Origin: Chitinophagaceae bacterium
GTDB taxonomy: Bacteria; Bacteroidota; Bacteroidia; Chitinophagales; Chitinophagaceae
DNA: 64,000 bases
Assembly (NCBI GenBank): GCA_014379345.1
Contig: JACMLY010000030.1
Location: 62,001 to 126,000, forward strand
Direction: 5' to 3'
Part shown: positions 1-64,000 of the stretch, one piece after another
Position numbering within the stretch: the stretch's first letter is position 1
Layout of the letters: every line of letters starts with the position of its first letter
Position numbers and translations under genes: made by a program
Notes under the pieces: generated by a model
What the model was told of the DNA's origin: nothing
The model's database searches: none
Seen by the model: the letters and a program-made list of their open reading frames with translations, nothing else

Positions 1-471
1 CTGGAACAACAACACAGCAAATGAACTTTGACCCGAAACAGATTTCATCAATCCTTTTTCGGTTAATGTTTGCATTACGATTGCTGTAGAAGATAATGAC
101 AGTATCATTCCCAACGCGAGAGATGGTTTACCTTCTAATCCGAACAACATTGCTATCCCGGCTATGATCATTGCTGTAAGGATCACCTGCAAACCGCCCA
201 AGCCAACGATTGACTTTCGCAATTTCCATAACAGCTCAGGTTCAAGTTCAAGACCGATCAGGAACAACATCATTACCACGCCAAACTCTGCGAAATGCAT
301 AATGTCCTGGCCTTCCTTTCCTACAAAACCCATTACTGCAGGACCGATCACAATGCCGGCCATCAGGTACCCGAGTACAGATCCTAAACCAAGCTTTTTG
401 GCAATAGGAACAAATAGCACAGCCGATGCCAAATACACCAATGCCTGGAAAAGAAAGGAGTGCTGATCCAT
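1..471 (-). CDS. kefC: KefB/KefC-type K+/H+ antiporter (CPA2 family), N-terminal 157 residues only
   Basis: The minus-strand frame opens with ATG at 469-471 and stays open to the window edge. It reads [20 protein letters not shown], then [21 protein letters not shown] and [16 protein letters not shown], the conserved N-terminal helices of CPA2 monovalent cation:proton antiporters such as KefC. Several hydrophobic helices follow, including a [16 protein letters not shown] segment. The C-terminal half, where a regulatory TrkA-N/RCK domain would lie, is outside the window. The gene starts 5 bp after the stop of a KefF-like oxidoreductase on the same strand, the kefF-kefC order known from enterobacteria, which supports a potassium efflux channel rather than a plain Na+/H+ exchanger. 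KefB versus KefC cannot be separated from this part. Confidence 0.85.
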
Positions 472-476
472 AATAA

Positions 477-1085
477 TTATGTTTCTATAGATTTGCGAAT
501 AGGTAACAATTCATTCAGGTAATTAATCGACTCTGTTTCCTTCATATCGATTTTCTCATCGCGCAAGGCTGATAAAAGGGCGGCATACTGGATAGACTGA
601 ATATTGATATCGGCTTCGTTCATCCGGTGAGTGCCATGTATTACATAAGGGGGCCAGTATTCCATACGGCATAATCTTGCAGTGCGCTCCACAGGCCGAA
701 GAAAATCCTGTATGGAATAAGCATTATAACCTTCTTTATTATAAGATTCAGCCCTCCCTCCCGATGTGATAACATGAAAAATTTTTTTGCCTTCGAGCAT
801 CCGCCCATTTTTACCGTATGCCCATCCATGTTCCAGCACAAGGTCCTGCCACTGCTTGACAATGGCTGGTGAACTGTACCAATATAAAGGATGCTGAAAA
901 ACAAATATATCATTCGACAATAATAACTCCTGCTCTCTTTGAATATCGATATCGAAAAACGGGTATTGCTGGTAAAGATCGTTGATAGTAATATCAGTTA
1001 TTTGTTGAACACGTTTCAGCATGGCTGCATGTACTCGGGATTTTTCTAATGCGGGATGTGCAAATAACAGCAGTATTCTGGCCAT
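477..1085 (-). CDS. kefF: KefF-like NAD(P)H-dependent flavodoxin-fold oxidoreductase
   Basis: 202 residues with an ATG start. The N-terminus [20 protein letters not shown] is the FMN-binding entry of the NQO1/KefF flavodoxin-like family. It is followed by [19 protein letters not shown] (about residues 82-100), the family's substrate/flavin loop, and by [13 protein letters not shown]. The C-terminal [16 protein letters not shown] also fits KefF. In enterobacteria KefF is the ancillary subunit that activates the KefC potassium efflux system during electrophile stress. Here the reading frame ends 5 bp before the antiporter gene, so the two are almost certainly one transcript with kefF first. Known: family activity is quinone or electrophile reduction with bound FMN. 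Inferred: a role in gating the neighbour. Confidence 0.85.
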
Positions 1086-1154
1086 ATCTGTATTAAGATC
1101 AGGAATGTTAAGATCACCGAAGTTAATGAAAACAGGGTACTGGGTGCTTTGTAT

Positions 1155-1190
1155 GGATGCCGGATACTTGATACCGGATACTGGATGCTT
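1155..1190. repeat. Short GGATGC/CCGGATAC word repeat
   Basis: The stretch is built from near-copies of one word: GGATGCCGGATACTTGATA followed by CCGGATACTGGATGCT. A related arrangement (GGATTCCGGATACGGGATGC, read on the minus strand) sits inside bioA at 26178-26222, so this is a dispersed element rather than a local accident. Confidence 0.5.
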
Positions 1191-1242
1191 AATCGGGGGA
1201 GTATGTTATATTAAATTTGAATTCGTTGAAAGCGCTTAAAGT

Positions 1243-1273
1243 AAAAAAGGGGCCAGGATAGAAATCCAGCCCC
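1243..1273 (-). terminator. Rho-independent terminator after the FAD oxidase
   Basis: Read on the minus strand, GGGGC pairs with GCCCC, with an inner GGAT/ATCC pair and a TTCT loop, followed directly by TTTTTT. It lies about 150 bp past the stop of the 1424-2962 gene. Confidence 0.7.
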
Positions 1274-1423
1274 GTTAAAATCCAATATCCTATGAAAAAC
1301 CAGTTCTATGATAACCAAATACGGGCCAATCGCATTTTGTGTTTGAATTCATGTTCTCAGGCTTATTTTGTTTCCTTGCCAAGGAATTTTAATACCATTT
1401 CCGGAACAATCGGACGATAAACT

Positions 1424-2962
1424 TTAGAATGGGCGTAATAACGTTGTATCCAATCCCCAATCCATTAATGTTTGATTGTTGAAGATTTGCAGCGCGTCGA
1501 CCGGCATCAATGTATTTCTTGCCTTGATCCATTTGCTGATATTGTGTTGATACATTTTTTCCAGTTTAGCCGCATCCAGCTCGCTGATCTTGCCCCAATG
1601 GAAAGTATGGGGAATATTTCTCTCTTCCAGTTGCTTCCATACAGCCTTATAGAAATTTCTTGTGGTTGCTGATTCAACTCCATCCAGCTCAACGATGCAG
1701 GTATGCTCGTACCTTGTAAATGCGAGCGTGGCCTCTGAGCGTTTAACGTACCTGTAGGAAAATATACCGGAAAATGGACCTTGCGCCTCATTGATCCCGA
1801 TCAGCATTTCATTGACCTGATTCACGAAACGAATTGGTATTCCAATAGCGGTGCTGAGAAGTTTCCCCCTTGTGTCCATATTTGTAAAGATCTCACCGGA
1901 TGTTCCCCAAACATTTGAGAAGGTTACAAAGGAGGTTTTGATCAGATTGTTTACTATGAAAGGTGTCACCACCGGAAGTAGCTGGGTTAATTTTCCGAGA
2001 AAGGCGGGTACGTCATCACCTGGTCCTGCTTTGTCGTGATCCACAACCGGCGGCTGATAGTTTTCGGTAAAAGCACGTTTGTACATTATTGTTACATATG
2101 CACCATCATTTAGATCGTATTGGTTAACTACTACCTGGAAATGGAAAGGTCTTTCATTTCCATGCGGTAAAAAATCTGCATTGGAAAAATCAAGTGTTTC
2201 CATGACATGCCTGAGTGAATCATCGAGCGGGTATCGCTGGCGGTAACATTCAAGTAAATACAGCGGTTCTGTTTCAATCATAACACCATGAATAAAACCG
2301 AAGCTTCCAAAGCTTACAAGCGCTGCATTGAACAGATCATCGTCCCGAATCAGTTTGGTTTGCAACCGCCTGATGAACGAATCGGATACTACCGGGTACG
2401 ATGCTTTTTCAAGCCATATATGTTCATCGGCACTTACAATGATGTGCAGACCCACTACAAAATCGGGTGTAGAGCCAAAATCTATTGCGGAGCCATGGGT
2501 GCCTGTAGAAAATGCACCCGCAATAGTCTGGCCGTTGCTGGCCCCGGAAGTTTTTAACGAGCGACCGGTTCTTCTCAAATAATTGTTTAATTCCTGCATG
2601 GAATTGCCACATTGTGCAAAAAGAACATTGCTTGGATTGCCGACATACATCTCGGAGAGGCTGGCCGCATTGCGGATTTCGATGAGCATGTTCATCAGTT
2701 TGGTGTTAAGCAACCACCCATCAGTAGCAGTTACTTCACTGAAGGACCATCCCCCGCCAAGAGTTCTTATTTTTTTATTCTGCTGAATGGCTTTTCGTAT
2801 CAATCCCTGAATAGCAAGCGCAGTAGCATTGTAGTCATCCACAATGTCGTCGGTTTCGCCATTGGCAATGTCAAACAGATTGTCTATCACCTGATGAACA
2901 GTTTCATGCCGGTTAGTCCAGGTTTTTTGATCGGTTGCTGTAATACTGGGAGCAATAGGCAT
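1424..2962 (-). CDS. FAD-linked oxidase (PCMH-type, aldonolactone-oxidase-like)
   Basis: 512 residues. A PCMH-type FAD-binding domain occupies roughly residues 40-240. It starts with IQGLIRKAIQQNKKIRTLGGG, a typical beta-strand and Gly-rich loop for the FAD pyrophosphate, and contains SGASNGQTIAGAFSTGTHGS, the second FAD loop of vanillyl-alcohol-oxidase-fold enzymes. The C-terminal half matches the cap of sugar-lactone and alcohol oxidases (ALO/gulonolactone-oxidase type), ending in a HTFHWGKISELD segment. No signal peptide is visible. The gene stands alone: kefF lies downstream past a terminator and a lipoprotein gene lies upstream. The substrate cannot be read from the sequence; polyol, lactone or sterol oxidation are all possible within the family. 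Confidence 0.75.
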   Translation of the reverse strand: MPIAPSITATDQKTWTNRHETVHQVIDNLFDIANGETDDIVDDYNATALAIQGLIRKAIQQNKKIRTLGGGWSFSEVTATDGWLLNTKLMNMLIEIRNAASLSEMYVGNPSNVLFAQCGNSMQELNNYLRRTGRSLKTSGASNGQTIAGAFSTGTHGSAIDFGSTPDFVVGLHIIVSADEHIWLEKASYPVVSDSFIRRLQTKLIRDDDLFNAALVSFGSFGFIHGVMIETEPLYLLECYRQRYPLDDSLRHVMETLDFSNADFLPHGNERPFHFQVVVNQYDLNDGAYVTIMYKRAFTENYQPPVVDHDKAGPGDDVPAFLGKLTQLLPVVTPFIVNNLIKTSFVTFSNVWGTSGEIFTNMDTRGKLLSTAIGIPIRFVNQVNEMLIGINEAQGPFSGIFSYRYVKRSEATLAFTRYEHTCIVELDGVESATTRNFYKAVWKQLEERNIPHTFHWGKISELDAAKLEKMYQHNISKWIKARNTLMPVDALQIFNNQTLMDWGLDTTLLRPF

Positions 2963-3055
2963 ATATAAGGGTTTAAAAAATAAAATGTTATCCGGGAGAT
3001 GTGAAAGGTGAGACCTTAGATCTGAAACAAAAAGATATCACGTGTCACGACCTCA

Positions 3056-3400
3056 CTAAAGGCCGCCTACCCGCTGACAAGGCTTATGGCATCTCCATTT
3101 TACCTCCACAGGCGACACGATGCCTAAAGTAAAAAGAGTAAGTACGGTATGCCCGAAGTTTTTTTTGAATAGCACCTCATCAACGGCATTATTGTTCGTG
3201 CAATTTGGAATATGAAAATCCTTGGGTTTATTGACGAGACCCCAGGCGTACGACCACATGATCGTTTTTTGATATTCGGTTGCCGGATCATTGTTCGTAT
3301 TCAACACCCTGTATTGGTAACAGCTTTGTGTGGAGAAAACAATGACGACAAAAAGCAAATTTCTGCTTTGTTGCGTGAAAGAGGAAGTTGTGATTCTCAT
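3056..3400 (-). CDS. Small Bor-like lipoprotein
   Basis: 114 residues. The N-terminus has basic residues, a hydrophobic core (LLFVVIVF) and STQSC, a plausible lipobox with Cys at residue 27, so it should be a lipid-anchored envelope protein. The body contains NNAVDEVLFKKNFGHTVLT followed by FTLGIVSPVEVKWRCHKP; a hydrophobic stretch and a conserved-looking C-terminal Cys pair recall Bor/TraT-type small lipoproteins. Family membership is from pattern memory. The frame and signal are clear; the function is unknown. Confidence 0.6.
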   Translation of the reverse strand: MRITTSSFTQQSRNLLFVVIVFSTQSCYQYRVLNTNNDPATEYQKTIMWSYAWGLVNKPKDFHIPNCTNNNAVDEVLFKKNFGHTVLTLFTLGIVSPVEVKWRCHKPCQRVGGL

Positions 3401-3795
3401 AAAATGAATTAAGAAGTTTTGTAAATTGACCTGCAGCGTTTCGGAAGGCGGGACTAATGAACAATAAATATAAAATAAGTATTGATGATTTCAGATCACC
3501 GCTTTGTGGTATGCCGGACGGGAATTGGTGAGGTGAATGCTTTCCGGCATACAGCTCAACCTTATATGAATGGCTGGTGACGCGTGTTGCATAGTACCGC
3601 TTCGCCGGAACGATCGCTGAAGCTTGAACAAATAAAAAGCTCAGTTCTTCAATTATCAGGGAAATTTTTCTACATATAATGATGAGCCAGGCAGATTTGC
3701 GTGTTTATAACTCCCATTTTAACTCTGAGAGGTTAAGTTGGCCTGATAATTTGAATACCTATAGAAACATTATTGAACCAAAAAATTTTTTTGTT
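3401..3795. other. Intergenic region with one long-loop hairpin
   Basis: 395 bp between divergent genes. The only structure seen is GTATGCCGGA at 3509-3518 pairing perfectly with TCCGGCATAC at 3543-3552 across a loop of about 24 bases. No poly-T tract follows. An upstream in-frame ATG at 3679 would lengthen the next gene, but its extra 39 residues look non-coding. Confidence 0.45.
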
Positions 3796-3948
3796 ATGGG
3801 TAATCTACTTTATATCATCGCGGTCATTTTGATCATTGGCTGGTTGCTTGGTTTTTTTGTCTACAGCGCCGGTGGTTTAATTCACATTCTTTTAGTTGTT
3901 GCAATTATTGCAATCCTTTTTAGAGTTATAAGCGGAAACAGGGTTTGA
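3796..3948 (+). CDS. Small two-helix membrane protein (lmo0937 family)
   Basis: 50 residues from the ATG at 3796: MGNLLYIIAVILIIGWLLGF then a VYSAGGLIHILLVVAIIAIL segment. Two hydrophobic helices separated by a short Gly-rich turn are characteristic of the lmo0937/DUF5670 family of tiny membrane proteins. I chose this start because the open frame upstream (from 3679) encodes a polar stretch foreign to the family. The gene precedes a CsbD-like gene by 46 bp and shares its terminator, and both families are commonly stress-induced. No molecular role is known. Confidence 0.75.
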   Translation: MGNLLYIIAVILIIGWLLGFFVYSAGGLIHILLVVAIIAILFRVISGNRV

Positions 3949-3994
3949 TAATAAAAAAGTTATCGATCTTATTTATCACTTTAAAACATCTACT

Positions 3995-4234
3995 ATGGAA
4001 CCATGGAAAGATAAGTTAAAAGGTAACTGGAATCAGATCAAAGGAAATATTAAGCAGAAATATGCAGACCTTACGGATGATGATCTGTTATATGTAGAAG
4101 GTAAAGAAGATGAACTGGTAGGAAGACTACAAAAGAAAACAGGAGAAGCAAAAGAAACAGTGCAATCCTGGTTTAATAACGACAGAGATACAGATAGGAG
4201 TTACGATAGAAACAGATCGGACAGGGATCTTTAA
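3995..4234 (+). CDS. CsbD-like stress protein
   Basis: 79 residues beginning MEPWKDKLKGNWNQIKGNIK, followed by ADLTDDDLLYVEGKEDELVG and LQKKTGEAKETVQSWF. This is the full CsbD/YjbJ domain (about residues 3-60). A charged Asp/Arg/Ser-rich tail of about 20 residues follows. CsbD proteins are small, soluble, abundant under general stress and of unknown biochemical function. The gene is probably co-transcribed with the lmo0937-type gene upstream and ends 23 bp before a strong terminator. Confidence 0.9.
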   Translation: MEPWKDKLKGNWNQIKGNIKQKYADLTDDDLLYVEGKEDELVGRLQKKTGEAKETVQSWFNNDRDTDRSYDRNRSDRDL

Positions 4235-4257
4235 AAATAACATGATCTGATGTAATT

Positions 4258-4287
4258 GGCCACTATTTTAATAGTGGCCTTTTTTTG
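4258..4287 (+). terminator. Rho-independent terminator after the CsbD gene
   Basis: GGCCACTATT pairs perfectly with AATAGTGGCC across a 2-base loop and is followed by seven T residues, a textbook intrinsic terminator. Confidence 0.92.
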
Positions 4288-4338
4288 CTACGGATTACAC
4301 GGATTAAAAATCCGTGTTAATCCGGGTAATCCGTGGCA
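4286..4338. repeat. Palindromic intergenic repeat (TGCCACGGATTAC type)
   Basis: The left arm TGCTACGGATTACACGGATT and right arm, ending AATCCGTGGCA, are inverted copies with two mismatches over 22 bp and an inner TCCGTG word. The element begins immediately after the T tract of the terminator. It belongs to the same family as those at 12184, 22789, 25130 and 44389. Confidence 0.8.
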
Positions 4339-4409
4339 AAAAGCTTCTGAGACAACTTGCTCAACCTGAACTTTGTGATATCAAACTATTACGTGAATTT
4401 TAAGCTTCA

Positions 4410-5156
4410 ATGGAAAAAAGTTTGAACAAATATATCAGCGAAACAGGTTTTTGCTCTAGAAGAGAAGCGGATCATTATATAGAACAGGGTAGGGTTACAG
4501 TCAATGGTATCGAAGCCGCAAAAGGAAATCGCGTGATGGAAAATGATGAAGTGAGAATAGATGGCGAAAAATTAAAAACAAAAAAATCTCCCGTTTATCT
4601 CATGCTCAATAAGCCAAAAGGCATTACCTGTACCACCGACACGAAAGACAAATCAAATATTATCGATTACATACACTTCAAATCCAGGATATTTCCGGTT
4701 GGCAGGTTGGATAAGCGATCAGAAGGACTTATTTTTTTAACCAACGACGGCGATATAGTCAATAAAATATTGCGGGCAGGTAATAATCATGATAAGGAAT
4801 ACATTGTGACCGTCGATAAACCTCTTACCACTGATTTTATTCAGAAAATGCGAAATGGTGTACGGATCCAGGGCGTCTGGACCAAAAAATGTTTTGTGAA
4901 ACAGGAGGCGCCGGAAAAATTCCGGATAATTCTGACACAAGGATTGAACCGCCAGATCCGTCGTATGTGTGAGGCATTTGGCTATAAAGTAGAAATGCTG
5001 AAGCGGATCCGTATCATGAATATCAAATTGCATGGCCTTGAACCGGGCAAGTGGCGCTATTTTACAAAAGATGAAATTACCGGCATCAATCATATGCTGG
5101 TCAATTCCAGTAAAACAGACGATCGTTCCGAATACCAGGACAATATGGATGAATAA
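4410..5156 (+). CDS. rluF: 23S rRNA pseudouridine(2604) synthase RluF
   Basis: 248 residues. An N-terminal S4 RNA-binding domain (about residues 3-50: LNKYISETGFCSRREADHYI, VTVNGIEAAKG) is followed by an RsuA-type pseudouridine synthase domain. The catalytic motif GRLDKRSEGLIFLTNDGD is at about residues 98-115, with the presumed nucleophile Asp101. LNRQIRRMCEAFGYKVEMLKR is the second family motif. The MLKR-IRIMNIKL pattern and overall length fit RluF, which modifies U2604 of 23S rRNA, better than RsuA or RluB. It acts in the cytosol during ribosome maturation. It stands alone on the plus strand and converges on the sensor kinase gene 13 bp away. Confidence 0.88.
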   Translation: MEKSLNKYISETGFCSRREADHYIEQGRVTVNGIEAAKGNRVMENDEVRIDGEKLKTKKSPVYLMLNKPKGITCTTDTKDKSNIIDYIHFKSRIFPVGRLDKRSEGLIFLTNDGDIVNKILRAGNNHDKEYIVTVDKPLTTDFIQKMRNGVRIQGVWTKKCFVKQEAPEKFRIILTQGLNRQIRRMCEAFGYKVEMLKRIRIMNIKLHGLEPGKWRYFTKDEITGINHMLVNSSKTDDRSEYQDNMDE

Positions 5157-5169
5157 TCAATTGCGTAGA

Positions 5170-6315
5170 TTAAACCGGTTGTTGTGATGCTGGTAACAAA
5201 ATAGTAAATATGGCGCCCTCTCCTTCCACTGCATTGGCGGTGATAGAACCACTATGAACTTCTACTATTTTTTTACAGATTGCCAGTCCTATACCTGTAC
5301 CCGGATATTCTGCCCGTCCGTGAATGCGATGAAAGATCTCGAAGATCTTTTCTTTATACTCTTCGTTAAATCCTATTCCATTGTCGATGACGGAGATTTT
5401 ATAAGTAATGGGAGATTTCGTTTTTTTTGGAACGACCTTTTCGCAGGTTATATGTATCTCGGTAGTTTTTTTGTCATTGAATTTAATCGCGTTGGATAGG
5501 AGATTCTGAAACAATTGACGCATTTGTGAGGGTCGCGCCATGCAGGTAGGTAAATTGTCGATAACAAGCTTTATCTCTTTACCGGTAAAACTGCTTTCAA
5601 GATCCCCTTTTACTTGTTCCAGGATAACATTGAGGTCCGTGGGGACAAAAGGAATATTTGCGCTATTAATTCGTGAAAACTCCAGGAGGTCGTCTATGAG
5701 TGTCATCATTCGCAGAGAGGCATCCTGCATTTTCTGGATATAGTTTTCTATTCGGTCATCACCCGTTTTGAAGCTGTTCCGCACTATATCGCCGAAGGCA
5801 ACAATTTTTCGCAGCGGTTCTCTCAAATCATGTGATGCGATATATGCAAATTGTTCCAGTTCCTTATTCTTATTTTCCAATTCCTCTGCATAATCCTTCA
5901 ACCTGTCTTCAGCCGACTTTCTTTCTGTAAGATCCCGGGTTAACTTCGAGAAACCGATGACACTGCCATCACTATCATGAAGTGAAGTGATGATAATACT
6001 CCCCCAAAAAGTGGTTCCGTCTTTACGTACACGCCATCCTTCATGCGCTGCGCGTCCTGTTTCAGAAGCCGTGGTCAATAGCTGTTCGGGAAGTCTCCTG
6101 TCAACATCCGGTTGTGTATAAAATATCCTGAAATTTTGGCCGATGATCTCTTCGGCAGTATAGCCTTTTATTTCATGGGCGCCCTTGTTCCAGTTTTGAA
6201 TGATGCCATCTCTGTCTAATAGTAATATCGCATAATCGTGTACCTCATCTATCATTTTCTGGTAAATATCCTGGTTCTGGCGAAGCATGTTATTAGGATC
6301 GTTGATCTGCTGCAT
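5170..6315 (-). CDS. Soluble PAS-domain sensor histidine kinase
   Basis: 381 residues without membrane segments. A PAS domain with PAC motif spans about residues 18-135 (DYAILLLDRDGIIQNWNKGA, then GWRVRKDGTTFWGS and GFSKLTRDLTERK). After a short coiled linker comes the HisKA dimerisation domain: YIASHDLREPLRKI with the phospho-accepting His162. The HATPase domain has the N box (LLSNAIKFN), the G1 box (DNGIGF) and the G2 box (GTGIGLAICKKI). The PAS type with an NFRIFY...RRLP stretch is common in Bacteroidota light/redox-type kinases, but no ligand can be named. No response regulator is adjacent, so this is an orphan kinase. Confidence 0.9.
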   Translation of the reverse strand: MQQINDPNNMLRQNQDIYQKMIDEVHDYAILLLDRDGIIQNWNKGAHEIKGYTAEEIIGQNFRIFYTQPDVDRRLPEQLLTTASETGRAAHEGWRVRKDGTTFWGSIIITSLHDSDGSVIGFSKLTRDLTERKSAEDRLKDYAEELENKNKELEQFAYIASHDLREPLRKIVAFGDIVRNSFKTGDDRIENYIQKMQDASLRMMTLIDDLLEFSRINSANIPFVPTDLNVILEQVKGDLESSFTGKEIKLVIDNLPTCMARPSQMRQLFQNLLSNAIKFNDKKTTEIHITCEKVVPKKTKSPITYKISVIDNGIGFNEEYKEKIFEIFHRIHGRAEYPGTGIGLAICKKIVEVHSGSITANAVEGEGAIFTILLPASQQPV

Positions 6316-6596
6316 TTTTACAAGACAAATTTCTGTGGAGCCGCTTAATGATGTCGATAATAGCTATTTAAAGGGAGTCAGGGAGAACGCTGTTTACTGC
6401 CGAAGGTAGGAAAAACAGTAATTTAAAAAATCAAAAACTTTATTGATGCCTCTGCAAATAGTTGTCAAAATCCGGATCTTAACAAGATCAAAATGCGGGG
6501 AGGCGTCAGGAATTGATTGCTGAGCAATATTAAAGATCCGACACCGATCCCGGTTATCGACCCACCGTTGTTTAACAGAAAGTTATTATGCAAACA

Positions 6597-9494
6597 TCAT
6601 TCAGTTTCTGCGTAAGCCTCAACGGGCTCACAGGTACAAATAAGATTTCGGTCGCCATATGTATTATTTACCCTTCCAACAGCCGGCCAAAATTTATTAT
6701 CTCTTGTGTATGGTAAAGGAAACGCCGCTAATTCGCGCGGATAGGTATAGCTCCAGTTATCGGCACAAATAACATGTTGTGTATGTGGAGCATTTTTTAA
6801 AGGATTGTCTTTTCTATCGGCCTTGCCTTCTTCTACAGCGCGTATTTCTTCCCGTATGCTCAGCAATGCATCGCAAAATCTGTCAAGCTCTGCTTTGTCT
6901 TCGCTTTCAGTTGGCTCGATCATGATCGTTCCGGGAACGGGAAAGCTCATCGTTGGAGCGTGAAAACCGTAATCGATCAAGCGCTTGGCAATATCTTCTG
7001 CTTCTATGTCCGCTGTTTTTTTGAATGGCCGCAGGTCCACTATGAATTCATGCGCACATTCACCATTATCGTTCGTATACAAAATATCATATTCCTTTTC
7101 CAATCTTGCACGCATGTAATTTGCATTAAGTATTGCGTATTCAGTAGCTGCTTTTACGCCTTCAGCACCAAGCATTCGTATGTATCCATAACTGATGAGT
7201 AAGATGGAAGCTGAACCATAGGGCGCAGCACTCACTGCGCCACCCGAGTTATTACCGTTCGATTCCTTGCGGTCAAATGAAATATGCCCGGGAAGGAATT
7301 TCGCCAGGTGGTCTTTCACGCAGATCGGTCCCATACCGGGACCGCCACCACCATGCGGAATGGCAAAGGTTTTGTGCAGGTTGAGGTGACAAACATCAGC
7401 ACCTATTAAACCGGGCGCAGTCAATCCTACCTGGGCATTCATGTTGGCACCGTCCATATATACCTGCCCCCCGTACTGGTGAACGATCTTTGTGATATCT
7501 TTTACCGTTTCTTCATACACCCCATAAGTACTTGGGTAAGTGATCATGATCCCCGCCAGTTGATCGGCATGCCGTGCGGCTTTGGCCTTGAGGTCTTCTA
7601 CATCTATATAACCGTTATCAAGCGCTTTTACTACAACCACTTTCATTCCTGCCATGACTGCACTTGCCGGATTGGTTCCATGCGCTGATATTGGTATCAG
7701 CATTATATTTCTTTTTGAATCACCCCTGCTTTCGTGATATGCTTTGATTACAAGTAACCCTGCATATTCACCCTGCGCTCCGCTGTTTGGTTGAAGGCTG
7801 CAGGCATCGAATGCAGTAATCTCGCAGAGGTATTGTTCAAGTTCATTGATGATGAGCTGGTATCCCAGTGTTTGATCCGATGGGGCAAATGGATGCATGC
7901 TGCTCCAATGTGTCCAGCTCAAAGGGATCATCTCCGATGCAGCATTCAACTTCATCGTGCAACTGCCCAAAGAGATCATGCTGATGTTCAATGAAAGATC
8001 TTTATTTTCCAGCTGCTTAATGTACCGCATCATTTCTGTTTCAGAATGATGGCTGTTGAAAACAGGATGTGATAAAAATTCAGAAGTACGTGTCAAAGAA
8101 GACGGAATATGATCAAGGGTGGCGTCTTCGTCGATATTAAAACCCGCGATGCTTTGCTCATTCTCATTGTCGAGTATCAGCAGTAGATCCAGCACATCGG
8201 TGAACGTGGTGGTTTCATCTACAGAAAATCCTAAAAGATCATTATCAAAATACCTGAAATTAATAGATGCTGCTTCCGCCTTTTGCCGGATCGCCTGTTT
8301 GTCTTTCACACGTATCACGATCGTATCAAAAAAGTGCTCATGTAGAACTTCATATCCTTCAGATGATAATTGTTCGGCAATGGCTTTTGCCAAAACGGTA
8401 ATTCTTTTGGCAATATTTTTCAGTCCGTCCGGCCCATGAAACACTGCATACATAGCCGCCATATTGGCAAGTAATGCCTGTGCCGTACAGATGTTAGAAG
8501 TTGCTTTTTCTCTTTTAATATGTTGCTCACGCGTTTGCAATGCCATGCGAAGCGCCCGATTTCCCTGTGCATCGATACTCACTCCAATGATGCGGCCTGG
8601 AATATTGCGTTTGAAATCTTCTTTGGCCGCGAAGAATGCAGCATGAGGACCTCCGAATCCTAAGGGCACACCAAAACGCTGCGAAGAACCGCAGGCAACA
8701 TCGGCGCCTAATTCTCCGGGAGCAGTCAACAGCGTCAATGCGAGCAGATCGGTGGTCATAACCACATATCCATTAATCGCATGCACTTTATCAATAAAGT
8801 CACGGTAATCTTCAACCGAACCTTTATCATTCGGATACTGTACCAGAGCACCAAAATAACTATCATCTAACCGGGCAATCTTGTAATCGCCGAATACCAC
8901 CTCAATTCCAACCGGAATTGCACGTGTAATTAAAACATCTTTTGTTTGCGGAAAAGTTTCATGGTCAACAAAAAACTTCGGCCGTGCAATATGTTCGTGA
9001 TCTCTGTTTAGCGCATTGAAAAACATGGCCATTGCTTCAGCCGCGGCTGTTGCTTCGTCCAATAAAGATGCGTTGGCCAGGGGAAGCCCGGTCAGGTCGC
9101 TTACCATGGTCTGGAAATTCAATAAACTTTCAAGGCGGCCCTGCGAAATTTCAGCCTGGTAGGGCGTGTACTGAGTATACCAACCCGGGTTTTCAAAAAC
9201 ATTGCGGAGAATAACACTGGGCACTATGGTGTCATAGTAGCCCTGCCCGATATAATTTTTACAAACCTTATTTTTCAGGGAAATTTCTTTGATCAGATCG
9301 AGGTAATCCTTTTCATTCATTGAAGGAGAAAGTTTCAATGGACGATCCATGCGGATACCTGAAGGAACCGTTTTTTTGATCAATTCTTCCAGGCTTCCTG
9401 CTCCAATAGTTTGCAGCATTTGTTTTGTCTCTTCTTTATTGGCACCGATATGTCTGCGAATAAATTCAGTGCTTTGCTGTGCGAATAGATTCAT
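6597..9494 (-). CDS. gcvP: Glycine dehydrogenase (decarboxylating), P-protein of the glycine cleavage system
   Basis: 965 residues, the full length of the single-chain P-protein. The N-terminal half begins FIRRHIGANKEETKQML and carries QTREQHIKREKATSNICTAQ. The C-terminal half carries the pyridoxal-phosphate site HLNLHKTFAIPHGGGGPGMG with the Schiff-base lysine at residue 708, and the SLGSCTMKLNAASEM motif. It decarboxylates glycine and passes the aminomethyl group to lipoyl-GcvH, feeding one-carbon units to folate. The gcvT and gcvH genes are not in the window, so the system is dispersed here. No glycine riboswitch is visible upstream; the leader instead contains a TTTAAAC-type repeat. Confidence 0.97.
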   Translation of the reverse strand: MNLFAQQSTEFIRRHIGANKEETKQMLQTIGAGSLEELIKKTVPSGIRMDRPLKLSPSMNEKDYLDLIKEISLKNKVCKNYIGQGYYDTIVPSVILRNVFENPGWYTQYTPYQAEISQGRLESLLNFQTMVSDLTGLPLANASLLDEATAAAEAMAMFFNALNRDHEHIARPKFFVDHETFPQTKDVLITRAIPVGIEVVFGDYKIARLDDSYFGALVQYPNDKGSVEDYRDFIDKVHAINGYVVMTTDLLALTLLTAPGELGADVACGSSQRFGVPLGFGGPHAAFFAAKEDFKRNIPGRIIGVSIDAQGNRALRMALQTREQHIKREKATSNICTAQALLANMAAMYAVFHGPDGLKNIAKRITVLAKAIAEQLSSEGYEVLHEHFFDTIVIRVKDKQAIRQKAEAASINFRYFDNDLLGFSVDETTTFTDVLDLLLILDNENEQSIAGFNIDEDATLDHIPSSLTRTSEFLSHPVFNSHHSETEMMRYIKQLENKDLSLNISMISLGSCTMKLNAASEMIPLSWTHWSSMHPFAPSDQTLGYQLIINELEQYLCEITAFDACSLQPNSGAQGEYAGLLVIKAYHESRGDSKRNIMLIPISAHGTNPASAVMAGMKVVVVKALDNGYIDVEDLKAKAARHADQLAGIMITYPSTYGVYEETVKDITKIVHQYGGQVYMDGANMNAQVGLTAPGLIGADVCHLNLHKTFAIPHGGGGPGMGPICVKDHLAKFLPGHISFDRKESNGNNSGGAVSAAPYGSASILLISYGYIRMLGAEGVKAATEYAILNANYMRARLEKEYDILYTNDNGECAHEFIVDLRPFKKTADIEAEDIAKRLIDYGFHAPTMSFPVPGTIMIEPTESEDKAELDRFCDALLSIREEIRAVEEGKADRKDNPLKNAPHTQHVICADNWSYTYPRELAAFPLPYTRDNKFWPAVGRVNNTYGDRNLICTCEPVEAYAETE

Positions 9495-9540
9495 ATGTTC
9501 TGATGCCTTTTATATAATGTTAGGGTTCGGGACATTGTGT

Positions 9541-9655
9541 GAGGTTTAAAGTTTAAGGTTTAAGGTTTAAGGTTAATTTGTTATTGTTTAATTGGTGTAG
9601 GAAGTATGAATTTCTAAAACTTTTTTCAATACAAACTTTAAACTTTAAACTTCCA
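9541..9655. repeat. TTTAAA-rich inverted repeat
   Basis: The left part repeats GGTTTAAGGTTTAAGG after an initial GAGGTTTAAAGTTTAAGG. The right end reads ACTTTAAACTTTAAACTTCC, so the termini are inverted copies around about 55 bp of unrelated AT-rich sequence. The same terminal word bounds the twin elements at 36098-36336. Confidence 0.65.
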
Positions 9656-9794
9656 AGAAACCCGCAAAGTTAGGGCGAAACAGGATATAAGCAGGTGTTA
9701 ATTATGGAAGGGGATAACTTATAATAAAGGGTAAAAACAGGGCGTAGGCCGGTATAAAGTATTTTGTATTTTGTGGGCCCCAACAAACCTAACT

Positions 9795-10625
9795 ATGCTC
9801 TCTTCGAACTGTTTAAACTGCAACACAGCTTTAGAGCATGGTCAGCGTTTTTGTCCGACATGCGGGCAAAGCACTAAAACTCACAGGTTATCGATTACTC
9901 ATTTCTTTCATGAAGCTTTTCACGCGGTGACACATGCCGATAAAGGCGTATTTCACCTCCTGAAATGCCTTTCTATCCGCCCCGGAACAACCGCAAAAGA
10001 ATACTTGCAGGGAAGGAGGAAGGCATATTTTAACCCTTTTACGTTTTTTCTTCTCATCATGGGCGTGTTTGTATTCCTGAATATGTATTTTAATCCACCC
10101 CGCAAAACGGTAGAACCGGATACCCGGGTTTTGGCGAGGATACCGACCGAAACAGGGAAACAAAATTATATTGCTACCATGGATCGTGTAGACCGGGTTT
10201 CAGGGTTTACGCGTAATAACGGGAATATTTTGGCGATGGTAGCCGTTCCCTATATATCGCTGATCACCTGGGCTTTTTTTCGTAAAAGAGAATATAACTA
10301 TGCTGAACACCTGGCCGCAAATATGATGTTTATTACTTTTAGCAATCTTGGTTTTGCGGTATTGGTCTTTCCCTTGCAGGCTCTGACAAGGAACACCGCT
10401 GCCCATCCTTTCATAGTCTTGATAGGGATGATCGTTCAGGTATTTTACCTGGCCTGGAGCCTAAACGGATTTCTTGCGCTAAAGTCGGCTGGTTCACGCA
10501 TGAAGTCTTTTGCTGTAAGCTTTAGCGCCATTGTTTTGTGGGTACTCTTTACCCTTACTGCCATAGCAGTATACATTTATCAGAGTAAGGATTTCTATAA
10601 GTTTTTTACAAGGTTGGCCGGGTAG
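9795..10625 (+). CDS. DUF3667 membrane protein with N-terminal zinc-ribbon-like cysteines
   Basis: 276 residues from ATG at 9795 (MLSSNCLNCNTALEHGQRFC). Two CxxC pairs, NCLNC and FCPTCGQ, form a putative zinc ribbon in the first 30 residues. They are followed by THRLSITHFFHEAFHAVTH and KGVFHLLKCLSIRPGTTAKE, the DUF3667 signature. Four or five hydrophobic helices follow (FFLLIMGVFVFLNMYF and later segments). The domain is widespread in Bacteroidota and of unknown function, presumably in the inner membrane with the zinc ribbon in the cytosol. An upstream in-frame TTG at 9771 is less likely as start. The 3' end overlaps the convergent desaturase-like gene by 20 bp. Confidence 0.85.
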   Translation: MLSSNCLNCNTALEHGQRFCPTCGQSTKTHRLSITHFFHEAFHAVTHADKGVFHLLKCLSIRPGTTAKEYLQGRRKAYFNPFTFFLLIMGVFVFLNMYFNPPRKTVEPDTRVLARIPTETGKQNYIATMDRVDRVSGFTRNNGNILAMVAVPYISLITWAFFRKREYNYAEHLAANMMFITFSNLGFAVLVFPLQALTRNTAAHPFIVLIGMIVQVFYLAWSLNGFLALKSAGSRMKSFAVSFSAIVLWVLFTLTAIAVYIYQSKDFYKFFTRLAG

Positions 10626-11550
10626 CTTTCAGTGCCGGTTTTGATTGGGTGGCCATACTCCCGGATTCCATCTGCCTTAGTTCATCACTCGTTAACCTGC
10701 TGCCATCATGACTCCAGCCGGGAGGACCGAATACATACCGCCATTTTTCTTTCCAGCTAAGATTTTTTTGTTGAAGATCCTGCAACATTTGATTCCATTC
10801 ATGGAAAACGATTATGGAAGGAGTTTCTTTTTCAAGTGATTTGGTTAAACCGTATTTCTTTGGCTGGTAGGTTGAATCCGGTAACTCCGGCTGAAAGGTA
10901 CCGAACAGCTTATCCCATATGATGAGGAACATGCCCATGTTCCTGTCGAGGTATTTTGGATTTGAGGCATGGTGTACACGGTGGTGGGAAGGAGTAACGA
11001 AAACATATTCAAGCCAGCCCATTTTGTGTATCAGTTCAGTATGTATAAATATGCCCCAGATCTGTGTAGCCGAATAAACCAGCAGGATATCCAGCGGTCT
11101 GAAACCAAGTAAAGCAAGCGGAATAAAGTAAATAAATCGGTAAAGAGGCTGAAATACTGAAGATCGAAATCCCACCGTTAAATTCATGCGTTCTGATGAA
11201 TGATGCGTAACATGAACTGCCCAGAAAAATCTTATTTCATGATCGAACCGGTGAAGCCAGTAATATAAAAAGTCTTCGACTAAAATAAGCATCAGCCAGT
11301 ATGTTATGAGGTTTGTAAACGATATCCACTGGTGACGATAAAAATATTCCAGGATAACAAGGTATACCGAACGGAAAAAAAGATCAATAACACTGTTTAG
11401 CAGCATTAGGTAAATATTCATGGCCGTATCCTTCCAGGAATACAGTTTGCGCTGTTGGTAATTGCTTAATAAAATTTCTATCCCGATCAGGATGATATAA
11501 AGCGGTGTACTGAAAAGAATAAGTATTTGTTCAAATAAGGATTCCACCAT
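10606..11550 (-). CDS. Sterol-desaturase/fatty-acid-hydroxylase family membrane di-iron enzyme
   Basis: 314 residues with several membrane helices in the first two thirds. The eight-histidine di-iron signature is present: HRFDH (about residue 100), HVTHHSSE (about 113) and HRVHHASN (about 190), in the order and spacing of the ERG3/FA_hydroxylase superfamily. Members insert oxygen or desaturate lipid chains using O2. In Bacteroidota such proteins act on membrane lipids such as carotenoids, ornithine lipids or sphingolipids; the substrate here is not known. The C-terminal 90 residues form a soluble extension with FHEWNQMLQDLQQKNLSW and FGPPGWSHDG, seen in a Bacteroidota subgroup. The end overlaps the DUF3667 gene. 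Confidence 0.88.
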   Translation of the reverse strand: MVESLFEQILILFSTPLYIILIGIEILLSNYQQRKLYSWKDTAMNIYLMLLNSVIDLFFRSVYLVILEYFYRHQWISFTNLITYWLMLILVEDFLYYWLHRFDHEIRFFWAVHVTHHSSERMNLTVGFRSSVFQPLYRFIYFIPLALLGFRPLDILLVYSATQIWGIFIHTELIHKMGWLEYVFVTPSHHRVHHASNPKYLDRNMGMFLIIWDKLFGTFQPELPDSTYQPKKYGLTKSLEKETPSIIVFHEWNQMLQDLQQKNLSWKEKWRYVFGPPGWSHDGSRLTSDELRQMESGSMATQSKPALKATRPTL

Positions 11551-11602
11551 GCATAAAATAAAAGGTTAATAGAATTGAGTGATCCTTGAAGTGCGGGTTT
11601 AA

Positions 11603-11610
11603 TACCTTTG
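11603..11610 (+). promoter_or_regulatory. Possible -7 element (TACCTTTG) for the YkgJ gene
   Basis: TACCTTTG matches the Bacteroidetes TAnnTTTG consensus exactly and lies 54 bp before the ATG. No clear TTTG is found at the -33 distance, so confidence is limited. Confidence 0.4.
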
Positions 11611-11664
11611 TGTAAGAAAGTTAGCACGGAAAATGCAATAATCAAGCTTTTTTTACACCCACCG

Positions 11665-12183
11665 ATGAATCCAAAAAAAGAGAATCATAGCAAATCTGCT
11701 TCTGATCTGAATCCCGGAGCAAACTGGCAAAAAAGATCGGCCGAGCGGCAAAAACAATACAAACAGTTTCTCAACCGTACGGATAAAAACAAAATATTGA
11801 ATAAGCTTCCGGCCCTTCATGAGCAGGCTTTTCAAAAAATAGATTGCCTGCAATGCGCAAACTGTTGCAAAAATTATTCACCGCGTTTTAAGACACCCGA
11901 TATCAAAAGGATTTCGAGACATCTTAAAATGAAGGAGGGTGATTTCATTGAAAAATACCTTGTACTGGATGCCGAAGGCGACTATGTGGTTAAGACGAAA
12001 CCATGTCCTTTTTTGGGCATAAATAATTACTGCAGCATCTATGAAGTACGTCCATCAGACTGTCACCGGTTTCCTTATACGGATGAGGATGTCATTGTGA
12101 AACGCCAGGCCCTTACCCTGAAAAACAGCACGTTTTGTCCGATAGTCTATTATGTTTTGGAGGGGTTGATGGAGATTGAGTAG
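11665..12183 (+). CDS. YkgJ-family cysteine-cluster protein
   Basis: 172 residues from ATG at 11665 (MNPKKENHSKSAS). After a basic, probably flexible N-terminus of about 70 residues comes the cluster CLQCANCCKN, then CPFL, NYCSIYEVRPSDCHRFP and a final FCPIVYY. This eight-Cys arrangement is the YkgJ/UPF0153 zinc- or iron-sulfur-binding fold. The biochemical role is unknown; members are cytosolic. An alternative TTG at 11608 would add 19 residues, but it coincides with the putative promoter, so the ATG is preferred. The stop codon is directly followed by a long palindromic repeat. Confidence 0.85.
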   Translation: MNPKKENHSKSASDLNPGANWQKRSAERQKQYKQFLNRTDKNKILNKLPALHEQAFQKIDCLQCANCCKNYSPRFKTPDIKRISRHLKMKEGDFIEKYLVLDAEGDYVVKTKPCPFLGINNYCSIYEVRPSDCHRFPYTDEDVIVKRQALTLKNSTFCPIVYYVLEGLMEIE

Positions 12184-12253
12184 TTTTTGCTGCGAATTAC
12201 ACGGATTATCGCGAATTTTAATTCGTGATAATCCGTGTAATTCGTGGCAAAAA
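12184..12253. repeat. Long palindromic intergenic repeat (34-bp arms)
   Basis: The left arm starts TTTTTGCTGCGAATTACACG and the right arm ends AATTCGTGGCAAAAA. The arms match over 34 bp with three mismatches and a 2-base centre. The element starts at the first base after the YkgJ stop codon. Its A/T-rich ends make it look like a bidirectional terminator, but it is also a member of the dispersed TTCGTGGCA family. Confidence 0.9.
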
Positions 12254-12376
12254 TCTCGACCTTGCAAAGTTGCTGCCATTCATAGAGCTATCCAATCGAT
12301 TGGTTGAAAAATACCTCCCATTCAGCGAAATAAACGGGTGCTCAGTTTGTAAAATGAGTAATTTGTAAATCACGTT

Positions 12377-13114
12377 ATGTCCTCATTCACTTGCATCATC
12401 ATTGACGACGAGCCTATAGCCCGCAACATCCTGCTGGAATATATTCAGCGCGATGACAGGCTGGTGGTTGTTGCTTCCTATGCCAATGCTGTGGATGCAT
12501 TGAGAGAGATCAACATGAAAAAACCACGGCTCATGTTTCTGGATATTAAAATGCCAAATATTTCCGGATTCGAGATGCTTCGTTCTTTATCGCAACATCC
12601 ATACGTCATTTTTACCACTGCTTTTCGCGAATATGCGATCGAAGGATTTAATTTGAATGCAGTTGATTACCTGCTCAAACCGTTTTCATTCGAACGATTT
12701 CTTCAGGCTGTCAATAAAGCTTACCATTTATTTTCTACTGAATCCGCGGAAATTCCTTTAGCCGCACCAATGCCGCAGAATAATAATGATGGCGGCAAAG
12801 ATATATTTGTAAAAAGCGATGGCAAGCTGGTCCGGATCCATGTGCGCGATATCTATTATATCGAAGCGCTCAAGGAATACATACGCATCCATACACCCGG
12901 CGGTAACTGGGTGGTTTACCAAACCATGCAACATATTGAGGAAAAGCTGCCAAAGGAACTATTTTTTCGAATCCACCGCAGTTTCATCGTAGGGCTGTCG
13001 CATATTAAATCTATTGAAGGAAACTGTGTTATGGTCAACGAAATGCAGCTTCCGATCAGCCGGTATTGTAAAGATGGCTTTATGGAACGCATCACCGGAA
13101 ATAAATTATTGTAA
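12377..13114 (+). CDS. LytTR-family response regulator
   Basis: 245 residues. The receiver domain (about residues 4-125) has the acidic pocket DDE at 10-12, the phospho-acceptor Asp56 in FLDIKMP, the TTAF Thr and the Lys of YLLKPFSF. The LytTR DNA-binding domain spans about residues 140-243, with DIYYIEALKEYIRIHT, RIHRSFIVGLSHI and the final LPISRYCKDGF. It acts as a transcription factor when phosphorylated. It is translated 15 bp before a LytS/YehU-type kinase on the same strand, the standard partner, so the pair is one two-component operon. Its target genes are not evident; the nearby lipoprotein/barrel at 15597 is a candidate by position only. Confidence 0.95.
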   Translation: MSSFTCIIIDDEPIARNILLEYIQRDDRLVVVASYANAVDALREINMKKPRLMFLDIKMPNISGFEMLRSLSQHPYVIFTTAFREYAIEGFNLNAVDYLLKPFSFERFLQAVNKAYHLFSTESAEIPLAAPMPQNNNDGGKDIFVKSDGKLVRIHVRDIYYIEALKEYIRIHTPGGNWVVYQTMQHIEEKLPKELFFRIHRSFIVGLSHIKSIEGNCVMVNEMQLPISRYCKDGFMERITGNKLL

Positions 13115-13129
13115 TGCATCATTTCTGAT

Positions 13130-15118
13130 ATGGTCGGTTGTAAAAAAACGATTGCCTTTTTTGTTTGTCTGTATTTTGCAGCTACAGCAATATCGCAGGA
13201 TACTATTAAACTACACTCAAAACCACGTTGGGATAGCACTTTCGACACAAATCTGTATGTCGGTTTCCATGTTGATCCCACCAATAAAATGGAAGTTGCA
13301 ACGGCAGCGAAACAGGTTTTCAATGCCGATTCCAACTTCAGGAACAATTTGCAAACGCAATACGGGAACGGGTTCGTTACTGCCTGGATGCGATGGATCA
13401 TTCACAATCCTTCAGCCAATGCTGAGGAAGTATTGCTGCTATATAACCGCGCTAGTTTCTTATCGGTGTACGCGTATGATCAAAAGGGCATCCGGCTTAT
13501 TAAAAACAACTATCATTTTTTTACAGATCAAACCAAAAACCAGCGCCGTGGGTTTCAGTTTACCGTGCCGGCTGTATCCACTGTTACCATGTATGGCCGC
13601 ATGTACAATCCCTACCGGAATTTTTCTCCAGGGTACCCGATAATAATCAGGACTGATGAATACCAAAAAGTCAGTGAAAATATATTATTCAGTCAGCGTT
13701 ACTTTGTTTTTGTTGACATATTATTCCTTGCGATCATTTTTTTTATAGCTATACACACACTTGCGCAATATTTTTTTAATAACAAGCGAAAGGAATTCCT
13801 GTTATATGCTTTTTACACCGTTTGCGTGTTTACTTACTTTCTTTTGAAGTTTGAAGAAAACAATTATGTCGATATTTTATTTTCTTTTTTTCCTGTAATT
13901 CACAAATATGGTAACAACCCTTTCAGCTACTTGATGTTTTTTGCTTACTATAGGTTTGTACGTTCATTCATCAATTTTAAAGAGGTGGCTGTTTGGTTTT
14001 ACAAACTCATCCTGGTTACTGAAAAAGTATTGCTTACGGCCATTATTGCCGATATCGTTTTGGCGCTATCCAACCTCGCACCGGTGAAATTCATGATGTT
14101 TAACATAATCCGGAGCTATCTTGTTTTGATGGCATTTGTCGGTATATATTTATTGGTCCGGTCGAAAAAAGCCTTATCGTTGTTTATTGCAGTTGGATCT
14201 GGTTGCCTGGTTTTAGGTGGACTTATCAGTATGGTTCTGTCGTGGACCATGGACGGGCCATACATCGGCCGATTCGATCCTATTGTGTACCTCCAGTTTG
14301 GAATGGTATTAGAACTGGTTTGTTTTACACTGGGACTTAGTTACAAAACAAGCCTGATCGAAAAAGAAAAGATCGAGACACAGCGGCAACTGATCGGGCA
14401 GTTAGAAGAAAACCGCAAATTACAGGATGAATTGACCAATAAGCTGGAATCACGTGTGCAGGAACAGACTTCGCATATTCTTATTCAGCAGCAGGAGATA
14501 GAAAAGGAAAAAGAGCAGCAGCTCATGCTTGGATTTCAAAAGAAACTGACAGAAATGGAACTCAAATTGCTGAAATCGCAACTGAATCCTCATTTTTATT
14601 TTAATACCCTCAATAACCTGTATGGCCTTTCCATGATCGCTCCTAAAAAAGCGCCCGGTGCTATTCTTAAGCTGAGTGATATCATGGAGTATGTAATCTA
14701 CGATTGCAAAAGTGAAAAAGTGCCGCTCGCGAAGGAGTTGAAATTCATCACCAGCTATATCGACCTTGAAAGGCTGCGGTACGAGGAAGAGGCCGCCATA
14801 CAGCTAACGATCGGCGGCGATTGTAACGGTCATCTTATCTCACCCTTGCTTCTTATTCAGTTTATAGAAAACGCATTCAAACATGGCATGGAGGATAGCA
14901 AACCAGCTAGTTTTCTTTCAATCAATATCCAGGTAGAAAAGGGCTGGTTGTTTTATCATTCCCTGAACAGTATCAAAAATCACCAGCGTTTTCATGCCGG
15001 TGTCGGGCTTGAAAACGTAAGGAAGCGACTGGACATACTGTATAATGGCCAGCACGAGCTAGCCATTAACCGCGCAACGGATACCTATGAGGTAAATTTA
15101 AAACTGCACCTGCAATAG
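13130..15118 (+). CDS. 7TM-DISM sensor histidine kinase (LytS/YehU-type)
   Basis: 662 residues. A signal peptide (residues 1-22, ending AISQ) leads into an extracytoplasmic 7TMR-DISMED2-like beta domain (about 25-185). Seven hydrophobic helices follow (about 188-390: FVFVDILFLAIIFFIAIHTL and so on), then a coiled coil (about 400-470: LEENRKLQDELTNKLESRVQ). The His_kinase domain has LKSQLNPHFYFNTLNNLYGL with His488 as the phosphorylation site, and an ATPase domain with LLLIQFIENAFKHGM and GVGLENVRKRL. This architecture senses an external ligand, probably a carbohydrate or peptide, and signals to LytTR regulators, here encoded just upstream. Confidence 0.93.
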   Translation: MVGCKKTIAFFVCLYFAATAISQDTIKLHSKPRWDSTFDTNLYVGFHVDPTNKMEVATAAKQVFNADSNFRNNLQTQYGNGFVTAWMRWIIHNPSANAEEVLLLYNRASFLSVYAYDQKGIRLIKNNYHFFTDQTKNQRRGFQFTVPAVSTVTMYGRMYNPYRNFSPGYPIIIRTDEYQKVSENILFSQRYFVFVDILFLAIIFFIAIHTLAQYFFNNKRKEFLLYAFYTVCVFTYFLLKFEENNYVDILFSFFPVIHKYGNNPFSYLMFFAYYRFVRSFINFKEVAVWFYKLILVTEKVLLTAIIADIVLALSNLAPVKFMMFNIIRSYLVLMAFVGIYLLVRSKKALSLFIAVGSGCLVLGGLISMVLSWTMDGPYIGRFDPIVYLQFGMVLELVCFTLGLSYKTSLIEKEKIETQRQLIGQLEENRKLQDELTNKLESRVQEQTSHILIQQQEIEKEKEQQLMLGFQKKLTEMELKLLKSQLNPHFYFNTLNNLYGLSMIAPKKAPGAILKLSDIMEYVIYDCKSEKVPLAKELKFITSYIDLERLRYEEEAAIQLTIGGDCNGHLISPLLLIQFIENAFKHGMEDSKPASFLSINIQVEKGWLFYHSLNSIKNHQRFHAGVGLENVRKRLDILYNGQHELAINRATDTYEVNLKLHLQ

Positions 15119-15596
15119 CAGCATCAACTTCTTTGCTGTTCATTGAACATTTCCTGCCATTGGGAGAATTTTTTTTTTCATTACTCCGCGGAATTAAAAA
15201 TTTGTATTGCGCTTGCTTGGATGTTTATTCTAATCGTTGTGTAGAGTTCTGTAATTAAAGACAGGTTGTAAGGCTGAGACTTAGTATTACTATCACGCAA
15301 AATTGCACTGTCGCACTATCCTGGAAAATCGTCGAAAGTACGAGGTAATTTCTTCACCAATAAAACCTATCTATATGAGTGTACGACGAGGCGATTTCGC
15401 ATCCAATGCCAGGACACAGATTGCAGCTGGTAAAATCGATCTCTATCGATGCCGTTGCTGTGGCGAATCCTATTTACGTTACATGCTACAGCCGGATCTG
15501 CGTGAATAATTGCGGCGGATATCTTACTTCCATCACATTAAGCATAGTTAAAGTTTATTAATCAGGCTGCCCGTAGCTGCCAAAAAATTTTATAAG
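15119..15596. other. Intergenic region, no gene recognised
   Basis: 478 bp. Two overlapping open frames of about 60-68 codons (15303-15509 and 15379-15561, plus) have no family resemblance, no RBS and no hydrophobic or low-complexity signature. I consider them chance frames. No hairpin terminator was found after the kinase gene. A regulatory role for the long leader of the next gene is possible but not shown. Confidence 0.4.
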
Positions 15597-16697
15597 ATGA
15601 AACAGAATCCTGCTTTATTTATCCGTAGAATGTTGCCCCTCGTGTCGATAGTGACGCTTGCTTTTTTATTACAGAGTTGCTTGTGTAAACAGTGCCTGTC
15701 CGGCGGGGTGCAGAGAAAATCTGATCCAGATGTACGCCAGGTTTATAGTGAAAATGAAAGAAAATTGCCCACTGCCGAAGCGCCGCAACCTGAAATCGTA
15801 TCACCGGCAATTGTTTATTCTCTGAAAGATATTCCTGAAGTAATTCCCACTTCCGTTGCACAGGATAATGCCACGAATCAGCCGCAGATAACCTATGAAA
15901 ATCATTTCTCTTTAGCCCTTGACAGTGAAAAGGATATTGCGCTTCAACAGGTGAATACCATCACCCGGAAAATAAATGATATAGACATCGAAAAAATAAT
16001 TCCTGCGAAGCCAGCCATTGGTAAGAGCTGTCCATTAGGTATTCGTTCTATCAGTTCACAGATAATAGCAGGGCCAAATATTTCATTTAAGAGTAGTAAA
16101 GAAGGGGATGATGTTTACGGGAACAATGGTCACAAACACGAACCAGGCGCCGGTTTCCAGGTTGGTATGGGATCGAATCTGGTATTCAGTGAAAAGTTTT
16201 CCGTAAGCCCTTCTTTACTTTTAAAACAGAACAACGCGAGCGAAAAAATTACTTACCAGTCATATGAACCCGGAAACCCGCGCGGTGGCAGCGCAGGTGA
16301 AACCAAGGATAAATACAGCTATACCTACCTGTCAGCTCCGGTAGTAGCCAACTACAATGTGGGTAAACAAGTGCAGGTTTTTGCAGGACCGGAATTAAAC
16401 TATCTGCTCAGGGCAAGTGTAAAAACAGAAGGTAGCACCGGAGGAAACGGTAAAGAAAATATTACAAAAAACTCAGTGAAGCTGGGAGTAGGGTTGCAGG
16501 CTGGCATTAAATATCAAATTCCTTCCGGCGATGGAGATTCCCCGTTTGGTGTTCAGCTGTTATACGAACATCGTCTATCACGTCTTAATAAAAAGAACCA
16601 GGATGGGTACGCGACCTATGACTCGCCAGCCTGGAATATGAAAGGGTTTCAGTTGGGTGTAACCTGTTCAATATGCAATTTGATGAAAGGGAAATAA
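15597..16697 (+). CDS. Putative lipid-anchored outer-membrane beta-barrel protein
   Basis: 366 residues. The N-terminus MKQNPALFIRRMLPLVSIV plus LAFLLQSC is a lipoprotein signal with Cys at residue 28. A polar, low-complexity linker follows (about 30-160). From about residue 160 there are alternating hydrophobic strands with Gly/aromatic punctuation (SQIIAGPNISFKSS, GFQVGMGSNLVFSEKFSVSP, YTYLSAPVVANYNVGKQVQV, GVGLQAGIKYQIP). This resembles the C-terminal barrel of the PorT/OMP_b-brl_2 families. Lipobox plus barrel in one chain is uncommon. It follows the LytTR two-component pair after a 478-bp gap and is followed by a long palindrome. Confidence 0.7.
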   Translation: MKQNPALFIRRMLPLVSIVTLAFLLQSCLCKQCLSGGVQRKSDPDVRQVYSENERKLPTAEAPQPEIVSPAIVYSLKDIPEVIPTSVAQDNATNQPQITYENHFSLALDSEKDIALQQVNTITRKINDIDIEKIIPAKPAIGKSCPLGIRSISSQIIAGPNISFKSSKEGDDVYGNNGHKHEPGAGFQVGMGSNLVFSEKFSVSPSLLLKQNNASEKITYQSYEPGNPRGGSAGETKDKYSYTYLSAPVVANYNVGKQVQVFAGPELNYLLRASVKTEGSTGGNGKENITKNSVKLGVGLQAGIKYQIPSGDGDSPFGVQLLYEHRLSRLNKKNQDGYATYDSPAWNMKGFQLGVTCSICNLMKGK

Positions 16698-16761
16698 GAT
16701 CAACAGCTCTTTTTTATTATGTTTCTCCGAAAAAATAATTCTTTCTGACGTCTGGACTTTT

Positions 16762-16880
16762 GTCAGTAATTCTTCGTGTCCTTCGTGCCTTCCGTTGTGT
16801 TCTTCGTGAACCTATCACTGTGCAGCTACAGGCTCACGAAGAACACAACGGAAGGCATGAAAGACACGGAGTTTACTGAT
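16762..16880. repeat. Very long imperfect palindrome (CTTCGTG type)
   Basis: The left arm (16762-16811) reads through CCTTCCGTTGTGTTCTTCGT and its right-hand complement at 16831-16880 through ACGAAGAACACAACGGAAGG. About 50 bp on each side pair, the inner 30 nearly perfectly, around an 19-base loop. It follows the barrel gene by 64 bp. CTTCGTG/CTTTGTG words link it to the elements at 25130 and 30825. Confidence 0.88.
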
Positions 16881-16931
16881 TAGAAGAGTAGTGAATACTA
16901 TTCAAGGCGCCTATAAATTAATCGGTTATCA

Positions 16932-17675
16932 ATGAATGCGTTTTTACTTTCAAAACAGGTGTTGACGAAAAACTTTCTGCTGCTTATTTGTTCGATACAT
17001 TATTCAATAACGCCAGCAAATAACAGTAGCCTTGATCGAAATGCAGTCAGGAGTGAAACACCTGCATTAAATCCAGGTACAGATTTAAACCTGGCTGAGC
17101 GGTTTCAACTTTTTACGCCGGTAAATATGAATGCGGAATACAGGATCACCATTTGTGCCGATGTTCCGGATAACGGCAACCCGGAACGTGTACATGTCGG
17201 TCAACAACCCGGTCATGTGTTCCTGATCCTGGAAAAGACTGAACCGGTACGATCAGGTCAGTCTACGGTACAGGTATTCGGGTTTTATCCGGTCCGTCAA
17301 CACTCAAGCCTTATCGCCGGCAATGTTCGGGCTAAGATCATGGATAATAGCAAGCGTGAATACAATGCAGCTGTATCGAAAAAAGTTTCTTACCGGCAAT
17401 TTCAATTGCTCCTACAAAAGGCAGAACAATTATCCGGAAGAGAATATAATTTGCATAGGTTTAATTGTTACGACTATGTATTGGATATATTTAATTCGAT
17501 CTCTGATATCGAAAAATTACCTGTTACACATGTGAAGCTTCCGTATTTTTTAGGCAGGGCAGGATCTCCCTGTGGTTTATACAGAGACCTGAAACGGTTA
17601 CAGCAGAATGATCCGCAATGGACTCCTTATATTCAACTCGGAATATTTACGGCTCCTGAAAGCACAAGGTATTAA
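16932..17675 (+). CDS. Secreted protein with a possible permuted papain-like (NlpC/P60-type) fold
   Basis: 247 residues. The N-terminus has a hydrophobic stretch (FLLLICSIHYSIT, about residues 15-27) that could be a signal peptide. The core contains GHVFLILEKT (about residues 94-103) followed by VQVFGFYPV, and about 90 residues later REYNLHRFNCYDYVLDIFNS. A His first, then an Asn-Cys dipeptide starting a helix, is the order found in circularly permuted NlpC/P60-like proteins (LRAT, YiiX, DUF4105). This would suggest a cysteine amidase or peptidase. The assignment rests on motif order only, and no close family was recognised. The gene is alone between a palindrome and a pseudogene. Confidence 0.55.
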   Translation: MNAFLLSKQVLTKNFLLLICSIHYSITPANNSSLDRNAVRSETPALNPGTDLNLAERFQLFTPVNMNAEYRITICADVPDNGNPERVHVGQQPGHVFLILEKTEPVRSGQSTVQVFGFYPVRQHSSLIAGNVRAKIMDNSKREYNAAVSKKVSYRQFQLLLQKAEQLSGREYNLHRFNCYDYVLDIFNSISDIEKLPVTHVKLPYFLGRAGSPCGLYRDLKRLQQNDPQWTPYIQLGIFTAPESTRY

Positions 17676-17897
17676 TCAATCATTCTTTTTTTGTTTTCTG
17701 ATAACTCCGCAGCAGAATTCTTTCGGATGTCTTTCAAAACAATAATACTTTGAAGGACTTATAATAGTTGCTTCGCTACATATTCTGCACAAAACGGAGC
17801 ATTCTTCTCTTTGGTGAAATATAGTTTGAACTTTTAAGACAGGTTTTGAGCTGTAAGGAAAAGACCTGCCGGGTACAGGCCCACCAGATTTGTTCAA
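17676..17897 (-). CDS. Possible small Cys-rich protein (doubtful)
   Basis: The 73-codon minus-strand frame contains CSVLCRICSEAT and KYYCFERHPKEFCCGVIRKQ, a cysteine and histidine spacing that could bind zinc. Its stop abuts the stop of the plus-strand gene. There is no ATG or GTG, only a TTG immediately after an in-frame stop, and no recognised family, so this may be a chance frame or a decayed gene. Confidence 0.25.
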   Translation of the reverse strand: MNKSGGPVPGRSFPYSSKPVLKVQTIFHQREECSVLCRICSEATIISPSKYYCFERHPKEFCCGVIRKQKKND

Positions 17898-17915
17898 TCA
17901 ATTCATGGCCATTTA

Positions 17916-18256
17916 TTGATTACCAGACCGACATATTATTTTTCATTTTTTAAACCTTACAGCTATGACAAGCTTAAAAAAGCCATCATTATTGTTTGCC
18001 AGGAAATGCCAATATGTATTTATCCTCTTTACGCCGTATTAGAAGATGCATTTGGAAAAAGTTTTTCTTTTGTTGACCACACATATGACAATCTGTGTGG
18101 ATCGAGAAGTTTTCATTCTTTCCAGGATTATGTGAATGAAGAAGCGGTATCACGAATTTATGGGGTATTCATTATTCCTTTTCTGCAGCAGAAAGAATTA
18201 AGCAGGGAAAAAAAGTAGGCGAAGCAGTGAATGCTTTAAGATTAAAAAAAGGATGA
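17916..18256 (+). pseudogene. Remnant of a PAP2/vanadium-haloperoxidase-type phosphatase, frameshifted
   Basis: The first frame gives GKSFSFVDHTYDNLCGSRSF, then HSFQDYVNEEAVSRIYG, the late part of the vanadium-dependent haloperoxidase/PAP2 domain. In that family SRIYG should continue GGIHY with the conserved active-site His. Here the frame changes at a G run (18160-18163). The +1-shifted frame continues GIHYSFSAAERIKQGKKVGE and AVNALRLKKG to a TGA at 18254-18256, exactly the family's C-terminus. Loss of one G from five explains it. The PSGHS motif that should precede AVLEDAFG is also missing (only IYPLY remains), so an internal deletion is likely as well. No ATG start is present. I regard it as a dead 5'-truncated remnant. 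Confidence 0.8.
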
Positions 18257-18264
18257 TGACTACT

Positions 18265-18305
18265 TTCTGTGCGCCTCTGTGCCTTCCTCCGTCATCTCAG
18301 TGGGT
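18265..18305. repeat. Solitary half-repeat (CTCTGTGCCTTC type)
   Basis: GCGCCTCTGTGCCTTCCTCC matches the style of the CTTTGTGCCTTAGTG palindromes (compare 25130-25206) but lacks an inverted partner. It lies just after the PAP2 remnant. Confidence 0.35.
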
Positions 18306-18380
18306 AAAAAAACGCTAGCATCATCAGACTCTATATATGCATCACCAAAGTTAACCATAGGAGGTATTCTTTATCTCTCA

Positions 18381-19625
18381 CTAATACTCCAACCTGCGTA
18401 AACTAGGGGCTTTCAGCCATGTAACTACAACTACAAATAAAGTCATACACCCTCCCAGTACAACCGCCGGTACCACACCCACGAGTTTTGCCGCAACACC
18501 ACTTTCAAATTGTCCCAACTCGTTCGAGGAATTAATGAACATGGAATTGATCGATGAAACCCTTCCCCGCATGGAGTCGGGTGTTTTTAATTGAAGAATG
18601 GTACTTCGTACCACCACACTGATGCCATCGAGTATCCCGCTTAACACAAGTGCAGCAAATGAAAGCCAGAACAATGTTGATAATCCGAATAAAATAATAC
18701 AGATCCCAAAGCCCGCCACTGCATAGAGAAGTATCCTTCCCTGGTTTTTCTGCAATGGGAAAAACGTAAGCAATGCAATGCTTGTAATGGCACCTATATC
18801 TGCGGCGGCATTCAACCATCCGAAACCTTCAGCGCCAACTTTAAGAATGTCTGCAGCAAATACCGGTATCAGGGCCACCGCACCCCCGAAAAGAACAGCA
18901 AAAAGGTCAAGTGAAAGGGCGCCTAGCAATTCCTTTGTTTTAAAAACATGCCTCAATCCTTCTTTCATGCTTTCCCAGGTTTTCTGCTGGTTGAGATTGG
19001 CGATAGGCTTCGGGCCGATGAAAGCGATACATACAATGGCAATAATTATATAGCCGATGATCACAGAAAAAGTAATCGTATAGCCGGCGTGCGCTATCAG
19101 AAATCCGGCTGTTGCATGACCGGTAACCGATGCGATGAGCCATGTGCCCGAACTCCAGGTAATGGCATTGGGTAAAATATTCCTGGGAACAATTTGCGCA
19201 ATGATCGAGTTGGAGATAGGTCCTGAAAATGCACGGATGATACCGGTACAGAAAATGACCAGGTAAATTGAAATCTCAATAATTTTTTTGCCTGCATATT
19301 GTTCCGAAGCATCAAGATGAATGATCAGTAAGGCAATAGCGCAAAGAAGGTAAAAACAAATGGTTTTCAGCAGCATTTTTCGCTTATCATTTTTGTCGAT
19401 CACGTGGCCGGCGTACAATGCCAGTGATACCGCAGGGATCACTTCTGATAAACCAATCATTCCCAAAGCGAGCGGATTACGGGTGAGCATATAGATTTTC
19501 CAGCCTACCACCGTTCCTATCATACGCAATGCCATGATAAAAAAGAAACGCATGATTATGTATAACCGGAATTCTCCTATTTGAATGGCATCAAAGGCTT
19601 TTCTGTTTGGTTTCTTCTCCTCCAT
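18381..19625 (-). CDS. MFS transporter (EntS/TetA-like)
   Basis: 414 residues with about twelve hydrophobic helices. It has GHVIDKNDKRKMLL between helices 2 and 3, the major-facilitator loop A region (G-x3-D-[RK]-x-G-[RK] type, here degenerate), and TPDSMRGRVSSINSMF before helix 10, a motif typical of the EntS/MFS_3 group of exporters. It should be an inner-membrane drug or siderophore efflux carrier; the substrate is unknown. Its start lies 9 bp after the stop of the deoxynucleoside kinase gene, so it is the last gene of a folK-dNK-MFS transcript. Confidence 0.9.
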   Translation of the reverse strand: MEEKKPNRKAFDAIQIGEFRLYIIMRFFFIMALRMIGTVVGWKIYMLTRNPLALGMIGLSEVIPAVSLALYAGHVIDKNDKRKMLLKTICFYLLCAIALLIIHLDASEQYAGKKIIEISIYLVIFCTGIIRAFSGPISNSIIAQIVPRNILPNAITWSSGTWLIASVTGHATAGFLIAHAGYTITFSVIIGYIIIAIVCIAFIGPKPIANLNQQKTWESMKEGLRHVFKTKELLGALSLDLFAVLFGGAVALIPVFAADILKVGAEGFGWLNAAADIGAITSIALLTFFPLQKNQGRILLYAVAGFGICIILFGLSTLFWLSFAALVLSGILDGISVVVRSTILQLKTPDSMRGRVSSINSMFINSSNELGQFESGVAAKLVGVVPAVVLGGCMTLFVVVVTWLKAPSLRRLEY

Positions 19626-19634
19626 ATTTTCCTG

Positions 19635-20267
19635 TCATGGTAACGTGAAATAATGCTGTCCATCTTCAAAGTCCTGTTGCAGCGCATCGATGATCACCTG
19701 TAAATGTTTTTCATTGCCGAGGAAATCTGCGTTACCGGCATCTATAAATATAGTTTTGATATTATGCTGCTTTATATAGTGGGTATATGTTTCCTGGATA
19801 TTGAAGAGATATTCGTCGGGTATGGATTGTTCATAGGGACGATTTCTTTTCCTGATATTACTCTGTAACCTGGTTACAGGCACATGCAGGTAGATGAGGA
19901 TATCCGGCTGCACCAGTTGCTGGTTAATGATCTCAAAGAGTTTCTGGTACAGCTTGAACTCTGCTTCGGGCAGGTTCACTTTTGCAAACAGCAGGCATTT
20001 AATATACAGGTAATCTGCAATCGTAACGCTATGAAACAGGTCTTTTGTATGGATCAGCTCCTTGAGTTGTTTATACCGCTCGGCCATGAAAAAAAGCTCG
20101 AGGGGAAAAGCGTATTGCTGCGGGTTTTCATAAAACTTCGAAAGAAAGGGATTGTCTGCAAATTGCTCCAAAACCAGTCTGGCATTATAATGTTTTGCAA
20201 GGAGATGTGACAAGGTGGTTTTGCCCGCGCCAATATTTCCTTCTATGGTGATGAAATGATAGTTCAT
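19635..20267 (-). CDS. Deoxynucleoside kinase (dAdo/dGuo kinase type)
   Basis: 210 residues. The Walker A loop GNIGAGKTTLS is at residues 10-20, followed by LEQFADNPFLSKFY, in which the Glu-containing helix carries the catalytic base. FFMAERYKQLKEL is typical of the dNK/TK2 family. The Arg-rich IRKRNRPYEQSIPDEYL is the LID region. It phosphorylates deoxynucleosides for salvage in the cytosol; dAdo/dGuo specificity is the usual annotation in this phylum. It sits 84 bp downstream of folK and 9 bp upstream of the MFS gene. The folK-dNK neighbourhood is common in Bacteroidota. Confidence 0.9.
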   Translation of the reverse strand: MNYHFITIEGNIGAGKTTLSHLLAKHYNARLVLEQFADNPFLSKFYENPQQYAFPLELFFMAERYKQLKELIHTKDLFHSVTIADYLYIKCLLFAKVNLPEAEFKLYQKLFEIINQQLVQPDILIYLHVPVTRLQSNIRKRNRPYEQSIPDEYLFNIQETYTHYIKQHNIKTIFIDAGNADFLGNEKHLQVIIDALQQDFEDGQHYFTLP

Positions 20268-20351
20268 GATTTACACGCCAACCCCGATGTTAAGTCCAAA
20301 GTAAATTAAATGCTGCCATTGCAAACAACACCTTTATTGATTGTGGAAAAA

Positions 20352-20834
20352 TCATGCAAACAGGGAAACTTCTAAATGATCAGGACAGTTCATTAATAAT
20401 TCTGTAATGGTTTTATCCAAAACAGGATGGCTCATGTCTGGAGCTATTTCCACTAAAGGGACTAATGCAAAGCGCCTGTATTGCAGTTCCGGGTGAGGAA
20501 TGGTAAGTTGGGGATCCCTGATGATTGCGCCGTTGAAAAATAAGATGTCTATATCGATCACACGCGGACCATACTTTTCAATTCTCCGGCGGCCCAATTT
20601 CTCTTCGATCAGCAGGATATGATGCATGAGTTCTTGTGCAGAAAGATTTGTTACTAATAAAACCGCCTGGTTCAGGAAATCCTGTTGATCGGTTTTGCCC
20701 CATGGCGCCGTTTCATATACAGATGATTTCTGAACAATAGTTCCGCATTCCTTGTTCAACAGTTCAATGGCCTGCTGAAGGTTGTTCATGGTGTCACCAA
20801 CATTTCCACCCATCAGGAGATAAGCCTTGTTCAT
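20352..20834 (-). CDS. folK: 2-amino-4-hydroxy-6-hydroxymethyldihydropteridine diphosphokinase
   Basis: 160 residues, normal for HPPK. The start MNKAYLLMGGNVGDTMNNLQ is the pterin-binding G-N-x-G-D motif. SSVYETAPWGKTDQQDFLNQ is the second, and GPRVIDIDILFFNG is the third, with the Mg-coordinating Asp pair DxD. PHPELQYRRFALVPLVEIAP closes the fold. It transfers pyrophosphate from ATP to the hydroxymethyl-pterin in folate synthesis. It is the first gene of a minus-strand group with the deoxynucleoside kinase and an MFS transporter. Confidence 0.96.
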   Translation of the reverse strand: MNKAYLLMGGNVGDTMNNLQQAIELLNKECGTIVQKSSVYETAPWGKTDQQDFLNQAVLLVTNLSAQELMHHILLIEEKLGRRRIEKYGPRVIDIDILFFNGAIIRDPQLTIPHPELQYRRFALVPLVEIAPDMSHPVLDKTITELLMNCPDHLEVSLFA

Positions 20835-20884
20835 ATATTACACATATTCTTTTGCAAAGCAGGTGCCGGTTTCCACTAATCGAG

Positions 20885-20936
20885 GTCATCCTTTAAGAGC
20901 AGATCTCATTTTCGTTAGAGAATGAAAAAGGATGAC
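20885..20936. repeat. GTCATCC hairpin repeat
   Basis: GTCATCCTTT at 20885-20894 pairs with AAAGGATGAC at 20927-20936, and an inner CATTTTC/GAATG pair tightens the stem. It lies between the divergent folK and sppA genes. It resembles in style the TGTCAT-type repeats at 45415-45711. Confidence 0.55.
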
Positions 20937-20975
20937 ATCCCTTGCGGAAATAAGCTTTTATGATGTATTTCCTAT

Positions 20976-21006
20976 ATTGCGACACCCAAGTTTTCAAATA
21001 TCTTTG
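20976..21006 (+). promoter_or_regulatory. Bacteroidetes-type promoter for sppA
   Basis: TATCTTTG (20999-21006) matches the TAnnTTTG -7 consensus exactly. ATTG (20976-20979), a close match to the -33 TTTG, lies 19 bp upstream, the expected spacing. The sppA ATG follows 24 bp downstream. Confidence 0.75.
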
Positions 21007-21029
21007 AATTTTATATAAACTGGTGAACG

Positions 21030-22784
21030 ATGAAAAGCTTTTTTAAAATATTTTTTGCTTCCCTGCTTGCATTAGTGGTATTCTCGATCATTTCTTTTTT
21101 TGTGGCGGCGGGTTTTATTTCGGGACTCGCGTCAAGGGGCCAGGCAACAACCGGTAACAAAGCGGTGATGGTGATCGATCTGAATACATTGTACCCTGAA
21201 ATAACAGTAAAAAACCCTTTACCCTCATTCAGCGGCGAAGAACATTATGATCTTCCGTCCTTGTACGATGTGATAAGGCTTATTGATAAAGCTAAAGCGG
21301 ATTCTGCCATAAAGGGAATTTATATTAAATGCAGTAATAATAGCAATGGATTTGGAGCCAGCGATGAGATCAGGAAGGCCCTGGCAGATTTTAAGACAAG
21401 CAAAAAATTCATTTATGCGTATGCTGATGTCATTTCACAACGTGCCTACCATGTGGCCAATATTTCAGACAAAATCTATTGTAATCCGAAAGGCGGGGTA
21501 GACTGGCGGGGGTTTGCCCTTCAATTGGTTTTTCTGAAAGGCACTTTGCAAAAACTGGAAATTGAACCTCAGATCTTTTATGCGGGAAAATTTAAAAGCG
21601 CCACAGAACCCTTTCGTGAAACCCAGATGACTGATGCCAACCGTTTGCAAACGACTGAACTATTGTACGACCTATATAATAATTTCCTTGCCACGACAGC
21701 GGCTGCCAGAAACATTGATACCGCTACATTAAAGAGATATGCAGATCAGAACCTGGTTCAATATGCAGCAGATGCATTCAGGTACAAATTGGTGGATGGA
21801 TTGAAATATGATGATGAAGTGCAGGACGAGATAAGACAAAGGCTTAATATCGACAAATACGCGAAACTCAATTTTGTTTCTATTGCCAAATATGCTGCAG
21901 CCGTGGATTTTACCCAGTCAGGTACAGATAAAATCGCCATCATTTATGCAACGGGTGATATCGTAGATGGCAGAGGCAGTAAAGACCAGATCGGCGGTGA
22001 AACCTACCGCAACCTGATCCGCAGGGTTCGTTTGGACAAAACGATCAAGGCAATTGTTATAAGGGTCAATTCAGGCGGAGGTAGTGCAATGGCCAGCGAA
22101 AATATTTGGAGAGAGGTTACGCTGGCCCGTAATGACAAGCCCGTGGTGATTAGTTTTGGAGATGTAGCAGCCTCCGGTGGGTACTATATGTCTTGTAGTT
22201 CCGATAGCATTTTTGCCCAGCCCAATACCATAACCGGTTCCATCGGCGTGTTTAGTCTTTTACCCAATATGCAAAACTTCTTCAATAATAAATTAGGAGT
22301 AACTTTTGATGGCGTTAAAACCTCGGAAAACGCGGATGCGCTTACGGTAACCAAACCATTGACTCCGATGCAACGGCAATATATTCAGAACGAGGTGGAT
22401 ACAATATATCATGATTTTAAAACCAGGGTTTCTGAAGGACGAAAGAAAACGATGGACTATGTAGACAGCATCGCACAAGGAAGAGTATGGAGTGGCAGCA
22501 GGGCATTGCAATTGGGTTTGGTAGACAGGCTTGGTGGATTAAGCGATGCAGTTGCAAGTGCGGCAAAACTGGCAAAATTAAAGGAGTACAGGCTTCGTCA
22601 ATATCCTGATCCGCCCGGACTCTTCGATAATTTCTTTGAGGACTTTCAGCAAAATGCAAAGAATGCAGCCATTGAAAAAGATCTGGGTGCTGATGGCATA
22701 AAAACATATTCCACTTTAAAACGCGTAAAACAATTATTAGGAATCACACAGGCCCGCATTCCATTTGATATGCTTATAGAATAA
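21030..22784 (+). CDS. sppA: Signal peptide peptidase SppA, 67K type
   Basis: 584 residues, the length of the two-domain 67K S49 peptidase. An N-terminal membrane anchor (IFFASLLALVVFSIISFFVA, residues 8-27) is followed by two S49 repeats. The first carries IFYAGKFKSATEPF with the catalytic Lys189. The second carries VRVNSGGGSAMASENIWREV and DVAASGGYYMSCSSDSIFAQ with the nucleophile Ser382. It forms a tetrameric membrane-bound serine-lysine peptidase on the periplasmic face that degrades remnant signal peptides. It is a single gene with its own promoter, followed 4 bp after its stop by a palindromic repeat. Confidence 0.95.
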   Translation: MKSFFKIFFASLLALVVFSIISFFVAAGFISGLASRGQATTGNKAVMVIDLNTLYPEITVKNPLPSFSGEEHYDLPSLYDVIRLIDKAKADSAIKGIYIKCSNNSNGFGASDEIRKALADFKTSKKFIYAYADVISQRAYHVANISDKIYCNPKGGVDWRGFALQLVFLKGTLQKLEIEPQIFYAGKFKSATEPFRETQMTDANRLQTTELLYDLYNNFLATTAAARNIDTATLKRYADQNLVQYAADAFRYKLVDGLKYDDEVQDEIRQRLNIDKYAKLNFVSIAKYAAAVDFTQSGTDKIAIIYATGDIVDGRGSKDQIGGETYRNLIRRVRLDKTIKAIVIRVNSGGGSAMASENIWREVTLARNDKPVVISFGDVAASGGYYMSCSSDSIFAQPNTITGSIGVFSLLPNMQNFFNNKLGVTFDGVKTSENADALTVTKPLTPMQRQYIQNEVDTIYHDFKTRVSEGRKKTMDYVDSIAQGRVWSGSRALQLGLVDRLGGLSDAVASAAKLAKLKEYRLRQYPDPPGLFDNFFEDFQQNAKNAAIEKDLGADGIKTYSTLKRVKQLLGITQARIPFDMLIE

Positions 22785-22788
22785 ATCC

Positions 22789-22865
22789 TGCCACGAATTC
22801 ATCGACAGGCTCAGAACCCGGATAACCACTAATTTAATTCGTGCTAATTAGTGGAATTCGTGGCA
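22789..22865. repeat. Palindromic TTCGTGGCA repeat interrupted by a 26-bp insertion
   Basis: The right arm, AATTAGTGGAATTCGTGGCA, predicts a left arm TGCCACGAATTCCACTAATT. The actual left arm is TGCCACGAATTC, then about 26 bp containing ATCGACAGGCTCAGAACCC, then CACTAATT. Removing the insert restores a near-perfect palindrome directly after sppA. Confidence 0.82.
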
Positions 22866-22936
22866 AAAAAACTATTTAATTGCACTAATTTTTTATACCT
22901 AGTTTTGCTCCGCTCTAATAAAGTACGCTCTCAACT

Positions 22937-24040
22937 ATGCCCCGATCTTACAGTCAGTTCAAAGCCATGTGGGCCATTGCTAAAGCCAGTTTGAGGGCTT
23001 TAATGAAATCTCCATCTTCCATTGTTTTCAGCATTGCCTTTCCTCTGATATTCATTTTGATCTTCGGTTTCATGGGTGGCAGCGGACCGGTCATCAATAT
23101 CGCATTCGATAAAAATTCAGATACGGGTTCGGCAAACCCGATCATTGCGGGTCTTAAACAGGTTCCCAATATCCGCATTAGCCGATTGCCCGAGAAACAG
23201 GTAGAGGAAAATTTAAGTAAAGGAAGGATCACGGCTGTGCTTCATATTTCCGCGAACAAAGATTCTTCACAACCAAAGTACAAGGTGAATATAAAAAGTT
23301 CCACTGCGGGTGCTGACAGGATCAATATTCTAAGGTCTATTGTACAAACAGCGGTGTACAATGCCGAATATTATTCAGAAGGTAAAAAAACTTCCTTCGC
23401 CACAATCACTGAAGAGCACACCCAGGGAAGGATCTATCGCACGATTGATTTTATTTTACCTGGGCAATTGGGATTTTCATTATTAAGTACGGGCGTTTTC
23501 GGCATTGCGTTTATGTTGTTTAATCTTAGGGAAACGCTGGTTCTAAAACGCTACTATGCTTCTCCTATCAGGAAGGGTTTTATTCTTTTGGGCGAAGGAT
23601 TGGCAAGAGTTATTTTCCAGCTTTTTGTTTCTGCGTTTATACTTCTTCTTGGTAAGTATTTTTTTAAGTTCACGCTCGTCAACGGATGGATCACATTTGC
23701 GGAATTACTTGTATTGAGTATGGCAGGCATCCTGGTATTTATGGGTTTTGGGTTTTTTATCAGTGGGGTATCAAAAAATATGAACGCTGTACCTGTGCTG
23801 ACAAACCTGATAGGCTTTCCTCAGTTCCTTTTATCGGGAACTTTTTTCCCTACGGATAATTTTCCTTCATGGTTAAAACCCGTTGCCGATGTATTGCCTC
23901 TAAAACATTTGAACGATGCAATGCGTAATGTTGCCTTTGAAGGATCGCACCTTACGGATTGTGGCAAACAGCTGGGCATCCTGGCTATCTGGGCAATCGT
24001 AATGTATGCGTTATCTGTGAAGGTGTACAAGTGGGATTAA
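22937..24040 (+). CDS. ABC-2 type transporter permease
   Basis: 367 residues. The first helix (PSSIVFSIAFPLIFILIFGF, about residues 26-45) is followed by a periplasmic domain of about 130 residues and then five clustered helices from about residue 175 (PGQLGFSLLSTGVFGIAFML, VIFQLFVSAFILLLGKYFF and so on). The signature FLLSGTFFPTDNFPSWLKPV and DVLPLKHLNDAMRNV near the C-terminus is the ABC-2 permease consensus (NodJ/YhgE group). It should need a separate ATP-binding subunit, but none is encoded nearby. A SRPBCC-type gene follows 11 bp after its stop. Confidence 0.9.
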   Translation: MPRSYSQFKAMWAIAKASLRALMKSPSSIVFSIAFPLIFILIFGFMGGSGPVINIAFDKNSDTGSANPIIAGLKQVPNIRISRLPEKQVEENLSKGRITAVLHISANKDSSQPKYKVNIKSSTAGADRINILRSIVQTAVYNAEYYSEGKKTSFATITEEHTQGRIYRTIDFILPGQLGFSLLSTGVFGIAFMLFNLRETLVLKRYYASPIRKGFILLGEGLARVIFQLFVSAFILLLGKYFFKFTLVNGWITFAELLVLSMAGILVFMGFGFFISGVSKNMNAVPVLTNLIGFPQFLLSGTFFPTDNFPSWLKPVADVLPLKHLNDAMRNVAFEGSHLTDCGKQLGILAIWAIVMYALSVKVYKWD

Positions 24041-24051
24041 CAGAAAATATT

Positions 24052-24546
24052 ATGAGAGTATTAAAACTTGTGTTGATAAGTATAGCTGTGTTTGGGATTT
24101 TAATTCTTGCACTTTCGCTGTTGTTTCCTTCGAGTGTGCGTATTTCCAGGGCTATTAACATCGGCGTTTCGAAAGAGGAAGTGCAGCGGGGCCTCAGTAA
24201 CTTTCGCGAATGGCAGTATTGGAACGAAATGACAAGTAAGGAAGAATTAACAAATAAAAAATTTTCGGATTCTTTTTTCTTGTCTGACCAAATGAAGGTC
24301 AGTCTGGTATCGGCATCCGGTGACGCTGTTATAACCAGTTGGGATCGTTATCAAAAAGAAAAGATCAACAGTGGATTTAACCTGATCACGGCAGCAGACA
24401 GTACGATCGTGCAATGGTATTTTGATTTTAGATTGAGGTGGTACCCGTGGGAAAAATTTGGTAGCATCATTTTTGATAAACAATTGGGGCGCCCCATGGA
24501 AAACTCATTGATGAAATTCAAAAATTTCATGGAGAACAACCGGTAA
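24052..24546 (+). CDS. Membrane-anchored SRPBCC-like protein
   Basis: 164 residues from ATG at 24052. I prefer this start to frames reaching back into the permease gene because it gives MRVLKLVLISIAVFGILILA, a clean N-terminal membrane anchor. The remainder reads like a polyketide-cyclase/SRPBCC domain, beginning SVRISRAINIGVSKEEVQRG with a NFREWQYWNEM helix and ending FGSIIFDKQLGRPMENSLMK. That pattern (anchor plus steroidogenic-acute-regulatory fold) is common in Bacteroidota. It probably binds a hydrophobic ligand at the membrane surface; none is identified. It is co-transcribed with the ABC-2 permease. Confidence 0.7.
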   Translation: MRVLKLVLISIAVFGILILALSLLFPSSVRISRAINIGVSKEEVQRGLSNFREWQYWNEMTSKEELTNKKFSDSFFLSDQMKVSLVSASGDAVITSWDRYQKEKINSGFNLITAADSTIVQWYFDFRLRWYPWEKFGSIIFDKQLGRPMENSLMKFKNFMENNR

Positions 24547-24583
24547 CTTATTAACTTCATTTTATAATTAAACATTCAACAGT

Positions 24584-25078
24584 ATGAAAAAATTATTGTT
24601 CTTATCAACAGTAGTGCTTACAGTGTTATCCGCCTGCGCGCAGGATCGGAAAAGCCCCCATGAAACAGTAGAAGGCAAAGATGTGAAAGTTACATATGGC
24701 CGGCCTTTCAAAAAAGGACGTGTCATTTTTGGTGATCTTGAGAAGTACGGCAAAGTATGGCGAACCGGAGCTGATGAAGCTACTGAAATCACATTCGCAA
24801 AAGATGCTACAGTGGCCGGTCAGCCAGTGAAAGCAGGAACGTATACGCTTTTTACCATTCCCGGAGAATCTGAGTGGACAATTATCCTGAACTCCCAATT
24901 AAAGCAATGGGGTCATTATAGTTATGACAAGTATAAAGATAAGGACGTATTACAGGTGAAAGTGCCGGCGAAGAAAACAGACAAGGTCATCGAACAACAT
25001 ACGATACGCTTCAATGATGCCGGTATGGTGATCGAATGGGATCAGACACAGGTAGAAGTTCCAATCAGTTCGAACTGA
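24584..25078 (+). CDS. DUF2911 lipoprotein
   Basis: 164 residues. The signal MKKLLFLSTVVLTVLSAC ends in a lipobox with Cys at residue 18. The body carries RKSPHETVEGKDVKVTYGRP, GRVIFGDLEKYGKVWRTGAD and AGTYTLFTIPGESEWTIILN, which are the diagnostic DUF2911 motifs. The domain is a small beta sandwich, common and often multi-copy in Bacteroidota, with unknown function. It lies 37 bp after the SRPBCC gene and could be part of the same transcript. A palindromic repeat begins 52 bp after the stop. Confidence 0.9.
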   Translation: MKKLLFLSTVVLTVLSACAQDRKSPHETVEGKDVKVTYGRPFKKGRVIFGDLEKYGKVWRTGADEATEITFAKDATVAGQPVKAGTYTLFTIPGESEWTIILNSQLKQWGHYSYDKYKDKDVLQVKVPAKKTDKVIEQHTIRFNDAGMVIEWDQTQVEVPISSN

Positions 25079-25129
25079 ACTGTCTTGTAACGAACCAGCA
25101 AGGGCTTTTTCAGATTCCTGATGTAAAAA

Positions 25130-25206
25130 TTGCCACGAAGGCACTAAGACACAAGATTTGGATTTCAAACTTCCATTTACTTTGTGACTTAGTGCCTTCG
25201 TGGCAA
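25130..25206. repeat. Palindromic repeat (TTGCCACGAAGGCACTAAG)
   Basis: The left arm TTGCCACGAAGGCACTAAGA and the right arm, ending CTTAGTGCCTTCGTGGCAA, match over 22 bp with one mismatch around a loop of about 28 bases. It sits between convergent DUF2911 and bioA genes. Confidence 0.88.
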
Positions 25207-25232
25207 AATAAAGCGTTACCAACAGCCGCTTT

Positions 25233-26621
25233 TTATATTTCATTTAATATCTCAATAATCACATCATATACTTTCTGCAGCTGGGTTTTTGTTATACAAT
25301 ATGGAGGCATTATATATACCGTGTTCCCCAATGGCCGTATAAAAACTCCTTTTGCTAAAGCTTTTTGAGTAATGGCGGCGCTTATATTATTAAGATAATC
25401 ATCCTTACCTTCTGTTTGTATTTCAAATGCGAGAATGGTGCCAAGACAACGATAGTGCTTGGTTTGTAGTTTGTGGTTGGTGGTTTGAAGTTGTATTAGA
25501 AATTGTTGATGTTGTTGATTGATCCTTTCAATATTTTCAAGACAATCCTGTTGCTGCAATAGATCAAGACTTGCTAAACCGGCAGTACAGGCTAAGGGAT
25601 TCGCTGTGTAAGAATGCCCATGAAAAAATGTTTTAAGCCTGTCGTCACTTACAAATGCGTCGTGGATCTTTTTGGAGCAGGCTGTTACACCCAAAGCCAT
25701 ATAGCCGCCCGTTAATCCTTTTGATAAACAGATAATATCGGGCTGGCATGGCAAGTATGCTGATGCGAACAACCTGCCTGTTCTTCCAAAACCAGTCATC
25801 ACTTCATCGGCGATGCAAATGATACCATATTCCTGTAGTGTATTTAGTAATTGGTTCAGCGGTCCTGCCTCAATCATTTTCATTCCTCCAGCACCTTGTA
25901 ACAACGGTTCGTAAATAAAGCAGGCGATTTCATCCGGGTGAATGGTGAGCCTGCCTGTCCGGCAGGCAGGTGATGAGCCTTCCTGCCCGGCAGGCATGTA
26001 GTGGGTGACACCCTTTGAAAAGTTTAGGATGATATCGTGTAAATTAGTTGGATCAATAAAAATGACTTCAAACAATTTATCCTGGAAAGCAAGTGTAAAA
26101 ATTCCGCGGTCACTCACACTCATTGCGCCGAAAGTATCCCCATGATAAGAATTTTTTAAAGCAAGGATCTTATTCCGTCTTTTTCCATCCAGCATCCCGT
26201 ATCCGGAATCCTGTAGCTTGTATTCCGCCCCCATATTCCACCAATACTGAATAGCCATCTTGATAGCAACTTCCACGGCAGTAGACCCGTTATCAGAATA
26301 AAATACTTTAGAGAAATTACCTGGCAGGATCCGTAAAAGCCTTTCCGCCAATTGCACTGCAGGCTCGTGGGTAAAGCCTGCGAATATTACCTGTTCAAGG
26401 GTTTTTGCCTGTTCGTATATTTTGTCAGCGATATAAGGATGCGCATGTCCATGCAGATTCACCCACCAGCTACTGATCGCATCTATATAGGAATTCCCAT
26501 TTGCATCTACCAGGTATACCCCCTCCCCCTTAATTACCGGAATCGGATCAGGTGCATATTTTTGAGGGGTATAAGGATGCCAGACCACCAGTTTGTCTCT
26601 TTCTGCCAGGGAATTTTCCAT
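25233..26621 (-). CDS. bioA: Adenosylmethionine-8-amino-7-oxononanoate aminotransferase with insertions
   Basis: 462 residues against about 425-430 usual for BioA. The start, LVVWHPYTPQKYAPDPIPV, and SWWVNLHGHAHPYIADKIYE are class-III aminotransferase/BioA hallmarks. YHGDTFGAMSVSDRG, EPLLQGAGGM, DEVMTGFGRTG and the pyridoxal-phosphate Lys301 in CLSKGLTGGYM are all intact, so the enzyme may still work. It converts KAPA to DAPA in biotin synthesis using SAM. Two stretches have no counterpart in ordinary BioA: residues 134-148 (YKLQDSGYGMLDGKR) and about 205-227 (VTHYMPAGQEGSSPACRTGR...). A third, about 377-390 (LQTTNHKLQTKHY), looks repeat-derived. All three are encoded by DNA resembling short dispersed repeats. 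No other bio genes are nearby. Confidence 0.93.
   Translation of the reverse strand: MENSLAERDKLVVWHPYTPQKYAPDPIPVIKGEGVYLVDANGNSYIDAISSWWVNLHGHAHPYIADKIYEQAKTLEQVIFAGFTHEPAVQLAERLLRILPGNFSKVFYSDNGSTAVEVAIKMAIQYWWNMGAEYKLQDSGYGMLDGKRRNKILALKNSYHGDTFGAMSVSDRGIFTLAFQDKLFEVIFIDPTNLHDIILNFSKGVTHYMPAGQEGSSPACRTGRLTIHPDEIACFIYEPLLQGAGGMKMIEAGPLNQLLNTLQEYGIICIADEVMTGFGRTGRLFASAYLPCQPDIICLSKGLTGGYMALGVTACSKKIHDAFVSDDRLKTFFHGHSYTANPLACTAGLASLDLLQQQDCLENIERINQQHQQFLIQLQTTNHKLQTKHYRCLGTILAFEIQTEGKDDYLNNISAAITQKALAKGVFIRPLGNTVYIMPPYCITKTQLQKVYDVIIEILNEI
25941..26009. repeat. CCTGCC/GGCAGG palindromes inserted in bioA
   Basis: Within the coding region, CCTGCCTGTCCGGCAGG (25950-25966) and CCTGCCCGGCAGG (25982-25994) are two adjacent palindromes. 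They encode the extra residues of BioA (about 205-227). They are GC-rich compared with the surrounding gene. Confidence 0.75.
26178..26222. repeat. GGATAC-word repeat inserted in bioA
   Basis: On the minus strand this 45-bp stretch reads CAGGATTCCGGATACGGGAT then GCTGGATG. This is the same word type as the intergenic repeat at 1155-1190. It encodes residues 134-148, absent from typical BioA. Confidence 0.65.
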
Positions 26622-26718
26622 ATTGCCAAAGATAAGGCCCGGAAACTTCGATGAAAGGAAAACTGGTGCAACGGTTTAATCCCTTCTATTGTCAAGTGAA
26701 AGCATCATATTCCGGATA

Positions 26719-27279
26719 ATGGATTTCGAAAGACTGGTAAAAGACTGTATAAAGGGGCGGCCCGATGCCCAGAAGCAGCTCTACGATCATTTTGCGGAGA
26801 GCATGCTGGGTATTTGTTATAGGTATACCAAATCAAAAACAGACGCGGAAGATGTATTGCAGGATGGATTCGTGAAAGTTTTCAGGAATCTGAATCAATT
26901 CAAATTCGAAGGGGAATTGGGTGGCTGGATCAGACGGATAATGGTAAATACCGCCTTAAATTACCTGAAACAAAACAGGCGCTATCAGTCAGATCTCTCG
27001 TTCCAGGACCAAAGCCTTCACCCCGTTTCAAATGACAATCCCGAAGTGACCATGAATGCAAAAGACCTTGCAGAATTAGTAAGACAATTGCCGACAGGCT
27101 ATCAAACCATTTTCAATTTACATGCAGTAGAAGGATTTACCCATGTTGAAATAGGAGCTATGATGGGGATCAATGAAGGCACGTCCAGATCGCAATACGC
27201 GAGAGCGCGTGCCTTATTGATCGAATGGCTGAACACACAGCAAAATGCTATAAAAAAAGCAAATTATGTCCGACCATAA
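26719..27279 (+). CDS. ECF-type RNA polymerase sigma factor
   Basis: 186 residues from ATG at 26719 (MDFERLVKDCIKGRPDAQKQ). The TTG at 26689 seems less likely as start. Sigma region 2 is at about residues 18-85, with YDHFAESMLGICYRYTKSKT, DAEDVLQDGFVKVFRNLNQF and the -10 recognition segment GGWIRRIMVNTALNYLKQ. Region 4 is at about 118-170, with LPTGYQTIFNLHAVEGFTHV and EIGAMMGINEGTSRSQYARA as the helix-turn-helix. It directs RNA polymerase to a private promoter set. The 3' end overlaps the next gene by 14 bp, so translational coupling with a putative membrane partner is likely. Confidence 0.94.
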   Translation: MDFERLVKDCIKGRPDAQKQLYDHFAESMLGICYRYTKSKTDAEDVLQDGFVKVFRNLNQFKFEGELGGWIRRIMVNTALNYLKQNRRYQSDLSFQDQSLHPVSNDNPEVTMNAKDLAELVRQLPTGYQTIFNLHAVEGFTHVEIGAMMGINEGTSRSQYARARALLIEWLNTQQNAIKKANYVRP

Positions 27280-28882
27280 TTTTGAAAAACAGATTCAGCA
27301 GAAGCTGGATGAATTGAAAATTCCTCCGGCGGACACGGTATGGTCCGGGGTGGAAGCCCAGATACGGAAAGACAAACGCCGCAGGAGAGGGGTCATCTTT
27401 TTGCCATTGTTGTTCCTGTTAATTGGAGCTGGCGTTTATTTTATTTTCCAGGATACAGTTTCGTTAAGAAACGGATCTGTTACAAAATCACCCTCCACAA
27501 AAACAAATCCAAATCAAAATAGCAATAATTCTACTCCGGAAAATTCAACACCCGTAAAAGATCCCGCCCTTAAAGATCTTCAACAGGATAACAGTGACAA
27601 TAAAACGGAACGATCTGCAACCAAAAATGCACAGATTGAACCTAAACGTAAAAATCAAACCTCGGAGATTGCCTTAAGTTCGAATAAGGTCGACAAGAAT
27701 AATTTGAACGATGATAAAGTAAAAGCATCCGGGTTAAAATATGGATCAGAAAAACAGTTGAAGAAAGAAACCGCCGGCACACCAAATAGACAAACTCAGG
27801 AGAAAAATAATTTCCCACAGGCAAATGGTACTGACCTGGAGGTTGTGGATCGCCCTTACACTGATAACAGCGTGAAAAAAGCAAATGACAAAAAACAACA
27901 GGACGAGAGTGCGCCATTGATTGACAAACAAGATAAAACTGACAAACAAGAAAACACTACCATACAGGTTCCGGATTCTCCGGCTGGTAAGAAAATGATG
28001 AATAGTACGGTCGAAAACAAAGTAGCCGATTCAATCAACAGTGACCCCGTGAGCCAGGTAAAAGGTACTGATACTGCGCTGGCAGGAAATCTTACCTTGG
28101 AGAAAAAGACAGCTGAAAAAAGAACAAAACAATCACGCTGGAAATGGGGTTTGAGTGCTTCGGCAGGCCTTTCAAATCTGATGGAAGGGGGTTTTTTTAA
28201 TAATGTTCTGGGTGGAGAAAAGGCGATGGTGGCTGATGTTTCGAGCAATTCTCTCAATAGTGGTGCACCCGGACCCACGGGTATTGTTCACAGCCCCTCT
28301 GCCATTAAAAAAGGATTTTCATTTTCGATAGGAGCGTTTGTACAAACAAATCTTTCAAAAAGATTGTCGCTATCAACAGGGATCAGGTACAATCAGCATT
28401 CCAACTACATACAAGTTGGAAACCGGGTCGATACCGGAGCGTTTCTTCAGGTACAGAATGCCTTTGGATCTCGCAATGTGACCCAGTATTATAACGCTAC
28501 GCCAGTGCCTGTGACGCATAAGTACACCAATCGTTTTCATTTTATTGAGCTACCCATCTTACTCAATGCACGTTTAACCAGGAGCAATCGCTTACCTGTT
28601 TCCTGGAACGCCGGCTTTTCATTGTCGTACCTGATTTCAGCAAATGCCCTGCATTTTGATGGTAACACCGGTGTTTATTATAAGGATAATGGACTGTTCA
28701 ATAAACTGCAGACCAATTTTACCACGGGATTTTCATTGTCGCTATGGAATAATTCCAGATTCCCCGTTCAGATAGGACCACAACTTCAGTATGGACTTAC
28801 TAATCTCATGAAACAGGAAGTTAATGCCAGTAAACACCTTTTCTATTTTGGCTTGAATACCAGGATTTTTTTAAAGAAATAA
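27266..28882 (+). CDS. Putative trans-envelope anti-sigma-like protein with C-terminal beta-barrel
   Basis: 538 residues. A 40-residue cytoplasmic start (MSDHNFEKQIQQKLDELKIP, VWSGVEAQIRKDKRRRR) precedes one membrane helix (VIFLPLLFLLIGAGVYFIF, about 43-61). Then come about 220 residues of Asn/Lys/Gln/Thr/Ser-rich low complexity (SPSTKTNPNQNSNNSTPENS). From about residue 285 there are alternating strands (WKWGLSASAGLSNLMEGGFF, GFSFSIGAFVQTNLSKRLSL, GIRYNQHSNYIQVG) that end FYFGLNTRIFLKK, typical of outer-membrane barrels of the OMP_b-brl group. The position right after an ECF sigma gene, with overlap, implies an anti-sigma role for the N-terminus. The single-chain cytoplasm-to-outer-membrane layout is inferred, not proven. 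Confidence 0.75.
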   Translation: MSDHNFEKQIQQKLDELKIPPADTVWSGVEAQIRKDKRRRRGVIFLPLLFLLIGAGVYFIFQDTVSLRNGSVTKSPSTKTNPNQNSNNSTPENSTPVKDPALKDLQQDNSDNKTERSATKNAQIEPKRKNQTSEIALSSNKVDKNNLNDDKVKASGLKYGSEKQLKKETAGTPNRQTQEKNNFPQANGTDLEVVDRPYTDNSVKKANDKKQQDESAPLIDKQDKTDKQENTTIQVPDSPAGKKMMNSTVENKVADSINSDPVSQVKGTDTALAGNLTLEKKTAEKRTKQSRWKWGLSASAGLSNLMEGGFFNNVLGGEKAMVADVSSNSLNSGAPGPTGIVHSPSAIKKGFSFSIGAFVQTNLSKRLSLSTGIRYNQHSNYIQVGNRVDTGAFLQVQNAFGSRNVTQYYNATPVPVTHKYTNRFHFIELPILLNARLTRSNRLPVSWNAGFSLSYLISANALHFDGNTGVYYKDNGLFNKLQTNFTTGFSLSLWNNSRFPVQIGPQLQYGLTNLMKQEVNASKHLFYFGLNTRIFLKK

Positions 28883-28939
28883 TATCGGTTGAACGCAACG
28901 GTTGTTGCTGTTGATATGTCAACCGTAAAATCGATTGCC

Positions 28940-30211
28940 ATGACTAAGATATTTACATCATTCAGTAAACTTATTGGTTTATTTATTGGAATGTTTTTTT
29001 TGGCTGGTTGTGTAAAAGATAACTGCACACAAACATATTCTTATTTCATGCCGGTATACAGGACGAGTGCAGAGGTAAGAGCGAATATCAAAAGCAATCA
29101 ACCTAGGGAAATTGAAAGGCCGGGTAAACTTTTTATTAAGGATAATTATATTTTTTTAAATGAGATTGATAAGGGCATTCATATTATAGACAACGTCAAT
29201 CCCTCCGCTCCTAAAAATGTTGCTTTTATTGATATTCCCGGTAATATGGATCTGGCTGTTAAAGGCAATATTTTGTATGCGGATTTGTACACAGACCTGC
29301 TAACGATCGATATAACGAATCCTTTGAAGGTTGTTGTAAAGTCTATCATTGACAATGCATTTCCTTACCGCCATTACTCGGGTAGCTTTAGTGCCGATAA
29401 ACAAATGATCATTGTAGATTGGGAAAAACGGGATACGACCGTTAGCGTAGACTGTAAAGGTGGCCGTATGTCTATATGGAATTGTTCCAACTGCATGGTA
29501 TTTGACGCTGCACTGGCAAACTCCGGTGGCAGTAGTCAAAAATCTACCTCTCCATTTGGAATGGGCGGTTCAATGGCAAGATTTACGATTGTTAATTCGC
29601 ATCTCTACACTGTCAGCGATCAATCATTGGATGTATTTAGCATTTCAAACCCGCAAACGCCTGCGTTTACTTCAAAACTTCAGTTGGGCTGGGGCATTGA
29701 GACTATATATCCTTTTAAAAATAAATTATTCATCGGCTCCAATACAGGTATGTTTATTTATGATATTACTAATCCATCACAGCCTTCCAAGCAGGGATCG
29801 TTCACCCATGTAAGAACATGCGATCCTGTTATTGCGGACGATAAATATGCGTATATCACCTTGCGATCTGGAAGTACATGCCAGGGTTTTACAAACCAGC
29901 TGGATGTTTTAAATATTGAAGATATTTTCCATCCAACATTGGTAAAATCGTATCCCATGACCAATCCGCATGGTTTATCGAAGGATGGAGATTTACTATT
30001 CATATGCGATGGAAAGCAGGGATTAAAAGTGTACAATGCAACGAACGCGAATTCCATTTCATTGATTAAACAGATTATCGGGCCCGAAACTTATGACGTG
30101 ATTGCATGGAACGATGTGGCTATTGTTTCAGCAGCTGATGGATTGTACCAATATAATTATTCGGATGTCAACAATATCAAGCTGTTAAGTAAAACAGTTT
30201 GGAAAAAATAA
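28940..30211 (+). CDS. LVIVD-repeat lipoprotein
   Basis: 423 residues from ATG at 28940. The signal MTKIFTSFSKLIGLFIGMFF plus LAGC gives a lipobox (Cys at 24). The body is a series of beta-propeller blades of the LVIVD type (GKLFIKDNYIFLNEIDKGIH, IIDNVNPSAPKNVAFIDIPG, LLTIDITNPLKVVVKSI, MFIYDITNPSQPSKQGSFTH, LDVLNIEDIFHPTLVKSYPM). Each blade ends in a D-x-T/S/N-x-P turn. An SVDCKGGRMSIWNCSNCMVF insert carries Cys residues. It should be surface-exposed or periplasmic, binding protein or glycan partners. The start is 57 bp after the barrel gene, so it is the third gene of the sigma operon. An earlier TTG (28889) is not favoured. Confidence 0.88.
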   Translation: MTKIFTSFSKLIGLFIGMFFLAGCVKDNCTQTYSYFMPVYRTSAEVRANIKSNQPREIERPGKLFIKDNYIFLNEIDKGIHIIDNVNPSAPKNVAFIDIPGNMDLAVKGNILYADLYTDLLTIDITNPLKVVVKSIIDNAFPYRHYSGSFSADKQMIIVDWEKRDTTVSVDCKGGRMSIWNCSNCMVFDAALANSGGSSQKSTSPFGMGGSMARFTIVNSHLYTVSDQSLDVFSISNPQTPAFTSKLQLGWGIETIYPFKNKLFIGSNTGMFIYDITNPSQPSKQGSFTHVRTCDPVIADDKYAYITLRSGSTCQGFTNQLDVLNIEDIFHPTLVKSYPMTNPHGLSKDGDLLFICDGKQGLKVYNATNANSISLIKQIIGPETYDVIAWNDVAIVSAADGLYQYNYSDVNNIKLLSKTVWKK

Positions 30212-30217
30212 AAACTT

Positions 30218-30811
30218 ATGCGTGGGATATCTTTTCTGGCAATCGTTATAAGTCTTTCAACTTTTTCGCTGAGCGCACAGGATAAACAACAACCTGTTAA
30301 AAGCAAGGGCAACTGTTCCTGTGGGTTTCAATCCCTTTTACAGGTGGGCCTGCTGGAAGGGGCTTCCGGACCTTCATGGAGTTTACAAACGGTCAACGGC
30401 ATTTATTATAAAAGCTGGTTTGCCGGGATCGGTGGAGGATTGGACTATTATACCATGCGAACCATTCCTTTGTTTTTGGATGTACGAAAAGAATTATTCC
30501 GGAAAACCAGAACGCCTTTCCTGTATGCAGATGCCGGCATCCATTTTGACTGGTTAAAAGCAAAGGAAAAACCTGGATGGGGAAAGAGTGAGTACGATCG
30601 TGGTTTTTATTATGATGCCGGATTCGGGTATAAATTAGGCTTTGCGAACCGAGATGCGATTCTTTTAAGTCTGGGCTATACAATGAAAAGATTGCGTGAA
30701 GAAAGAGTTGTGACTATCCAGTGTACGCAGCCCCCCTGCGATCCTTCTACGGATTATTATAAATATAAATTCAGCCGACTGAGTCTTAAGATAGGCTGGC
30801 AGTTTCGGTGA
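30218..30811 (+). CDS. Small outer-membrane beta-barrel-like protein
   Basis: 197 residues. A signal peptide (MRGISFLAIVISLSTFSLSA, cut before QDKQQ) precedes a Cys pair NCSCGFQSL. Strand-like segments then alternate (FAGIGGGLDYYTMRTIPLFL, PFLYADAGIHFDWLKAKEKP, YYDAGFGYKLGFANRDAILL, FSRLSLKIGWQFR), ending in Phe-Arg, the look of an eight-stranded barrel. The start is 6 bp after the LVIVD gene stop. It is the last gene of the sigma-barrel-LVIVD operon, and an inverted repeat follows 14 bp after its stop. No family name can be given. Confidence 0.75.
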   Translation: MRGISFLAIVISLSTFSLSAQDKQQPVKSKGNCSCGFQSLLQVGLLEGASGPSWSLQTVNGIYYKSWFAGIGGGLDYYTMRTIPLFLDVRKELFRKTRTPFLYADAGIHFDWLKAKEKPGWGKSEYDRGFYYDAGFGYKLGFANRDAILLSLGYTMKRLREERVVTIQCTQPPCDPSTDYYKYKFSRLSLKIGWQFR

Positions 30812-30824
30812 GGTACTGGATTTT

Positions 30825-30886
30825 TCTTGGTGTTCTTTGTGCACCTTTGAATATTATATCGGAAAGGTTCACAAAGAACGCAAGGA
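30825..30886. repeat. Inverted repeat (TTCTTTGTG type) after the sigma operon
   Basis: The left arm TCTTGGTGTTCTTTGTGCAC and the right arm GTTCACAAAGAACGCAAGGA pair with few mismatches around an AT-rich loop. It probably belongs to the same family as 16762-16880 and may end the operon's transcript. Confidence 0.7.
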
Positions 30887-30918
30887 GAACACACAACAGA
30901 CACGCAGAAAACGAGGGT

Positions 30919-31410
30919 TTAGGCTTTTTTAGTGGCATCTATAAATTTCAATCCCTTCGCCAGCCTGTCAATGGCTTTCGCCATTCGTTCAATACGCGTT
31001 TCTTCTTTTTTCGACGAATAAATCCAGTCTACATAATACTTTTTATTACTCTCATTGAAACTATTGAAGGTTTTGTAAGCCGAAGGTTCGTCGCGCAGAC
31101 ATTGTAAAAATTCGCCGGGGATATGCAGGGGATCACGGTCTGAGAACAATACCACTTTTACCCAATCACCACCCTGTTTTTTTATTTTCTTTCGTATCTC
31201 TGCTTTAACGGGAAGAAATAGCTTTCCATTTGCCATTGGCATCAGGTGATATCTTTTTATCTCATAATCGTCAATAAATCCTTTCACTGTTACCCAGCCG
31301 AAACGTTCTTTCTTGTCGGGTGGAATTTCGGCTATAACAGTATATGTCCACCCGCCCTTACCCGGGAATTTTTCAAGCTTATATTTTTTATTGACCAATG
31401 GCCTTTCCAT
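30919..31410 (-). CDS. YdeI/OmdA-associated DUF1905 protein
   Basis: 163 residues from ATG at 31410 (MERPLVNKKYKLEKFPGKGG). The TTG at 31458 is not favoured. The DUF1905 domain (about residues 8-90: WTYTVIAEIPPDKKERFGWV, VKGFIDDYEIKRYHLMPMAN, GKLFLPVKAEIRKKI) is followed by the bacteriocin-protection/YdeI helical segment (LQCLRDEPSAYKTFNSFNES, then KKYYVDWIYSSKKEETRIER). Such fusions are widespread soluble proteins of poorly known role in Bacteroidota. It converges on the sigma operon, and no partner is evident. Confidence 0.87.
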   Translation of the reverse strand: MERPLVNKKYKLEKFPGKGGWTYTVIAEIPPDKKERFGWVTVKGFIDDYEIKRYHLMPMANGKLFLPVKAEIRKKIKKQGGDWVKVVLFSDRDPLHIPGEFLQCLRDEPSAYKTFNSFNESNKKYYVDWIYSSKKEETRIERMAKAIDRLAKGLKFIDATKKA

Positions 31411-31688
31411 AGCGAACGATTTTGTGTTAGAAGTCCAGAATAAATTTTCAATATTCAATCGTTATCCGGAGAAAATATTTAAAATAGCTCAGTGATCGTT
31501 TCCAGGCATACCCTTCAGGTTATTCATTTTGATCAGGGTTAGAATAGTTATTAACCGGACAACAATGAATACTCAATAATCACGCAAAATTTATTCAGTA
31601 CAAAAATTGTGTGTTGATTGCTGAATGTTGAACATTGAACATTTGTACATTTATGAAGTTAAAACTTACCACCACTGAAAACTTACGC

Positions 31689-32618
31689 CTAGCTTTTCAA
31701 AAACTTCAGATTTCTTTGTATCCCCTTAAACTTCGAACGTTTCAACGCCGAATGTTGAAAGATTTTTTTAAAGGATTCTTCACTCAATGATTCCCATTCT
31801 TTTGTACTGAAATTTAAGATTTCGGGAATAGGTGTAAATGCCGCTTCTGTAGTTGGTCTTGAAAACCTGTTCCAGGGACAAATATCCTGGCAAATATCAC
31901 AACCAAATATCCAATCCTTAAACTGATCCTTCATCTCTCCCGGGATCAATGCGTCTTTAAGTTCGATAGTGAAATACGAAATGCATTTGCTTCCGTCTAC
32001 TACCCGCTCTTCCAGGATAGCATCCGTGGGGCAGGCATCGATGCATCTCCGGCAACTGCCACAATAGTCTTTTGCAAACGGGTCATCATATTCGAGTTCA
32101 AGGTCTGTGATAAGGGTTGCGATAAAAAAGAAAGATCCCCGTTCTTTCGTAAGCAGGTTGGCATTTTTCCCGATCCAGCCTATACCACTTTCACGCGCCC
32201 AGCTTCGTTCCAACACCGGAGCAGAATCTACAAATCCCCTCCCATGTACTTCACCAATATTTTCATGGATCAGGTGTAGCATGTTTTTTAATTTTTCACG
32301 GATCACTTCATGGTAATCCATTCCGAAAGCATACTTCGAGATCTTAGGTGCTTCAGTTGTTTGCTGTTGTGATGGGAAATAATTCAACAATAAAGTAATT
32401 ACAGATTTTGCTCCGGGTACTAACCGTGAGGGATCGATCCTTAAATCAAAATAGTTCTCCATGTACTGCATCGTTCCGTGCATGCCCTTGTCAAGCCACG
32501 ATTCTAACCTCCTGGCATCTTCATCCAATGAACGGGAACGTGCAATGCCACAGTAATCAAACCCTAACTGCCGGGAAAATCTTTTGATCAGTTCCGTATT
32601 CGTTTTTGCCACTGCCAT
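31689..32618 (-). CDS. queG: Epoxyqueuosine reductase QueG
   Basis: 309 residues from ATG at 32618 ([20 protein letters not shown]), a start that restores the family's N-terminus. DUF1730 with the cobalamin-binding part ([56 protein letters not shown]) is followed by two [4Fe-4S] motifs, [16 protein letters not shown] and [11 protein letters not shown]. It reduces epoxyqueuosine to queuosine in tRNA using B12 and iron-sulfur clusters in the cytosol. It follows a small membrane-protein gene by one base and so is translationally coupled to it. The downstream region to 31411 holds TGAATGTTGAACATTGAAC words, another dispersed repeat type. Confidence 0.95.
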
Positions 32619-32619
32619 C

Positions 32620-32961
32620 TTAATTTTCTTCGAGATGCAATATATGAAAGATGCGATGAGCTGCGGGGGCAAGGATCACCCCGATATTTGTAATAAAAAC
32701 CACCCCGCTGAACAAGGCATATAATGAAGAAAACCATTTTCCCTCCGGCTTTTCTATATCTATAACTGGCCCCATTCCACTCAATATCATTGAAGCATTA
32801 TGAAAGGCATCGAGCCATTTTGCGTCTGCAATAAAATGATATCCTGCTATACCGATCAGCAGACAGGTGAAAAGTATAACAAAAGAAATGAACAGATACC
32901 ATAGTGAGCGCTTGTAGAAAGCTTTGACAGGCAGCAAAGGCTGTTTTTTGTGTTCGAACAT
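32620..32961 (-). CDS. Small membrane protein with a pore-loop-like segment
   Basis: 113 residues. Helix 1 ([20 protein letters not shown], about 20-39) and helix 2 ([20 protein letters not shown], about 79-98) flank [20 protein letters not shown]. In that amphipathic stretch [12 protein letters not shown] resembles the re-entrant P-loop/filter region of two-helix potassium channels but lacks the TVGYG sequence. The family appears in many Bacteroidota as conserved hypothetical; my recollection is not checked. It precedes queG by one base. The relation to channels is only topological. Confidence 0.65.
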
Positions 32962-33247
32962 ATTTCTGGGTTTGCTTAAAGTTAATACAGTGCGGCGAGT
33001 GGAACCAGGTTTTACTATATACTTTCAAATCATTTTTTACAGGGACAATAATTTTCTTAATTTGACGCCTCAACAATTTTTTAAAATGTATGCCTGGGAC
33101 ATTTTGTGTTATCGTCAACAACAGTGGTTTGCAGCCGTCACCGGTTGATACGCTAAAAACAAAATGCATTCCTGCCATCAGGCAAACACTTTTAAAATAT
33201 TTTTTATCTGTCATTGCGGGCAGCATTCTTATTATTTACAGGTCAAT

Positions 33248-34723
33248 ATGAAATATTTATTAGGTTACGACATTGGTTCTTCATCGGTAAAAGCGGCTTT
33301 GGTGGAAGTTGAGACCGGTAAACCGGTTGCCTCTGTATTTTCACCGGCCACAGAGATGCCCATCGTTTCTCCCAGGCCTGGGTTTGCCGAACAGGATCCG
33401 GATATGTGGTGGAACGAACTGAAAACGGCTACAAAGAAATTGCGCCAGCACACTTCTTTTCAAGCAGACGAGATCGCGGCCATTGGCATTTCTTACCAGA
33501 TGCATGGATTGGTATGTATCGACCGGGCTTTAAAGCCTCTTCGTCCTTCGATCATTTGGTGCGATAGCCGTGCCGTTAATATCGGAAACACAGCGACGCA
33601 GCACCTGGGCGAACAGTTTTGCCTGCAGCATTTTCTCAATGCTCCGGGCAATTTTACAGCTTCGAAATTAAAATGGGTGAAGGACAATGAACCTGCGGTA
33701 TATGAAAAGATTTACAAGATCATGTTGCCGGGCGACTATATCGCATTAAAATTAAGTGATGAGGTGTCAACAACGGTTTCAGGATTGTCGGAAGGAATCT
33801 TCTGGGATTATTCGACCAACACTATCGCAACAGCATTACTAACCGAATACGGAATCGATGAAAGTTTATTGTCGCCGGTTGTTGAAACATTCAGTATCCA
33901 GTCGCGCCTATCTGTAAGTGCGGCCCGGGAATTACAACTGAACGCGGGTATTCCTATCGGTTACAGGGCGGGAGACCAGCCTAATAATGCATATTCATTG
34001 AATGTGCTGCAACCCGGCGAAATAGCTGCTACTGCCGGAACTTCAGGTGTTGTCTATGGAGTTACAGATGCAACGCCTTACGATCAGAAATCGCGTGTCA
34101 ATACCTTTGTGCACGTGAACCACACAGCCAGCCAACCAAGACATGGCGTATTGCTGTGTATAAACGGAACGGGTATCCTGAATAGCTGGTTACGAAAAAA
34201 TTTCTTTGATGGAATTTCTTACGATGGCATGAATCAGGAGGCTGGCGAGATAGCAATAGGTGCAGAAGGAATAAAATTCTATCCTTTTGGAAATGGCTCT
34301 GAAAGGATTTTAGAAAATGCCGATCCGGGCGCAGGATTGAAAGGCCTGCATTTTAATCGCCATCACAGGGGTCATATAGCAAGAGCAGCCCAGGAAGGAA
34401 TTGTTTTTGCTATGAACTACGGAATTGAGATCATGAAAGAAATGAAAATGAATTTGCAAACGGTTCGTGCAGGCCATACAAATATGTTTTTGAGTGATGT
34501 ATTTTCTTCCACATTTGCCAACACCACCGGGTGCGTAATAGAATTGTTCAACACAGACGGCGCGCTGGGTGCTGCCCGGGCAGCTGGCGTTGGAGCCGGT
34601 GTTTTTTCAGGTTTTGGCGAAAGCTTTAAAGGAATGGAAATGATAAAACGGATAGAACCCGATCAAAAATTTCAACATCAGACAATGGAAGTGTACGGCG
34701 AATGGAAGAAGGGGATGAGGTAG
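33248..34723 (+). CDS. xylB: Xylulokinase (FGGY family)
   Basis: 491 residues from ATG at 33248 (MKYLLGYDIGSSSVKAALVE), the usual FGGY start. An ORF extending back to 33164 adds a non-homologous lead. The first domain has the phosphate-1 loop (GYDIGSSSVKAAL). YQMHGLVCIDRALKPLRPSI and WCDSRAVNIG are sugar-site motifs. AGDQPNNAYSLNVLQPGEIA has the catalytic Asp, and TAGTSGVVYGV and GHTNMFLSDVFSSTFANTTG form the ATP site. It phosphorylates xylulose for the pentose phosphate route. It is 45 bp upstream of xylA on the same strand, an operon for D-xylose use without a visible transporter or regulator. Confidence 0.94.
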   Translation: MKYLLGYDIGSSSVKAALVEVETGKPVASVFSPATEMPIVSPRPGFAEQDPDMWWNELKTATKKLRQHTSFQADEIAAIGISYQMHGLVCIDRALKPLRPSIIWCDSRAVNIGNTATQHLGEQFCLQHFLNAPGNFTASKLKWVKDNEPAVYEKIYKIMLPGDYIALKLSDEVSTTVSGLSEGIFWDYSTNTIATALLTEYGIDESLLSPVVETFSIQSRLSVSAARELQLNAGIPIGYRAGDQPNNAYSLNVLQPGEIAATAGTSGVVYGVTDATPYDQKSRVNTFVHVNHTASQPRHGVLLCINGTGILNSWLRKNFFDGISYDGMNQEAGEIAIGAEGIKFYPFGNGSERILENADPGAGLKGLHFNRHHRGHIARAAQEGIVFAMNYGIEIMKEMKMNLQTVRAGHTNMFLSDVFSSTFANTTGCVIELFNTDGALGAARAAGVGAGVFSGFGESFKGMEMIKRIEPDQKFQHQTMEVYGEWKKGMR

Positions 34724-34768
34724 GGGATGGATGCTGGATTATAATGATAAATTTAAATAAATTCAATT

Positions 34769-36097
34769 ATGAAAATTATTAGGGGTAACAAAGAATTCTT
34801 TCCGGGCATAGGCGCAATTCAATATGAAGGACCGCAGTCAGATAACCCGCTTGCATACAAATGGTATGATGACAAGAAAGTGATCGGCGGTAAGTCCATG
34901 AAAGAATATTTACGTTTTGCGGTATGTTACTGGCATACCTTCTGTAACACGGGGAACGATCCTTTCGGTCCGGGTACAAAACATTTTCCATGGGATGTTG
35001 ACGGCGATGCCGTACAAAGAGCAAAAGATAAAATGGATGCGGCTTTTGAATTCATCACCAAACTGGGTGTTCCTTATTATTGTTTTCATGATATTGACCT
35101 GGTTGATGAAGGCAATTCTATCCAGGAATACGAAAGAAGATTGCAGGCGATCGTTGATTATGCCAAGCAAAAACAATCGGATAGTGGTGTCAAATTATTA
35201 TGGGGAACCGCGAATGTGTTTTCGAATCCACGATATATGAATGGCGCATCTACCAATCCCGATTTCAATGTGGTAAGCTGGGCCGGCACCCAGGTAAAAA
35301 ATGCCCTTGATGCCACTATTGCGCTCAATGGTGAAAACTATGTTTTCTGGGGTGGCCGCGAAGGCTATATGACGCTGTTGAACACCGATATGAAACGTGA
35401 GCAGGACCACCTTGCCAGGTTTTTGACTATGGCGCGCGACTACGCCCGGAAGCAGGGATTTAAAGGCGTTTTCTTCATTGAGCCAAAACCCTGCGAGCCT
35501 ACAAAACACCAATATGACTACGACTGTGCCACAGTGATAGGCTTTTTACGCCAACACGGGCTCGATACGGATTTCAAAATAAACATTGAAGCAAATCATG
35601 CCACGTTAGCGGGCCATACCTTTCAGCATGAATTACAAGTGTCAGCAGATGCCGGAATGCTGGGCAGTATCGACGCCAACCGTGGTGATTACCAAAATGG
35701 ATGGGATACTGACCAGTTCCCTATGCATCTCAATGAACTGACGGAATGCATGCTTACTATTCTTGAGGCTGGAGGATTTAGTGGTGGAGGTGTTAACTTC
35801 GATGCCAAGACCAGAAGAAATTCAACTGATCTGGAAGATATTTTTCTCGCTCATATTGGCGGAATGGATGCATTTGCGAGAGCAACGGTAATAGCCGACA
35901 ACGTATTGCAAAAATCATCGTACAAAAAATTCCGCCAGCAACGATATGCGTCATTCGATAGTGGAAAAGGCAAAGAATTCGAGGATGGAAAACTGAAGCT
36001 GGAAGATCTTCGTGAACTTGCCCTTTCAAATGGTGAGCCTAAACAAACCAGTGGTAAACAGGAATGGCTGGAGAATATTATCAATCAATATATTTAG
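34769..36097 (+). CDS. xylA: Xylose isomerase
   Basis: 442 residues, the long (class II) form. CFHDIDL contains the active-site His107. [40 protein letters not shown] and [20 protein letters not shown] supply the metal-binding Glu/Asp/His residues, and [20 protein letters not shown] closes the site. It converts D-xylose to D-xylulose as a cytosolic tetramer with divalent metal. It is co-transcribed downstream of xylB. The stop codon is immediately followed by a twin TTTAAA-type repeat. Confidence 0.98.
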
Positions 36098-36336
36098 AGG
36101 TTTAAGGTTTAAAGTTTAAGGTTGATTATGTGATAGTACATTTTTTACTTCAATATTATGAAGGCAGTGATTTACAATCTAAAAGACTTTAAACTTCAAA
36201 CCCCCCGCTTGTTGTTGTGAAAATACCAACAACGGCTATAAGGTTTAAAGTTGGTTATGTGATAGTACATTTTTTACTTCTATTATGAAGGCAGTGATTT
36301 ACAATCTAAAAAACTTTAAACTTTAAACCTTAAACC
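36098..36336. repeat. Twin about 95-bp elements with TTTAAA terminal inverted repeats
   Basis: Two copies (about 36098-36200 and 36240-36336) share TTATGTGATAGTACATTTTT and AAGGCAGTGATTTACAATCT almost base for base. Each starts AGGTTTAAAG-like and ends ACTTTAAAC-like, so each is bounded by inverted terminal words. About 40 bp separate them. They fill the whole gap between xylA and the serine-hydrolase gene. Confidence 0.85.
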
Positions 36337-36339
36337 CTT

Positions 36340-37374
36340 TTATTTACACGGAATTTGCCCGTCGATGATATTCTTCACCTGCAGGAACGTTTCTTTTTTG
36401 TCTTCCTTTAGAGGGTTTTGTACCAGGATAATGCAGGCATAATTCCGGCATTTATCAATGAACGGCCAGGTGCCCGCCAGGGAAGGACTGGTCAAAGTGG
36501 TTTGTCCATCTGTGTCTACTGTCCAATGACCAAGTCTGTGTTGAAGGCCCTCCGCTTCTTTTGGAGAATACTTCACAGGTAAACCTACAAACTGCGGTTT
36601 CTGCATTTCTTTAATTGATTCTTCACTGATTATCTGCTTGCCTTCAAACATCCCATTGTTTAACAGCATGGATAGAAAATTGATATAATCGTTCGCTGTT
36701 GATCTCGCTCCGGTGGAAGGACTTACAGCCCCGCCATCCTCATTTACAAAATTGGTTGCACGCATTTTAAGAGGCCTTAAAAGACGCTCCTGTATTAGCC
36801 GGTCAAAGCTTTTTTTAGTGATCACTTCCAATACCCGTCCTGCTATATTCAAACCAATATTTCCATAATGAAATTCCTCACCGGGGTTTGTTGAAATTTC
36901 TTTGGCGGCTAATGTATTCACTTCTTCCTCCAGTGAGGTAAATTTTTTTCTTGGTAACAGCCGCATTTTTCCGCCATCATTTTCAATGCCTGTTGTATTC
37001 GATAAACAATGGCGTATGGTTACGTAACTCTTCATGTATTTGTCAAACACGGGAAGGTATTTGCTAACGGGGTCATCAAGCGAAATTTTCCCCTGGTCCA
37101 CAAAAATCATTACGAGCGCAACGGTGAGCCAATTACCGGCCCCCGCAATGGGAGCCTGTGTTTTGGCATTAAATTCGCCCATCAGTTTTTGGTAAGCTAT
37201 TTTTCCATCCTTATAAACCAATACTGCGAACTTGTTGCCGAGCGCTTTTTGATTTTTTTGCAGGTAGTCATCGAGCCCCGTCAGCGTATACTGACTTAAC
37301 GCGGACTGTAACAATAACAGTGTAATAGTAAGAATACTGAAAACACGTCTTGTTATGGTCTGAAGAAGTGACAT
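36340..37374 (-). CDS. Secreted beta-lactamase-fold protein lacking the SxxK motif
   Basis: 344 residues. A signal peptide (about residues 1-27, ending SALSQ) precedes a class-C beta-lactamase/serine-hydrolase domain. The fold landmarks are clear: FVDQGKISLDDPVSKYLPVF, VTIRHCLSNTTGIENDGG, the YxN motif as Tyr170-Gly-Asn172 in EFHYGNIGLNIAGRV, and SPSLAGTWPFIDK near the third motif. The first motif, normally SASKWLTAA (SxxK with nucleophile and base), reads PIAGAGNWLTVALVM here. Ser is Gly78 and Lys is Asn81, so classical acyl-enzyme chemistry is impossible. The frame is otherwise intact, so this looks like a pseudoenzyme. It is a single gene divergent from clpB. Confidence 0.88.
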   Translation of the reverse strand: MSLLQTITRRVFSILTITLLLLQSALSQYTLTGLDDYLQKNQKALGNKFAVLVYKDGKIAYQKLMGEFNAKTQAPIAGAGNWLTVALVMIFVDQGKISLDDPVSKYLPVFDKYMKSYVTIRHCLSNTTGIENDGGKMRLLPRKKFTSLEEEVNTLAAKEISTNPGEEFHYGNIGLNIAGRVLEVITKKSFDRLIQERLLRPLKMRATNFVNEDGGAVSPSTGARSTANDYINFLSMLLNNGMFEGKQIISEESIKEMQKPQFVGLPVKYSPKEAEGLQHRLGHWTVDTDGQTTLTSPSLAGTWPFIDKCRNYACIILVQNPLKEDKKETFLQVKNIIDGQIPCK

Positions 37375-37549
37375 AAGTTCCGGGGTTTTAATCTGGATTG
37401 TATTTTGCCAGGATGAACTAAAGTTATTTGAAAAGAATTAGAGATATAGGGTTGGATTTGTTAAAGCTGATTAACAGCTTGTATTTTGTTATTTTCTCCC
37501 GTTGTCTCAAAACCAATTTCTCTCCCGAAAAGGCGGGATCAACTTAGCT

Positions 37550-40192
37550 ATGAATCTGAACAATTTTACAATAAAAGCACAGGAAACAATTACGCAGGCG
37601 CAGCAGCTTGCATTCAATAATTCTAACCCAAATATAGAGACCGAGCATATTTTGAAGGCTTTGCTGAATGATGAAAATTCTTCCATTGAATATTTGCTGA
37701 AGAAGAACAACGTCAACCTGAAGTTCCTGGAAACCAAACTTGACGAATCGATTGCAAAACTGCCAAAAGTAAACGGCACTGATCCTGCCCAGGCTATCGG
37801 TCGCGAGGCAAATAATGCGGTTCTCCGGGCTGGTAATAATCTCAAAAACTTCGGCGATGAATTTATAACGCCCGAACATTTATTGCTTGCCCTGTTACAG
37901 GGCAGTGATAATACGGCCAAGCTACTGAAGGATGCGGGTGCTACAGAGAAAGGTCTTGTATCGGCTATTAAGGAACTTCGAAAAGGTGATACGGTAAAAT
38001 CGCAAACGCAGAATACCCAGTACAACAATCTCGAAAAATACGCCCGTAATCTGAATGAAATGGCGGGCGAAGGAAAACTCGACCCAGTGATCGGTCGCGA
38101 TGACGAGATCCGAAGAACCCTGCATATTCTTTCGCGTAGAACTAAAAACAATCCAATTCTGGTGGGTGAGCCGGGAGTGGGTAAAACCGCTATTGCAGAG
38201 GGCATTGCTCATCGCATCGTGAATGGAGATGTTCCCGAAAACCTCAAATCAAAAATTATTTTTGCTCTTGACATGGGACAATTGATTGCCGGGGCAAAAT
38301 ATAAAGGTGAATTTGAAGAACGTTTGAAAGGAGTAGTAAAAGAGGTGTCTACAAGTGAGGGTGAAATTATTTTGTTTATTGATGAGATACATACATTAGT
38401 GGGCGCGGGAGGAGGCGAAGGGGCTATGGATGCGGCTAATATTTTAAAGCCAGCGCTTGCCAGGGGCGAGCTAAGAGCGATTGGGGCAACAACCCTGAAT
38501 GAGTACCAGAAATTTTTTGAAAAAGACAAAGCTCTTGAACGTCGCTTTCAGAAAGTGATGATAGAAGAACCAACAGTTGAAGATGCCATTTCTATTTTGA
38601 GGGGACTTAAAGATCGCTACGAAACACATCACCACGTGCGTATTAAAGATGAGGCGATCATTGCGGCGGTTGAATTATCGCAACGCTACGTGACAGATCG
38701 TTTTCTCCCCGATAAGGCTATTGACCTAATAGATGAGAGTGCTGCGAAGCTTCGCGTTGAAATGAATTCGATGCCTGAAGAATTGGATGAGTTGGAAAGG
38801 AGGATCCGGCAACTGGAAATTGAAAGAGAGGCGATCAAAAGAGAAAATGATGACGAAAAACTTCGCGAGCTCAATACCGTTATCAGCAACCTGATGGTGG
38901 AAAGGGACACGTTAAGAGCAAAATGGCAGCAGGAAAAAGAGCTGGTTGAAAAGGTGCAAAATGCAAAAGCTGCCATTGAGCAACTTAAGCTTGAAGCTGA
39001 GCAGGCAGAGCGGAATGGAGAGTACGGAAAGGTAGCAGAGATCCGATACGGCAAAATGAAAGACCAGGAGAAACTGCTCGAAGAACATTCGCATGCCTTA
39101 GCTTCCATTAGTGAACACTCACGCCTGATGAAAGAAGAAGTAGATGCTGAAGATATTGCCCAGACCATCTCAAAAGCCACTGGTATCCCGGTTTCGAAAA
39201 TGCTGCAAAGTGAAAGAGAAAAACTGTTGCATCTCGAAGATGAATTGCATGCCCGGGTAATAGGGCAGGAAGAAGCGATCACTGCGGTTGCCGATGCGGT
39301 TCGAAGAAGCCGTGCCGGATTACAGGATCCGCGTCGTCCGATCGGATCATTTATTTTTCTTGGAACAACCGGTGTTGGTAAAACCGAATTGGCAAAGGCC
39401 CTGGCAGAATACCTGTTCGATGATGAGCATATGATGACTCGTATTGATATGAGTGAGTACCAGGAAAAACATACAGTGAGCAGGTTGGTGGGCGCCCCGC
39501 CCGGTTATGTCGGTTATGATGAAGGGGGACAACTGACCGAATCCGTTCGCCGCAAGCCTTATCAGGTAGTATTACTGGATGAAATCGAAAAAGCGCATCC
39601 TGATGTGTGGAATGTTTTGCTACAGGTGCTGGATGATGGTCGTCTGACTGATAATAAGGGAAGGGTGGTGAACTTTAAGAACACGATCATTATCATGACA
39701 AGCAACCTGGGAAGCAGTATTATCCAGGAGAATTTCGAGGATATTAATGAGAATAACAGGGAAAAGGTTGTTGAAAAAACAAAGCAGGAAGTAATGACTT
39801 TGTTGAGGCAAACTATTCGACCCGAATTTTTAAATCGCGTTGATGAGATCATACTTTTCCAGCCATTGCTAAAAAAAGAGATCAAAGGGATTATCCGGAT
39901 TCAACTGGAAAATTTGAAGAATCTTGTAGCGCGGAGTGATATCCAACTTGGATTCAGTGATTATTTGCTCGATTTTCTTGCTGAAAACGGTTTTGATCCT
40001 CAATACGGAGCAAGACCTTTAAAGCGACTCATCCAGAAGGAAATTGTGAATCAGCTTTCAAAGAAAATTCTGGCAGGAGGCATCGATAAATTAAAGCCGG
40101 TTCTGGTTGATGTGTTTGATGGCGTGGTCGTATTCAGGAACGACGCCTCGCCGGTAATGGCAAAAGCGAGAGAAAGAGAATCAACAATATAA
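37550..40192 (+). CDS. clpB: ATP-dependent disaggregase ClpB
   Basis: 880 residues from ATG at 37550 (MNLNNFTIKAQETITQAQQL), preferred over the TTG at 37502. It has the N-terminal Clp repeat domain (1-150), AAA-1 with Walker A GEPGVGKTAIAEG, the coiled-coil middle domain (about 405-530: LDELERRIRQLEIEREAIKR), and AAA-2 with Walker A GTTGVGKTELAKA and VVLLDEIEKAHPDVWNVLLQ. The C-terminus carries the D2-small domain (NGFDPQYGARPLKRLIQKEI). It rescues aggregated proteins with DnaK. No CIRCE or HrcA site is seen upstream. A TTTG-N20-GTATTTTG arrangement at 37457-37488 could be a degenerate promoter. Confidence 0.97.
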   Translation: MNLNNFTIKAQETITQAQQLAFNNSNPNIETEHILKALLNDENSSIEYLLKKNNVNLKFLETKLDESIAKLPKVNGTDPAQAIGREANNAVLRAGNNLKNFGDEFITPEHLLLALLQGSDNTAKLLKDAGATEKGLVSAIKELRKGDTVKSQTQNTQYNNLEKYARNLNEMAGEGKLDPVIGRDDEIRRTLHILSRRTKNNPILVGEPGVGKTAIAEGIAHRIVNGDVPENLKSKIIFALDMGQLIAGAKYKGEFEERLKGVVKEVSTSEGEIILFIDEIHTLVGAGGGEGAMDAANILKPALARGELRAIGATTLNEYQKFFEKDKALERRFQKVMIEEPTVEDAISILRGLKDRYETHHHVRIKDEAIIAAVELSQRYVTDRFLPDKAIDLIDESAAKLRVEMNSMPEELDELERRIRQLEIEREAIKRENDDEKLRELNTVISNLMVERDTLRAKWQQEKELVEKVQNAKAAIEQLKLEAEQAERNGEYGKVAEIRYGKMKDQEKLLEEHSHALASISEHSRLMKEEVDAEDIAQTISKATGIPVSKMLQSEREKLLHLEDELHARVIGQEEAITAVADAVRRSRAGLQDPRRPIGSFIFLGTTGVGKTELAKALAEYLFDDEHMMTRIDMSEYQEKHTVSRLVGAPPGYVGYDEGGQLTESVRRKPYQVVLLDEIEKAHPDVWNVLLQVLDDGRLTDNKGRVVNFKNTIIIMTSNLGSSIIQENFEDINENNREKVVEKTKQEVMTLLRQTIRPEFLNRVDEIILFQPLLKKEIKGIIRIQLENLKNLVARSDIQLGFSDYLLDFLAENGFDPQYGARPLKRLIQKEIVNQLSKKILAGGIDKLKPVLVDVFDGVVVFRNDASPVMAKARERESTI

Positions 40193-40213
40193 AATTTCCT
40201 TCGTTGAAGGACC

Positions 40214-40262
40214 AATCAACTGCTGTGAGCCGGAAAGCAAACAACAGTTGATTTTTTATTTA
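40214..40262 (+). terminator. Terminator after clpB
   Basis: AATCAACTG (40214-40222) pairs with CAGTTGATT (40245-40253), followed by TTTTATTT, about 20 bp past the clpB stop. Confidence 0.7.
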
Positions 40263-40323
40263 TTGAACAGTATGGTTATATAATTGTTAAACATAAATAT
40301 CCCCAAAAAGGGAAGGAGTTATT

Positions 40324-40875
40324 ATGATAAAAGCAAAAACGGTAGAAATAATACCCACTAAAAATATATGGGTGGGTAGCAAAGACGCGCAGGTGTCTTT
40401 GGTAGAGTTCGGTGATTACGAGAGTGAAGCCTGCGCAAAGGCTAATGAAGTTGTAAAAAAACTACTGAAACATTTTGAAGGCGAATTGAAATTTAATTTC
40501 AGACATTTTCCGCTTACACAGATCCATCAACGCGCTCAAAAAGCGGCAGAGGCCGCTGTCGGCGCAGCACAGGAAGGCAAGTTCTGGGAAATGCATAACA
40601 TTCTTTTTGAACATCGGAAAAACCTTGGAACAGTCAGTTTAAAACTGTACTCCAGGGAAGCGGGTATTTCCAATAAAAAGTTTTTAGATACGCTCGTTAA
40701 TTCTACCTACAGTTGGGAAGTGCGCAATGATCTTTTGGAAGGATTGAGCAAAGGGGTGCGCGATGTGCCGACTTTTTTCATCAATGGGCAGCTAGTGGAA
40801 GGAAAGCCAACTTTTGAAAATCTTAAAAATGCTATTGAAACAGAGCTGAAGCCATCAGTTAAGAAACGCGCTTAG
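40324..40875 (+). CDS. Cytosolic DsbA-fold (thioredoxin-like) protein lacking the CxxC
   Basis: 183 residues with no signal peptide. It matches the DsbA/thioredoxin-like domain: AQVSLVEFGDYESEAC is the strand leading into the active-site helix, LKFNFRHFPLTQIHQRAQKA and AAVGAAQEGKFWEMHNILFE are the inserted helices, and GVRDVPTFFINGQLVEGKPT holds the cis-Pro loop. The usual CPxC reads S34-E-A-C37: the first, nucleophilic Cys is Ser and only one Cys remains. A dithiol oxidase or isomerase role is therefore excluded; binding or glutathione-like use is possible. A good Shine-Dalgarno stretch (GGAAGGAG) precedes the ATG. It lies downstream of clpB after a terminator. Confidence 0.85.
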   Translation: MIKAKTVEIIPTKNIWVGSKDAQVSLVEFGDYESEACAKANEVVKKLLKHFEGELKFNFRHFPLTQIHQRAQKAAEAAVGAAQEGKFWEMHNILFEHRKNLGTVSLKLYSREAGISNKKFLDTLVNSTYSWEVRNDLLEGLSKGVRDVPTFFINGQLVEGKPTFENLKNAIETELKPSVKKRA

Positions 40876-40943
40876 ACATAAAGTGTATGGCAAGGTATTT
40901 GGCAGATAAGTTGAATATAAATCATATTATTTTTCAACTTTAA

Positions 40944-41108
40944 ATGAAGATTATGAAACGCATTCTATTTGTAGCATTAATTGGTTTGGGTATAGCTTCT
41001 TGCGATACACCGCAAACAACTACGGGTACTGGAACGGACACAACAACAACCACCCAGCCTGTTATGACTGACACAACTACTAACAAACCCGATACTACCA
41101 GACAGTAG
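40944..41108 (+). CDS. Tiny Thr-rich lipoprotein
   Basis: 54 residues, too short for routine gene calling. MKIMKRILFVALIGLGIASC is a clean lipoprotein signal with Cys at residue 20. The mature part, DTPQTTTGTGTDTTTTTQPV followed by MTDTTTNKPDTTRQ, is almost only Thr, Asp, Gln and Pro: a disordered, lipid-anchored tail. It is followed by a strong terminator. The signal, lipobox and terminator argue for a real gene. The role is unknown. Confidence 0.7.
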   Translation: MKIMKRILFVALIGLGIASCDTPQTTTGTGTDTTTTTQPVMTDTTTNKPDTTRQ

Positions 41109-41133
41109 CAGACTTTTAAATAGTTATAAATAA

Positions 41134-41156
41134 AGGCTCCGGCAGGGGCCTTTTTT
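41134..41156 (+). terminator. Terminator after the small lipoprotein
   Basis: AGGCTCC pairs with GGGGCCT (one G-T) across a GGCA loop and runs into TTTTTT. Confidence 0.85.
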
Positions 41157-41372
41157 ATAGTATTTTCCTTTGTGTTAGTGATTTGGTGGCGACCTCTTGC
41201 CTAAGGCAAAAAGACACAAAGAAAGGCATTATAATGTGAAGGTTCTTTGTGAACCCCTTACTGTACACTCAGAAGGATCACGAATACACAAAGGATTATT
41301 TGTTGTATGATTATGGGACCCGAAGACGATTGGGAATTGGCATTTATCCGTATCATCATACTCAATTGGAAT
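41157..41372. repeat. Mosaic of CTTTGTG/CACAAAG repeat fragments
   Basis: This gap holds CCTTTGTGTTAGTGATTTGG, AAAAAGACACAAAGAAAGGC, GGTTCTTTGTGAACC and CACGAATACACAAAGG. These are pieces resembling the long palindromes elsewhere but out of register, so it looks like a decayed or rearranged copy. No gene is seen. Confidence 0.45.
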
Positions 41373-43100
41373 TTATTCGCTTTGCACCAGCGGTAAGATG
41401 ATGAAGAAAGAAGCGCCTTCGTTTTCTCGGCTCTTTGCAAATATTCTTCCATTGTGATTTGCTACAACCTTCCGGCATAAGGATAATCCAATGCCTGAAC
41501 CAGGAAATTCCAATTTATTATTCAGTCGTTTAAATAAACCGAATATCTGTTCACAATAATCCTGGTTAAACCCCATCCCATTGTCGCTGAAAATAATTTC
41601 GCAGTAAGGTATATGCTTGTTGTTGATCTCGTAGGAGCTAAGTTCATCGTCGGTAATAATGCGGCAGGTAATAGTGATTACAGGCTTACTGTCCTGAAGT
41701 GAAAATTTCAGCGCGTTATTAATTAAATTATAAAAGAGCTGGTTCATTTGCAAGGGGATAGCCTCAATGATCGGCAAAGTATCATGAAGAATAACGGCAT
41801 GTTTTTGTTGAACAAGAAGATCCAGGTCGGATAGAACGTTTTCGAGAATTGGATTTAGATCTGTTTCGGCGAATTTCTGTTCGCGCCTCAAGCTTGAAAA
41901 ACCCAGGATATCTGTAATAAGTATAGACATTCTTTCTGCTGCTTCTATCATTTTTTCAAGCTGTTTCTGGCCCGAACTGTCGAGGTTTTCGAATTGTTGC
42001 TTTTTCAAATAACTGCCATATGTTCTGATTTTACGCAAAGGTTCCTGCAGATCATGACTCGCTATATAAGCATATTGTTCCAATTCATTATTTGAATGCT
42101 CAAGCATTGCTATATTTTCTTTTAATTCAATCTCATATTTTTTTACATGGGTTATATTATGAAAACTGGCTGTTATCCCATCCTCGAGCTTTGCAAGCAT
42201 CATATAGAACCAGGTTTCAGAAGCCCCTCGTTCATACAACTGCTCAAATTCCATTTGTACGCCCGTTTCTACCACGGACACATATTTTTCAAACAAAGTG
42301 GTTTCTCTGACATAAGATTGAATTTGACTGAGTTTTTTACCGATCACTTCTTCAGGTTTTAGATGGAGAAGTTTTTCGATGGCTGCATTGGCAAACTCGA
42401 TCTTAAAATCCACGATTTTTCCATGCTTCCTGATGGCTTTATAACTGACTACTCCGTTTTGTGATGTATTGAGAATGGATTCCAGAAAGCCTTCAAGCCA
42501 TTTGCCCTTGCGGGCAAGTATGATGTTGAAAATAAAAGTCAGCAAAATGATGATAATCGCGATGACTGAAAACAAGATAGTTAACAGGTTTGTTGTTTCA
42601 GTGGAATCACTCAGCTCAGCATCAAGTTTGTACAATATTCTTTTTTCATAAGCAATGGCTTCATTGATCCTTGAATGGATCTCAAATAATTTCGCTAAAC
42701 GCCAGGCCTCGCCGGAAAGAATGATTTCCGTGATATTCTTATTCACCAGCGTATTAAACTGTTCATTGATCATGGTTGAGATTGAATCAACCCTTCTTGT
42801 CTGAGACGGATCATCTTTTGTAAGAGCCGTAAGTTTTACAATCTCAAATGGGATACTTTTTGTTTCCTCCAGGTATAGTTGGTAATATTTTTTTTCCGGT
42901 ATGCTGGAATAAGTAGGGGTGTATATCTGGGCGCTTTTAAAATAATTTGACAGTCTTTCCAAGGTAGTGATGATTTCACGGGAACGTGCAACAGAGTTAG
43001 TATAATCCTTCATATTGTCAAAGCTTTTCTGATTAATAAAAATCGCGATGACCAAAAGAAGGAATGAAATCAGGAAGGCATAAAATGTTCTCTTATTCAT
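41373..43100 (-). CDS. Membrane sensor histidine kinase with PAS domain
   Basis: 575 residues. TM1 (FYAFLISFLLLVIAIFI, 6-22) and TM2 (LLTILFSVIAIIIILLTFIF, 172-191) enclose a helical periplasmic sensor (about 23-170) of the four-helix CHASE3/4HB type. A PAS domain follows (about 205-325), then HisKA (EQYAYIASHDLQEPLRKIRT, phospho-His349) and HATPase with NALKFS, DNGMGF and GSGIGLSLCRKV. The HisKA and ATPase parts closely resemble those of the soluble kinase at 5170-6315 in wording, suggesting one lineage. No response regulator lies nearby, so the partner is unknown. Confidence 0.93.
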   Translation of the reverse strand: MNKRTFYAFLISFLLLVIAIFINQKSFDNMKDYTNSVARSREIITTLERLSNYFKSAQIYTPTYSSIPEKKYYQLYLEETKSIPFEIVKLTALTKDDPSQTRRVDSISTMINEQFNTLVNKNITEIILSGEAWRLAKLFEIHSRINEAIAYEKRILYKLDAELSDSTETTNLLTILFSVIAIIIILLTFIFNIILARKGKWLEGFLESILNTSQNGVVSYKAIRKHGKIVDFKIEFANAAIEKLLHLKPEEVIGKKLSQIQSYVRETTLFEKYVSVVETGVQMEFEQLYERGASETWFYMMLAKLEDGITASFHNITHVKKYEIELKENIAMLEHSNNELEQYAYIASHDLQEPLRKIRTYGSYLKKQQFENLDSSGQKQLEKMIEAAERMSILITDILGFSSLRREQKFAETDLNPILENVLSDLDLLVQQKHAVILHDTLPIIEAIPLQMNQLFYNLINNALKFSLQDSKPVITITCRIITDDELSSYEINNKHIPYCEIIFSDNGMGFNQDYCEQIFGLFKRLNNKLEFPGSGIGLSLCRKVVANHNGRIFAKSRENEGASFFIILPLVQSE

Positions 43101-43183
43101 GTTTTTATTTCCGATAACCTTGTATTTACATGCAAATAAGGGATAAATCAGGAATGCAAAAATTAAACCGTCGATCAGGATGT

Positions 43184-43642
43184 TTATGGAAGTTTATCCT
43201 GCAATTCGTCTATCATAGTTATCTGCGCCGGATTGATCTTTTGTTTTGCTGTATCCACTTCAAACCATTCACCCCTGTCAACCTCCGGAAAATCCGTCCA
43301 CTTACCCGATCCGGGAGGCCATTCTAAGGTAAAAGTATTGCTTGAAATTGAAATCGGATCGATATCTCCCTGCAATGCCCAGGCATATATCAATTTGCCG
43401 GCTTTTTGTTTCACCGGCGTTAGTTCAATAAAATGACCGGATAATACAACTCCTGTCTCCTCGCCAAATTCACGCTTAGCAGCATCCAATGCATTCTCGC
43501 TGTCAGTAAATTCTCCTTTCGGAATAGACCAGGCACCCAGATCTTTTTTTTGCCAAAATGGACCGCCCGGATGTACAAGGAACAATTCCAGGTTTTTATT
43601 CCTGATTCTATACAGTAATATCCCTGCGCTCCGCGTTGCCAT
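43184..43642 (-). CDS. NUDIX hydrolase
   Basis: 152 residues. The NUDIX box GEFTDSENALDAAKREFGEE followed by TGV fits G-x5-E-x7-REUxEExGU exactly. The start MATRSAGILLYRIRNKNLEL and LFLVHPGGPFWQKKDLGAWS belong to the subgroup of predicted NTP/diadenosine pyrophosphohydrolases found in many bacteria (ADP-ribose or Ap4A type). It cleaves a nucleoside diphosphate linked to another moiety in the cytosol; the exact substrate is not predictable. It is a single gene 84 bp upstream of the histidine kinase on the same strand. Confidence 0.92.
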   Translation of the reverse strand: MATRSAGILLYRIRNKNLELFLVHPGGPFWQKKDLGAWSIPKGEFTDSENALDAAKREFGEETGVVLSGHFIELTPVKQKAGKLIYAWALQGDIDPISISSNTFTLEWPPGSGKWTDFPEVDRGEWFEVDTAKQKINPAQITMIDELQDKLP

Positions 43643-43715
43643 AATGCATTCGTAATAATTTTATAAATCTACATTCTTCACATACAATTTGAGTGTATTC
43701 CGCTATATAATTTAA

Positions 43716-43780
43716 TTTGCGCCCATCGGCGTGCAAAAATTATCGTCTATTATCGCCCATAAATTCGCCCCTATCGGCGT
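43716..43780. repeat. Small CGCCCATCGGCGT-type repeat cluster
   Basis: TTTGCGCCCATCGGCGTGCA folds into a bulged hairpin, and the related CGCCCATAAATTCGCCCCTA with TCGGCGT follows 30 bp later, ahead of the DUF4202 gene. It seems another degenerate repeat; no binding protein is known. Confidence 0.35.
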
Positions 43781-43804
43781 AAAAAAAAATCGCGATCACC
43801 AGTG

Positions 43805-44386
43805 ATGAAAAAATTGGATAAGGCTTTTGAACTTTTTGATGCCTATAACAGGCGCGATCCCAATAAAATTAACTGGGATGGAAATGAATATCCTGCTGAA
43901 TATTTTTATGCTTTACAATTATACAACTGGGTAAAAAAACTCGTGCCGGGAGCAAGTGTGGCATTGTTGACGGCCTCCCGTTGTCAACATATTGGCAGGT
44001 GGAAAATTCCAAGAAATAAATATCCATTGGGAAAAGCGGGGTACTTGAGATGGAGAAGTGATCTTGCAAAATTCCATGCGGCTACCGCTGAAGAGTTATT
44101 AAACGGTATAGGGTACGATCAAACCGAAATAAATGAGGTCAGGCATATTCTACTCAAGCAAGATTTAAAGAATGATGAAGACGTGCAGGTAATGGAAAAT
44201 GCTCTTTGCCTGGTATTCCTCGAGTTTCAGTTCGAAGAATTTATTGCCAAACACGACGAAGAGAAACTGATACGGATTGTGCAAAAAAGCTGGAAGAAAA
44301 TGAGTGAGCCAGGCAGGAGTGCAGCCTTGACGCTAAACTTTACACCCAATGCAAAAGCATTATTGAACAGAGCCGTTGGAGGATAG
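43805..44386 (+). CDS. DUF4202 protein
   Basis: 193 residues from ATG at 43805, preferred over the preceding GTG. It runs FELFDAYNRRDPNKINWDGN, EYFYALQLYNWVKKLVPGAS, SRCQHIGRWKIPRNKYPLGK and AGYLRWRSDLAKFHAATAEE, which are the conserved motifs of DUF4202. The His/Arg/Asp pattern (CQHIGRW, LRWR, FHAA) suggests an HD-like all-helical metal site, but function is unknown. It is cytosolic. A perfect 34-bp-arm palindrome begins 3 bp after the stop and fills the gap to the convergent gene. Confidence 0.9.
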   Translation: MKKLDKAFELFDAYNRRDPNKINWDGNEYPAEYFYALQLYNWVKKLVPGASVALLTASRCQHIGRWKIPRNKYPLGKAGYLRWRSDLAKFHAATAEELLNGIGYDQTEINEVRHILLKQDLKNDEDVQVMENALCLVFLEFQFEEFIAKHDEEKLIRIVQKSWKKMSEPGRSAALTLNFTPNAKALLNRAVGG

Positions 44387-44388
44387 AT

Positions 44389-44457
44389 TTTCTGCCACGA
44401 ATTTCACGAATTACCACGAATTAAATTCGTGGTAATTCGTGAAATTCGTGGCAGAAA
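44389..44457. repeat. Perfect 69-bp palindrome between convergent genes
   Basis: The left arm starts TTTCTGCCACGAATTTCACG and the right arm ends CGTGAAATTCGTGGCAGAAA. The two 34-bp arms are exact reverse complements around a single central A. It lies between the stop codons of the DUF4202 gene (44386) and the propeller gene (44459). Confidence 0.95.
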
Positions 44458-44458
44458 T

Positions 44459-45280
44459 TTATTTCAGGCTGTAAGCTGCAATGGTCTTTGCATTGAAAGT
44501 GGGAACGTACACAATTCTTTTTTGCGCATCATATCCGATATCGGCCGTATTTCTTTTTTGTTCATGGGTTTCCAGTAAGGTCTCAACTTTGCCATCGGCA
44601 TACACATACCATATATATCCGCCCCAGGCGGTAAGAATGAAATCCCCGTTCCCAATTGGTTCTATTCCATCGATGCCCTGGGTCACTTCTGCAATTTTTG
44701 TCAGCTGTTTTTTCGAATCGGCCTTTAAGAAAAGTTTTCCTGAACCAATGTACAGATCATCGCCGATCGCCTTCAGCCCGTTCACTCCCTTCATCGTATC
44801 CAGGTAAAGCGCAGGCATGTCATTTTCTATGCGCCAGATCTTGGTTGTTCTTGAATCGGAAACATATATAATACCCTTATCCGTAACTGTAATATCATTG
44901 AGACCTTTGGCGCTGTCAATCGGGATCTTTTTTTCGATTTTTCCATTTTGGATATCTATCACTACTACATCTGAGATGTCGGCTACATACAAGCGGTTAC
45001 CTACTATACCAGATCCCTTAGGGGCATGTAAACCGGTTATCCAGGTTGGTTCGTATTTTTTCCCATCTATGCCAAGTTTTCCCACTCCGCCCTTACCATC
45101 TGCATCCCAACCGCCGCCATCAATTAGCGAAATGTACAGAATCCCTTTTTTAAAATCGGGTAAAACGGATTCCGGAACGGCAACAATGGTGTCGGTTTCC
45201 CATATCTTTTCTAGTTTATGTTGAGCACGGGTATCAGCATAAATCAAAATAACGATTGTAAGAGCAACAAAAGATTTCAT
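44459..45280 (-). CDS. Secreted SMP-30/NHL-like beta-propeller protein
   Basis: 273 residues from ATG at 45280. The signal peptide MKSFVALTIVILIYADTRA is cut before Q. Propeller blades follow: VPESVLPDFKKGILYISLID, GGVGKLGIDGKKYEPTWITG, VVVIDIQNGKIEKKIPIDSA, GLNDITVTDKGIIYVSDSRT, WRIENDMPALYLDTMKGVNG and GIEPIGNGDFILTAWGGYIW. The Glu in VPESV and the Asn/Asp in GLNDITV match the metal-ligand positions of SMP-30/gluconolactonase enzymes, so lactonase activity is possible. A purely binding role is also possible. It is periplasmic or secreted, and it is a single gene. Confidence 0.85.
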   Translation of the reverse strand: MKSFVALTIVILIYADTRAQHKLEKIWETDTIVAVPESVLPDFKKGILYISLIDGGGWDADGKGGVGKLGIDGKKYEPTWITGLHAPKGSGIVGNRLYVADISDVVVIDIQNGKIEKKIPIDSAKGLNDITVTDKGIIYVSDSRTTKIWRIENDMPALYLDTMKGVNGLKAIGDDLYIGSGKLFLKADSKKQLTKIAEVTQGIDGIEPIGNGDFILTAWGGYIWYVYADGKVETLLETHEQKRNTADIGYDAQKRIVYVPTFNAKTIAAYSLK

Positions 45281-45834
45281 ATGCAATAATTTCTTGGTTA
45301 AGTATTAAGATCTTGACATTCTGAGAGTACTATCTATAAATAAACACATAGATAAGTACCGGTTGATAAATTTAGTTGAATTTTCATTATCACCATTACA
45401 AGTTTATAAAGCTGATTGTCATTTCGTACCGGGTGTTGAGATTCTTGCCATAAAAAAAACCCTGTGAAACGAAAAATCTCTTAAAGTCTTTGTTGCCTTT
45501 GAATAGCGGTCATTTCTTAATTTCAGGAGATCTCTCCCTGCCGGTCGAGATGACAATGTATTTTTTGTTTTGAGTATTAAAACCGAGAATCAATCGAACT
45601 AAAAACCAATTGTCATTTCGAACGGAGCGTTCAGGCTCTTGCCATAGCATAAGAATGCCGCGTAGTGAGAAATCTAATGCAGTTTGGCGTTCTGCAAATA
45701 GCGGTCATTTCTGTCAGAAAACGATTTGCCATTGTTGATACTAACGCAATTGTAAACGAAGTGAAAGTCTCACTAACTGCAATAAATTGTAAAAACATAG
45801 CTAACGAAAAAACCGTTCTGCTTGATAATTACTT
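45281..45834. repeat. Intergenic region with degenerate TTGTCATTTCG repeats
   Basis: 554 bp without a gene. Two degenerate direct copies start at 45416 (TTGTCATTTCGTACC) and 45610 (TTGTCATTTCGAACGGAGCG). Both continue through TTGCCATA, an AAATCT word and AATAGCGGTCATTTCT. Between them GAGATCTCTCCCTGCCGGTC with GAGATGACAA (45528-45557) is an inverted copy of the same head. Confidence 0.7.
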
Positions 45835-48800
45835 TTAATTGGTTCCCGTACTTGCGGTTTTTGGTGCAGGCGGCAGCGTTTTCCTTTCTTTCTTTTTATC
45901 GTTTCTCCACAGGTCGCTGAACCGATCAAATTCTTTGCGGTAACTGATACTTGCACCAGATCGGTTTTGGCGAACACCTGCGCCGGAAAGATAATTGTAA
46001 GAGTCGCGGTAGAAAAAAGTAAGCAACAACCGCCCTTCGGGGGTTAATTTCCATTCAGCAGTAATATCGGGAAGGAAAGGAGTGCCACTGGCATTTACCT
46101 GCTGCGCGCTTAGCCCGAAGTCCACGGCACTGCCAAATGTGAAAGTGAGTCGCTCATTAAAAACGCTTTTCGCCACAGAAAGATTGATATTGGTCCGATC
46201 TATATTAAAAGCGCTCTGACTGATATTATTCCCGAGCAGGTTGGTTCCGCTATAGAACTGGGCGTTAAAGTTCACCTGGATGCTCTTATCGTTGAATATC
46301 TTTTGAAAAATACTGGAGAACTGTTTATTAAGCGTATTGGACAACACACCCGAAATGCTGTTCACCACGATCCCCTCAAACGCTATATTTCCAAGGCCCT
46401 GGTTCGCCGAAGTGGATAAAGGACCAAACCTGTTAAACACGATCAAAAAAGCTACCTGTTTGTTCAGTTCATTCTCGTCATTCTGTATCTGGTTCAGCAC
46501 ACGCAGACCATCAAGATCATTCTTTAATGAGCTGTTCGCCGGTAATTCTATCTGGAACCGGATCGTCGGTGTCATCAGGTCGCCCGTAAGATTTGCCAAC
46601 ACCAGTATCTCGCCACGATATTTTCTTACATTATTATTAATATCGGCCCCGCCCGACAGGCTATTAAGATCGAGATCACTGAACCGCACATTTTCAGCTT
46701 TGTACTCTGCGTCGATTTTTATAGTAGCCTTAGTAGGATCTCCGGTCCATTGGATATAGTTTCCGGCGCCTTCTCTCAGCGTAAAAGGTTTGCTCAGGAA
46801 AGACTGGAAACTGAAATCATAATTACCCCTGTCTATATCATACCTGCCGGTCAGCGTAAACTCCCCGCTGGTCGTTGCTCTCATCCGGAGATTACCTCTT
46901 CCATTTGCTTTAATGATGTCACCCGTGAGTTCATCGATGATCACATACATATTTGCATAATTATTCGCTCTTACATCAAGGTTCACAGTTAGATTGCTTT
47001 CCTTATCCAAAGAATAATTTTCCATTTCTCTTCCGTAAACCTTCCACACAACAAAATCGGCCTGGTTGTTTTCACGACCGCTTTTTGAATCGATGTATAG
47101 TGAAGAACTGTCTGCAGGCTCAGCTTCTATATCCATCTGCATGTCGGATAAAGGTCCTTCAAAGCTCATATTTGCTCGCGCTATCACGTTACCATAAAAC
47201 GGATCGTTGCCCTGGTTGTTGGTGGCAAGTACCAGCAGCTTATTTGTGTTCATGGCAAAATCAAAATCCAGATCATTGAAACCCCGATGTCGTAATATAC
47301 CACGCGTTATATAGCCTTTATTTTGAAAAGTATCCTGAATGGTAAACGACCCAAAGTCTATCCGGTCTTCTTTAAAGTCGAACACGGCCGATGGAATTTT
47401 GTAAACCACGTTGGTGTAGTTCACTTTTAACCGGCCATCAGTAAGTTGCATTTTACCCAGATAACGCAGATCATTGAGGGGCCCAACCACTCTCAGCGTA
47501 CCGCTAGCCAAACCGCTCATATCACTGAACACTGCAGAAAGATACTTTTTAATAGGCTCTATTTTGGTAGGATTCAATGTTGCGCTCAGATCGATCTGGT
47601 CCCTTGTCAGACTATCTCCGAGCTTGTAGTTGCCTGTTACATCGAAATTGTAATTAGGATTTTCGGATATCGCATGATAGTTTACCTGACGTGATCTTTG
47701 CGTAAAGTTTGCGTCGAGCCTTACCCGGCCTATTGAATCATTCTCGAACCTGAATTGTTCAGCCTCACCATCCACTTCAACTGAAAATCGCCCAAAGGGA
47801 TCAAGCACATTGATATTGCCGGTGAGCAATCCTTCCATCCGCATATTCTTGAGTACAAAAGGAGTAAAGTCACCAATATTTATTTTTTTTAATTCAACCC
47901 TTATATCATTGGTGCTTCCAATATCCGATGGAACGGTTGTTACCAATACTTCCTGTTGACCGCTATATATCTTGATGCCATCAGCAGAGACCAGCGATTC
48001 AGTAAGTACCAGCTCACCATCTTTATCGATCATCCAGGTTTTGCCATTTACTTCAAAGCTCGATTCACGGAACTTAATTTTTACGCCCCTGGCAAGTGTT
48101 TGTACCTGCGTGGAAATGTTGGCCGCATTTAATGTTTGATTCGCGCTGGTAGTGATCGCAACATCGGAGATATCGTTGGAAGATTTTACCTTTATAACGG
48201 TTCCAGGAAAATGCAGGCTGTCGTTGATGTACACATCTGCAATATTTGTTTCGGCCGTTAAACTATCCAGCGTACCTGTTCCTTTTAAATTCAAATTATA
48301 AAACGCAATATTCTTATATCCAAATTGAGGTATTTCTGCATTCAGGTCAAGCAGGTTCTCTTTACTGTTGATCCTGCCGGTGATAGTGCTGAAATTAAAA
48401 CCTGAAAGATCTTTGTGAATGAGACCGATATAATCATCTACTTTCTTTGTGGTAATAACAAAACTGAAATTTTCGTTTTTTAACATAACCCGGGAAGGCT
48501 TGATATATGCAGGATAGTACTTGTTAAGAAATGTTTGGAACGCCGCAGGAAGATCTTTAATAGAAAATTCTCCGGCCAACGCAGCATCAAATTCATTACT
48601 GAGAGCCGTGATGATCTTATTATTATCAACCATTTTTGATTCGAGGAATAGAGAATCAAAGGCGATACGTTGTCCACTCTTTAAAATTGAAGCTTCGAAG
48701 ATTCTGGCAGTGCCCAGAAAATTATCAATATTATCGCCCTGGAAATTAAAATGGAATTTTCCGTTGAATTCAATGCTGTCCCTTATCAGTTTAAGATTTT

Positions 48801-50616
48801 TCAGGTTGGCTGTTGTAACAACTGCATCAAAATTAAAGAAAGGTATATCCTTACTAAAATCAACCAACCCGATCAGGCTTGCCTGCAGATTCGGGTCTTT
48901 CGAAACCAGTTCGCCATTGAACAATCGTTTAGCCACATTTCCTTTAACTGAAATATCCCGGTATGGATAATCATTGAATTCAAGCAGGCGAATATGGCCA
49001 TCTAATTTTGCATTTAAATTTCTTGCATTCAATCCGCTTCCATTCACTTTTCCTTCAAATGAAGCATTACCCAATTGTTGATTATCTAAAAACAATCCAA
49101 GGTGAAAGCCGGTTGTTTTGATGCTTCCTGAATAACTCGCCACCCTGCCAACAGGAAGTTTCATATTAACATCCGTGATCAGCGTGCCTAATTTGGTTTC
49201 AAGTGTTCCAAATGTTACGAAATCCGTAATAAAGCCAGTAAAGTTTCCTTTAAAACGCAGATATTGCAAAAGGTCAAGGCGTGGCTGGGTAATATTTTTT
49301 AATTGCGGCACGAACGCTACTGCATCGGCGTAGACGGTACGAAAATTATTCGCTTCGAAATCTATATACGTTTTATTAATATCGGGCAGGCCGGCTATGC
49401 TAATATTGCCATTCAGGTAAGTGTCGAGTCCGGCTTCGATCGTAATACCCTTCGCATTCAAATTTTCTATAGTTCCTTTTACAAGTCCGCTTAGCCTGAT
49501 TTTCTTTTTCCAGCTTTTCACATCCGGAGCAAAAAAGGCGATATCGTCGCTGTTCAATTCTGCGTCATTAAAATTGCCTTCCAGCCGAACTTTTGAAATG
49601 AATTCACTCAGATCATCAAACGAACTGTAGCGCATGGCGAAAAAATCATGGAGATGACTGCGGTTGGTGCGCAGATCAAGATTGGAAAATTCCATTGCTT
49701 CAGGATGCATCCGGACTTTAGCACTCATTTTCTTTACTTCAAAGCCGCTTCTTTCTTTGGCCGTTAAGGTCACAATTGCCGTTAACGAATCCTGTTGAAG
49801 CCTCACCTGCTTAAAACTACCGTTGATTCTTGAAAAAAGAATATGTTGTCCATCAAAAAATGTATAAGCTTCCCGGGGAGTCTCTACATCATTTCTGAAG
49901 GCCCCGTTTACAATTTTCAATTCGTTGATGGATAAATCCCAGCCATCCGGGTTCCATCGCAAATGATGGGGGTCGTTCACAATGGCAGTAATTTCCTTTG
50001 GGGCCAGATCGGCCGGCGCGGGTCTGTTCCCGAGATAATTATAAATTGCAAATGACGGTTCCTCCAGATTGAGAGAATTTATCTTTATGATCTTTTTAGA
50101 AAGGTTGATCTGTTCTGCATCTAGCGTTAACGACATCAAAGACGCCGATAAATTCTCTCCCCGCCAGCCGTCTTTCTGGATGATGGCCACTTTTTCCAGT
50201 TCTATTTGCTTAAGATTTAGCTCTATATTGTTTTGGGAACTGCTTTGTTTCGGACTACTGAAGTAATCGATCAGGAATTGGTAATTCCAGGTTGAGTCGG
50301 TCCTCTGCAAATGAATGGCCGCGTCTTTTAACCCAATATATTCAAGTTCAATTTTTTCTTTGAAGAAAAACCAGTCTGTGATTAGTATCGTCACAGTACC
50401 GGCATGCAATAGAGTGTCCTGGTTCTGGTCCTTTACAAGGGTTTCTTCGAGTAACATTTTGTTGAACAGGGCGAAATCAACATGGCTGATACTAACGGTT
50501 GTTTTAAGATCCTTCGAAAGTTTATGTGTTACCTGCCTTACCAGCCAGTTTTGAACCGGCGTGGTTTGAATAAGAAGCCATACCAATACGATCAGGGCGA
50601 TCAGTACCAGCAACAC
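45835..50616 (-). CDS. tamB: TamB-like translocation and assembly module protein
   Basis: About 1593 residues. An N-terminal membrane anchor (LVLIALIVLVWLLIQTTPVQ) is followed by a very long, repetitive beta-rich AsmA-like region. The DUF490/TamB C-terminal domain (about 1150-1540: GQLTDGRLKV-type repeats, GRGNLRMRATTSGEFTLTGR, NYDFSFQSFLSKPF, ATIKIDAEYKAENVRF) and a Bacteroidota-type tail follow (ERLTFTFGSAVDFGLSAQ). Family role: inner-membrane-anchored lipid conduit to the outer membrane. The start is odd. The first start-like codon in frame is GTG at 50614-50616, but the frame is open upstream to a TAA at 50656-50658. That extension encodes LKKFWKISRT, a basic lead normally found before this anchor, with CTG in place of ATG at 50644-50646. 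Confidence 0.93.
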   Translation of the reverse strand: MLLVLIALIVLVWLLIQTTPVQNWLVRQVTHKLSKDLKTTVSISHVDFALFNKMLLEETLVKDQNQDTLLHAGTVTILITDWFFFKEKIELEYIGLKDAAIHLQRTDSTWNYQFLIDYFSSPKQSSSQNNIELNLKQIELEKVAIIQKDGWRGENLSASLMSLTLDAEQINLSKKIIKINSLNLEEPSFAIYNYLGNRPAPADLAPKEITAIVNDPHHLRWNPDGWDLSINELKIVNGAFRNDVETPREAYTFFDGQHILFSRINGSFKQVRLQQDSLTAIVTLTAKERSGFEVKKMSAKVRMHPEAMEFSNLDLRTNRSHLHDFFAMRYSSFDDLSEFISKVRLEGNFNDAELNSDDIAFFAPDVKSWKKKIRLSGLVKGTIENLNAKGITIEAGLDTYLNGNISIAGLPDINKTYIDFEANNFRTVYADAVAFVPQLKNITQPRLDLLQYLRFKGNFTGFITDFVTFGTLETKLGTLITDVNMKLPVGRVASYSGSIKTTGFHLGLFLDNQQLGNASFEGKVNGSGLNARNLNAKLDGHIRLLEFNDYPYRDISVKGNVAKRLFNGELVSKDPNLQASLIGLVDFSKDIPFFNFDAVVTTANLKNLKLIRDSIEFNGKFHFNFQGDNIDNFLGTARIFEASILKSGQRIAFDSLFLESKMVDNNKIITALSNEFDAALAGEFSIKDLPAAFQTFLNKYYPAYIKPSRVMLKNENFSFVITTKKVDDYIGLIHKDLSGFNFSTITGRINSKENLLDLNAEIPQFGYKNIAFYNLNLKGTGTLDSLTAETNIADVYINDSLHFPGTVIKVKSSNDISDVAITTSANQTLNAANISTQVQTLARGVKIKFRESSFEVNGKTWMIDKDGELVLTESLVSADGIKIYSGQQEVLVTTVPSDIGSTNDIRVELKKINIGDFTPFVLKNMRMEGLLTGNINVLDPFGRFSVEVDGEAEQFRFENDSIGRVRLDANFTQRSRQVNYHAISENPNYNFDVTGNYKLGDSLTRDQIDLSATLNPTKIEPIKKYLSAVFSDMSGLASGTLRVVGPLNDLRYLGKMQLTDGRLKVNYTNVVYKIPSAVFDFKEDRIDFGSFTIQDTFQNKGYITRGILRHRGFNDLDFDFAMNTNKLLVLATNNQGNDPFYGNVIARANMSFEGPLSDMQMDIEAEPADSSSLYIDSKSGRENNQADFVVWKVYGREMENYSLDKESNLTVNLDVRANNYANMYVIIDELTGDIIKANGRGNLRMRATTSGEFTLTGRYDIDRGNYDFSFQSFLSKPFTLREGAGNYIQWTGDPTKATIKIDAEYKAENVRFSDLDLNSLSGGADINNNVRKYRGEILVLANLTGDLMTPTIRFQIELPANSSLKNDLDGLRVLNQIQNDENELNKQVAFLIVFNRFGPLSTSANQGLGNIAFEGIVVNSISGVLSNTLNKQFSSIFQKIFNDKSIQVNFNAQFYSGTNLLGNNISQSAFNIDRTNINLSVAKSVFNERLTFTFGSAVDFGLSAQQVNASGTPFLPDITAEWKLTPEGRLLLTFFYRDSYNYLSGAGVRQNRSGASISYRKEFDRFSDLWRNDKKKERKTLPPAPKTASTGTN

Positions 50617-50783
50617 TGTACGGGATATTTTCCAAAATTTTTTCAGGAGGGGCGTTTAACTGTAAAAATAGGCATTCGCAATGGTAGAGCAAATTCAATA
50701 CCAAGGAGATATAACAATAATGTAATTCGTGATTCCAAAATTAGGAAAACCATAAATTGCAGGCCCACATTAAATCTGACAGC

Positions 50784-51827
50784 ATGAAGTTTTTGTCCCT
50801 CATCTTCTTAGGCTTTGTTTTTAACAGCGTCTTAGCACAATCAGGAGTGCAGCAAAATCGCATTCGTCCCGTTTTGGTCATTCACGGAGGTGCGGGAACA
50901 ATTCTTAAAAAAAATATGTCACCCGAAAAAGAGAAGGCATATATGCAGGGATTGGAAGACGCGCTCAGGAAAGGGTATGCCATTTTAGAGGGAGGCGGTA
51001 GTTCTCTTGATGCAGTGGAGGCGGTTGTCAAAGAACTTGAAGACAATCCCCTGTTCAATGCGGGTAAAGGCGCTGTATTCACTAATGAAGGAAAAATTGA
51101 GTTGGATGCGGCGATTATGAACGGAAAAAACCTGGCTGCGGGGGCCGTGGCTGGTATCACCACAGTGAAGAATCCAATTACGGCAGCACGTGCTGTAATG
51201 GAAAAAAGCGAGCATGTAATGATGATTGGAAAGGGTGCTGAAAAATTCGCCGAACAGCAGGGCCTTACAATCGTTGACCCTTCCTATTTCTATACTGAAG
51301 AAAGATGGAAATCATTACAAAAAATAAAAAGGGATGATTCATTAAAAATGGATACTGATAAAAAAAATAAGACGGGTTTAAAACAATCTGAAAACAAGGA
51401 CCACAAATACGGAACTGTAGGGGCAGTAGCATTGGATAAACAAGGCAATCTTGCCGCTGCTACCAGCACCGGCGGAATGACCAATAAAAAGTTTGGCCGT
51501 GTGGGAGATGTGCCGATCATCGGCGCGGGCACGTATGCAAATAATACCACCTGCGCGATCAGTTGCACCGGCTGGGGCGAATTTTTTATCAGGCTGGTAA
51601 TGGCAAAGAGTATCAGCGATATGATGGAGTTTGGTAAAATGTCTTTACAAAACGCCGCCAATGAAATGGTGATGAAGAGACTACCCTCGATGCAGGGAGA
51701 TGGTGGCCTGATTGCTGTCGATAAAAACGGGAATATTGCCATGCCTTTTTGTACGGAAGGAATGTACAGAGGATTTATCGACAAGAATGGTAAAATGGAA
51801 ATTAAAATATATAAAGAACTTTATTAA
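50784..51827 (+). CDS. Secreted isoaspartyl peptidase/L-asparaginase (Ntn hydrolase)
   Basis: 347 residues from ATG at 50784. The signal peptide MKFLSLIFLGFVFNSVLA is cut before Q. The N-terminal (alpha) part has PVLVIHGGAGTILKKNM and SSLDAVEAVVKELEDNPLFN with AGKGAVFTNEGKIELDAAIM. The autocleavage site is DHKYGTVGAVALD, with nucleophile Thr211. The beta part follows: NLAAATSTGGMTNKKFGRVG, DVPIIGAGTYANNTTCAIS and TGWGEFFIR. A Lys/Asp-rich linker (residues 180-207) precedes the cleavage. The family hydrolyses isoaspartyl dipeptides and Asn. Export suggests peptide scavenging. It is divergent from tamB. Confidence 0.95.
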   Translation: MKFLSLIFLGFVFNSVLAQSGVQQNRIRPVLVIHGGAGTILKKNMSPEKEKAYMQGLEDALRKGYAILEGGGSSLDAVEAVVKELEDNPLFNAGKGAVFTNEGKIELDAAIMNGKNLAAGAVAGITTVKNPITAARAVMEKSEHVMMIGKGAEKFAEQQGLTIVDPSYFYTEERWKSLQKIKRDDSLKMDTDKKNKTGLKQSENKDHKYGTVGAVALDKQGNLAAATSTGGMTNKKFGRVGDVPIIGAGTYANNTTCAISCTGWGEFFIRLVMAKSISDMMEFGKMSLQNAANEMVMKRLPSMQGDGGLIAVDKNGNIAMPFCTEGMYRGFIDKNGKMEIKIYKELY

Positions 51828-52202
51828 CTGCCATTCTCCATTGAGCTATCATTAAGTAAGTTCATATTGCTCTTTTATAATTAGGTAGCGCCTGATCTTC
51901 ATTCGCAATTCACAAAAAGCTGATCTGGTTACTTTGATTTGTTCACAGATTATCAAATTATAAAAGCTGGCGATTTACAGGCCATAGCTTTTCCGGAAAA
52001 AATTAAGCAGCATTAATACAAATCTTTTAAATCCAGTTTGGTTTCGTGATCTGAAATGATTTATTGAAAGTCCATAAATAAAGTAAGGACAACGTGACAT
52101 TAAAAAAAGCGGTTGTCATCCAATGCAACCGCCTTTATTTTACTCTGATCTGTAGCAATAAACTACCAACCCTCCGAAAACAGTTTATTTAAAAGCTATT
52201 TT
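51828..52202. other. Convergent intergenic region
   Basis: 375 bp. Apart from the bidirectional terminator at 52102-52132 I see no repeat, promoter or open frame of interest. Confidence 0.5.
52102..52132 (-). terminator. Bidirectional terminator between convergent genes
   Basis: GCGGTTG pairs with CAACCGC across a 10-base loop. On the minus strand it is followed by seven T residues (strong). On the plus strand it is followed by CTTTATTTT (weaker). It serves the F420-reductase-like gene and probably the isoaspartyl peptidase gene. Confidence 0.82.
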
Positions 52203-52937
52203 TTAGTGTGGCAGACCTTTTAGATAGGCCGGATAATCTACCTTCATTAGTTCTTCGTCGGCTTTCCGTTGTGCTATGATCAAGTCGCGCATTTCAGACC
52301 ACGCTGTTCCCATGGCATCGAGCCTTTTTTTTAATTCTTCAAGATTGATGTCCCTGCAATAAATAGAAGAACCTGGCTGCTGCTTCCATGATTGAGCAAT
52401 ATTACCCAGGTCAAAAGGATCGAAACCTAATTCTTCTACCAGCTTAAACACAACTTCCTTTGATTTTGTATCGTCACCCGAAACCGCTAAAGCGATGCGG
52501 TTTTTTTCGCCTTTAGGTCTGCCCATATCTTTTATGCTTTCCGCAAGAATGGAGTTAAATACCTTAACAACAGGAATGCCTAATTGCTGCTGAACCCACA
52601 AGCTATCTATGCCACTTTGGTCAAGTGCCGGTATGACTCCATCGCGGAGGCTTGGGTAATAATTCCCAGTATCAATGACAACCACGTCCTCATGAAGATG
52701 TTCAAACAGATTTTTTGGAAGATCCTTTACATTTTTTTGAGGGATTGTAACAATTACCACTTTTTTATTTTTTGTAGCTTCTTCTACAGTGGTTGCCACA
52801 GCTCCAATATCCTCAGAAAGTTTTTTTAAGGACGCCGGGCCCCGGGAGTTAGCTATCGAAACAATATGTCCCAGTTTCACAAATTTTGATGCCAGACAGC
52901 TTCCCATACCTCCTGAACCGATAATTCCTATGTTCAT
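52203..52937 (-). CDS. NADP-binding F420-dependent-oxidoreductase-like protein
   Basis: 244 residues. The Rossmann start MNIGIIGSGGMGSCLASKFV has the GxGxxG-type loop, followed by IANSRGPASLKKL, in which Ser-Arg contacts the NADP 2'-phosphate. VIVTIPQKNVKDLPKNL and VVVIDTGNYYPSLRDGVIPA match the coenzyme-F420:NADP reductase-like family (Pfam F420_oxidored). Bacteroidota do not make F420 as far as is known, so the physiological partner is probably a flavin or another substrate. It is a single gene with its own terminator, downstream of the ArsR operon. Confidence 0.87.
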   Translation of the reverse strand: MNIGIIGSGGMGSCLASKFVKLGHIVSIANSRGPASLKKLSEDIGAVATTVEEATKNKKVVIVTIPQKNVKDLPKNLFEHLHEDVVVIDTGNYYPSLRDGVIPALDQSGIDSLWVQQQLGIPVVKVFNSILAESIKDMGRPKGEKNRIALAVSGDDTKSKEVVFKLVEELGFDPFDLGNIAQSWKQQPGSSIYCRDINLEELKKRLDAMGTAWSEMRDLIIAQRKADEELMKVDYPAYLKGLPH

Positions 52938-52954
52938 AACTCAATATTTTAATA

Positions 52955-52981
52955 ATGCTCCGGTTTTTTGCCCGGAAGCAT
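52955..52981 (-). terminator. Weak terminator after the ArsR/SRPBCC operon
   Basis: On the minus strand ATGCTTCCGG pairs with CCGGAGCAT (one bulge) around an A-rich loop, but the downstream T tract is interrupted (TATTAAAATATT). Confidence 0.55.
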
Positions 52982-53005
52982 TTACTGTGACGCTTACAAT
53001 CTGAC

Positions 53006-53491
53006 TTACGCGGACCGAAGTTGCTTTTCGTCTTCCGTTCTGGGCTTGCCGGTGGCGTTCGGTTGACCTTCACCGGTTTTGATCAGGCTCACTAGACTTT
53101 GTCTTATGTATTGGTTCCAACCATTGGAACAGACATCGAAACATTCAAACTCACGAGTTAAGCCGAGGTGGGTGAAGTGCAGTTTTGTTTTGTTATCTGT
53201 ATGAGCGATTTCGAAACTGACTTTTGTGCCCGTCCATTCACTTTTGTCTTTCGTGTGCTTAAAGTAGTTGTACTTCACCAGCCACACTACTTTTTCGTTG
53301 GGGATCACCTCTGTTAATTTTAATTGACAGTAGTGCAAGTCTTCAAAATGATAGGTAAACTCATCATGAAGTTTTTCGGTGTTACCTTCAATTTCTTCTG
53401 ACCACCATCCACGAACATTTCGGATGGCATCAAATACTTATGCCGGAGTCTGATCCAGCAACAGGGTAATGGTAAAATCTGACGCTGTCAT
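53006..53491 (-). pseudogene. SRPBCC/AHSA1 protein with an in-frame TAA at codon 18
   Basis: The frame from ATG at 53489-53491 reads MTASDFTITLLLDQTPA, then TAA (53438-53440), then VFDAIRNVRGWWSEEIEG and onward without further interruption to LHYCQLKLTEVIPNEKVVWL and the stop at 53006. This is an SRPBCC (activator-of-Hsp90-like) domain. The family has an acidic or charged residue where the stop lies (TPAEVFDAI), so a single substitution (GAA or CAA to TAA) is the simplest cause. No ATG or GTG rescues the downstream part; a TTG at 53336-53338 would leave only the C-terminal 110 residues. It is the last gene of the ArsR operon, 12 bp after the regulator gene. Confidence 0.87.
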
Positions 53492-53503
53492 TTTGTTGAT
53501 TTT

Positions 53504-53827
53504 TTAGTTGGGTAATTTGTTATTTAATAATGTTTCTAACTTTTTCAATTTCGATGTCCAGAACTCATCAAAGTGAGAGATCCAGGCTTGCAGTTTCTCG
53601 AAGCCATCCTTTTTCAGCGTACAATACCGTTCCCGGCCGATGTCCTGGATAGAAATAAACCCCGCGTTATGCAATATTTTAATATGCTTTGAAACGGCGG
53701 GACGGCTCATTGCGAAATTATCTGCCAGGCTGTTGATGGTCAGACTATCTGCTGAAAGCAGCATCAGCATCTTCCTTCTGCTGGGGTCTCCAACCACCTG
53801 GAATGTATCAAGCGTTGGTATTGACAT
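53504..53827 (-). CDS. ArsR-family transcriptional regulator
   Basis: 107 residues. A winged helix-turn-helix of ArsR/SmtB type: FQVVGDPSRRKMLMLLSADS, then LTINSLADNFAMSRPAVSKH (recognition helix) and IKILHNAGFISIQDIGRERY (wing). No clear metal-binding Cys motif (ELCVCDL) is present, so this is the non-metal subgroup frequently paired with SRPBCC/AHSA1 genes. It overlaps the upstream SRPBCC gene by 20 bp (start inside it), indicating translational coupling. The palindromes at 54266-54309 upstream of the first gene are its likely operator, so the operon should be autorepressed. Confidence 0.94.
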   Translation of the reverse strand: MSIPTLDTFQVVGDPSRRKMLMLLSADSLTINSLADNFAMSRPAVSKHIKILHNAGFISIQDIGRERYCTLKKDGFEKLQAWISHFDEFWTSKLKKLETLLNNKLPN

Positions 53828-54260
53828 GTTGCGCAGTGTTTAAAAGGTCAGCGATTTTGGTAAATTTTTCCAGCCATCCATCAATCAAACCATTGTAGAA
53901 ATTCAGGTTTTCTTTTTTCTCGAAACCGCTATGCTCCAGGAAAAGCTCAGTGCCATTATCTGTTGCCTGCAATTTCCACAAAACGACGGAATCAAGTGTG
54001 ATCTCTCCCTCACCCGGGCCACTCTTCCATGAATAAGAAAGCTTTTTAAAGGGGACGATCTCCAATACCCTGCAGTAGAAAATTCCGTCGAAATCAAGGC
54101 CGGGTATGGGGTTTGTCCTGAATTGAAAGTCAAGCCCTACGATGGGCTGAAAATCATTTTTCATGAGCCATTGCTCCATCAGTTCAGGCTTCGTCAGGTA
54201 TTCCCAAACCGTCTCAGGTGGATGAGGGAAGAAAAAGCGGTGTTTAATAATTTTTGTCAT
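53808..54260 (-). CDS. SRPBCC/AHSA1 domain protein, first gene of the ArsR operon
   Basis: 150 residues. FFFPHPPETVWEYLTKPELM and WLMKNDFQPIVGLDFQFRTN are the Bet-v1-like fold's start. VLEIVPFKKLSYSWKSGPGE and DNGTELFLEHSGFEKKENLN follow, and the final helix is YNGLIDGWLEKFTKIADLLN. This is the AHSA1/CalC group, which binds hydrophobic ligands. Its 3' end overlaps the ArsR gene. A second, now broken, SRPBCC gene follows. The operon organisation (SRPBCC-ArsR-SRPBCC) suggests a ligand-responsive module, though no ligand can be named. Confidence 0.9.
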   Translation of the reverse strand: MTKIIKHRFFFPHPPETVWEYLTKPELMEQWLMKNDFQPIVGLDFQFRTNPIPGLDFDGIFYCRVLEIVPFKKLSYSWKSGPGEGEITLDSVVLWKLQATDNGTELFLEHSGFEKKENLNFYNGLIDGWLEKFTKIADLLNTAQHVNTNA

Positions 54261-54265
54261 AACAA

Positions 54266-54309
54266 GTAACTTTGAAGTTACTTAAAGATATAGGTAACTT
54301 TTGAGTTAC
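54266..54309 (-). promoter_or_regulatory. Two tandem GTAACTT-N2-AAGTTAC operators
   Basis: GTAACTTTGAAGTTAC (54266-54281) is an exact 7-2-7 palindrome. GTAACTTTTGAGTTAC (54294-54309) is the same with one mismatch. Centres are 28 bp apart. They lie 6-50 bp before the start of the SRPBCC gene. On the minus strand a TATCTTTA box, near the TAnnTTTG consensus, falls between them, so binding would block RNA polymerase. Confidence 0.8.
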
Positions 54310-54530
54310 GCAAATATTTTTAGAAAAAATGCAAATGGCATGGACGCTACAGCATGGGGAAGTATTATTGATACAGCACATTGAACCTGTGAGGCCAGAA
54401 CGAAAATATGCCCATCAATAAATAACAGTCACACCAGGAAGCAAATAGCAAGCGCTGACTAATTATAAAAGAGCAATAGGAATTTAACTTAATAACATTG
54501 GGTATTATCCCCTGTAAGGGTTAGAGAGTG

Positions 54531-55442
54531 TTACCATCTGATCCCGGGAAACTTAGTCGAGATAAACTCCAAAACACCCGATTGACGGATCTGATGTTCC
54601 CAGGTCCATTCATCTAGATCCGGAAATGCATAGCTGGCCTCATTCACCGCCTCCCAGGTAAAATTCGACAGGTCGTTATTAAGATAAAAATAATTCCCGC
54701 CGAATTTATTTTGAAAGTTTTCTATCCATGGATAGCGTGTGCTCACGATGGGAATTTTATTAGCTGCGTATTCAAGTAGTTTGGTAGAGGTTTGTTGATT
54801 AAATGGTTCGATATTTGGGATATAATTAATTCCAAATCTTGAAGATTGAATAAAGTGGTTTACTTCCCCGGCTGCCACAGGCCCTTTGAATTGGATATTG
54901 TGATATTCTTTCAGCGCATCAGCAATCTTCGCGTAATCCCTGCTTAGGAATAAAATATTTCTTTTTGAAATGGCTCCCTTTGTAAAACATTTGATCAGTG
55001 GATTCAACCTGCGGGATCTCATTTCCCCTAGATATATAAAATCAAATTCCTTGTTTGCTGCGGGAATGTTTTCGGAAACAATTTGTGATATGCCTACATC
55101 CCTGAACCCGAAAGGTACTTTATCGCCAAATCCAAAACTTTTATAAATGAATTGGTTCGGAAAAAGCCGGTAATCAGGCCTGGTATTGAATTGCGTTTTC
55201 AGTTTATTTTTCAGATTTGCAAAAGGCGGGGTAGAAGCAGATGCATAATCGTGAATTTTGATCGCATCGGTTTTGTTTAGCCGGTCTATTCCCATAAAAT
55301 GCCATTCAACATCACATTTTAGCCGGGGAAGATCGCGGGCCGTGCATGATGTAATTTGAATATTATATTTTGAAAAGAATTGGGTGTATCCCTGCAATGC
55401 AGGCAGAAATGCTTTTCGGTTATGTACAAAAGCTATCAACAT
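54531..55442 (-). CDS. Glycosyltransferase-like protein (GT-B fold, C-terminal half recognisable)
   Basis: 303 residues. The N-terminal part (MLIAFVHNRKAFLPALQGYT) is a Rossmann-like start. From about residue 135 FDFIYLGEMRSRRLNPLIKC begins the donor-binding half, with NIQFKGPVAAGEVNHFIQSS and SRFGINYIPNIEPFNQQTST then KLLEYAANKIPIVSTRYPWI. That last segment (ExAA-x-K-P-I/V-V) is the GT4/Glyco_trans_1_2 nucleotide-sugar site. It probably transfers a sugar to a surface polysaccharide or LPS core in the cytosol. It is divergent from purL by about 75 bp. No polysaccharide cluster surrounds it, although hldD is 2.4 kb away. Confidence 0.8.
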   Translation of the reverse strand: MLIAFVHNRKAFLPALQGYTQFFSKYNIQITSCTARDLPRLKCDVEWHFMGIDRLNKTDAIKIHDYASASTPPFANLKNKLKTQFNTRPDYRLFPNQFIYKSFGFGDKVPFGFRDVGISQIVSENIPAANKEFDFIYLGEMRSRRLNPLIKCFTKGAISKRNILFLSRDYAKIADALKEYHNIQFKGPVAAGEVNHFIQSSRFGINYIPNIEPFNQQTSTKLLEYAANKIPIVSTRYPWIENFQNKFGGNYFYLNNDLSNFTWEAVNEASYAFPDLDEWTWEHQIRQSGVLEFISTKFPGIRW

Positions 55443-55516
55443 TCTGATAATTGGTATGGATAAATTTATAAATAAGATTAGACAGTGGTTCGTAATTTCG
55501 CTTTTTGAAAGATTAT

Positions 55517-57751
55517 ATGGAAGTAACAGTACAAACGGCCGGGCAACTTCGCATCACTCCGGAAGAATTCGAACTCATTAAACAAAAATTAGGCAGAACT
55601 CCCAACTTCAATGAACTATGTGCCTTTAGCGGCATGTGGAGTGAACATTGCAGTTATAAGAACTCCATAAAATGGCTGAAGACATTGCCAAGGGATGGAA
55701 AAAAAATGCTTGTGAAAGCTGGTGAAGAAAATGCGGGGTTAATGGATATTGGCGATGGCTATGGAGTAGTTTTTAAGATCGAGAGTCATAATCATCCGTC
55801 TGCCATTGAACCATTCCAGGGTGCTGCAACCGGGGTAGGGGGTATTCACCGCGACATTTTTACCATGGGTGCAAGGCCTATTGCCGCGCTGAATTCGTTA
55901 CGGTTTGGTAATCTCAATGAACCTAAAACGCAACATTTGCTGGCAGGCATTGTACACGGCATAGGCCATTACGGAAATTGTTTCGGAGTACCAACCGTGG
56001 GTGGAGAGATCTATTTTGAAGATTGCTATCATACTAACCCGCTGGTGAATGCGATGAGTGTGGGTGTATTGAAGGCCGGAACAACCATATCCGCCACTGC
56101 AAAGGGAATTGGTAACCCCGTTTTCTTCGTGGGCAGTGCAACTGGCAAGGATGGCATCGGCGGTGCATCGTTTGCTTCGGCCAATATTACGGAAGAAAGT
56201 ACTGAAGAATTACCCGCCGTACAGGTAGGCGATCCCTTCCAGGAAAAAAAATTGCTGGAAGCCTGTCTGGAAGTGATCAAAACAGGCGCCGTCGTTGGTA
56301 TGCAGGATATGGGTGCAGCGGGAATTATATGTTCAACATCTGAAATGAGTGCAAAGGGTGAGGTAGGGATGCGGATAGACCTCGATAAAGTTCCAACACG
56401 TCAGAAAAATATGAAAGCGTGGGAACTACTGTTAAGCGAAAGCCAGGAAAGAATGCTGATGGTAGTGGAAAAAGGTAAAGAGGAGGATGTAATAAAAGTG
56501 TTCGAAAAATGGGACTTGCCATGTGCAGAAATAGGAGAGGTTACGGAGGATGGTATGTTGCGTTTCTATATGAGTGGAGAGTTGGAGGCAGAATTACCAG
56601 CCTATGATCTTGTTTTGGGCGGAGGAGCTCCGCAATATGACAGAGAAATTTCTGAGCCTGCGTATTTAAAAGAAATTAAAAAGTTCAATCCTGCTGATAT
56701 AGCAGTTCCTGACGATCTGAAAAACGTTGCCGAACAAATTATTTGTATTCCGAATATTGCTTCCAAGCGGTGGGTATATGTACAATACGACAGCATGGTT
56801 GGCGCCTCCAACACTTCCACCAATCAACCCAGTGATGCTGCCATTACATTGGCGAAACCGACAAAAAAAGCGTTGGCATTAACCACCGATTGCAATAGCA
56901 GGTATGTATATGCCGATCCATACAAAGGTGCGATGATCGCTGTGTCTGAAGCAGCCAGGAATATCGTCTGCAGCGGCGGAGAACCCCTGGGAATTACCAA
57001 TTGCCTGAATTTTGGAAATCCATATAATCCAGAAGTGTATTACCAGTTTGTTCATGCCATAAAGGGAATGGGCGAAGCATGTCGGAAATTCAATACACCG
57101 GTAACAGGTGGAAATGTTAGTTTTTATAACCAGGGTCCTGACGGCGCTGTATACCCCACACCAACTATAGGAATGGTTGGCCTGCTTGAAGATATCAACG
57201 AAAAGATGACTATGGGTTTTAAGAACGAATCGGATATTATTTTTCTGATAGGCAGGAGCAATGATGATATTAATTCATCTGAATATCTACACAAGATGCA
57301 TGAAATTAAGTACAGCCCTGTACCGAGTTTCGACCTGGAAGAAGAATACCGGTTACAACAGAAAGTGGCTGAGTTGATTCGTAAAAAATTGGTCGTTTCT
57401 GCACACGATGTAAGCGAAGGAGGGTTGTTCATTACGCTGATCGAATCTTCGTTTGTCAATAATCTTGGGTTTGATGTGGTTGCGAACGATAGCGATATTC
57501 GAAAGGATGCATATTGGTTTGGAGAATCTCAAAGCAGGATAGTGGTGAGTGTTGAACCCGATAAGATAGATATGTTCAAGAGGATACTGGGAACTCATCC
57601 GTATGAAGAATTGGGTTTCGTAACCAACGCATCTGTGCAGGTGGACGGTATGGATTGGGGAAATACTTCTTACTGGAAAGAAAAGTATGATACGGCCATC
57701 GAAAATTTATTGGCCGGCCATGAAAGCGAGCATGCTTTGAGTGCATTGTAG
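55517..57751 (+). CDS. purL: Phosphoribosylformylglycinamidine synthase subunit PurL
   Basis: 744 residues from ATG at 55517 (MEVTVQTAGQLRITPEEFEL). The small PurL form needs separate PurS and PurQ. FNELCAFSGMWSEHCSYKNS has the catalytic-site His. ESHNHPSAIEPFQGAATGVG binds the Mg-ATP phosphate. FMGARPIAALNSLRFG-like and VGMQDMGAAGIICSTSEMSA segments, the structural TPVTGGNVSFYNQ loop and LVVSAHDVSEGGLF are in order. It uses ATP and ammonia from PurQ to convert FGAR to FGAM in purine synthesis. PurS/PurQ are not in the window. It is single, 44 bp upstream of hldD. Confidence 0.97.
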   Translation: MEVTVQTAGQLRITPEEFELIKQKLGRTPNFNELCAFSGMWSEHCSYKNSIKWLKTLPRDGKKMLVKAGEENAGLMDIGDGYGVVFKIESHNHPSAIEPFQGAATGVGGIHRDIFTMGARPIAALNSLRFGNLNEPKTQHLLAGIVHGIGHYGNCFGVPTVGGEIYFEDCYHTNPLVNAMSVGVLKAGTTISATAKGIGNPVFFVGSATGKDGIGGASFASANITEESTEELPAVQVGDPFQEKKLLEACLEVIKTGAVVGMQDMGAAGIICSTSEMSAKGEVGMRIDLDKVPTRQKNMKAWELLLSESQERMLMVVEKGKEEDVIKVFEKWDLPCAEIGEVTEDGMLRFYMSGELEAELPAYDLVLGGGAPQYDREISEPAYLKEIKKFNPADIAVPDDLKNVAEQIICIPNIASKRWVYVQYDSMVGASNTSTNQPSDAAITLAKPTKKALALTTDCNSRYVYADPYKGAMIAVSEAARNIVCSGGEPLGITNCLNFGNPYNPEVYYQFVHAIKGMGEACRKFNTPVTGGNVSFYNQGPDGAVYPTPTIGMVGLLEDINEKMTMGFKNESDIIFLIGRSNDDINSSEYLHKMHEIKYSPVPSFDLEEEYRLQQKVAELIRKKLVVSAHDVSEGGLFITLIESSFVNNLGFDVVANDSDIRKDAYWFGESQSRIVVSVEPDKIDMFKRILGTHPYEELGFVTNASVQVDGMDWGNTSYWKEKYDTAIENLLAGHESEHALSAL

Positions 57752-57795
57752 TTTGGCAATTCGCGATTTTGTCAATGGCCTATTAGAAATTTACC

Positions 57796-58854
57796 ATGAA
57801 TAAAAATAGTACCATCGTTGTAACCGGGGCAGCAGGCTTTATCGGTAGTTGTTTGGTTAGTTACCTGAATGATCATGGTTTTACCAACCTGATTCTGGTA
57901 GATGATTTTTCGAGAGACGATAAATCCTCCAATCTCACCGGAAAGGGTTACAAGGAAAAAATTGAAAGAGAAGTTTTTTTCGAAAAAATTTTCGGCGACA
58001 AGTCGTCGATCGATTTTGTTTTTCATATTGGCGCAAGAACCGATACTACCGAATTTGATTACAAAGTTCATCAACGTCTGAACGTAGAGTATTCAAAAAA
58101 AATATGGAACTATTGCACCATTCACGCCATCCCTTTGGTTTACGCCTCATCGGCCGCCACCTATGGAAGCGGTGAATCAGGCTACAACGATAGCCACGAA
58201 CTAATTCCAAATCTTAAGCCCCTAAATCCGTATGGAGAGTCGAAAAATGAATTTGATAAATGGGTTTTACACCAGGACAATCATCCGCCGGCATGGTATG
58301 GGTTGAAATTTTTTAATGTCTATGGACCCAATGAAAATCACAAAGGCAGAATGGCCAGCGTCATTTTTCATTCTTTCAACCAGATAAAAAAAGATGGATT
58401 GGTAAAACTCTTCAAGTCCCATCGCCCGGATTTTGAAGATGGAAAGCAATTGCGCGATTTTATTTATGTGAAAGACATACTGAAGGTGAGTTATTGGTTG
58501 ATGGAAAACAGTATCACAAAGAATAGCGGTGGACCAACTTATCCCGGAAGCAGGCAGCGATACGATTTATCAGTAAATAAAAATGCCACGGTAGAAAGCG
58601 GGATTTATAATCTTGGTACCGGTAAAGCAAGGAGCTTTGAAGATCTGGTGAAATCAACATTCGCGGCACTTGATCTCTCACCCAATATCGTCTATATTGA
58701 TATGCCGGCAGATATCCGCGATAAATACCAGTACTTCACCGAAGCCAATATGAACAAATTAAAAACTGCCGGATATCAGGAGGCATTTTATTCTTTGGAA
58801 AATGGTATTGATGACTATGTGCGAAATTATCTGGGCGTAAAAAAATATTACTGA
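57796..58854 (+). CDS. hldD: ADP-L-glycero-D-manno-heptose 6-epimerase
   Basis: 352 residues. The Rossmann motif TGAAGFIGSCL is at residues 10-20, VDDFSRDDKSSNL is typical of HldD/RfaD, and IGARTDTTEFDYKVHQRLNV follows. The catalytic Tyr146-x3-Lys150 lies in NPYGESKNEFDKW, and FFNVYGPNENHKGRMASVIF with DFIYVKDI completes the fold. It epimerises ADP-D-glycero-heptose to the L form for the LPS inner core. Compared with usual lengths (310-320) it has a longer loop near residues 240-265 (NSGGPTYPGSRQRYDLSVNK). Its neighbour purL is metabolically unrelated. Confidence 0.9.
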   Translation: MNKNSTIVVTGAAGFIGSCLVSYLNDHGFTNLILVDDFSRDDKSSNLTGKGYKEKIEREVFFEKIFGDKSSIDFVFHIGARTDTTEFDYKVHQRLNVEYSKKIWNYCTIHAIPLVYASSAATYGSGESGYNDSHELIPNLKPLNPYGESKNEFDKWVLHQDNHPPAWYGLKFFNVYGPNENHKGRMASVIFHSFNQIKKDGLVKLFKSHRPDFEDGKQLRDFIYVKDILKVSYWLMENSITKNSGGPTYPGSRQRYDLSVNKNATVESGIYNLGTGKARSFEDLVKSTFAALDLSPNIVYIDMPADIRDKYQYFTEANMNKLKTAGYQEAFYSLENGIDDYVRNYLGVKKYY

Positions 58855-58962
58855 TTATTTCTTTATGCATACCCTCACGCAATATCAATCATCCCTGTCT
58901 CTGAAAAAAAAGAAAGATGTTTCCCGTTAGTCGTTAGTTTTATATCAGAAAATCATTATTGT

Positions 58963-59757
58963 ATGAGCAAAAAGATCGCCATTATAGGCGGCGGAAACCT
59001 GGGCACTGCTATCGCGGAAGGATTGTTGAAAAGTAAATTTTCCAAGCCGGCCGATATAATTATCACCAAAAGAGTTCCATCCACCTTAAAGGATTTAAAA
59101 GCAAAGGGAGTAGCGGTGAGCGATAATAACAATGATGCCGTGCGCAGCAGCGAACTGATAATATTATCCGTAAAACCATTTCAGGTTAGAGAGGTACTAG
59201 AAGGAATAAAAAATGACCTCTCGCGCAAGCATATCATCGTTTCTGTTGTAACCGGTGTGTTGATCAAAGACATTGAAGAAGTGGTTGAAAAAGATCTTCC
59301 GGTATTCAGGGCGATGCCAAATACAGCCATTGCCATACAGGAGAGTATGACTTGCATGAGTTACAACAAAACAGGGGCTGTTCATATTAAATATGTGAAT
59401 GATCTTTTTTCAACATTGGGAAGGGTGGTGAAAATTGATGAGAAGCTGATGGATGCCGCTACTGTTCTCGGCGCCTGCGGTACAGCATATGCCATGCGGT
59501 ATATCCGCGCCAATATTCAGGGAGGTATTGAAATTGGGTTCGATGCATTAACAGCCAGCCTGATCGCGGCCCAAACCGTGAAAGGCGCGGCTGAATTGCT
59601 ATTGCAGAAAGGCACGCATCCCGAACACGAAATCGACAAAGTGACTACACCGAAAGGCTGCACCATAGCCGGCTTGAATGAAATGGAACACCAGGGTTTT
59701 AGTTCATCACTCATTAAAGGACTTGTTGCCAGTTATGAAAGAATAGCCAAAGATTAA
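58963..59757 (+). CDS. proC: Pyrroline-5-carboxylate reductase
   Basis: 264 residues. The start MSKKIAIIGGGNLGTAIAEG is the NAD(P) loop. SSELIILSVKPFQVREVLEG is the second strand, and FRAMPNTAIAIQESMTCMSY holds the substrate-binding MPN motif. The all-helical C-terminal dimer domain contains ALTASLIAAQTVKGAAELLL and TTPKGCTIAGLNEMEHQGFS, the signature of P5CR. It reduces 1-pyrroline-5-carboxylate to proline. It is a monocistronic gene between hldD and a 795-bp gap. No other proline genes are nearby. Confidence 0.96.
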   Translation: MSKKIAIIGGGNLGTAIAEGLLKSKFSKPADIIITKRVPSTLKDLKAKGVAVSDNNNDAVRSSELIILSVKPFQVREVLEGIKNDLSRKHIIVSVVTGVLIKDIEEVVEKDLPVFRAMPNTAIAIQESMTCMSYNKTGAVHIKYVNDLFSTLGRVVKIDEKLMDAATVLGACGTAYAMRYIRANIQGGIEIGFDALTASLIAAQTVKGAAELLLQKGTHPEHEIDKVTTPKGCTIAGLNEMEHQGFSSSLIKGLVASYERIAKD

Positions 59758-60052
59758 TAGATTTTCCATTTGTGTTAGCAATAGCAGTGCAAGCGGGTTG
59801 GTCCTGATTCGCATCGCTAACTTTAAATGCCTTAGTCATAGCAGCGGCATCTGGTACCGCCTTATTATCTTTTGATTAATTAACCGAGGGATAATTAAGC
59901 CCGATTAGGCTGGAATGATATTCAAAGTCTGAAAGTCATAAAACAGATATTTCGTAAAGTCAAAATAATATATTTCCTTTGGCGTTCTTACGATGCTTCC
60001 AATGATAAGTGTATTTGCTTATTTATTGACACGCATAAGAGATCAATCAACT
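59758..60052. other. Intergenic region after proC
   Basis: About 295 bp with no gene recognised. A CCTTTGG word near 59974 might be part of a weak promoter for the small frame that follows. Confidence 0.35.
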
Positions 60053-60229
60053 ATGAAGAACGAAACTATTAGCCGACTTATCTTAGTGCTTGAAATAGCA
60101 GCGATCATATTATTTCATTCCCTGAAAAGCAACCCGCCTGCGAGCGATAAAATTGTTCGCAATATTAATGAGCCAAATCCGGTCACCCTTCAGCCAACCA
60201 CCCATTTTGTACTAACCAGTACCAAGTAG
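60053..60229 (+). CDS. Possible small single-helix membrane peptide
   Basis: The 58-residue frame MKNETISRLILVLEIAAIIL then FHSLKSNPPASDKIV has one membrane helix (residues 8-23) and a polar C-terminus. An upstream in-frame ATG at 59993 would make 78 residues. No family is recognised. It is the only frame with protein-like character in the proC-pyrG gap, so it may be a real tiny gene, but the evidence is weak. Confidence 0.35.
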   Translation: MKNETISRLILVLEIAAIILFHSLKSNPPASDKIVRNINEPNPVTLQPTTHFVLTSTK

Positions 60230-60552
60230 TTCCTTGGTCAGGCGCAACTAATGTTCGCTAGTTAAAAGTTTTGTTATAAAACTTTTAAGCGATATATACC
60301 TCATCATTGGTCTATTAAAAAAGAACAGGTTAACTGTATTTTTTCCACATCCTCATTATCCGATTTTATCAGGCAGAAAATTAAGGTTAGTTTTGTATGA
60401 CCTTCTGGAATATTTATCATTTCTGCTGGTCATAAGGGAGGTGTAGAGCTTGATAGTTATTCTGCTCATGAACCTGAAAGTGCTGACCGGTATTGTCGAA
60501 ATATTTTCCCCTTATTAATTACTGAATTAAAAAAAATTAATTAACCATAATC
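60230..60552. other. AT-rich gap before pyrG with a hairpin
   Basis: 323 bp. TTAAAAGTTTT pairs with AAAACTTTTAA across GTTAT at 60261-60287, an exact 11-bp stem without a T tract. Nothing else is recognised; no pyrimidine-attenuation structure is evident from reading alone. Confidence 0.5.
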
Positions 60553-62202
60553 ATGGCCAAATACATTTTTGTTACCGGGGGTGTTACGTCTTCTTTGGGA
60601 AAGGGAATCATCGCGGCATCGCTTGCAAAGTTGTTGCAAGCCAGAGGTTTGCGTGTAACTATTCAGAAATTCGATCCGTATATCAACGTAGATCCGGGAA
60701 CTCTGAATCCCTACGAGCATGGTGAATGTTTTGTAACTGAGGACGGAGCCGAGACCGATCTGGACCTGGGTCATTATGAGCGTTTCCTGAATATTTTCAC
60801 GTCGCAGGCCAATAATGTTACTACCGGGCGCATTTATCAAACGGTTATCAACAAAGAACGCGAAGGCGCATACCTGGGAAAAACGGTTCAGGTTGTACCG
60901 CATATTACCGACGAGATCAAAAGAAGAATGGTGTTACTCGGGCAGAATAACGAATTTGACATCATCATTACTGAAATCGGCGGTACTGTGGGTGATATTG
61001 AAAGCCTTCCCTTCATCGAAGCATTAAGGCAGTTGCAGTGGGAGTTACCGGAAGAGGATACGGTGGTTGTACACCTTACTCTTATACCATATTTAAAGGC
61101 CGCCAAAGAGCTGAAAACAAAACCCACCCAGCATAGCGTTAAAATGCTGAGCCAGGAAGGAGTACATCCGGATATACTGGTTTGTAGAACAGAAGAATCG
61201 CTTTCTGTAGATATTCGCCGCAAAATTGCCTTATTCTGCAACGTAAAACAGGAAGCAGTTATTGAAGCGGCAGATGCACCAACCATTTATGAGGTGCCAT
61301 TGGCAATGATGCGTGAAAAGTTAGATTTGATCTGTTTGAAAAAAATGAATATAACGCAGTATAAAGAGCCTGAACTGAACAAGTGGAAAGAGTTCCTAGA
61401 TAAGCTTAAATACCCTAAACATAAAGTAACAATTGGGTTGATTGGAAAATATATTGAGTTGCAGGACGCCTATAAATCAATTCTGGAAGCTTTTGTACAT
61501 GCCGGGGCTATGAATGAATGTAAAGTACAGGTTGTAAATGTGCATAGTGAATTTATTACCGACGAAAATGTTTCTGAAAAACTTTCCAATCTGGATGGGC
61601 TACTTGTGGCTCCCGGCTTTGGACACAGAGGCGTTGAAGGAAAGATCATTGCAGTAAGATATGCCCGCGAACACAATCTTCCTTTCTTTGGGATTTGCCT
61701 GGGTATGCAAATGGCAGTCATTGAATTTGCTCAAAATGTGTTATCGCTGAAAGGAGCTCACTCCACGGAAATGGATCCGAATACAAATGATCCGGTCATT
61801 GACCTGATGGAAGAGCAGAAGACCATCACGGCGAAAGGGGGTACAATGCGATTGGGTAGTTATGCGTGTGCCCTGAAGAGCAATTCGCTGGCTTCCGAAA
61901 TATACGGTACTGAAGTGATTTCGGAGCGGCACAGACATCGCTGGGAATTCAATAATAAATACCTTACCAGATTTGAAGAGGCAGGTATGATCGCCAGCGG
62001 TAAGAATCCGGAAAGTGATCTGGTCGAAATCATTGAAATTCCATCCCATCCGTTTTTTATCGGAGTGCAATACCACCCTGAATTGAAAAGCACCGTGGAG
62101 AATCCGCAACCGATTTTCGTACATTTTATAAAAGCTGCAAAAGAATACGCCGAGCTTAAAAGTTCTGCCAGGACTCCCTTGTTACAAGGCGAGATGATTT
62201 AA
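60553..62202 (+). CDS. pyrG: CTP synthase
   Basis: 549 residues. The amidoligase domain (1-267) starts [20 protein letters not shown] and includes the ATP loop, [20 protein letters not shown] and [15 protein letters not shown]. The class-I glutaminase domain follows (about 300-540), with [15 protein letters not shown], the nucleophile Cys382 in [12 protein letters not shown] and [15 protein letters not shown] with the catalytic His-Pro-Glu. It makes CTP from UTP using glutamine and ATP. It is single-copy, with yidC 81 bp downstream having its own promoter element. Confidence 0.98.
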
Positions 62203-62245
62203 TGGCCATTGAAGTAAACGGTACCATTACCAGTCTTCAAACCCC

Positions 62246-62253
62246 TATCTTTG
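62246..62253 (+). promoter_or_regulatory. TATCTTTG -7 element for yidC
   Basis: An exact match to TAnnTTTG, 30 bp before the yidC ATG at 62284 and downstream of the pyrG stop. No good -33 TTTG was found at the standard distance. Confidence 0.55.
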
Positions 62254-62283
62254 CACCTCCTTAAAATTTCATGAATGCAAAGT

Positions 62284-64000
62284 ATGGATCGCAATACGGT
62301 AATAGGCTTTGTTCTATTGGCTGCTCTATTATTCTTGTACTTATTTCTCTCCACAAAAAGCAGCCAGGATTTACAACAGCAAAAGAAAAAACAGCAGGAT
62401 TCACTGGCACTTATAAAAAAAACAACTGATTCCATAGCCTTTATAAATGACACTACTTCAAAACAGATTGTTGTTGATACCGCAGGCCTCAAAAAAGCAA
62501 ATTTCGGAACAGAGCAATTGTCTGTGGTTGAGAATGAAGTATTAAAGATCACATTTAGCAACAAAGGCGGACAGGTTAAATCTGTGGAATTAAAAAAGTA
62601 TAATTCTGCTAAAAATGGAAAGCCGGTCGTGTTGAGTGGTACTGCCTATGATAAAATCTCGTACAGCATCAATATAGCTCCTAATCAGGCAGCACAGATC
62701 AGCGAATTGTTTTTCTCACCGGCAACGATTGTTAAAAGTTCCGACAATAGTTCGGTATTAACCTACAAGCTTAATGGACCTGGCGGTGAAGAAATTATAC
62801 ACCAGTACACCCTGCGGCCTAATGATTACCTGGTCGACTGGAATGTTCAAATGAATGGCGCTGATAAATTACTCACCCAGGGTAATTTCAATCTGGTATG
62901 GCAGTCGCAACCGATGGGTCAGGAGAAGGATGTTGTTTATGAAAGGCAACAAACGAATATCTGTTTTTATGAAGATGCCGACTTTGATTATATCCTGTCG
63001 CGTACAGAAAAAAAATTCGAAAAACCTGTTCAATGGATAAGCATCGCCCAGCAATTCTTCAATACAACATTGATCGCTAAAAATAATTTCAATTCAGGTG
63101 ATGTAAGCTGGGTGAAGGAAACAGAAGATTCATCCGCCATTATTGCCAAAACAACCGCTTCCCTGCAGGCAAAAATTCCCATTGGCACTGTGGCAGCGAT
63201 TCCAATGCAACTGTACTACGGGCCGAATGACTATCGCATACTGAAGAAACAGGCGCCCGACATGGATAAGATCGTGAATCTTGGTCGCGATTTCTATGCG
63301 TTCGTGCGCCCAATCAACAAATTCATCGTAATGCCGGTGTTTGATTTTTTTAAGAATTTCGTTGCCAGCTATGGATTGGTGATTGCATTCCTGACCATAT
63401 TCATCCGTTTATTAACCTCTCCTCTCATCTATAAAAGTTATCTCAGTGGTGCCAAGATGAAGGCATTGAAGCCTGAGATCGAGATCATGAAGAAACGATT
63501 GGGGAACGACCAGCAACAGGTTGGTATTGAGCAAATGAAATTGTTCCGCGAAGCTGGCGTCAATCCGTTAGGTGGATGTATTCCCGCCCTATTACAAATT
63601 CCTATTTTCTTTGCCTTGTACAGTTTCTTTAACTCGAATATTGCACTTCGGGGTGAAAGTTTTTTATGGGCAGGCGATCTATCAACCTATGATGTCATTC
63701 TCAAATTCCCATTTCATGTATGGGGCTTGGGAAGTCATTTGAGCCTGTTTACATTGTTAGCGGTAAGTACCAGTTTCCTGATCTCGATTTATAATATGAA
63801 TATGACGCCGGACCAAAACAATCCTGCGTTGAAGTATATGCCGTATATTTTTCCTTTCATTTTATTATTCATCTTTAATCGGCTCCCATCTGCGTTAACA
63901 TGGTATTATACGGTTTCCAATGTTATCACACTTATCATGCAGTGGGTTATTCAGAATTATATTATAGATCATGATAAAATACTGTCAAAGATCGAACTGA
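62284..64000 (+). CDS. yidC: Membrane protein insertase YidC, cut by the window end
   Basis: 572 codons, open to the window edge. I chose ATG at 62284 because it gives MDRNTVIGFVLLAALLFLYL, the conserved N-terminal anchor. A Lys/Gln-rich linker follows, then a large periplasmic domain (about 80-345) including LKITFSNKGGQVKSVELKKY and the conserved GGEEIIHQYTLRPNDYLVDW. The insertase core follows: SYGLVIAFLTIFIRLLTSPL with the essential Arg, AKMKALKPEIEIMKKRLGND, NPLGGCIPALLQIPIFFALY, ALKYMPYIFPFILLFIFNRL and LTWYYTVSNVITLIMQWVIQ. It inserts and folds inner-membrane proteins. The true C-terminus lies outside the window. Confidence 0.97.
   Translation, partial: MDRNTVIGFVLLAALLFLYLFLSTKSSQDLQQQKKKQQDSLALIKKTTDSIAFINDTTSKQIVVDTAGLKKANFGTEQLSVVENEVLKITFSNKGGQVKSVELKKYNSAKNGKPVVLSGTAYDKISYSINIAPNQAAQISELFFSPATIVKSSDNSSVLTYKLNGPGGEEIIHQYTLRPNDYLVDWNVQMNGADKLLTQGNFNLVWQSQPMGQEKDVVYERQQTNICFYEDADFDYILSRTEKKFEKPVQWISIAQQFFNTTLIAKNNFNSGDVSWVKETEDSSAIIAKTTASLQAKIPIGTVAAIPMQLYYGPNDYRILKKQAPDMDKIVNLGRDFYAFVRPINKFIVMPVFDFFKNFVASYGLVIAFLTIFIRLLTSPLIYKSYLSGAKMKALKPEIEIMKKRLGNDQQQVGIEQMKLFREAGVNPLGGCIPALLQIPIFFALYSFFNSNIALRGESFLWAGDLSTYDVILKFPFHVWGLGSHLSLFTLLAVSTSFLISIYNMNMTPDQNNPALKYMPYIFPFILLFIFNRLPSALTWYYTVSNVITLIMQWVIQNYIIDHDKILSKIEL

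Follow-up and report, generated by a model that had tools for sequence, protein, structure and literature searches.

Repeat DNA in three loops of bioA

The window, a stretch of 64,000 nucleotides, contains a bioA gene whose product, read from 26621 to 25233 on the minus strand, has the length of 462 amino acids that had been given for it in the initial annotation. The protein scored 527.1 bits at full length against the NCBIfam bioA equivalog TIGR00508 (cut-off of 405), and its predicted fold aligned with the solved BioA 6ed7_A over 410 residues (Z score of 44.1, 2.1 Å). Three stretches of this gene, all of them dispersed-repeat DNA involving period-7 arrays, were followed up. The gene and its repeats are as follows.

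25233 to 26621, minus strand: bioA, adenosylmethionine--8-amino-7-oxononanoate transaminase (TIGR00508, PF00202, fold)
26184 to 26225, minus strand: loop 1 insert EYKLQDSGYGMLDG, 42 nt, six 7-nt units of the GGATACx family
25941 to 26009, minus strand: whole extension of loop 2, with the bounds of the initial annotation
25950 to 25970, minus strand: palindrome CCTGCCTGCCGGACAGGCAGG, 21 nt, between CTCATCA and CTCACCA (pattern search, reading of the DNA)
25982 to 25994, unstranded: second, shorter palindrome, on the coding strand CCTGCCGGGCAGG (pattern search, reading of the DNA)
25458 to 25492, minus strand: loop 3 heptamer array of the CAAACCA type, peptide QLQTTNHKLQT (period-7 scan, TRF, alignment)

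Loop 1, which spans from the QYW to the YHGDTFG motif, was 15 residues longer than in the solved BioA chains 5uc7 and 6ed7; this excess, already claimed from the sequence, was the same in both alignments, and the loop also exceeded the median of 110 BioA proteins by 15 residues. The coding strand (residues 133 to 146) consists of the heptamers GAATACA, AGCTACA, GGATTCC, GGATACG, GGATGCT and GGATGGA, the last four being clear and the first two degenerate, and the exact match to GGATNCNGGATNCNGGATNCNGGAT at contig C36:88187-88211 corresponds to window positions 26187 to 26211. The 45-bp GGATAC repeat that the initial annotation had placed at 26178 to 26222 is thus real, but its bounds were a few bases off (26225 to 26184, 42 nt). 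A search of the 5.14-Mb genome that holds the window for the GGAT 20-mer (up to 3 mismatches) gave 110 overlapping matches, bioA copies included, versus none for the reversed control. One such copy, reported before at 1155 to 1190, was recovered by pattern searches and TRF:

1154 to 1190, plus strand: further copy of the GGATACx heptamers

Loop 2 (around residues 204 to 226) carries two CCTGCC/GGCAGG palindromes beside short CTCACCA-like heptamers. Both had been proposed to lie in a second excess at 25941 to 26009, and both were found there; the loop is 20 residues longer than the median of the 110 BioA proteins. The palindrome pattern had 15 matches in the genome (bioA copies included) at 11 distinct places, with none for the reversed control; a further search gave 16 matches on both strands.

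Loop 3 (around residues 377 to 388) reads AACCACC, AACCACA, AACTACA and AAC, with a period of 7; positions 25462 to 25485 scored as a period-7 array, and TRF set the bounds at 25462 to 25492. The stretch 25452 to 25493 had been described as a dispersed word that does not clearly lengthen the protein, and this description held. According to the alignment, the loop is just 2 to 3 residues longer than loops without an array, and the array therefore stands mostly in place of other sequence, as a replacement more than an insertion. The loop-3 22-mer (up to 3 mismatches) had 8 matches in the genome, bioA copies included, versus 1 for the reversed control.

The reading frame of bioA is open and the columns that are invariant over 46 BioA proteins are kept, among them K301 (LSKGLTGG), which we take to be the cofactor lysine. 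The view that repeat DNA entered the gene several times in frame and left the motifs intact is borne out to this extent, with no evident break, and we infer that the protein with its inserts is still a functional enzyme. An AlphaFold2 model (46 sequences) had a mean pLDDT of 85.2. Runs of at least 3 residues with a pLDDT below 50 occurred only at residues 135 to 145 and 215 to 223, inside inserts 1 and 2; low values were also present outside the inserts (block means of 58 at residues 161 to 170 and 62 at 201 to 210), and loop 3 was predicted well. To call bioA an essential-type gene was too strong, as 176 of the family's 394 genomes had a BioA match at E ≤ 1e-55, a threshold that may overlook some.

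Period-7 arrays across the genome

In a survey of 864 kb of the same genome, made up of the window plus 40 pieces of 20 kb each, tandem segments numbered 77 at period 7, 59 at period 14, 29 at period 21 and 16 at period 28, versus 0 to 16 at each other period from 3 to 13. Order-3 shuffles of this DNA gave 0 to 4 segments per period and none at period 7. A lesser second series comprised 16 segments at period 8 and 8 at period 16, and 7 segments of period 8 were seen in 40 kb of genome G012.

The genome has many families of dispersed period-7 arrays. According to a simple gene finder, 76 of the 97 arrays in the survey were intergenic, 18 lay over a gene edge and 3 were within genes, in a sample that is 82% coding; loop 3 of bioA is one of these three. 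The units AAACCTT (21 of the 97 arrays) and AAACTTT (12 of 97) contain stops on both strands, and long arrays of them therefore cannot be read through. Of the gaps that held an array, 12 were convergent, 35 tandem and 10 divergent, compared with 88, 319 and 102 of all gaps of at least 40 nt, so that the intergenic arrays showed no strong preference for gene orientation. Judged by complementarity, 23 inverted pairings involved 41 of the 97 arrays, and the arms of the pair at C122:34713/34763 agreed almost unit for unit by eye. Two intergenic pairs lie in the window (inverted-repeat search, TRF):

9544 to 9652, unstranded: inverted pair of GTTTAAG-type arrays (9544 to 9574 and 9633 to 9652)
36098 to 36336, unstranded: second inverted pair of GTTTAAG-type arrays (36098 to 36123 and 36311 to 36336)

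Other repeats of the window were noted alongside. The DNA at 36110 to 36329 contains two copies of a segment of some 90 nt, spaced by 127 to 129 nt, and GTTTAAG heptamers both within this segment and around it. The gene bioA converges with its neighbor, and the inverted repeat TTGCCACGAAGGCACTAAGACACAA lies between their ends (25130 to 25206; 25-nt arms, 96%); it belongs to another word family and by eye is not of period 7. Hairpins of CACGAATTA words occur at 44389 to 44457 and 12184 to 12253 (34-nt arms, 100% and 91%; spacer of 1 to 2 nt; TRF period of 9 to 10), related words recurring elsewhere in the window, and an inverted repeat of CTTCGTG words with 49-nt arms (86%) 2 nt apart is located at 16772 to 16871.

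Heptamer sets of different genomes

For the two heptamers tested, the sets differ between genomes. Search-pattern counts include overlapping registers of one array. The exact four-unit GGAT pattern was found 20 times in the genome of the window, 50 times in G059 and not in 10 others, and reversed controls were zero in all of them. Further genomic copies of the words, whose absence would have refuted the reading of the initial annotation, were hence abundant (110 matches of the 20-mer and 20 of the four-unit pattern). Three GGATACN units in a row (up to 3 mismatches) had 163 matches in the genome of the window, 254 in G059 and 0 to 9 in nine others, three of the same genus included (reversed controls, 0 to 4). 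GGAT units in loop 1 of BioA were likewise restricted to the genome of the window and G059 (the genome of BioA L090) among the 12 genomes. Three units of CGGTCAA had 50 matches in G010, whose BioA carries exactly this triplet, 16 in the genome of the window, 14, 11, 4 and 3 in four genomes and none in five; reversed controls gave 0 to 3 except in G059. There, 33 matches to the reversed control were counted, and AACTGGC is probably another heptamer family of that genome.

Samples of 19 to 60 kb from nine other genomes held between 0 (six genomes) and 13 period-7 segments, the latter in 40 kb of G012. No period-7 segment was found in the 40-kb samples of G061 and G062, although their BioA carry an array, nor in those of G002 (19 kb) and G003 (40 kb), which belong to the same genus; G001 had 1 in 60 kb.

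The palindrome pattern was found 19 times in G061, 8 times in G059, 5 times in G063, once each in three genomes and not in five. These counts, like those above, take in both strands, and reversed controls were zero in all 12 genomes.

The same loops in 199 BioA proteins

The loops were compared across 199 BioA: a first set of 110 (29 relatives, 80 named proteins and the window's own) and a second set of 89. Duplicates were kept in the first set, where L004/L107 and L002/L100 look identical in the loops shown. The second set was drawn from part of the matches listed, some near contig ends being left out; from 104 fetched, 14 near-identical to the first set and L402 (without the anchor motif) were removed, and duplicates within it were kept.

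A lag-7 array was present in loop 1 of 17 of the 199 proteins, i.e., in 17 of 43 extended loops versus 0 of 156 short ones (Fisher p of 2.5e-13, which ignores shared ancestry and duplicates), and arrays at lags 4 to 6 and 8 to 13 numbered 0 to 3 each. In a FastTree phylogeny from which loop 1 had been left out, the trait changed state at least 12 times. In 26 of the 43 extended sequences, the lag-7 score today is below the threshold of 7. Over the full length of the bioA genes (258,618 nt in total), 21 strong period-7 segments (score of at least 10) were detected, all of them in the three loops, and periods 5, 6 and 8 to 11 gave 1 strong segment in total. Fifteen were in loop 1; the alignment placed the other six in loop 3 of the window's BioA and of L311, L315, L316 and L384 and in loop 2 of L306. 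The five loop-3 arrays encode leucines seven residues apart at a helix end, in loops of nearly constant length, as if overwritten and not inserted.

The units of loop 1 varied among BioA (GGATACG, GGAGGAA, CGGTCAA, CACAAAC, TGGAAAA, CAGTCAA, GTCGGTT and others). Near relatives had loops of 26 residues with CGGTCAA (L019), 28 with CAGTCAA (L108 and also L399), 26 with CAGTGAA (L111) and 47 with CAATGGT along with AAACAGA (L324). Because these arrays are related but differ, loop 1 seems to have been both inherited and rewritten among the five. Among 22 unit types listed from BioA, 21 would contain no stop in tandem on the coding strand, the unit of L111 being the one that would; for heptamers in general, about 69% lack a stop on a given strand. 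The commonest extension, +7 residues (26 versus 19; 11 of 199), equals three heptamers, and some loops of this size have no array now. Loops of at least 24 residues fell on 19+7k residues in 14 of 32 cases (p of 5e-5; both sets, ancestry ignored) and in 6 of 19 in the second set alone (p of 0.04).

The initial annotation had regarded orthologues that carry the segments, but with unrelated DNA sequence, as evidence against its reading. Orthologues extended at these loops by other DNA do exist, yet in 17 of the 43 extended loops 1 that DNA is itself a heptamer array, which strengthens the reading of these sites as permissive loops.

Repeat words in other genes

The cases in genes other than bioA come from searches with the palindrome and the loop-3 word, which constitutes a biased start. 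Ten open reading frames (ORFs) that read through one of these words were compared with NCBIfam. Eight reached a family cut-off (SucB, an ABC-F protein, GldA with the loop-3 word, NuoM, DnaG, DnaX, BshC and PrmC), the score of an RsmB-like protein fell short of it, and L058 had no family match. The palindrome, whose peptide is often LPAGRQ, LPAGQAG or similar, lies beside or inside heptamer arrays in several genes, and in two proteins of G059, BshC and PrmC, GGAT units adjoin it, as they do in that genome's BioA. When 21-nt flanks of nine hand-picked palindromes were compared, the heptamers were best in phase with the unit left out in five; the window palindrome and the RsmB-like case had no phase-0 peak, their short flanks being in phase by eye. 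In-frame insertion was seen in the orthologue alignment of BioA and is likely for the other ORFs.

When 642 predicted genes were searched for the repeat words, the matches did not exceed those of the control: with up to 3 mismatches there were 9 sites, two being in bioA, versus 13 for reversed words, and with up to 2 mismatches 1 versus 1. Six typed words were included, one being the loop-3 word of bioA, so that its exact match in bioA is circular and was not counted as evidence. Since the words were at control level in these sampled genes, a general invasion of coding genes by heptamers was rejected. Clean arrays within genes are rare, and bioA is an exception within the sampled part.

Origin of the arrays

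The dispersal of the words, their period of 7, the different sets for the two heptamers tested, the recurrence at three loops and the low order predicted for inserts 1 and 2 were observed directly. We think it quite probable that they reflect an untargeted writing of heptamer arrays, followed by selection for stop-free, in-frame survivors in loops, and that the three loops of BioA were refilled with the units of each lineage. A process at the DNA level would write period-7 arrays irrespective of genes, presumably through slippage during replication or template switching on units that form hairpins, together with copying between sites; palindromes may move separately from the heptamers. Selection would then purge arrays from genes, sparing those that permit read-through, are in frame in total and lie in a tolerant loop. 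Three units make 21 nt, or 7 residues, and a 7-nt array would read as one cycle of 7 residues in any frame. The three tolerant loops of BioA would thus be filled repeatedly by a lineage's own heptamers. The depletion of arrays in genes (3 of 97 in a sample that is 82% coding) fits selection acting after untargeted writing, and the array of loop 3, which replaces sequence more than it adds, is not explained by simple insertion. Whether the process is of wider reach, such that genome-wide writing in Bacteroidota, with units replaced within a genus, writes and partly overwrites both intergenic hairpin arrays and the same few enzyme loops, and a loop records the current repeat vocabulary, we regard as evenly balanced.

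Ordinary fast-evolving loops, in which normal indels merely resemble repeats by chance or low complexity, would agree with the 26 extended loops that lack a period-7 array at the threshold, with the score of just 7 for the window's GGAT array and with the control level of words (up to 3 mismatches) in genes. This explanation is nevertheless very unlikely, as a genome's heptamers match its own BioA loop: the exact four-unit GGAT pattern, absent from reversed controls, occurs in only 2 of 12 genomes, both with GGAT in loop 1, and lag 7 accounts for 17 of 199 proteins versus 0 to 3 at lags 4 to 6 and 8 to 13. An assembly or binning artefact is less credible still. The genome is in 173 contigs and repeats can confuse an assembly, but the open frame and the conserved columns contradict it, and an array is also present in BioA L367 of the one-contig genome G171 (5.5 Mb).

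A REP/RAYT-like or MITE-like mobile system that moves CCTGCC..GGCAGG, with heptamer arrays as preferred targets or by-products, is possible though doubtful. It would agree with the palindrome counts (16 in the genome of the window, 19, 8 and 5 in G061, G059 and G063, none in reversed controls), with the five of nine hand-picked cases in phase without the unit and with the several copies inside ORFs of known families; however, it would account for insert 2 only, heptamer arrays are abundant without palindromes, and next to the stronger Y1 transposase match of the two (C134), other repeats are seen by eye. The initial annotation had offered either selection for tolerated loops or a mechanism that prefers lengths of 3n. 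Tolerated loops fit the data, but nothing shows a preference for 3n, and arrays are depleted in genes. Such a mechanism is also unneeded, as a period-7 array keeps the frame only in steps of 21 nt. Together with a selected function of the inserts (hairpin regulation of bioA mRNA or protein interaction), it seems improbable: the excess of loops at 19+7k and the loop 1 of L313, by eye an inverted pair of arrays, would be in its favor, but the peak follows from selection alone given the multiples of 21 nt needed for the frame, and the differing loop sequences among genomes argue against one conserved function.

If arrays are written without a target and filtered by selection, bioA is a natural trap, its three loops in nearly 200 genes allowing the origin, growth, inversion and replacement of units to be compared. 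It is also a case of selfish-looking DNA that adds protein sequence, with a peak at 21 nt or 7 residues, and a warning that repeat DNA, and not function, may lie behind lineage-specific insertions in the loops of Bacteroidota proteins. Among the literature matches listed, with subscription papers mostly outside reach, no report of such heptamers in Bacteroidota was found.

Relation to known repeat systems

REP elements, which are moved by RAYT transposases, are described as short palindromes that are mainly intergenic and at times within genes (PMC3733652). The palindromes studied here are similarly short and occasionally lie in genes, but the stronger Y1 transposase match of the genome is flanked by another repeat. 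Two Y1_Tnp matches were present; the flanks of the stronger one alone were read, by eye, and the weaker is L211. The gene of the former, L210 (G000:C134:54938-55282), has clustered palindromes, e.g., ATCCCGTCAGGGAT followed by CGGTAG, which are REP/RAYT-like and distinct from the repeats studied. Given the flanks of this stronger candidate, a RAYT seems a less likely mover of the heptamers.

Rickettsia palindromic elements (RPEs) and similar coding palindromes in Wolbachia and Methanocaldococcus jannaschii are short selfish DNA that stands in frame in unrelated genes, typically in non-structured segments (PMC10969869, PMC2996958); RPEs are described with a length of about 150 bp and a conserved peptide. 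The in-frame entry into a protein-coding gene is shared by BioA, as seen in the orthologue alignment, whereas 7-nt arrays and palindromes of about 13 to 22 nt are found here in place of the longer RPE unit and its conserved peptide.

Cyanobacterial STRRs are described as units of usually 7 bp that are capable of hairpins, intergenic and of no known function (PMC2670836), and a title cited in PMC2858038 places STRRs within the RNase P RNA gene. Tandem 7-bp units are found here too (77 segments in 864 kb versus none in shuffled DNA), and a capacity for hairpins is indicated by the 23 inverted pairings of 41 of 97 arrays, as complementarity only. The present arrays differ in being from Bacteroidota, in lying in frame within a protein-coding gene, at the same loops in many genomes, and in heptamers that vary between genomes, even inside one genus. 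The heptamers of the BioA loops, a tested member of neither group, are related in kind to both the cyanobacterial STRRs and the RPEs.
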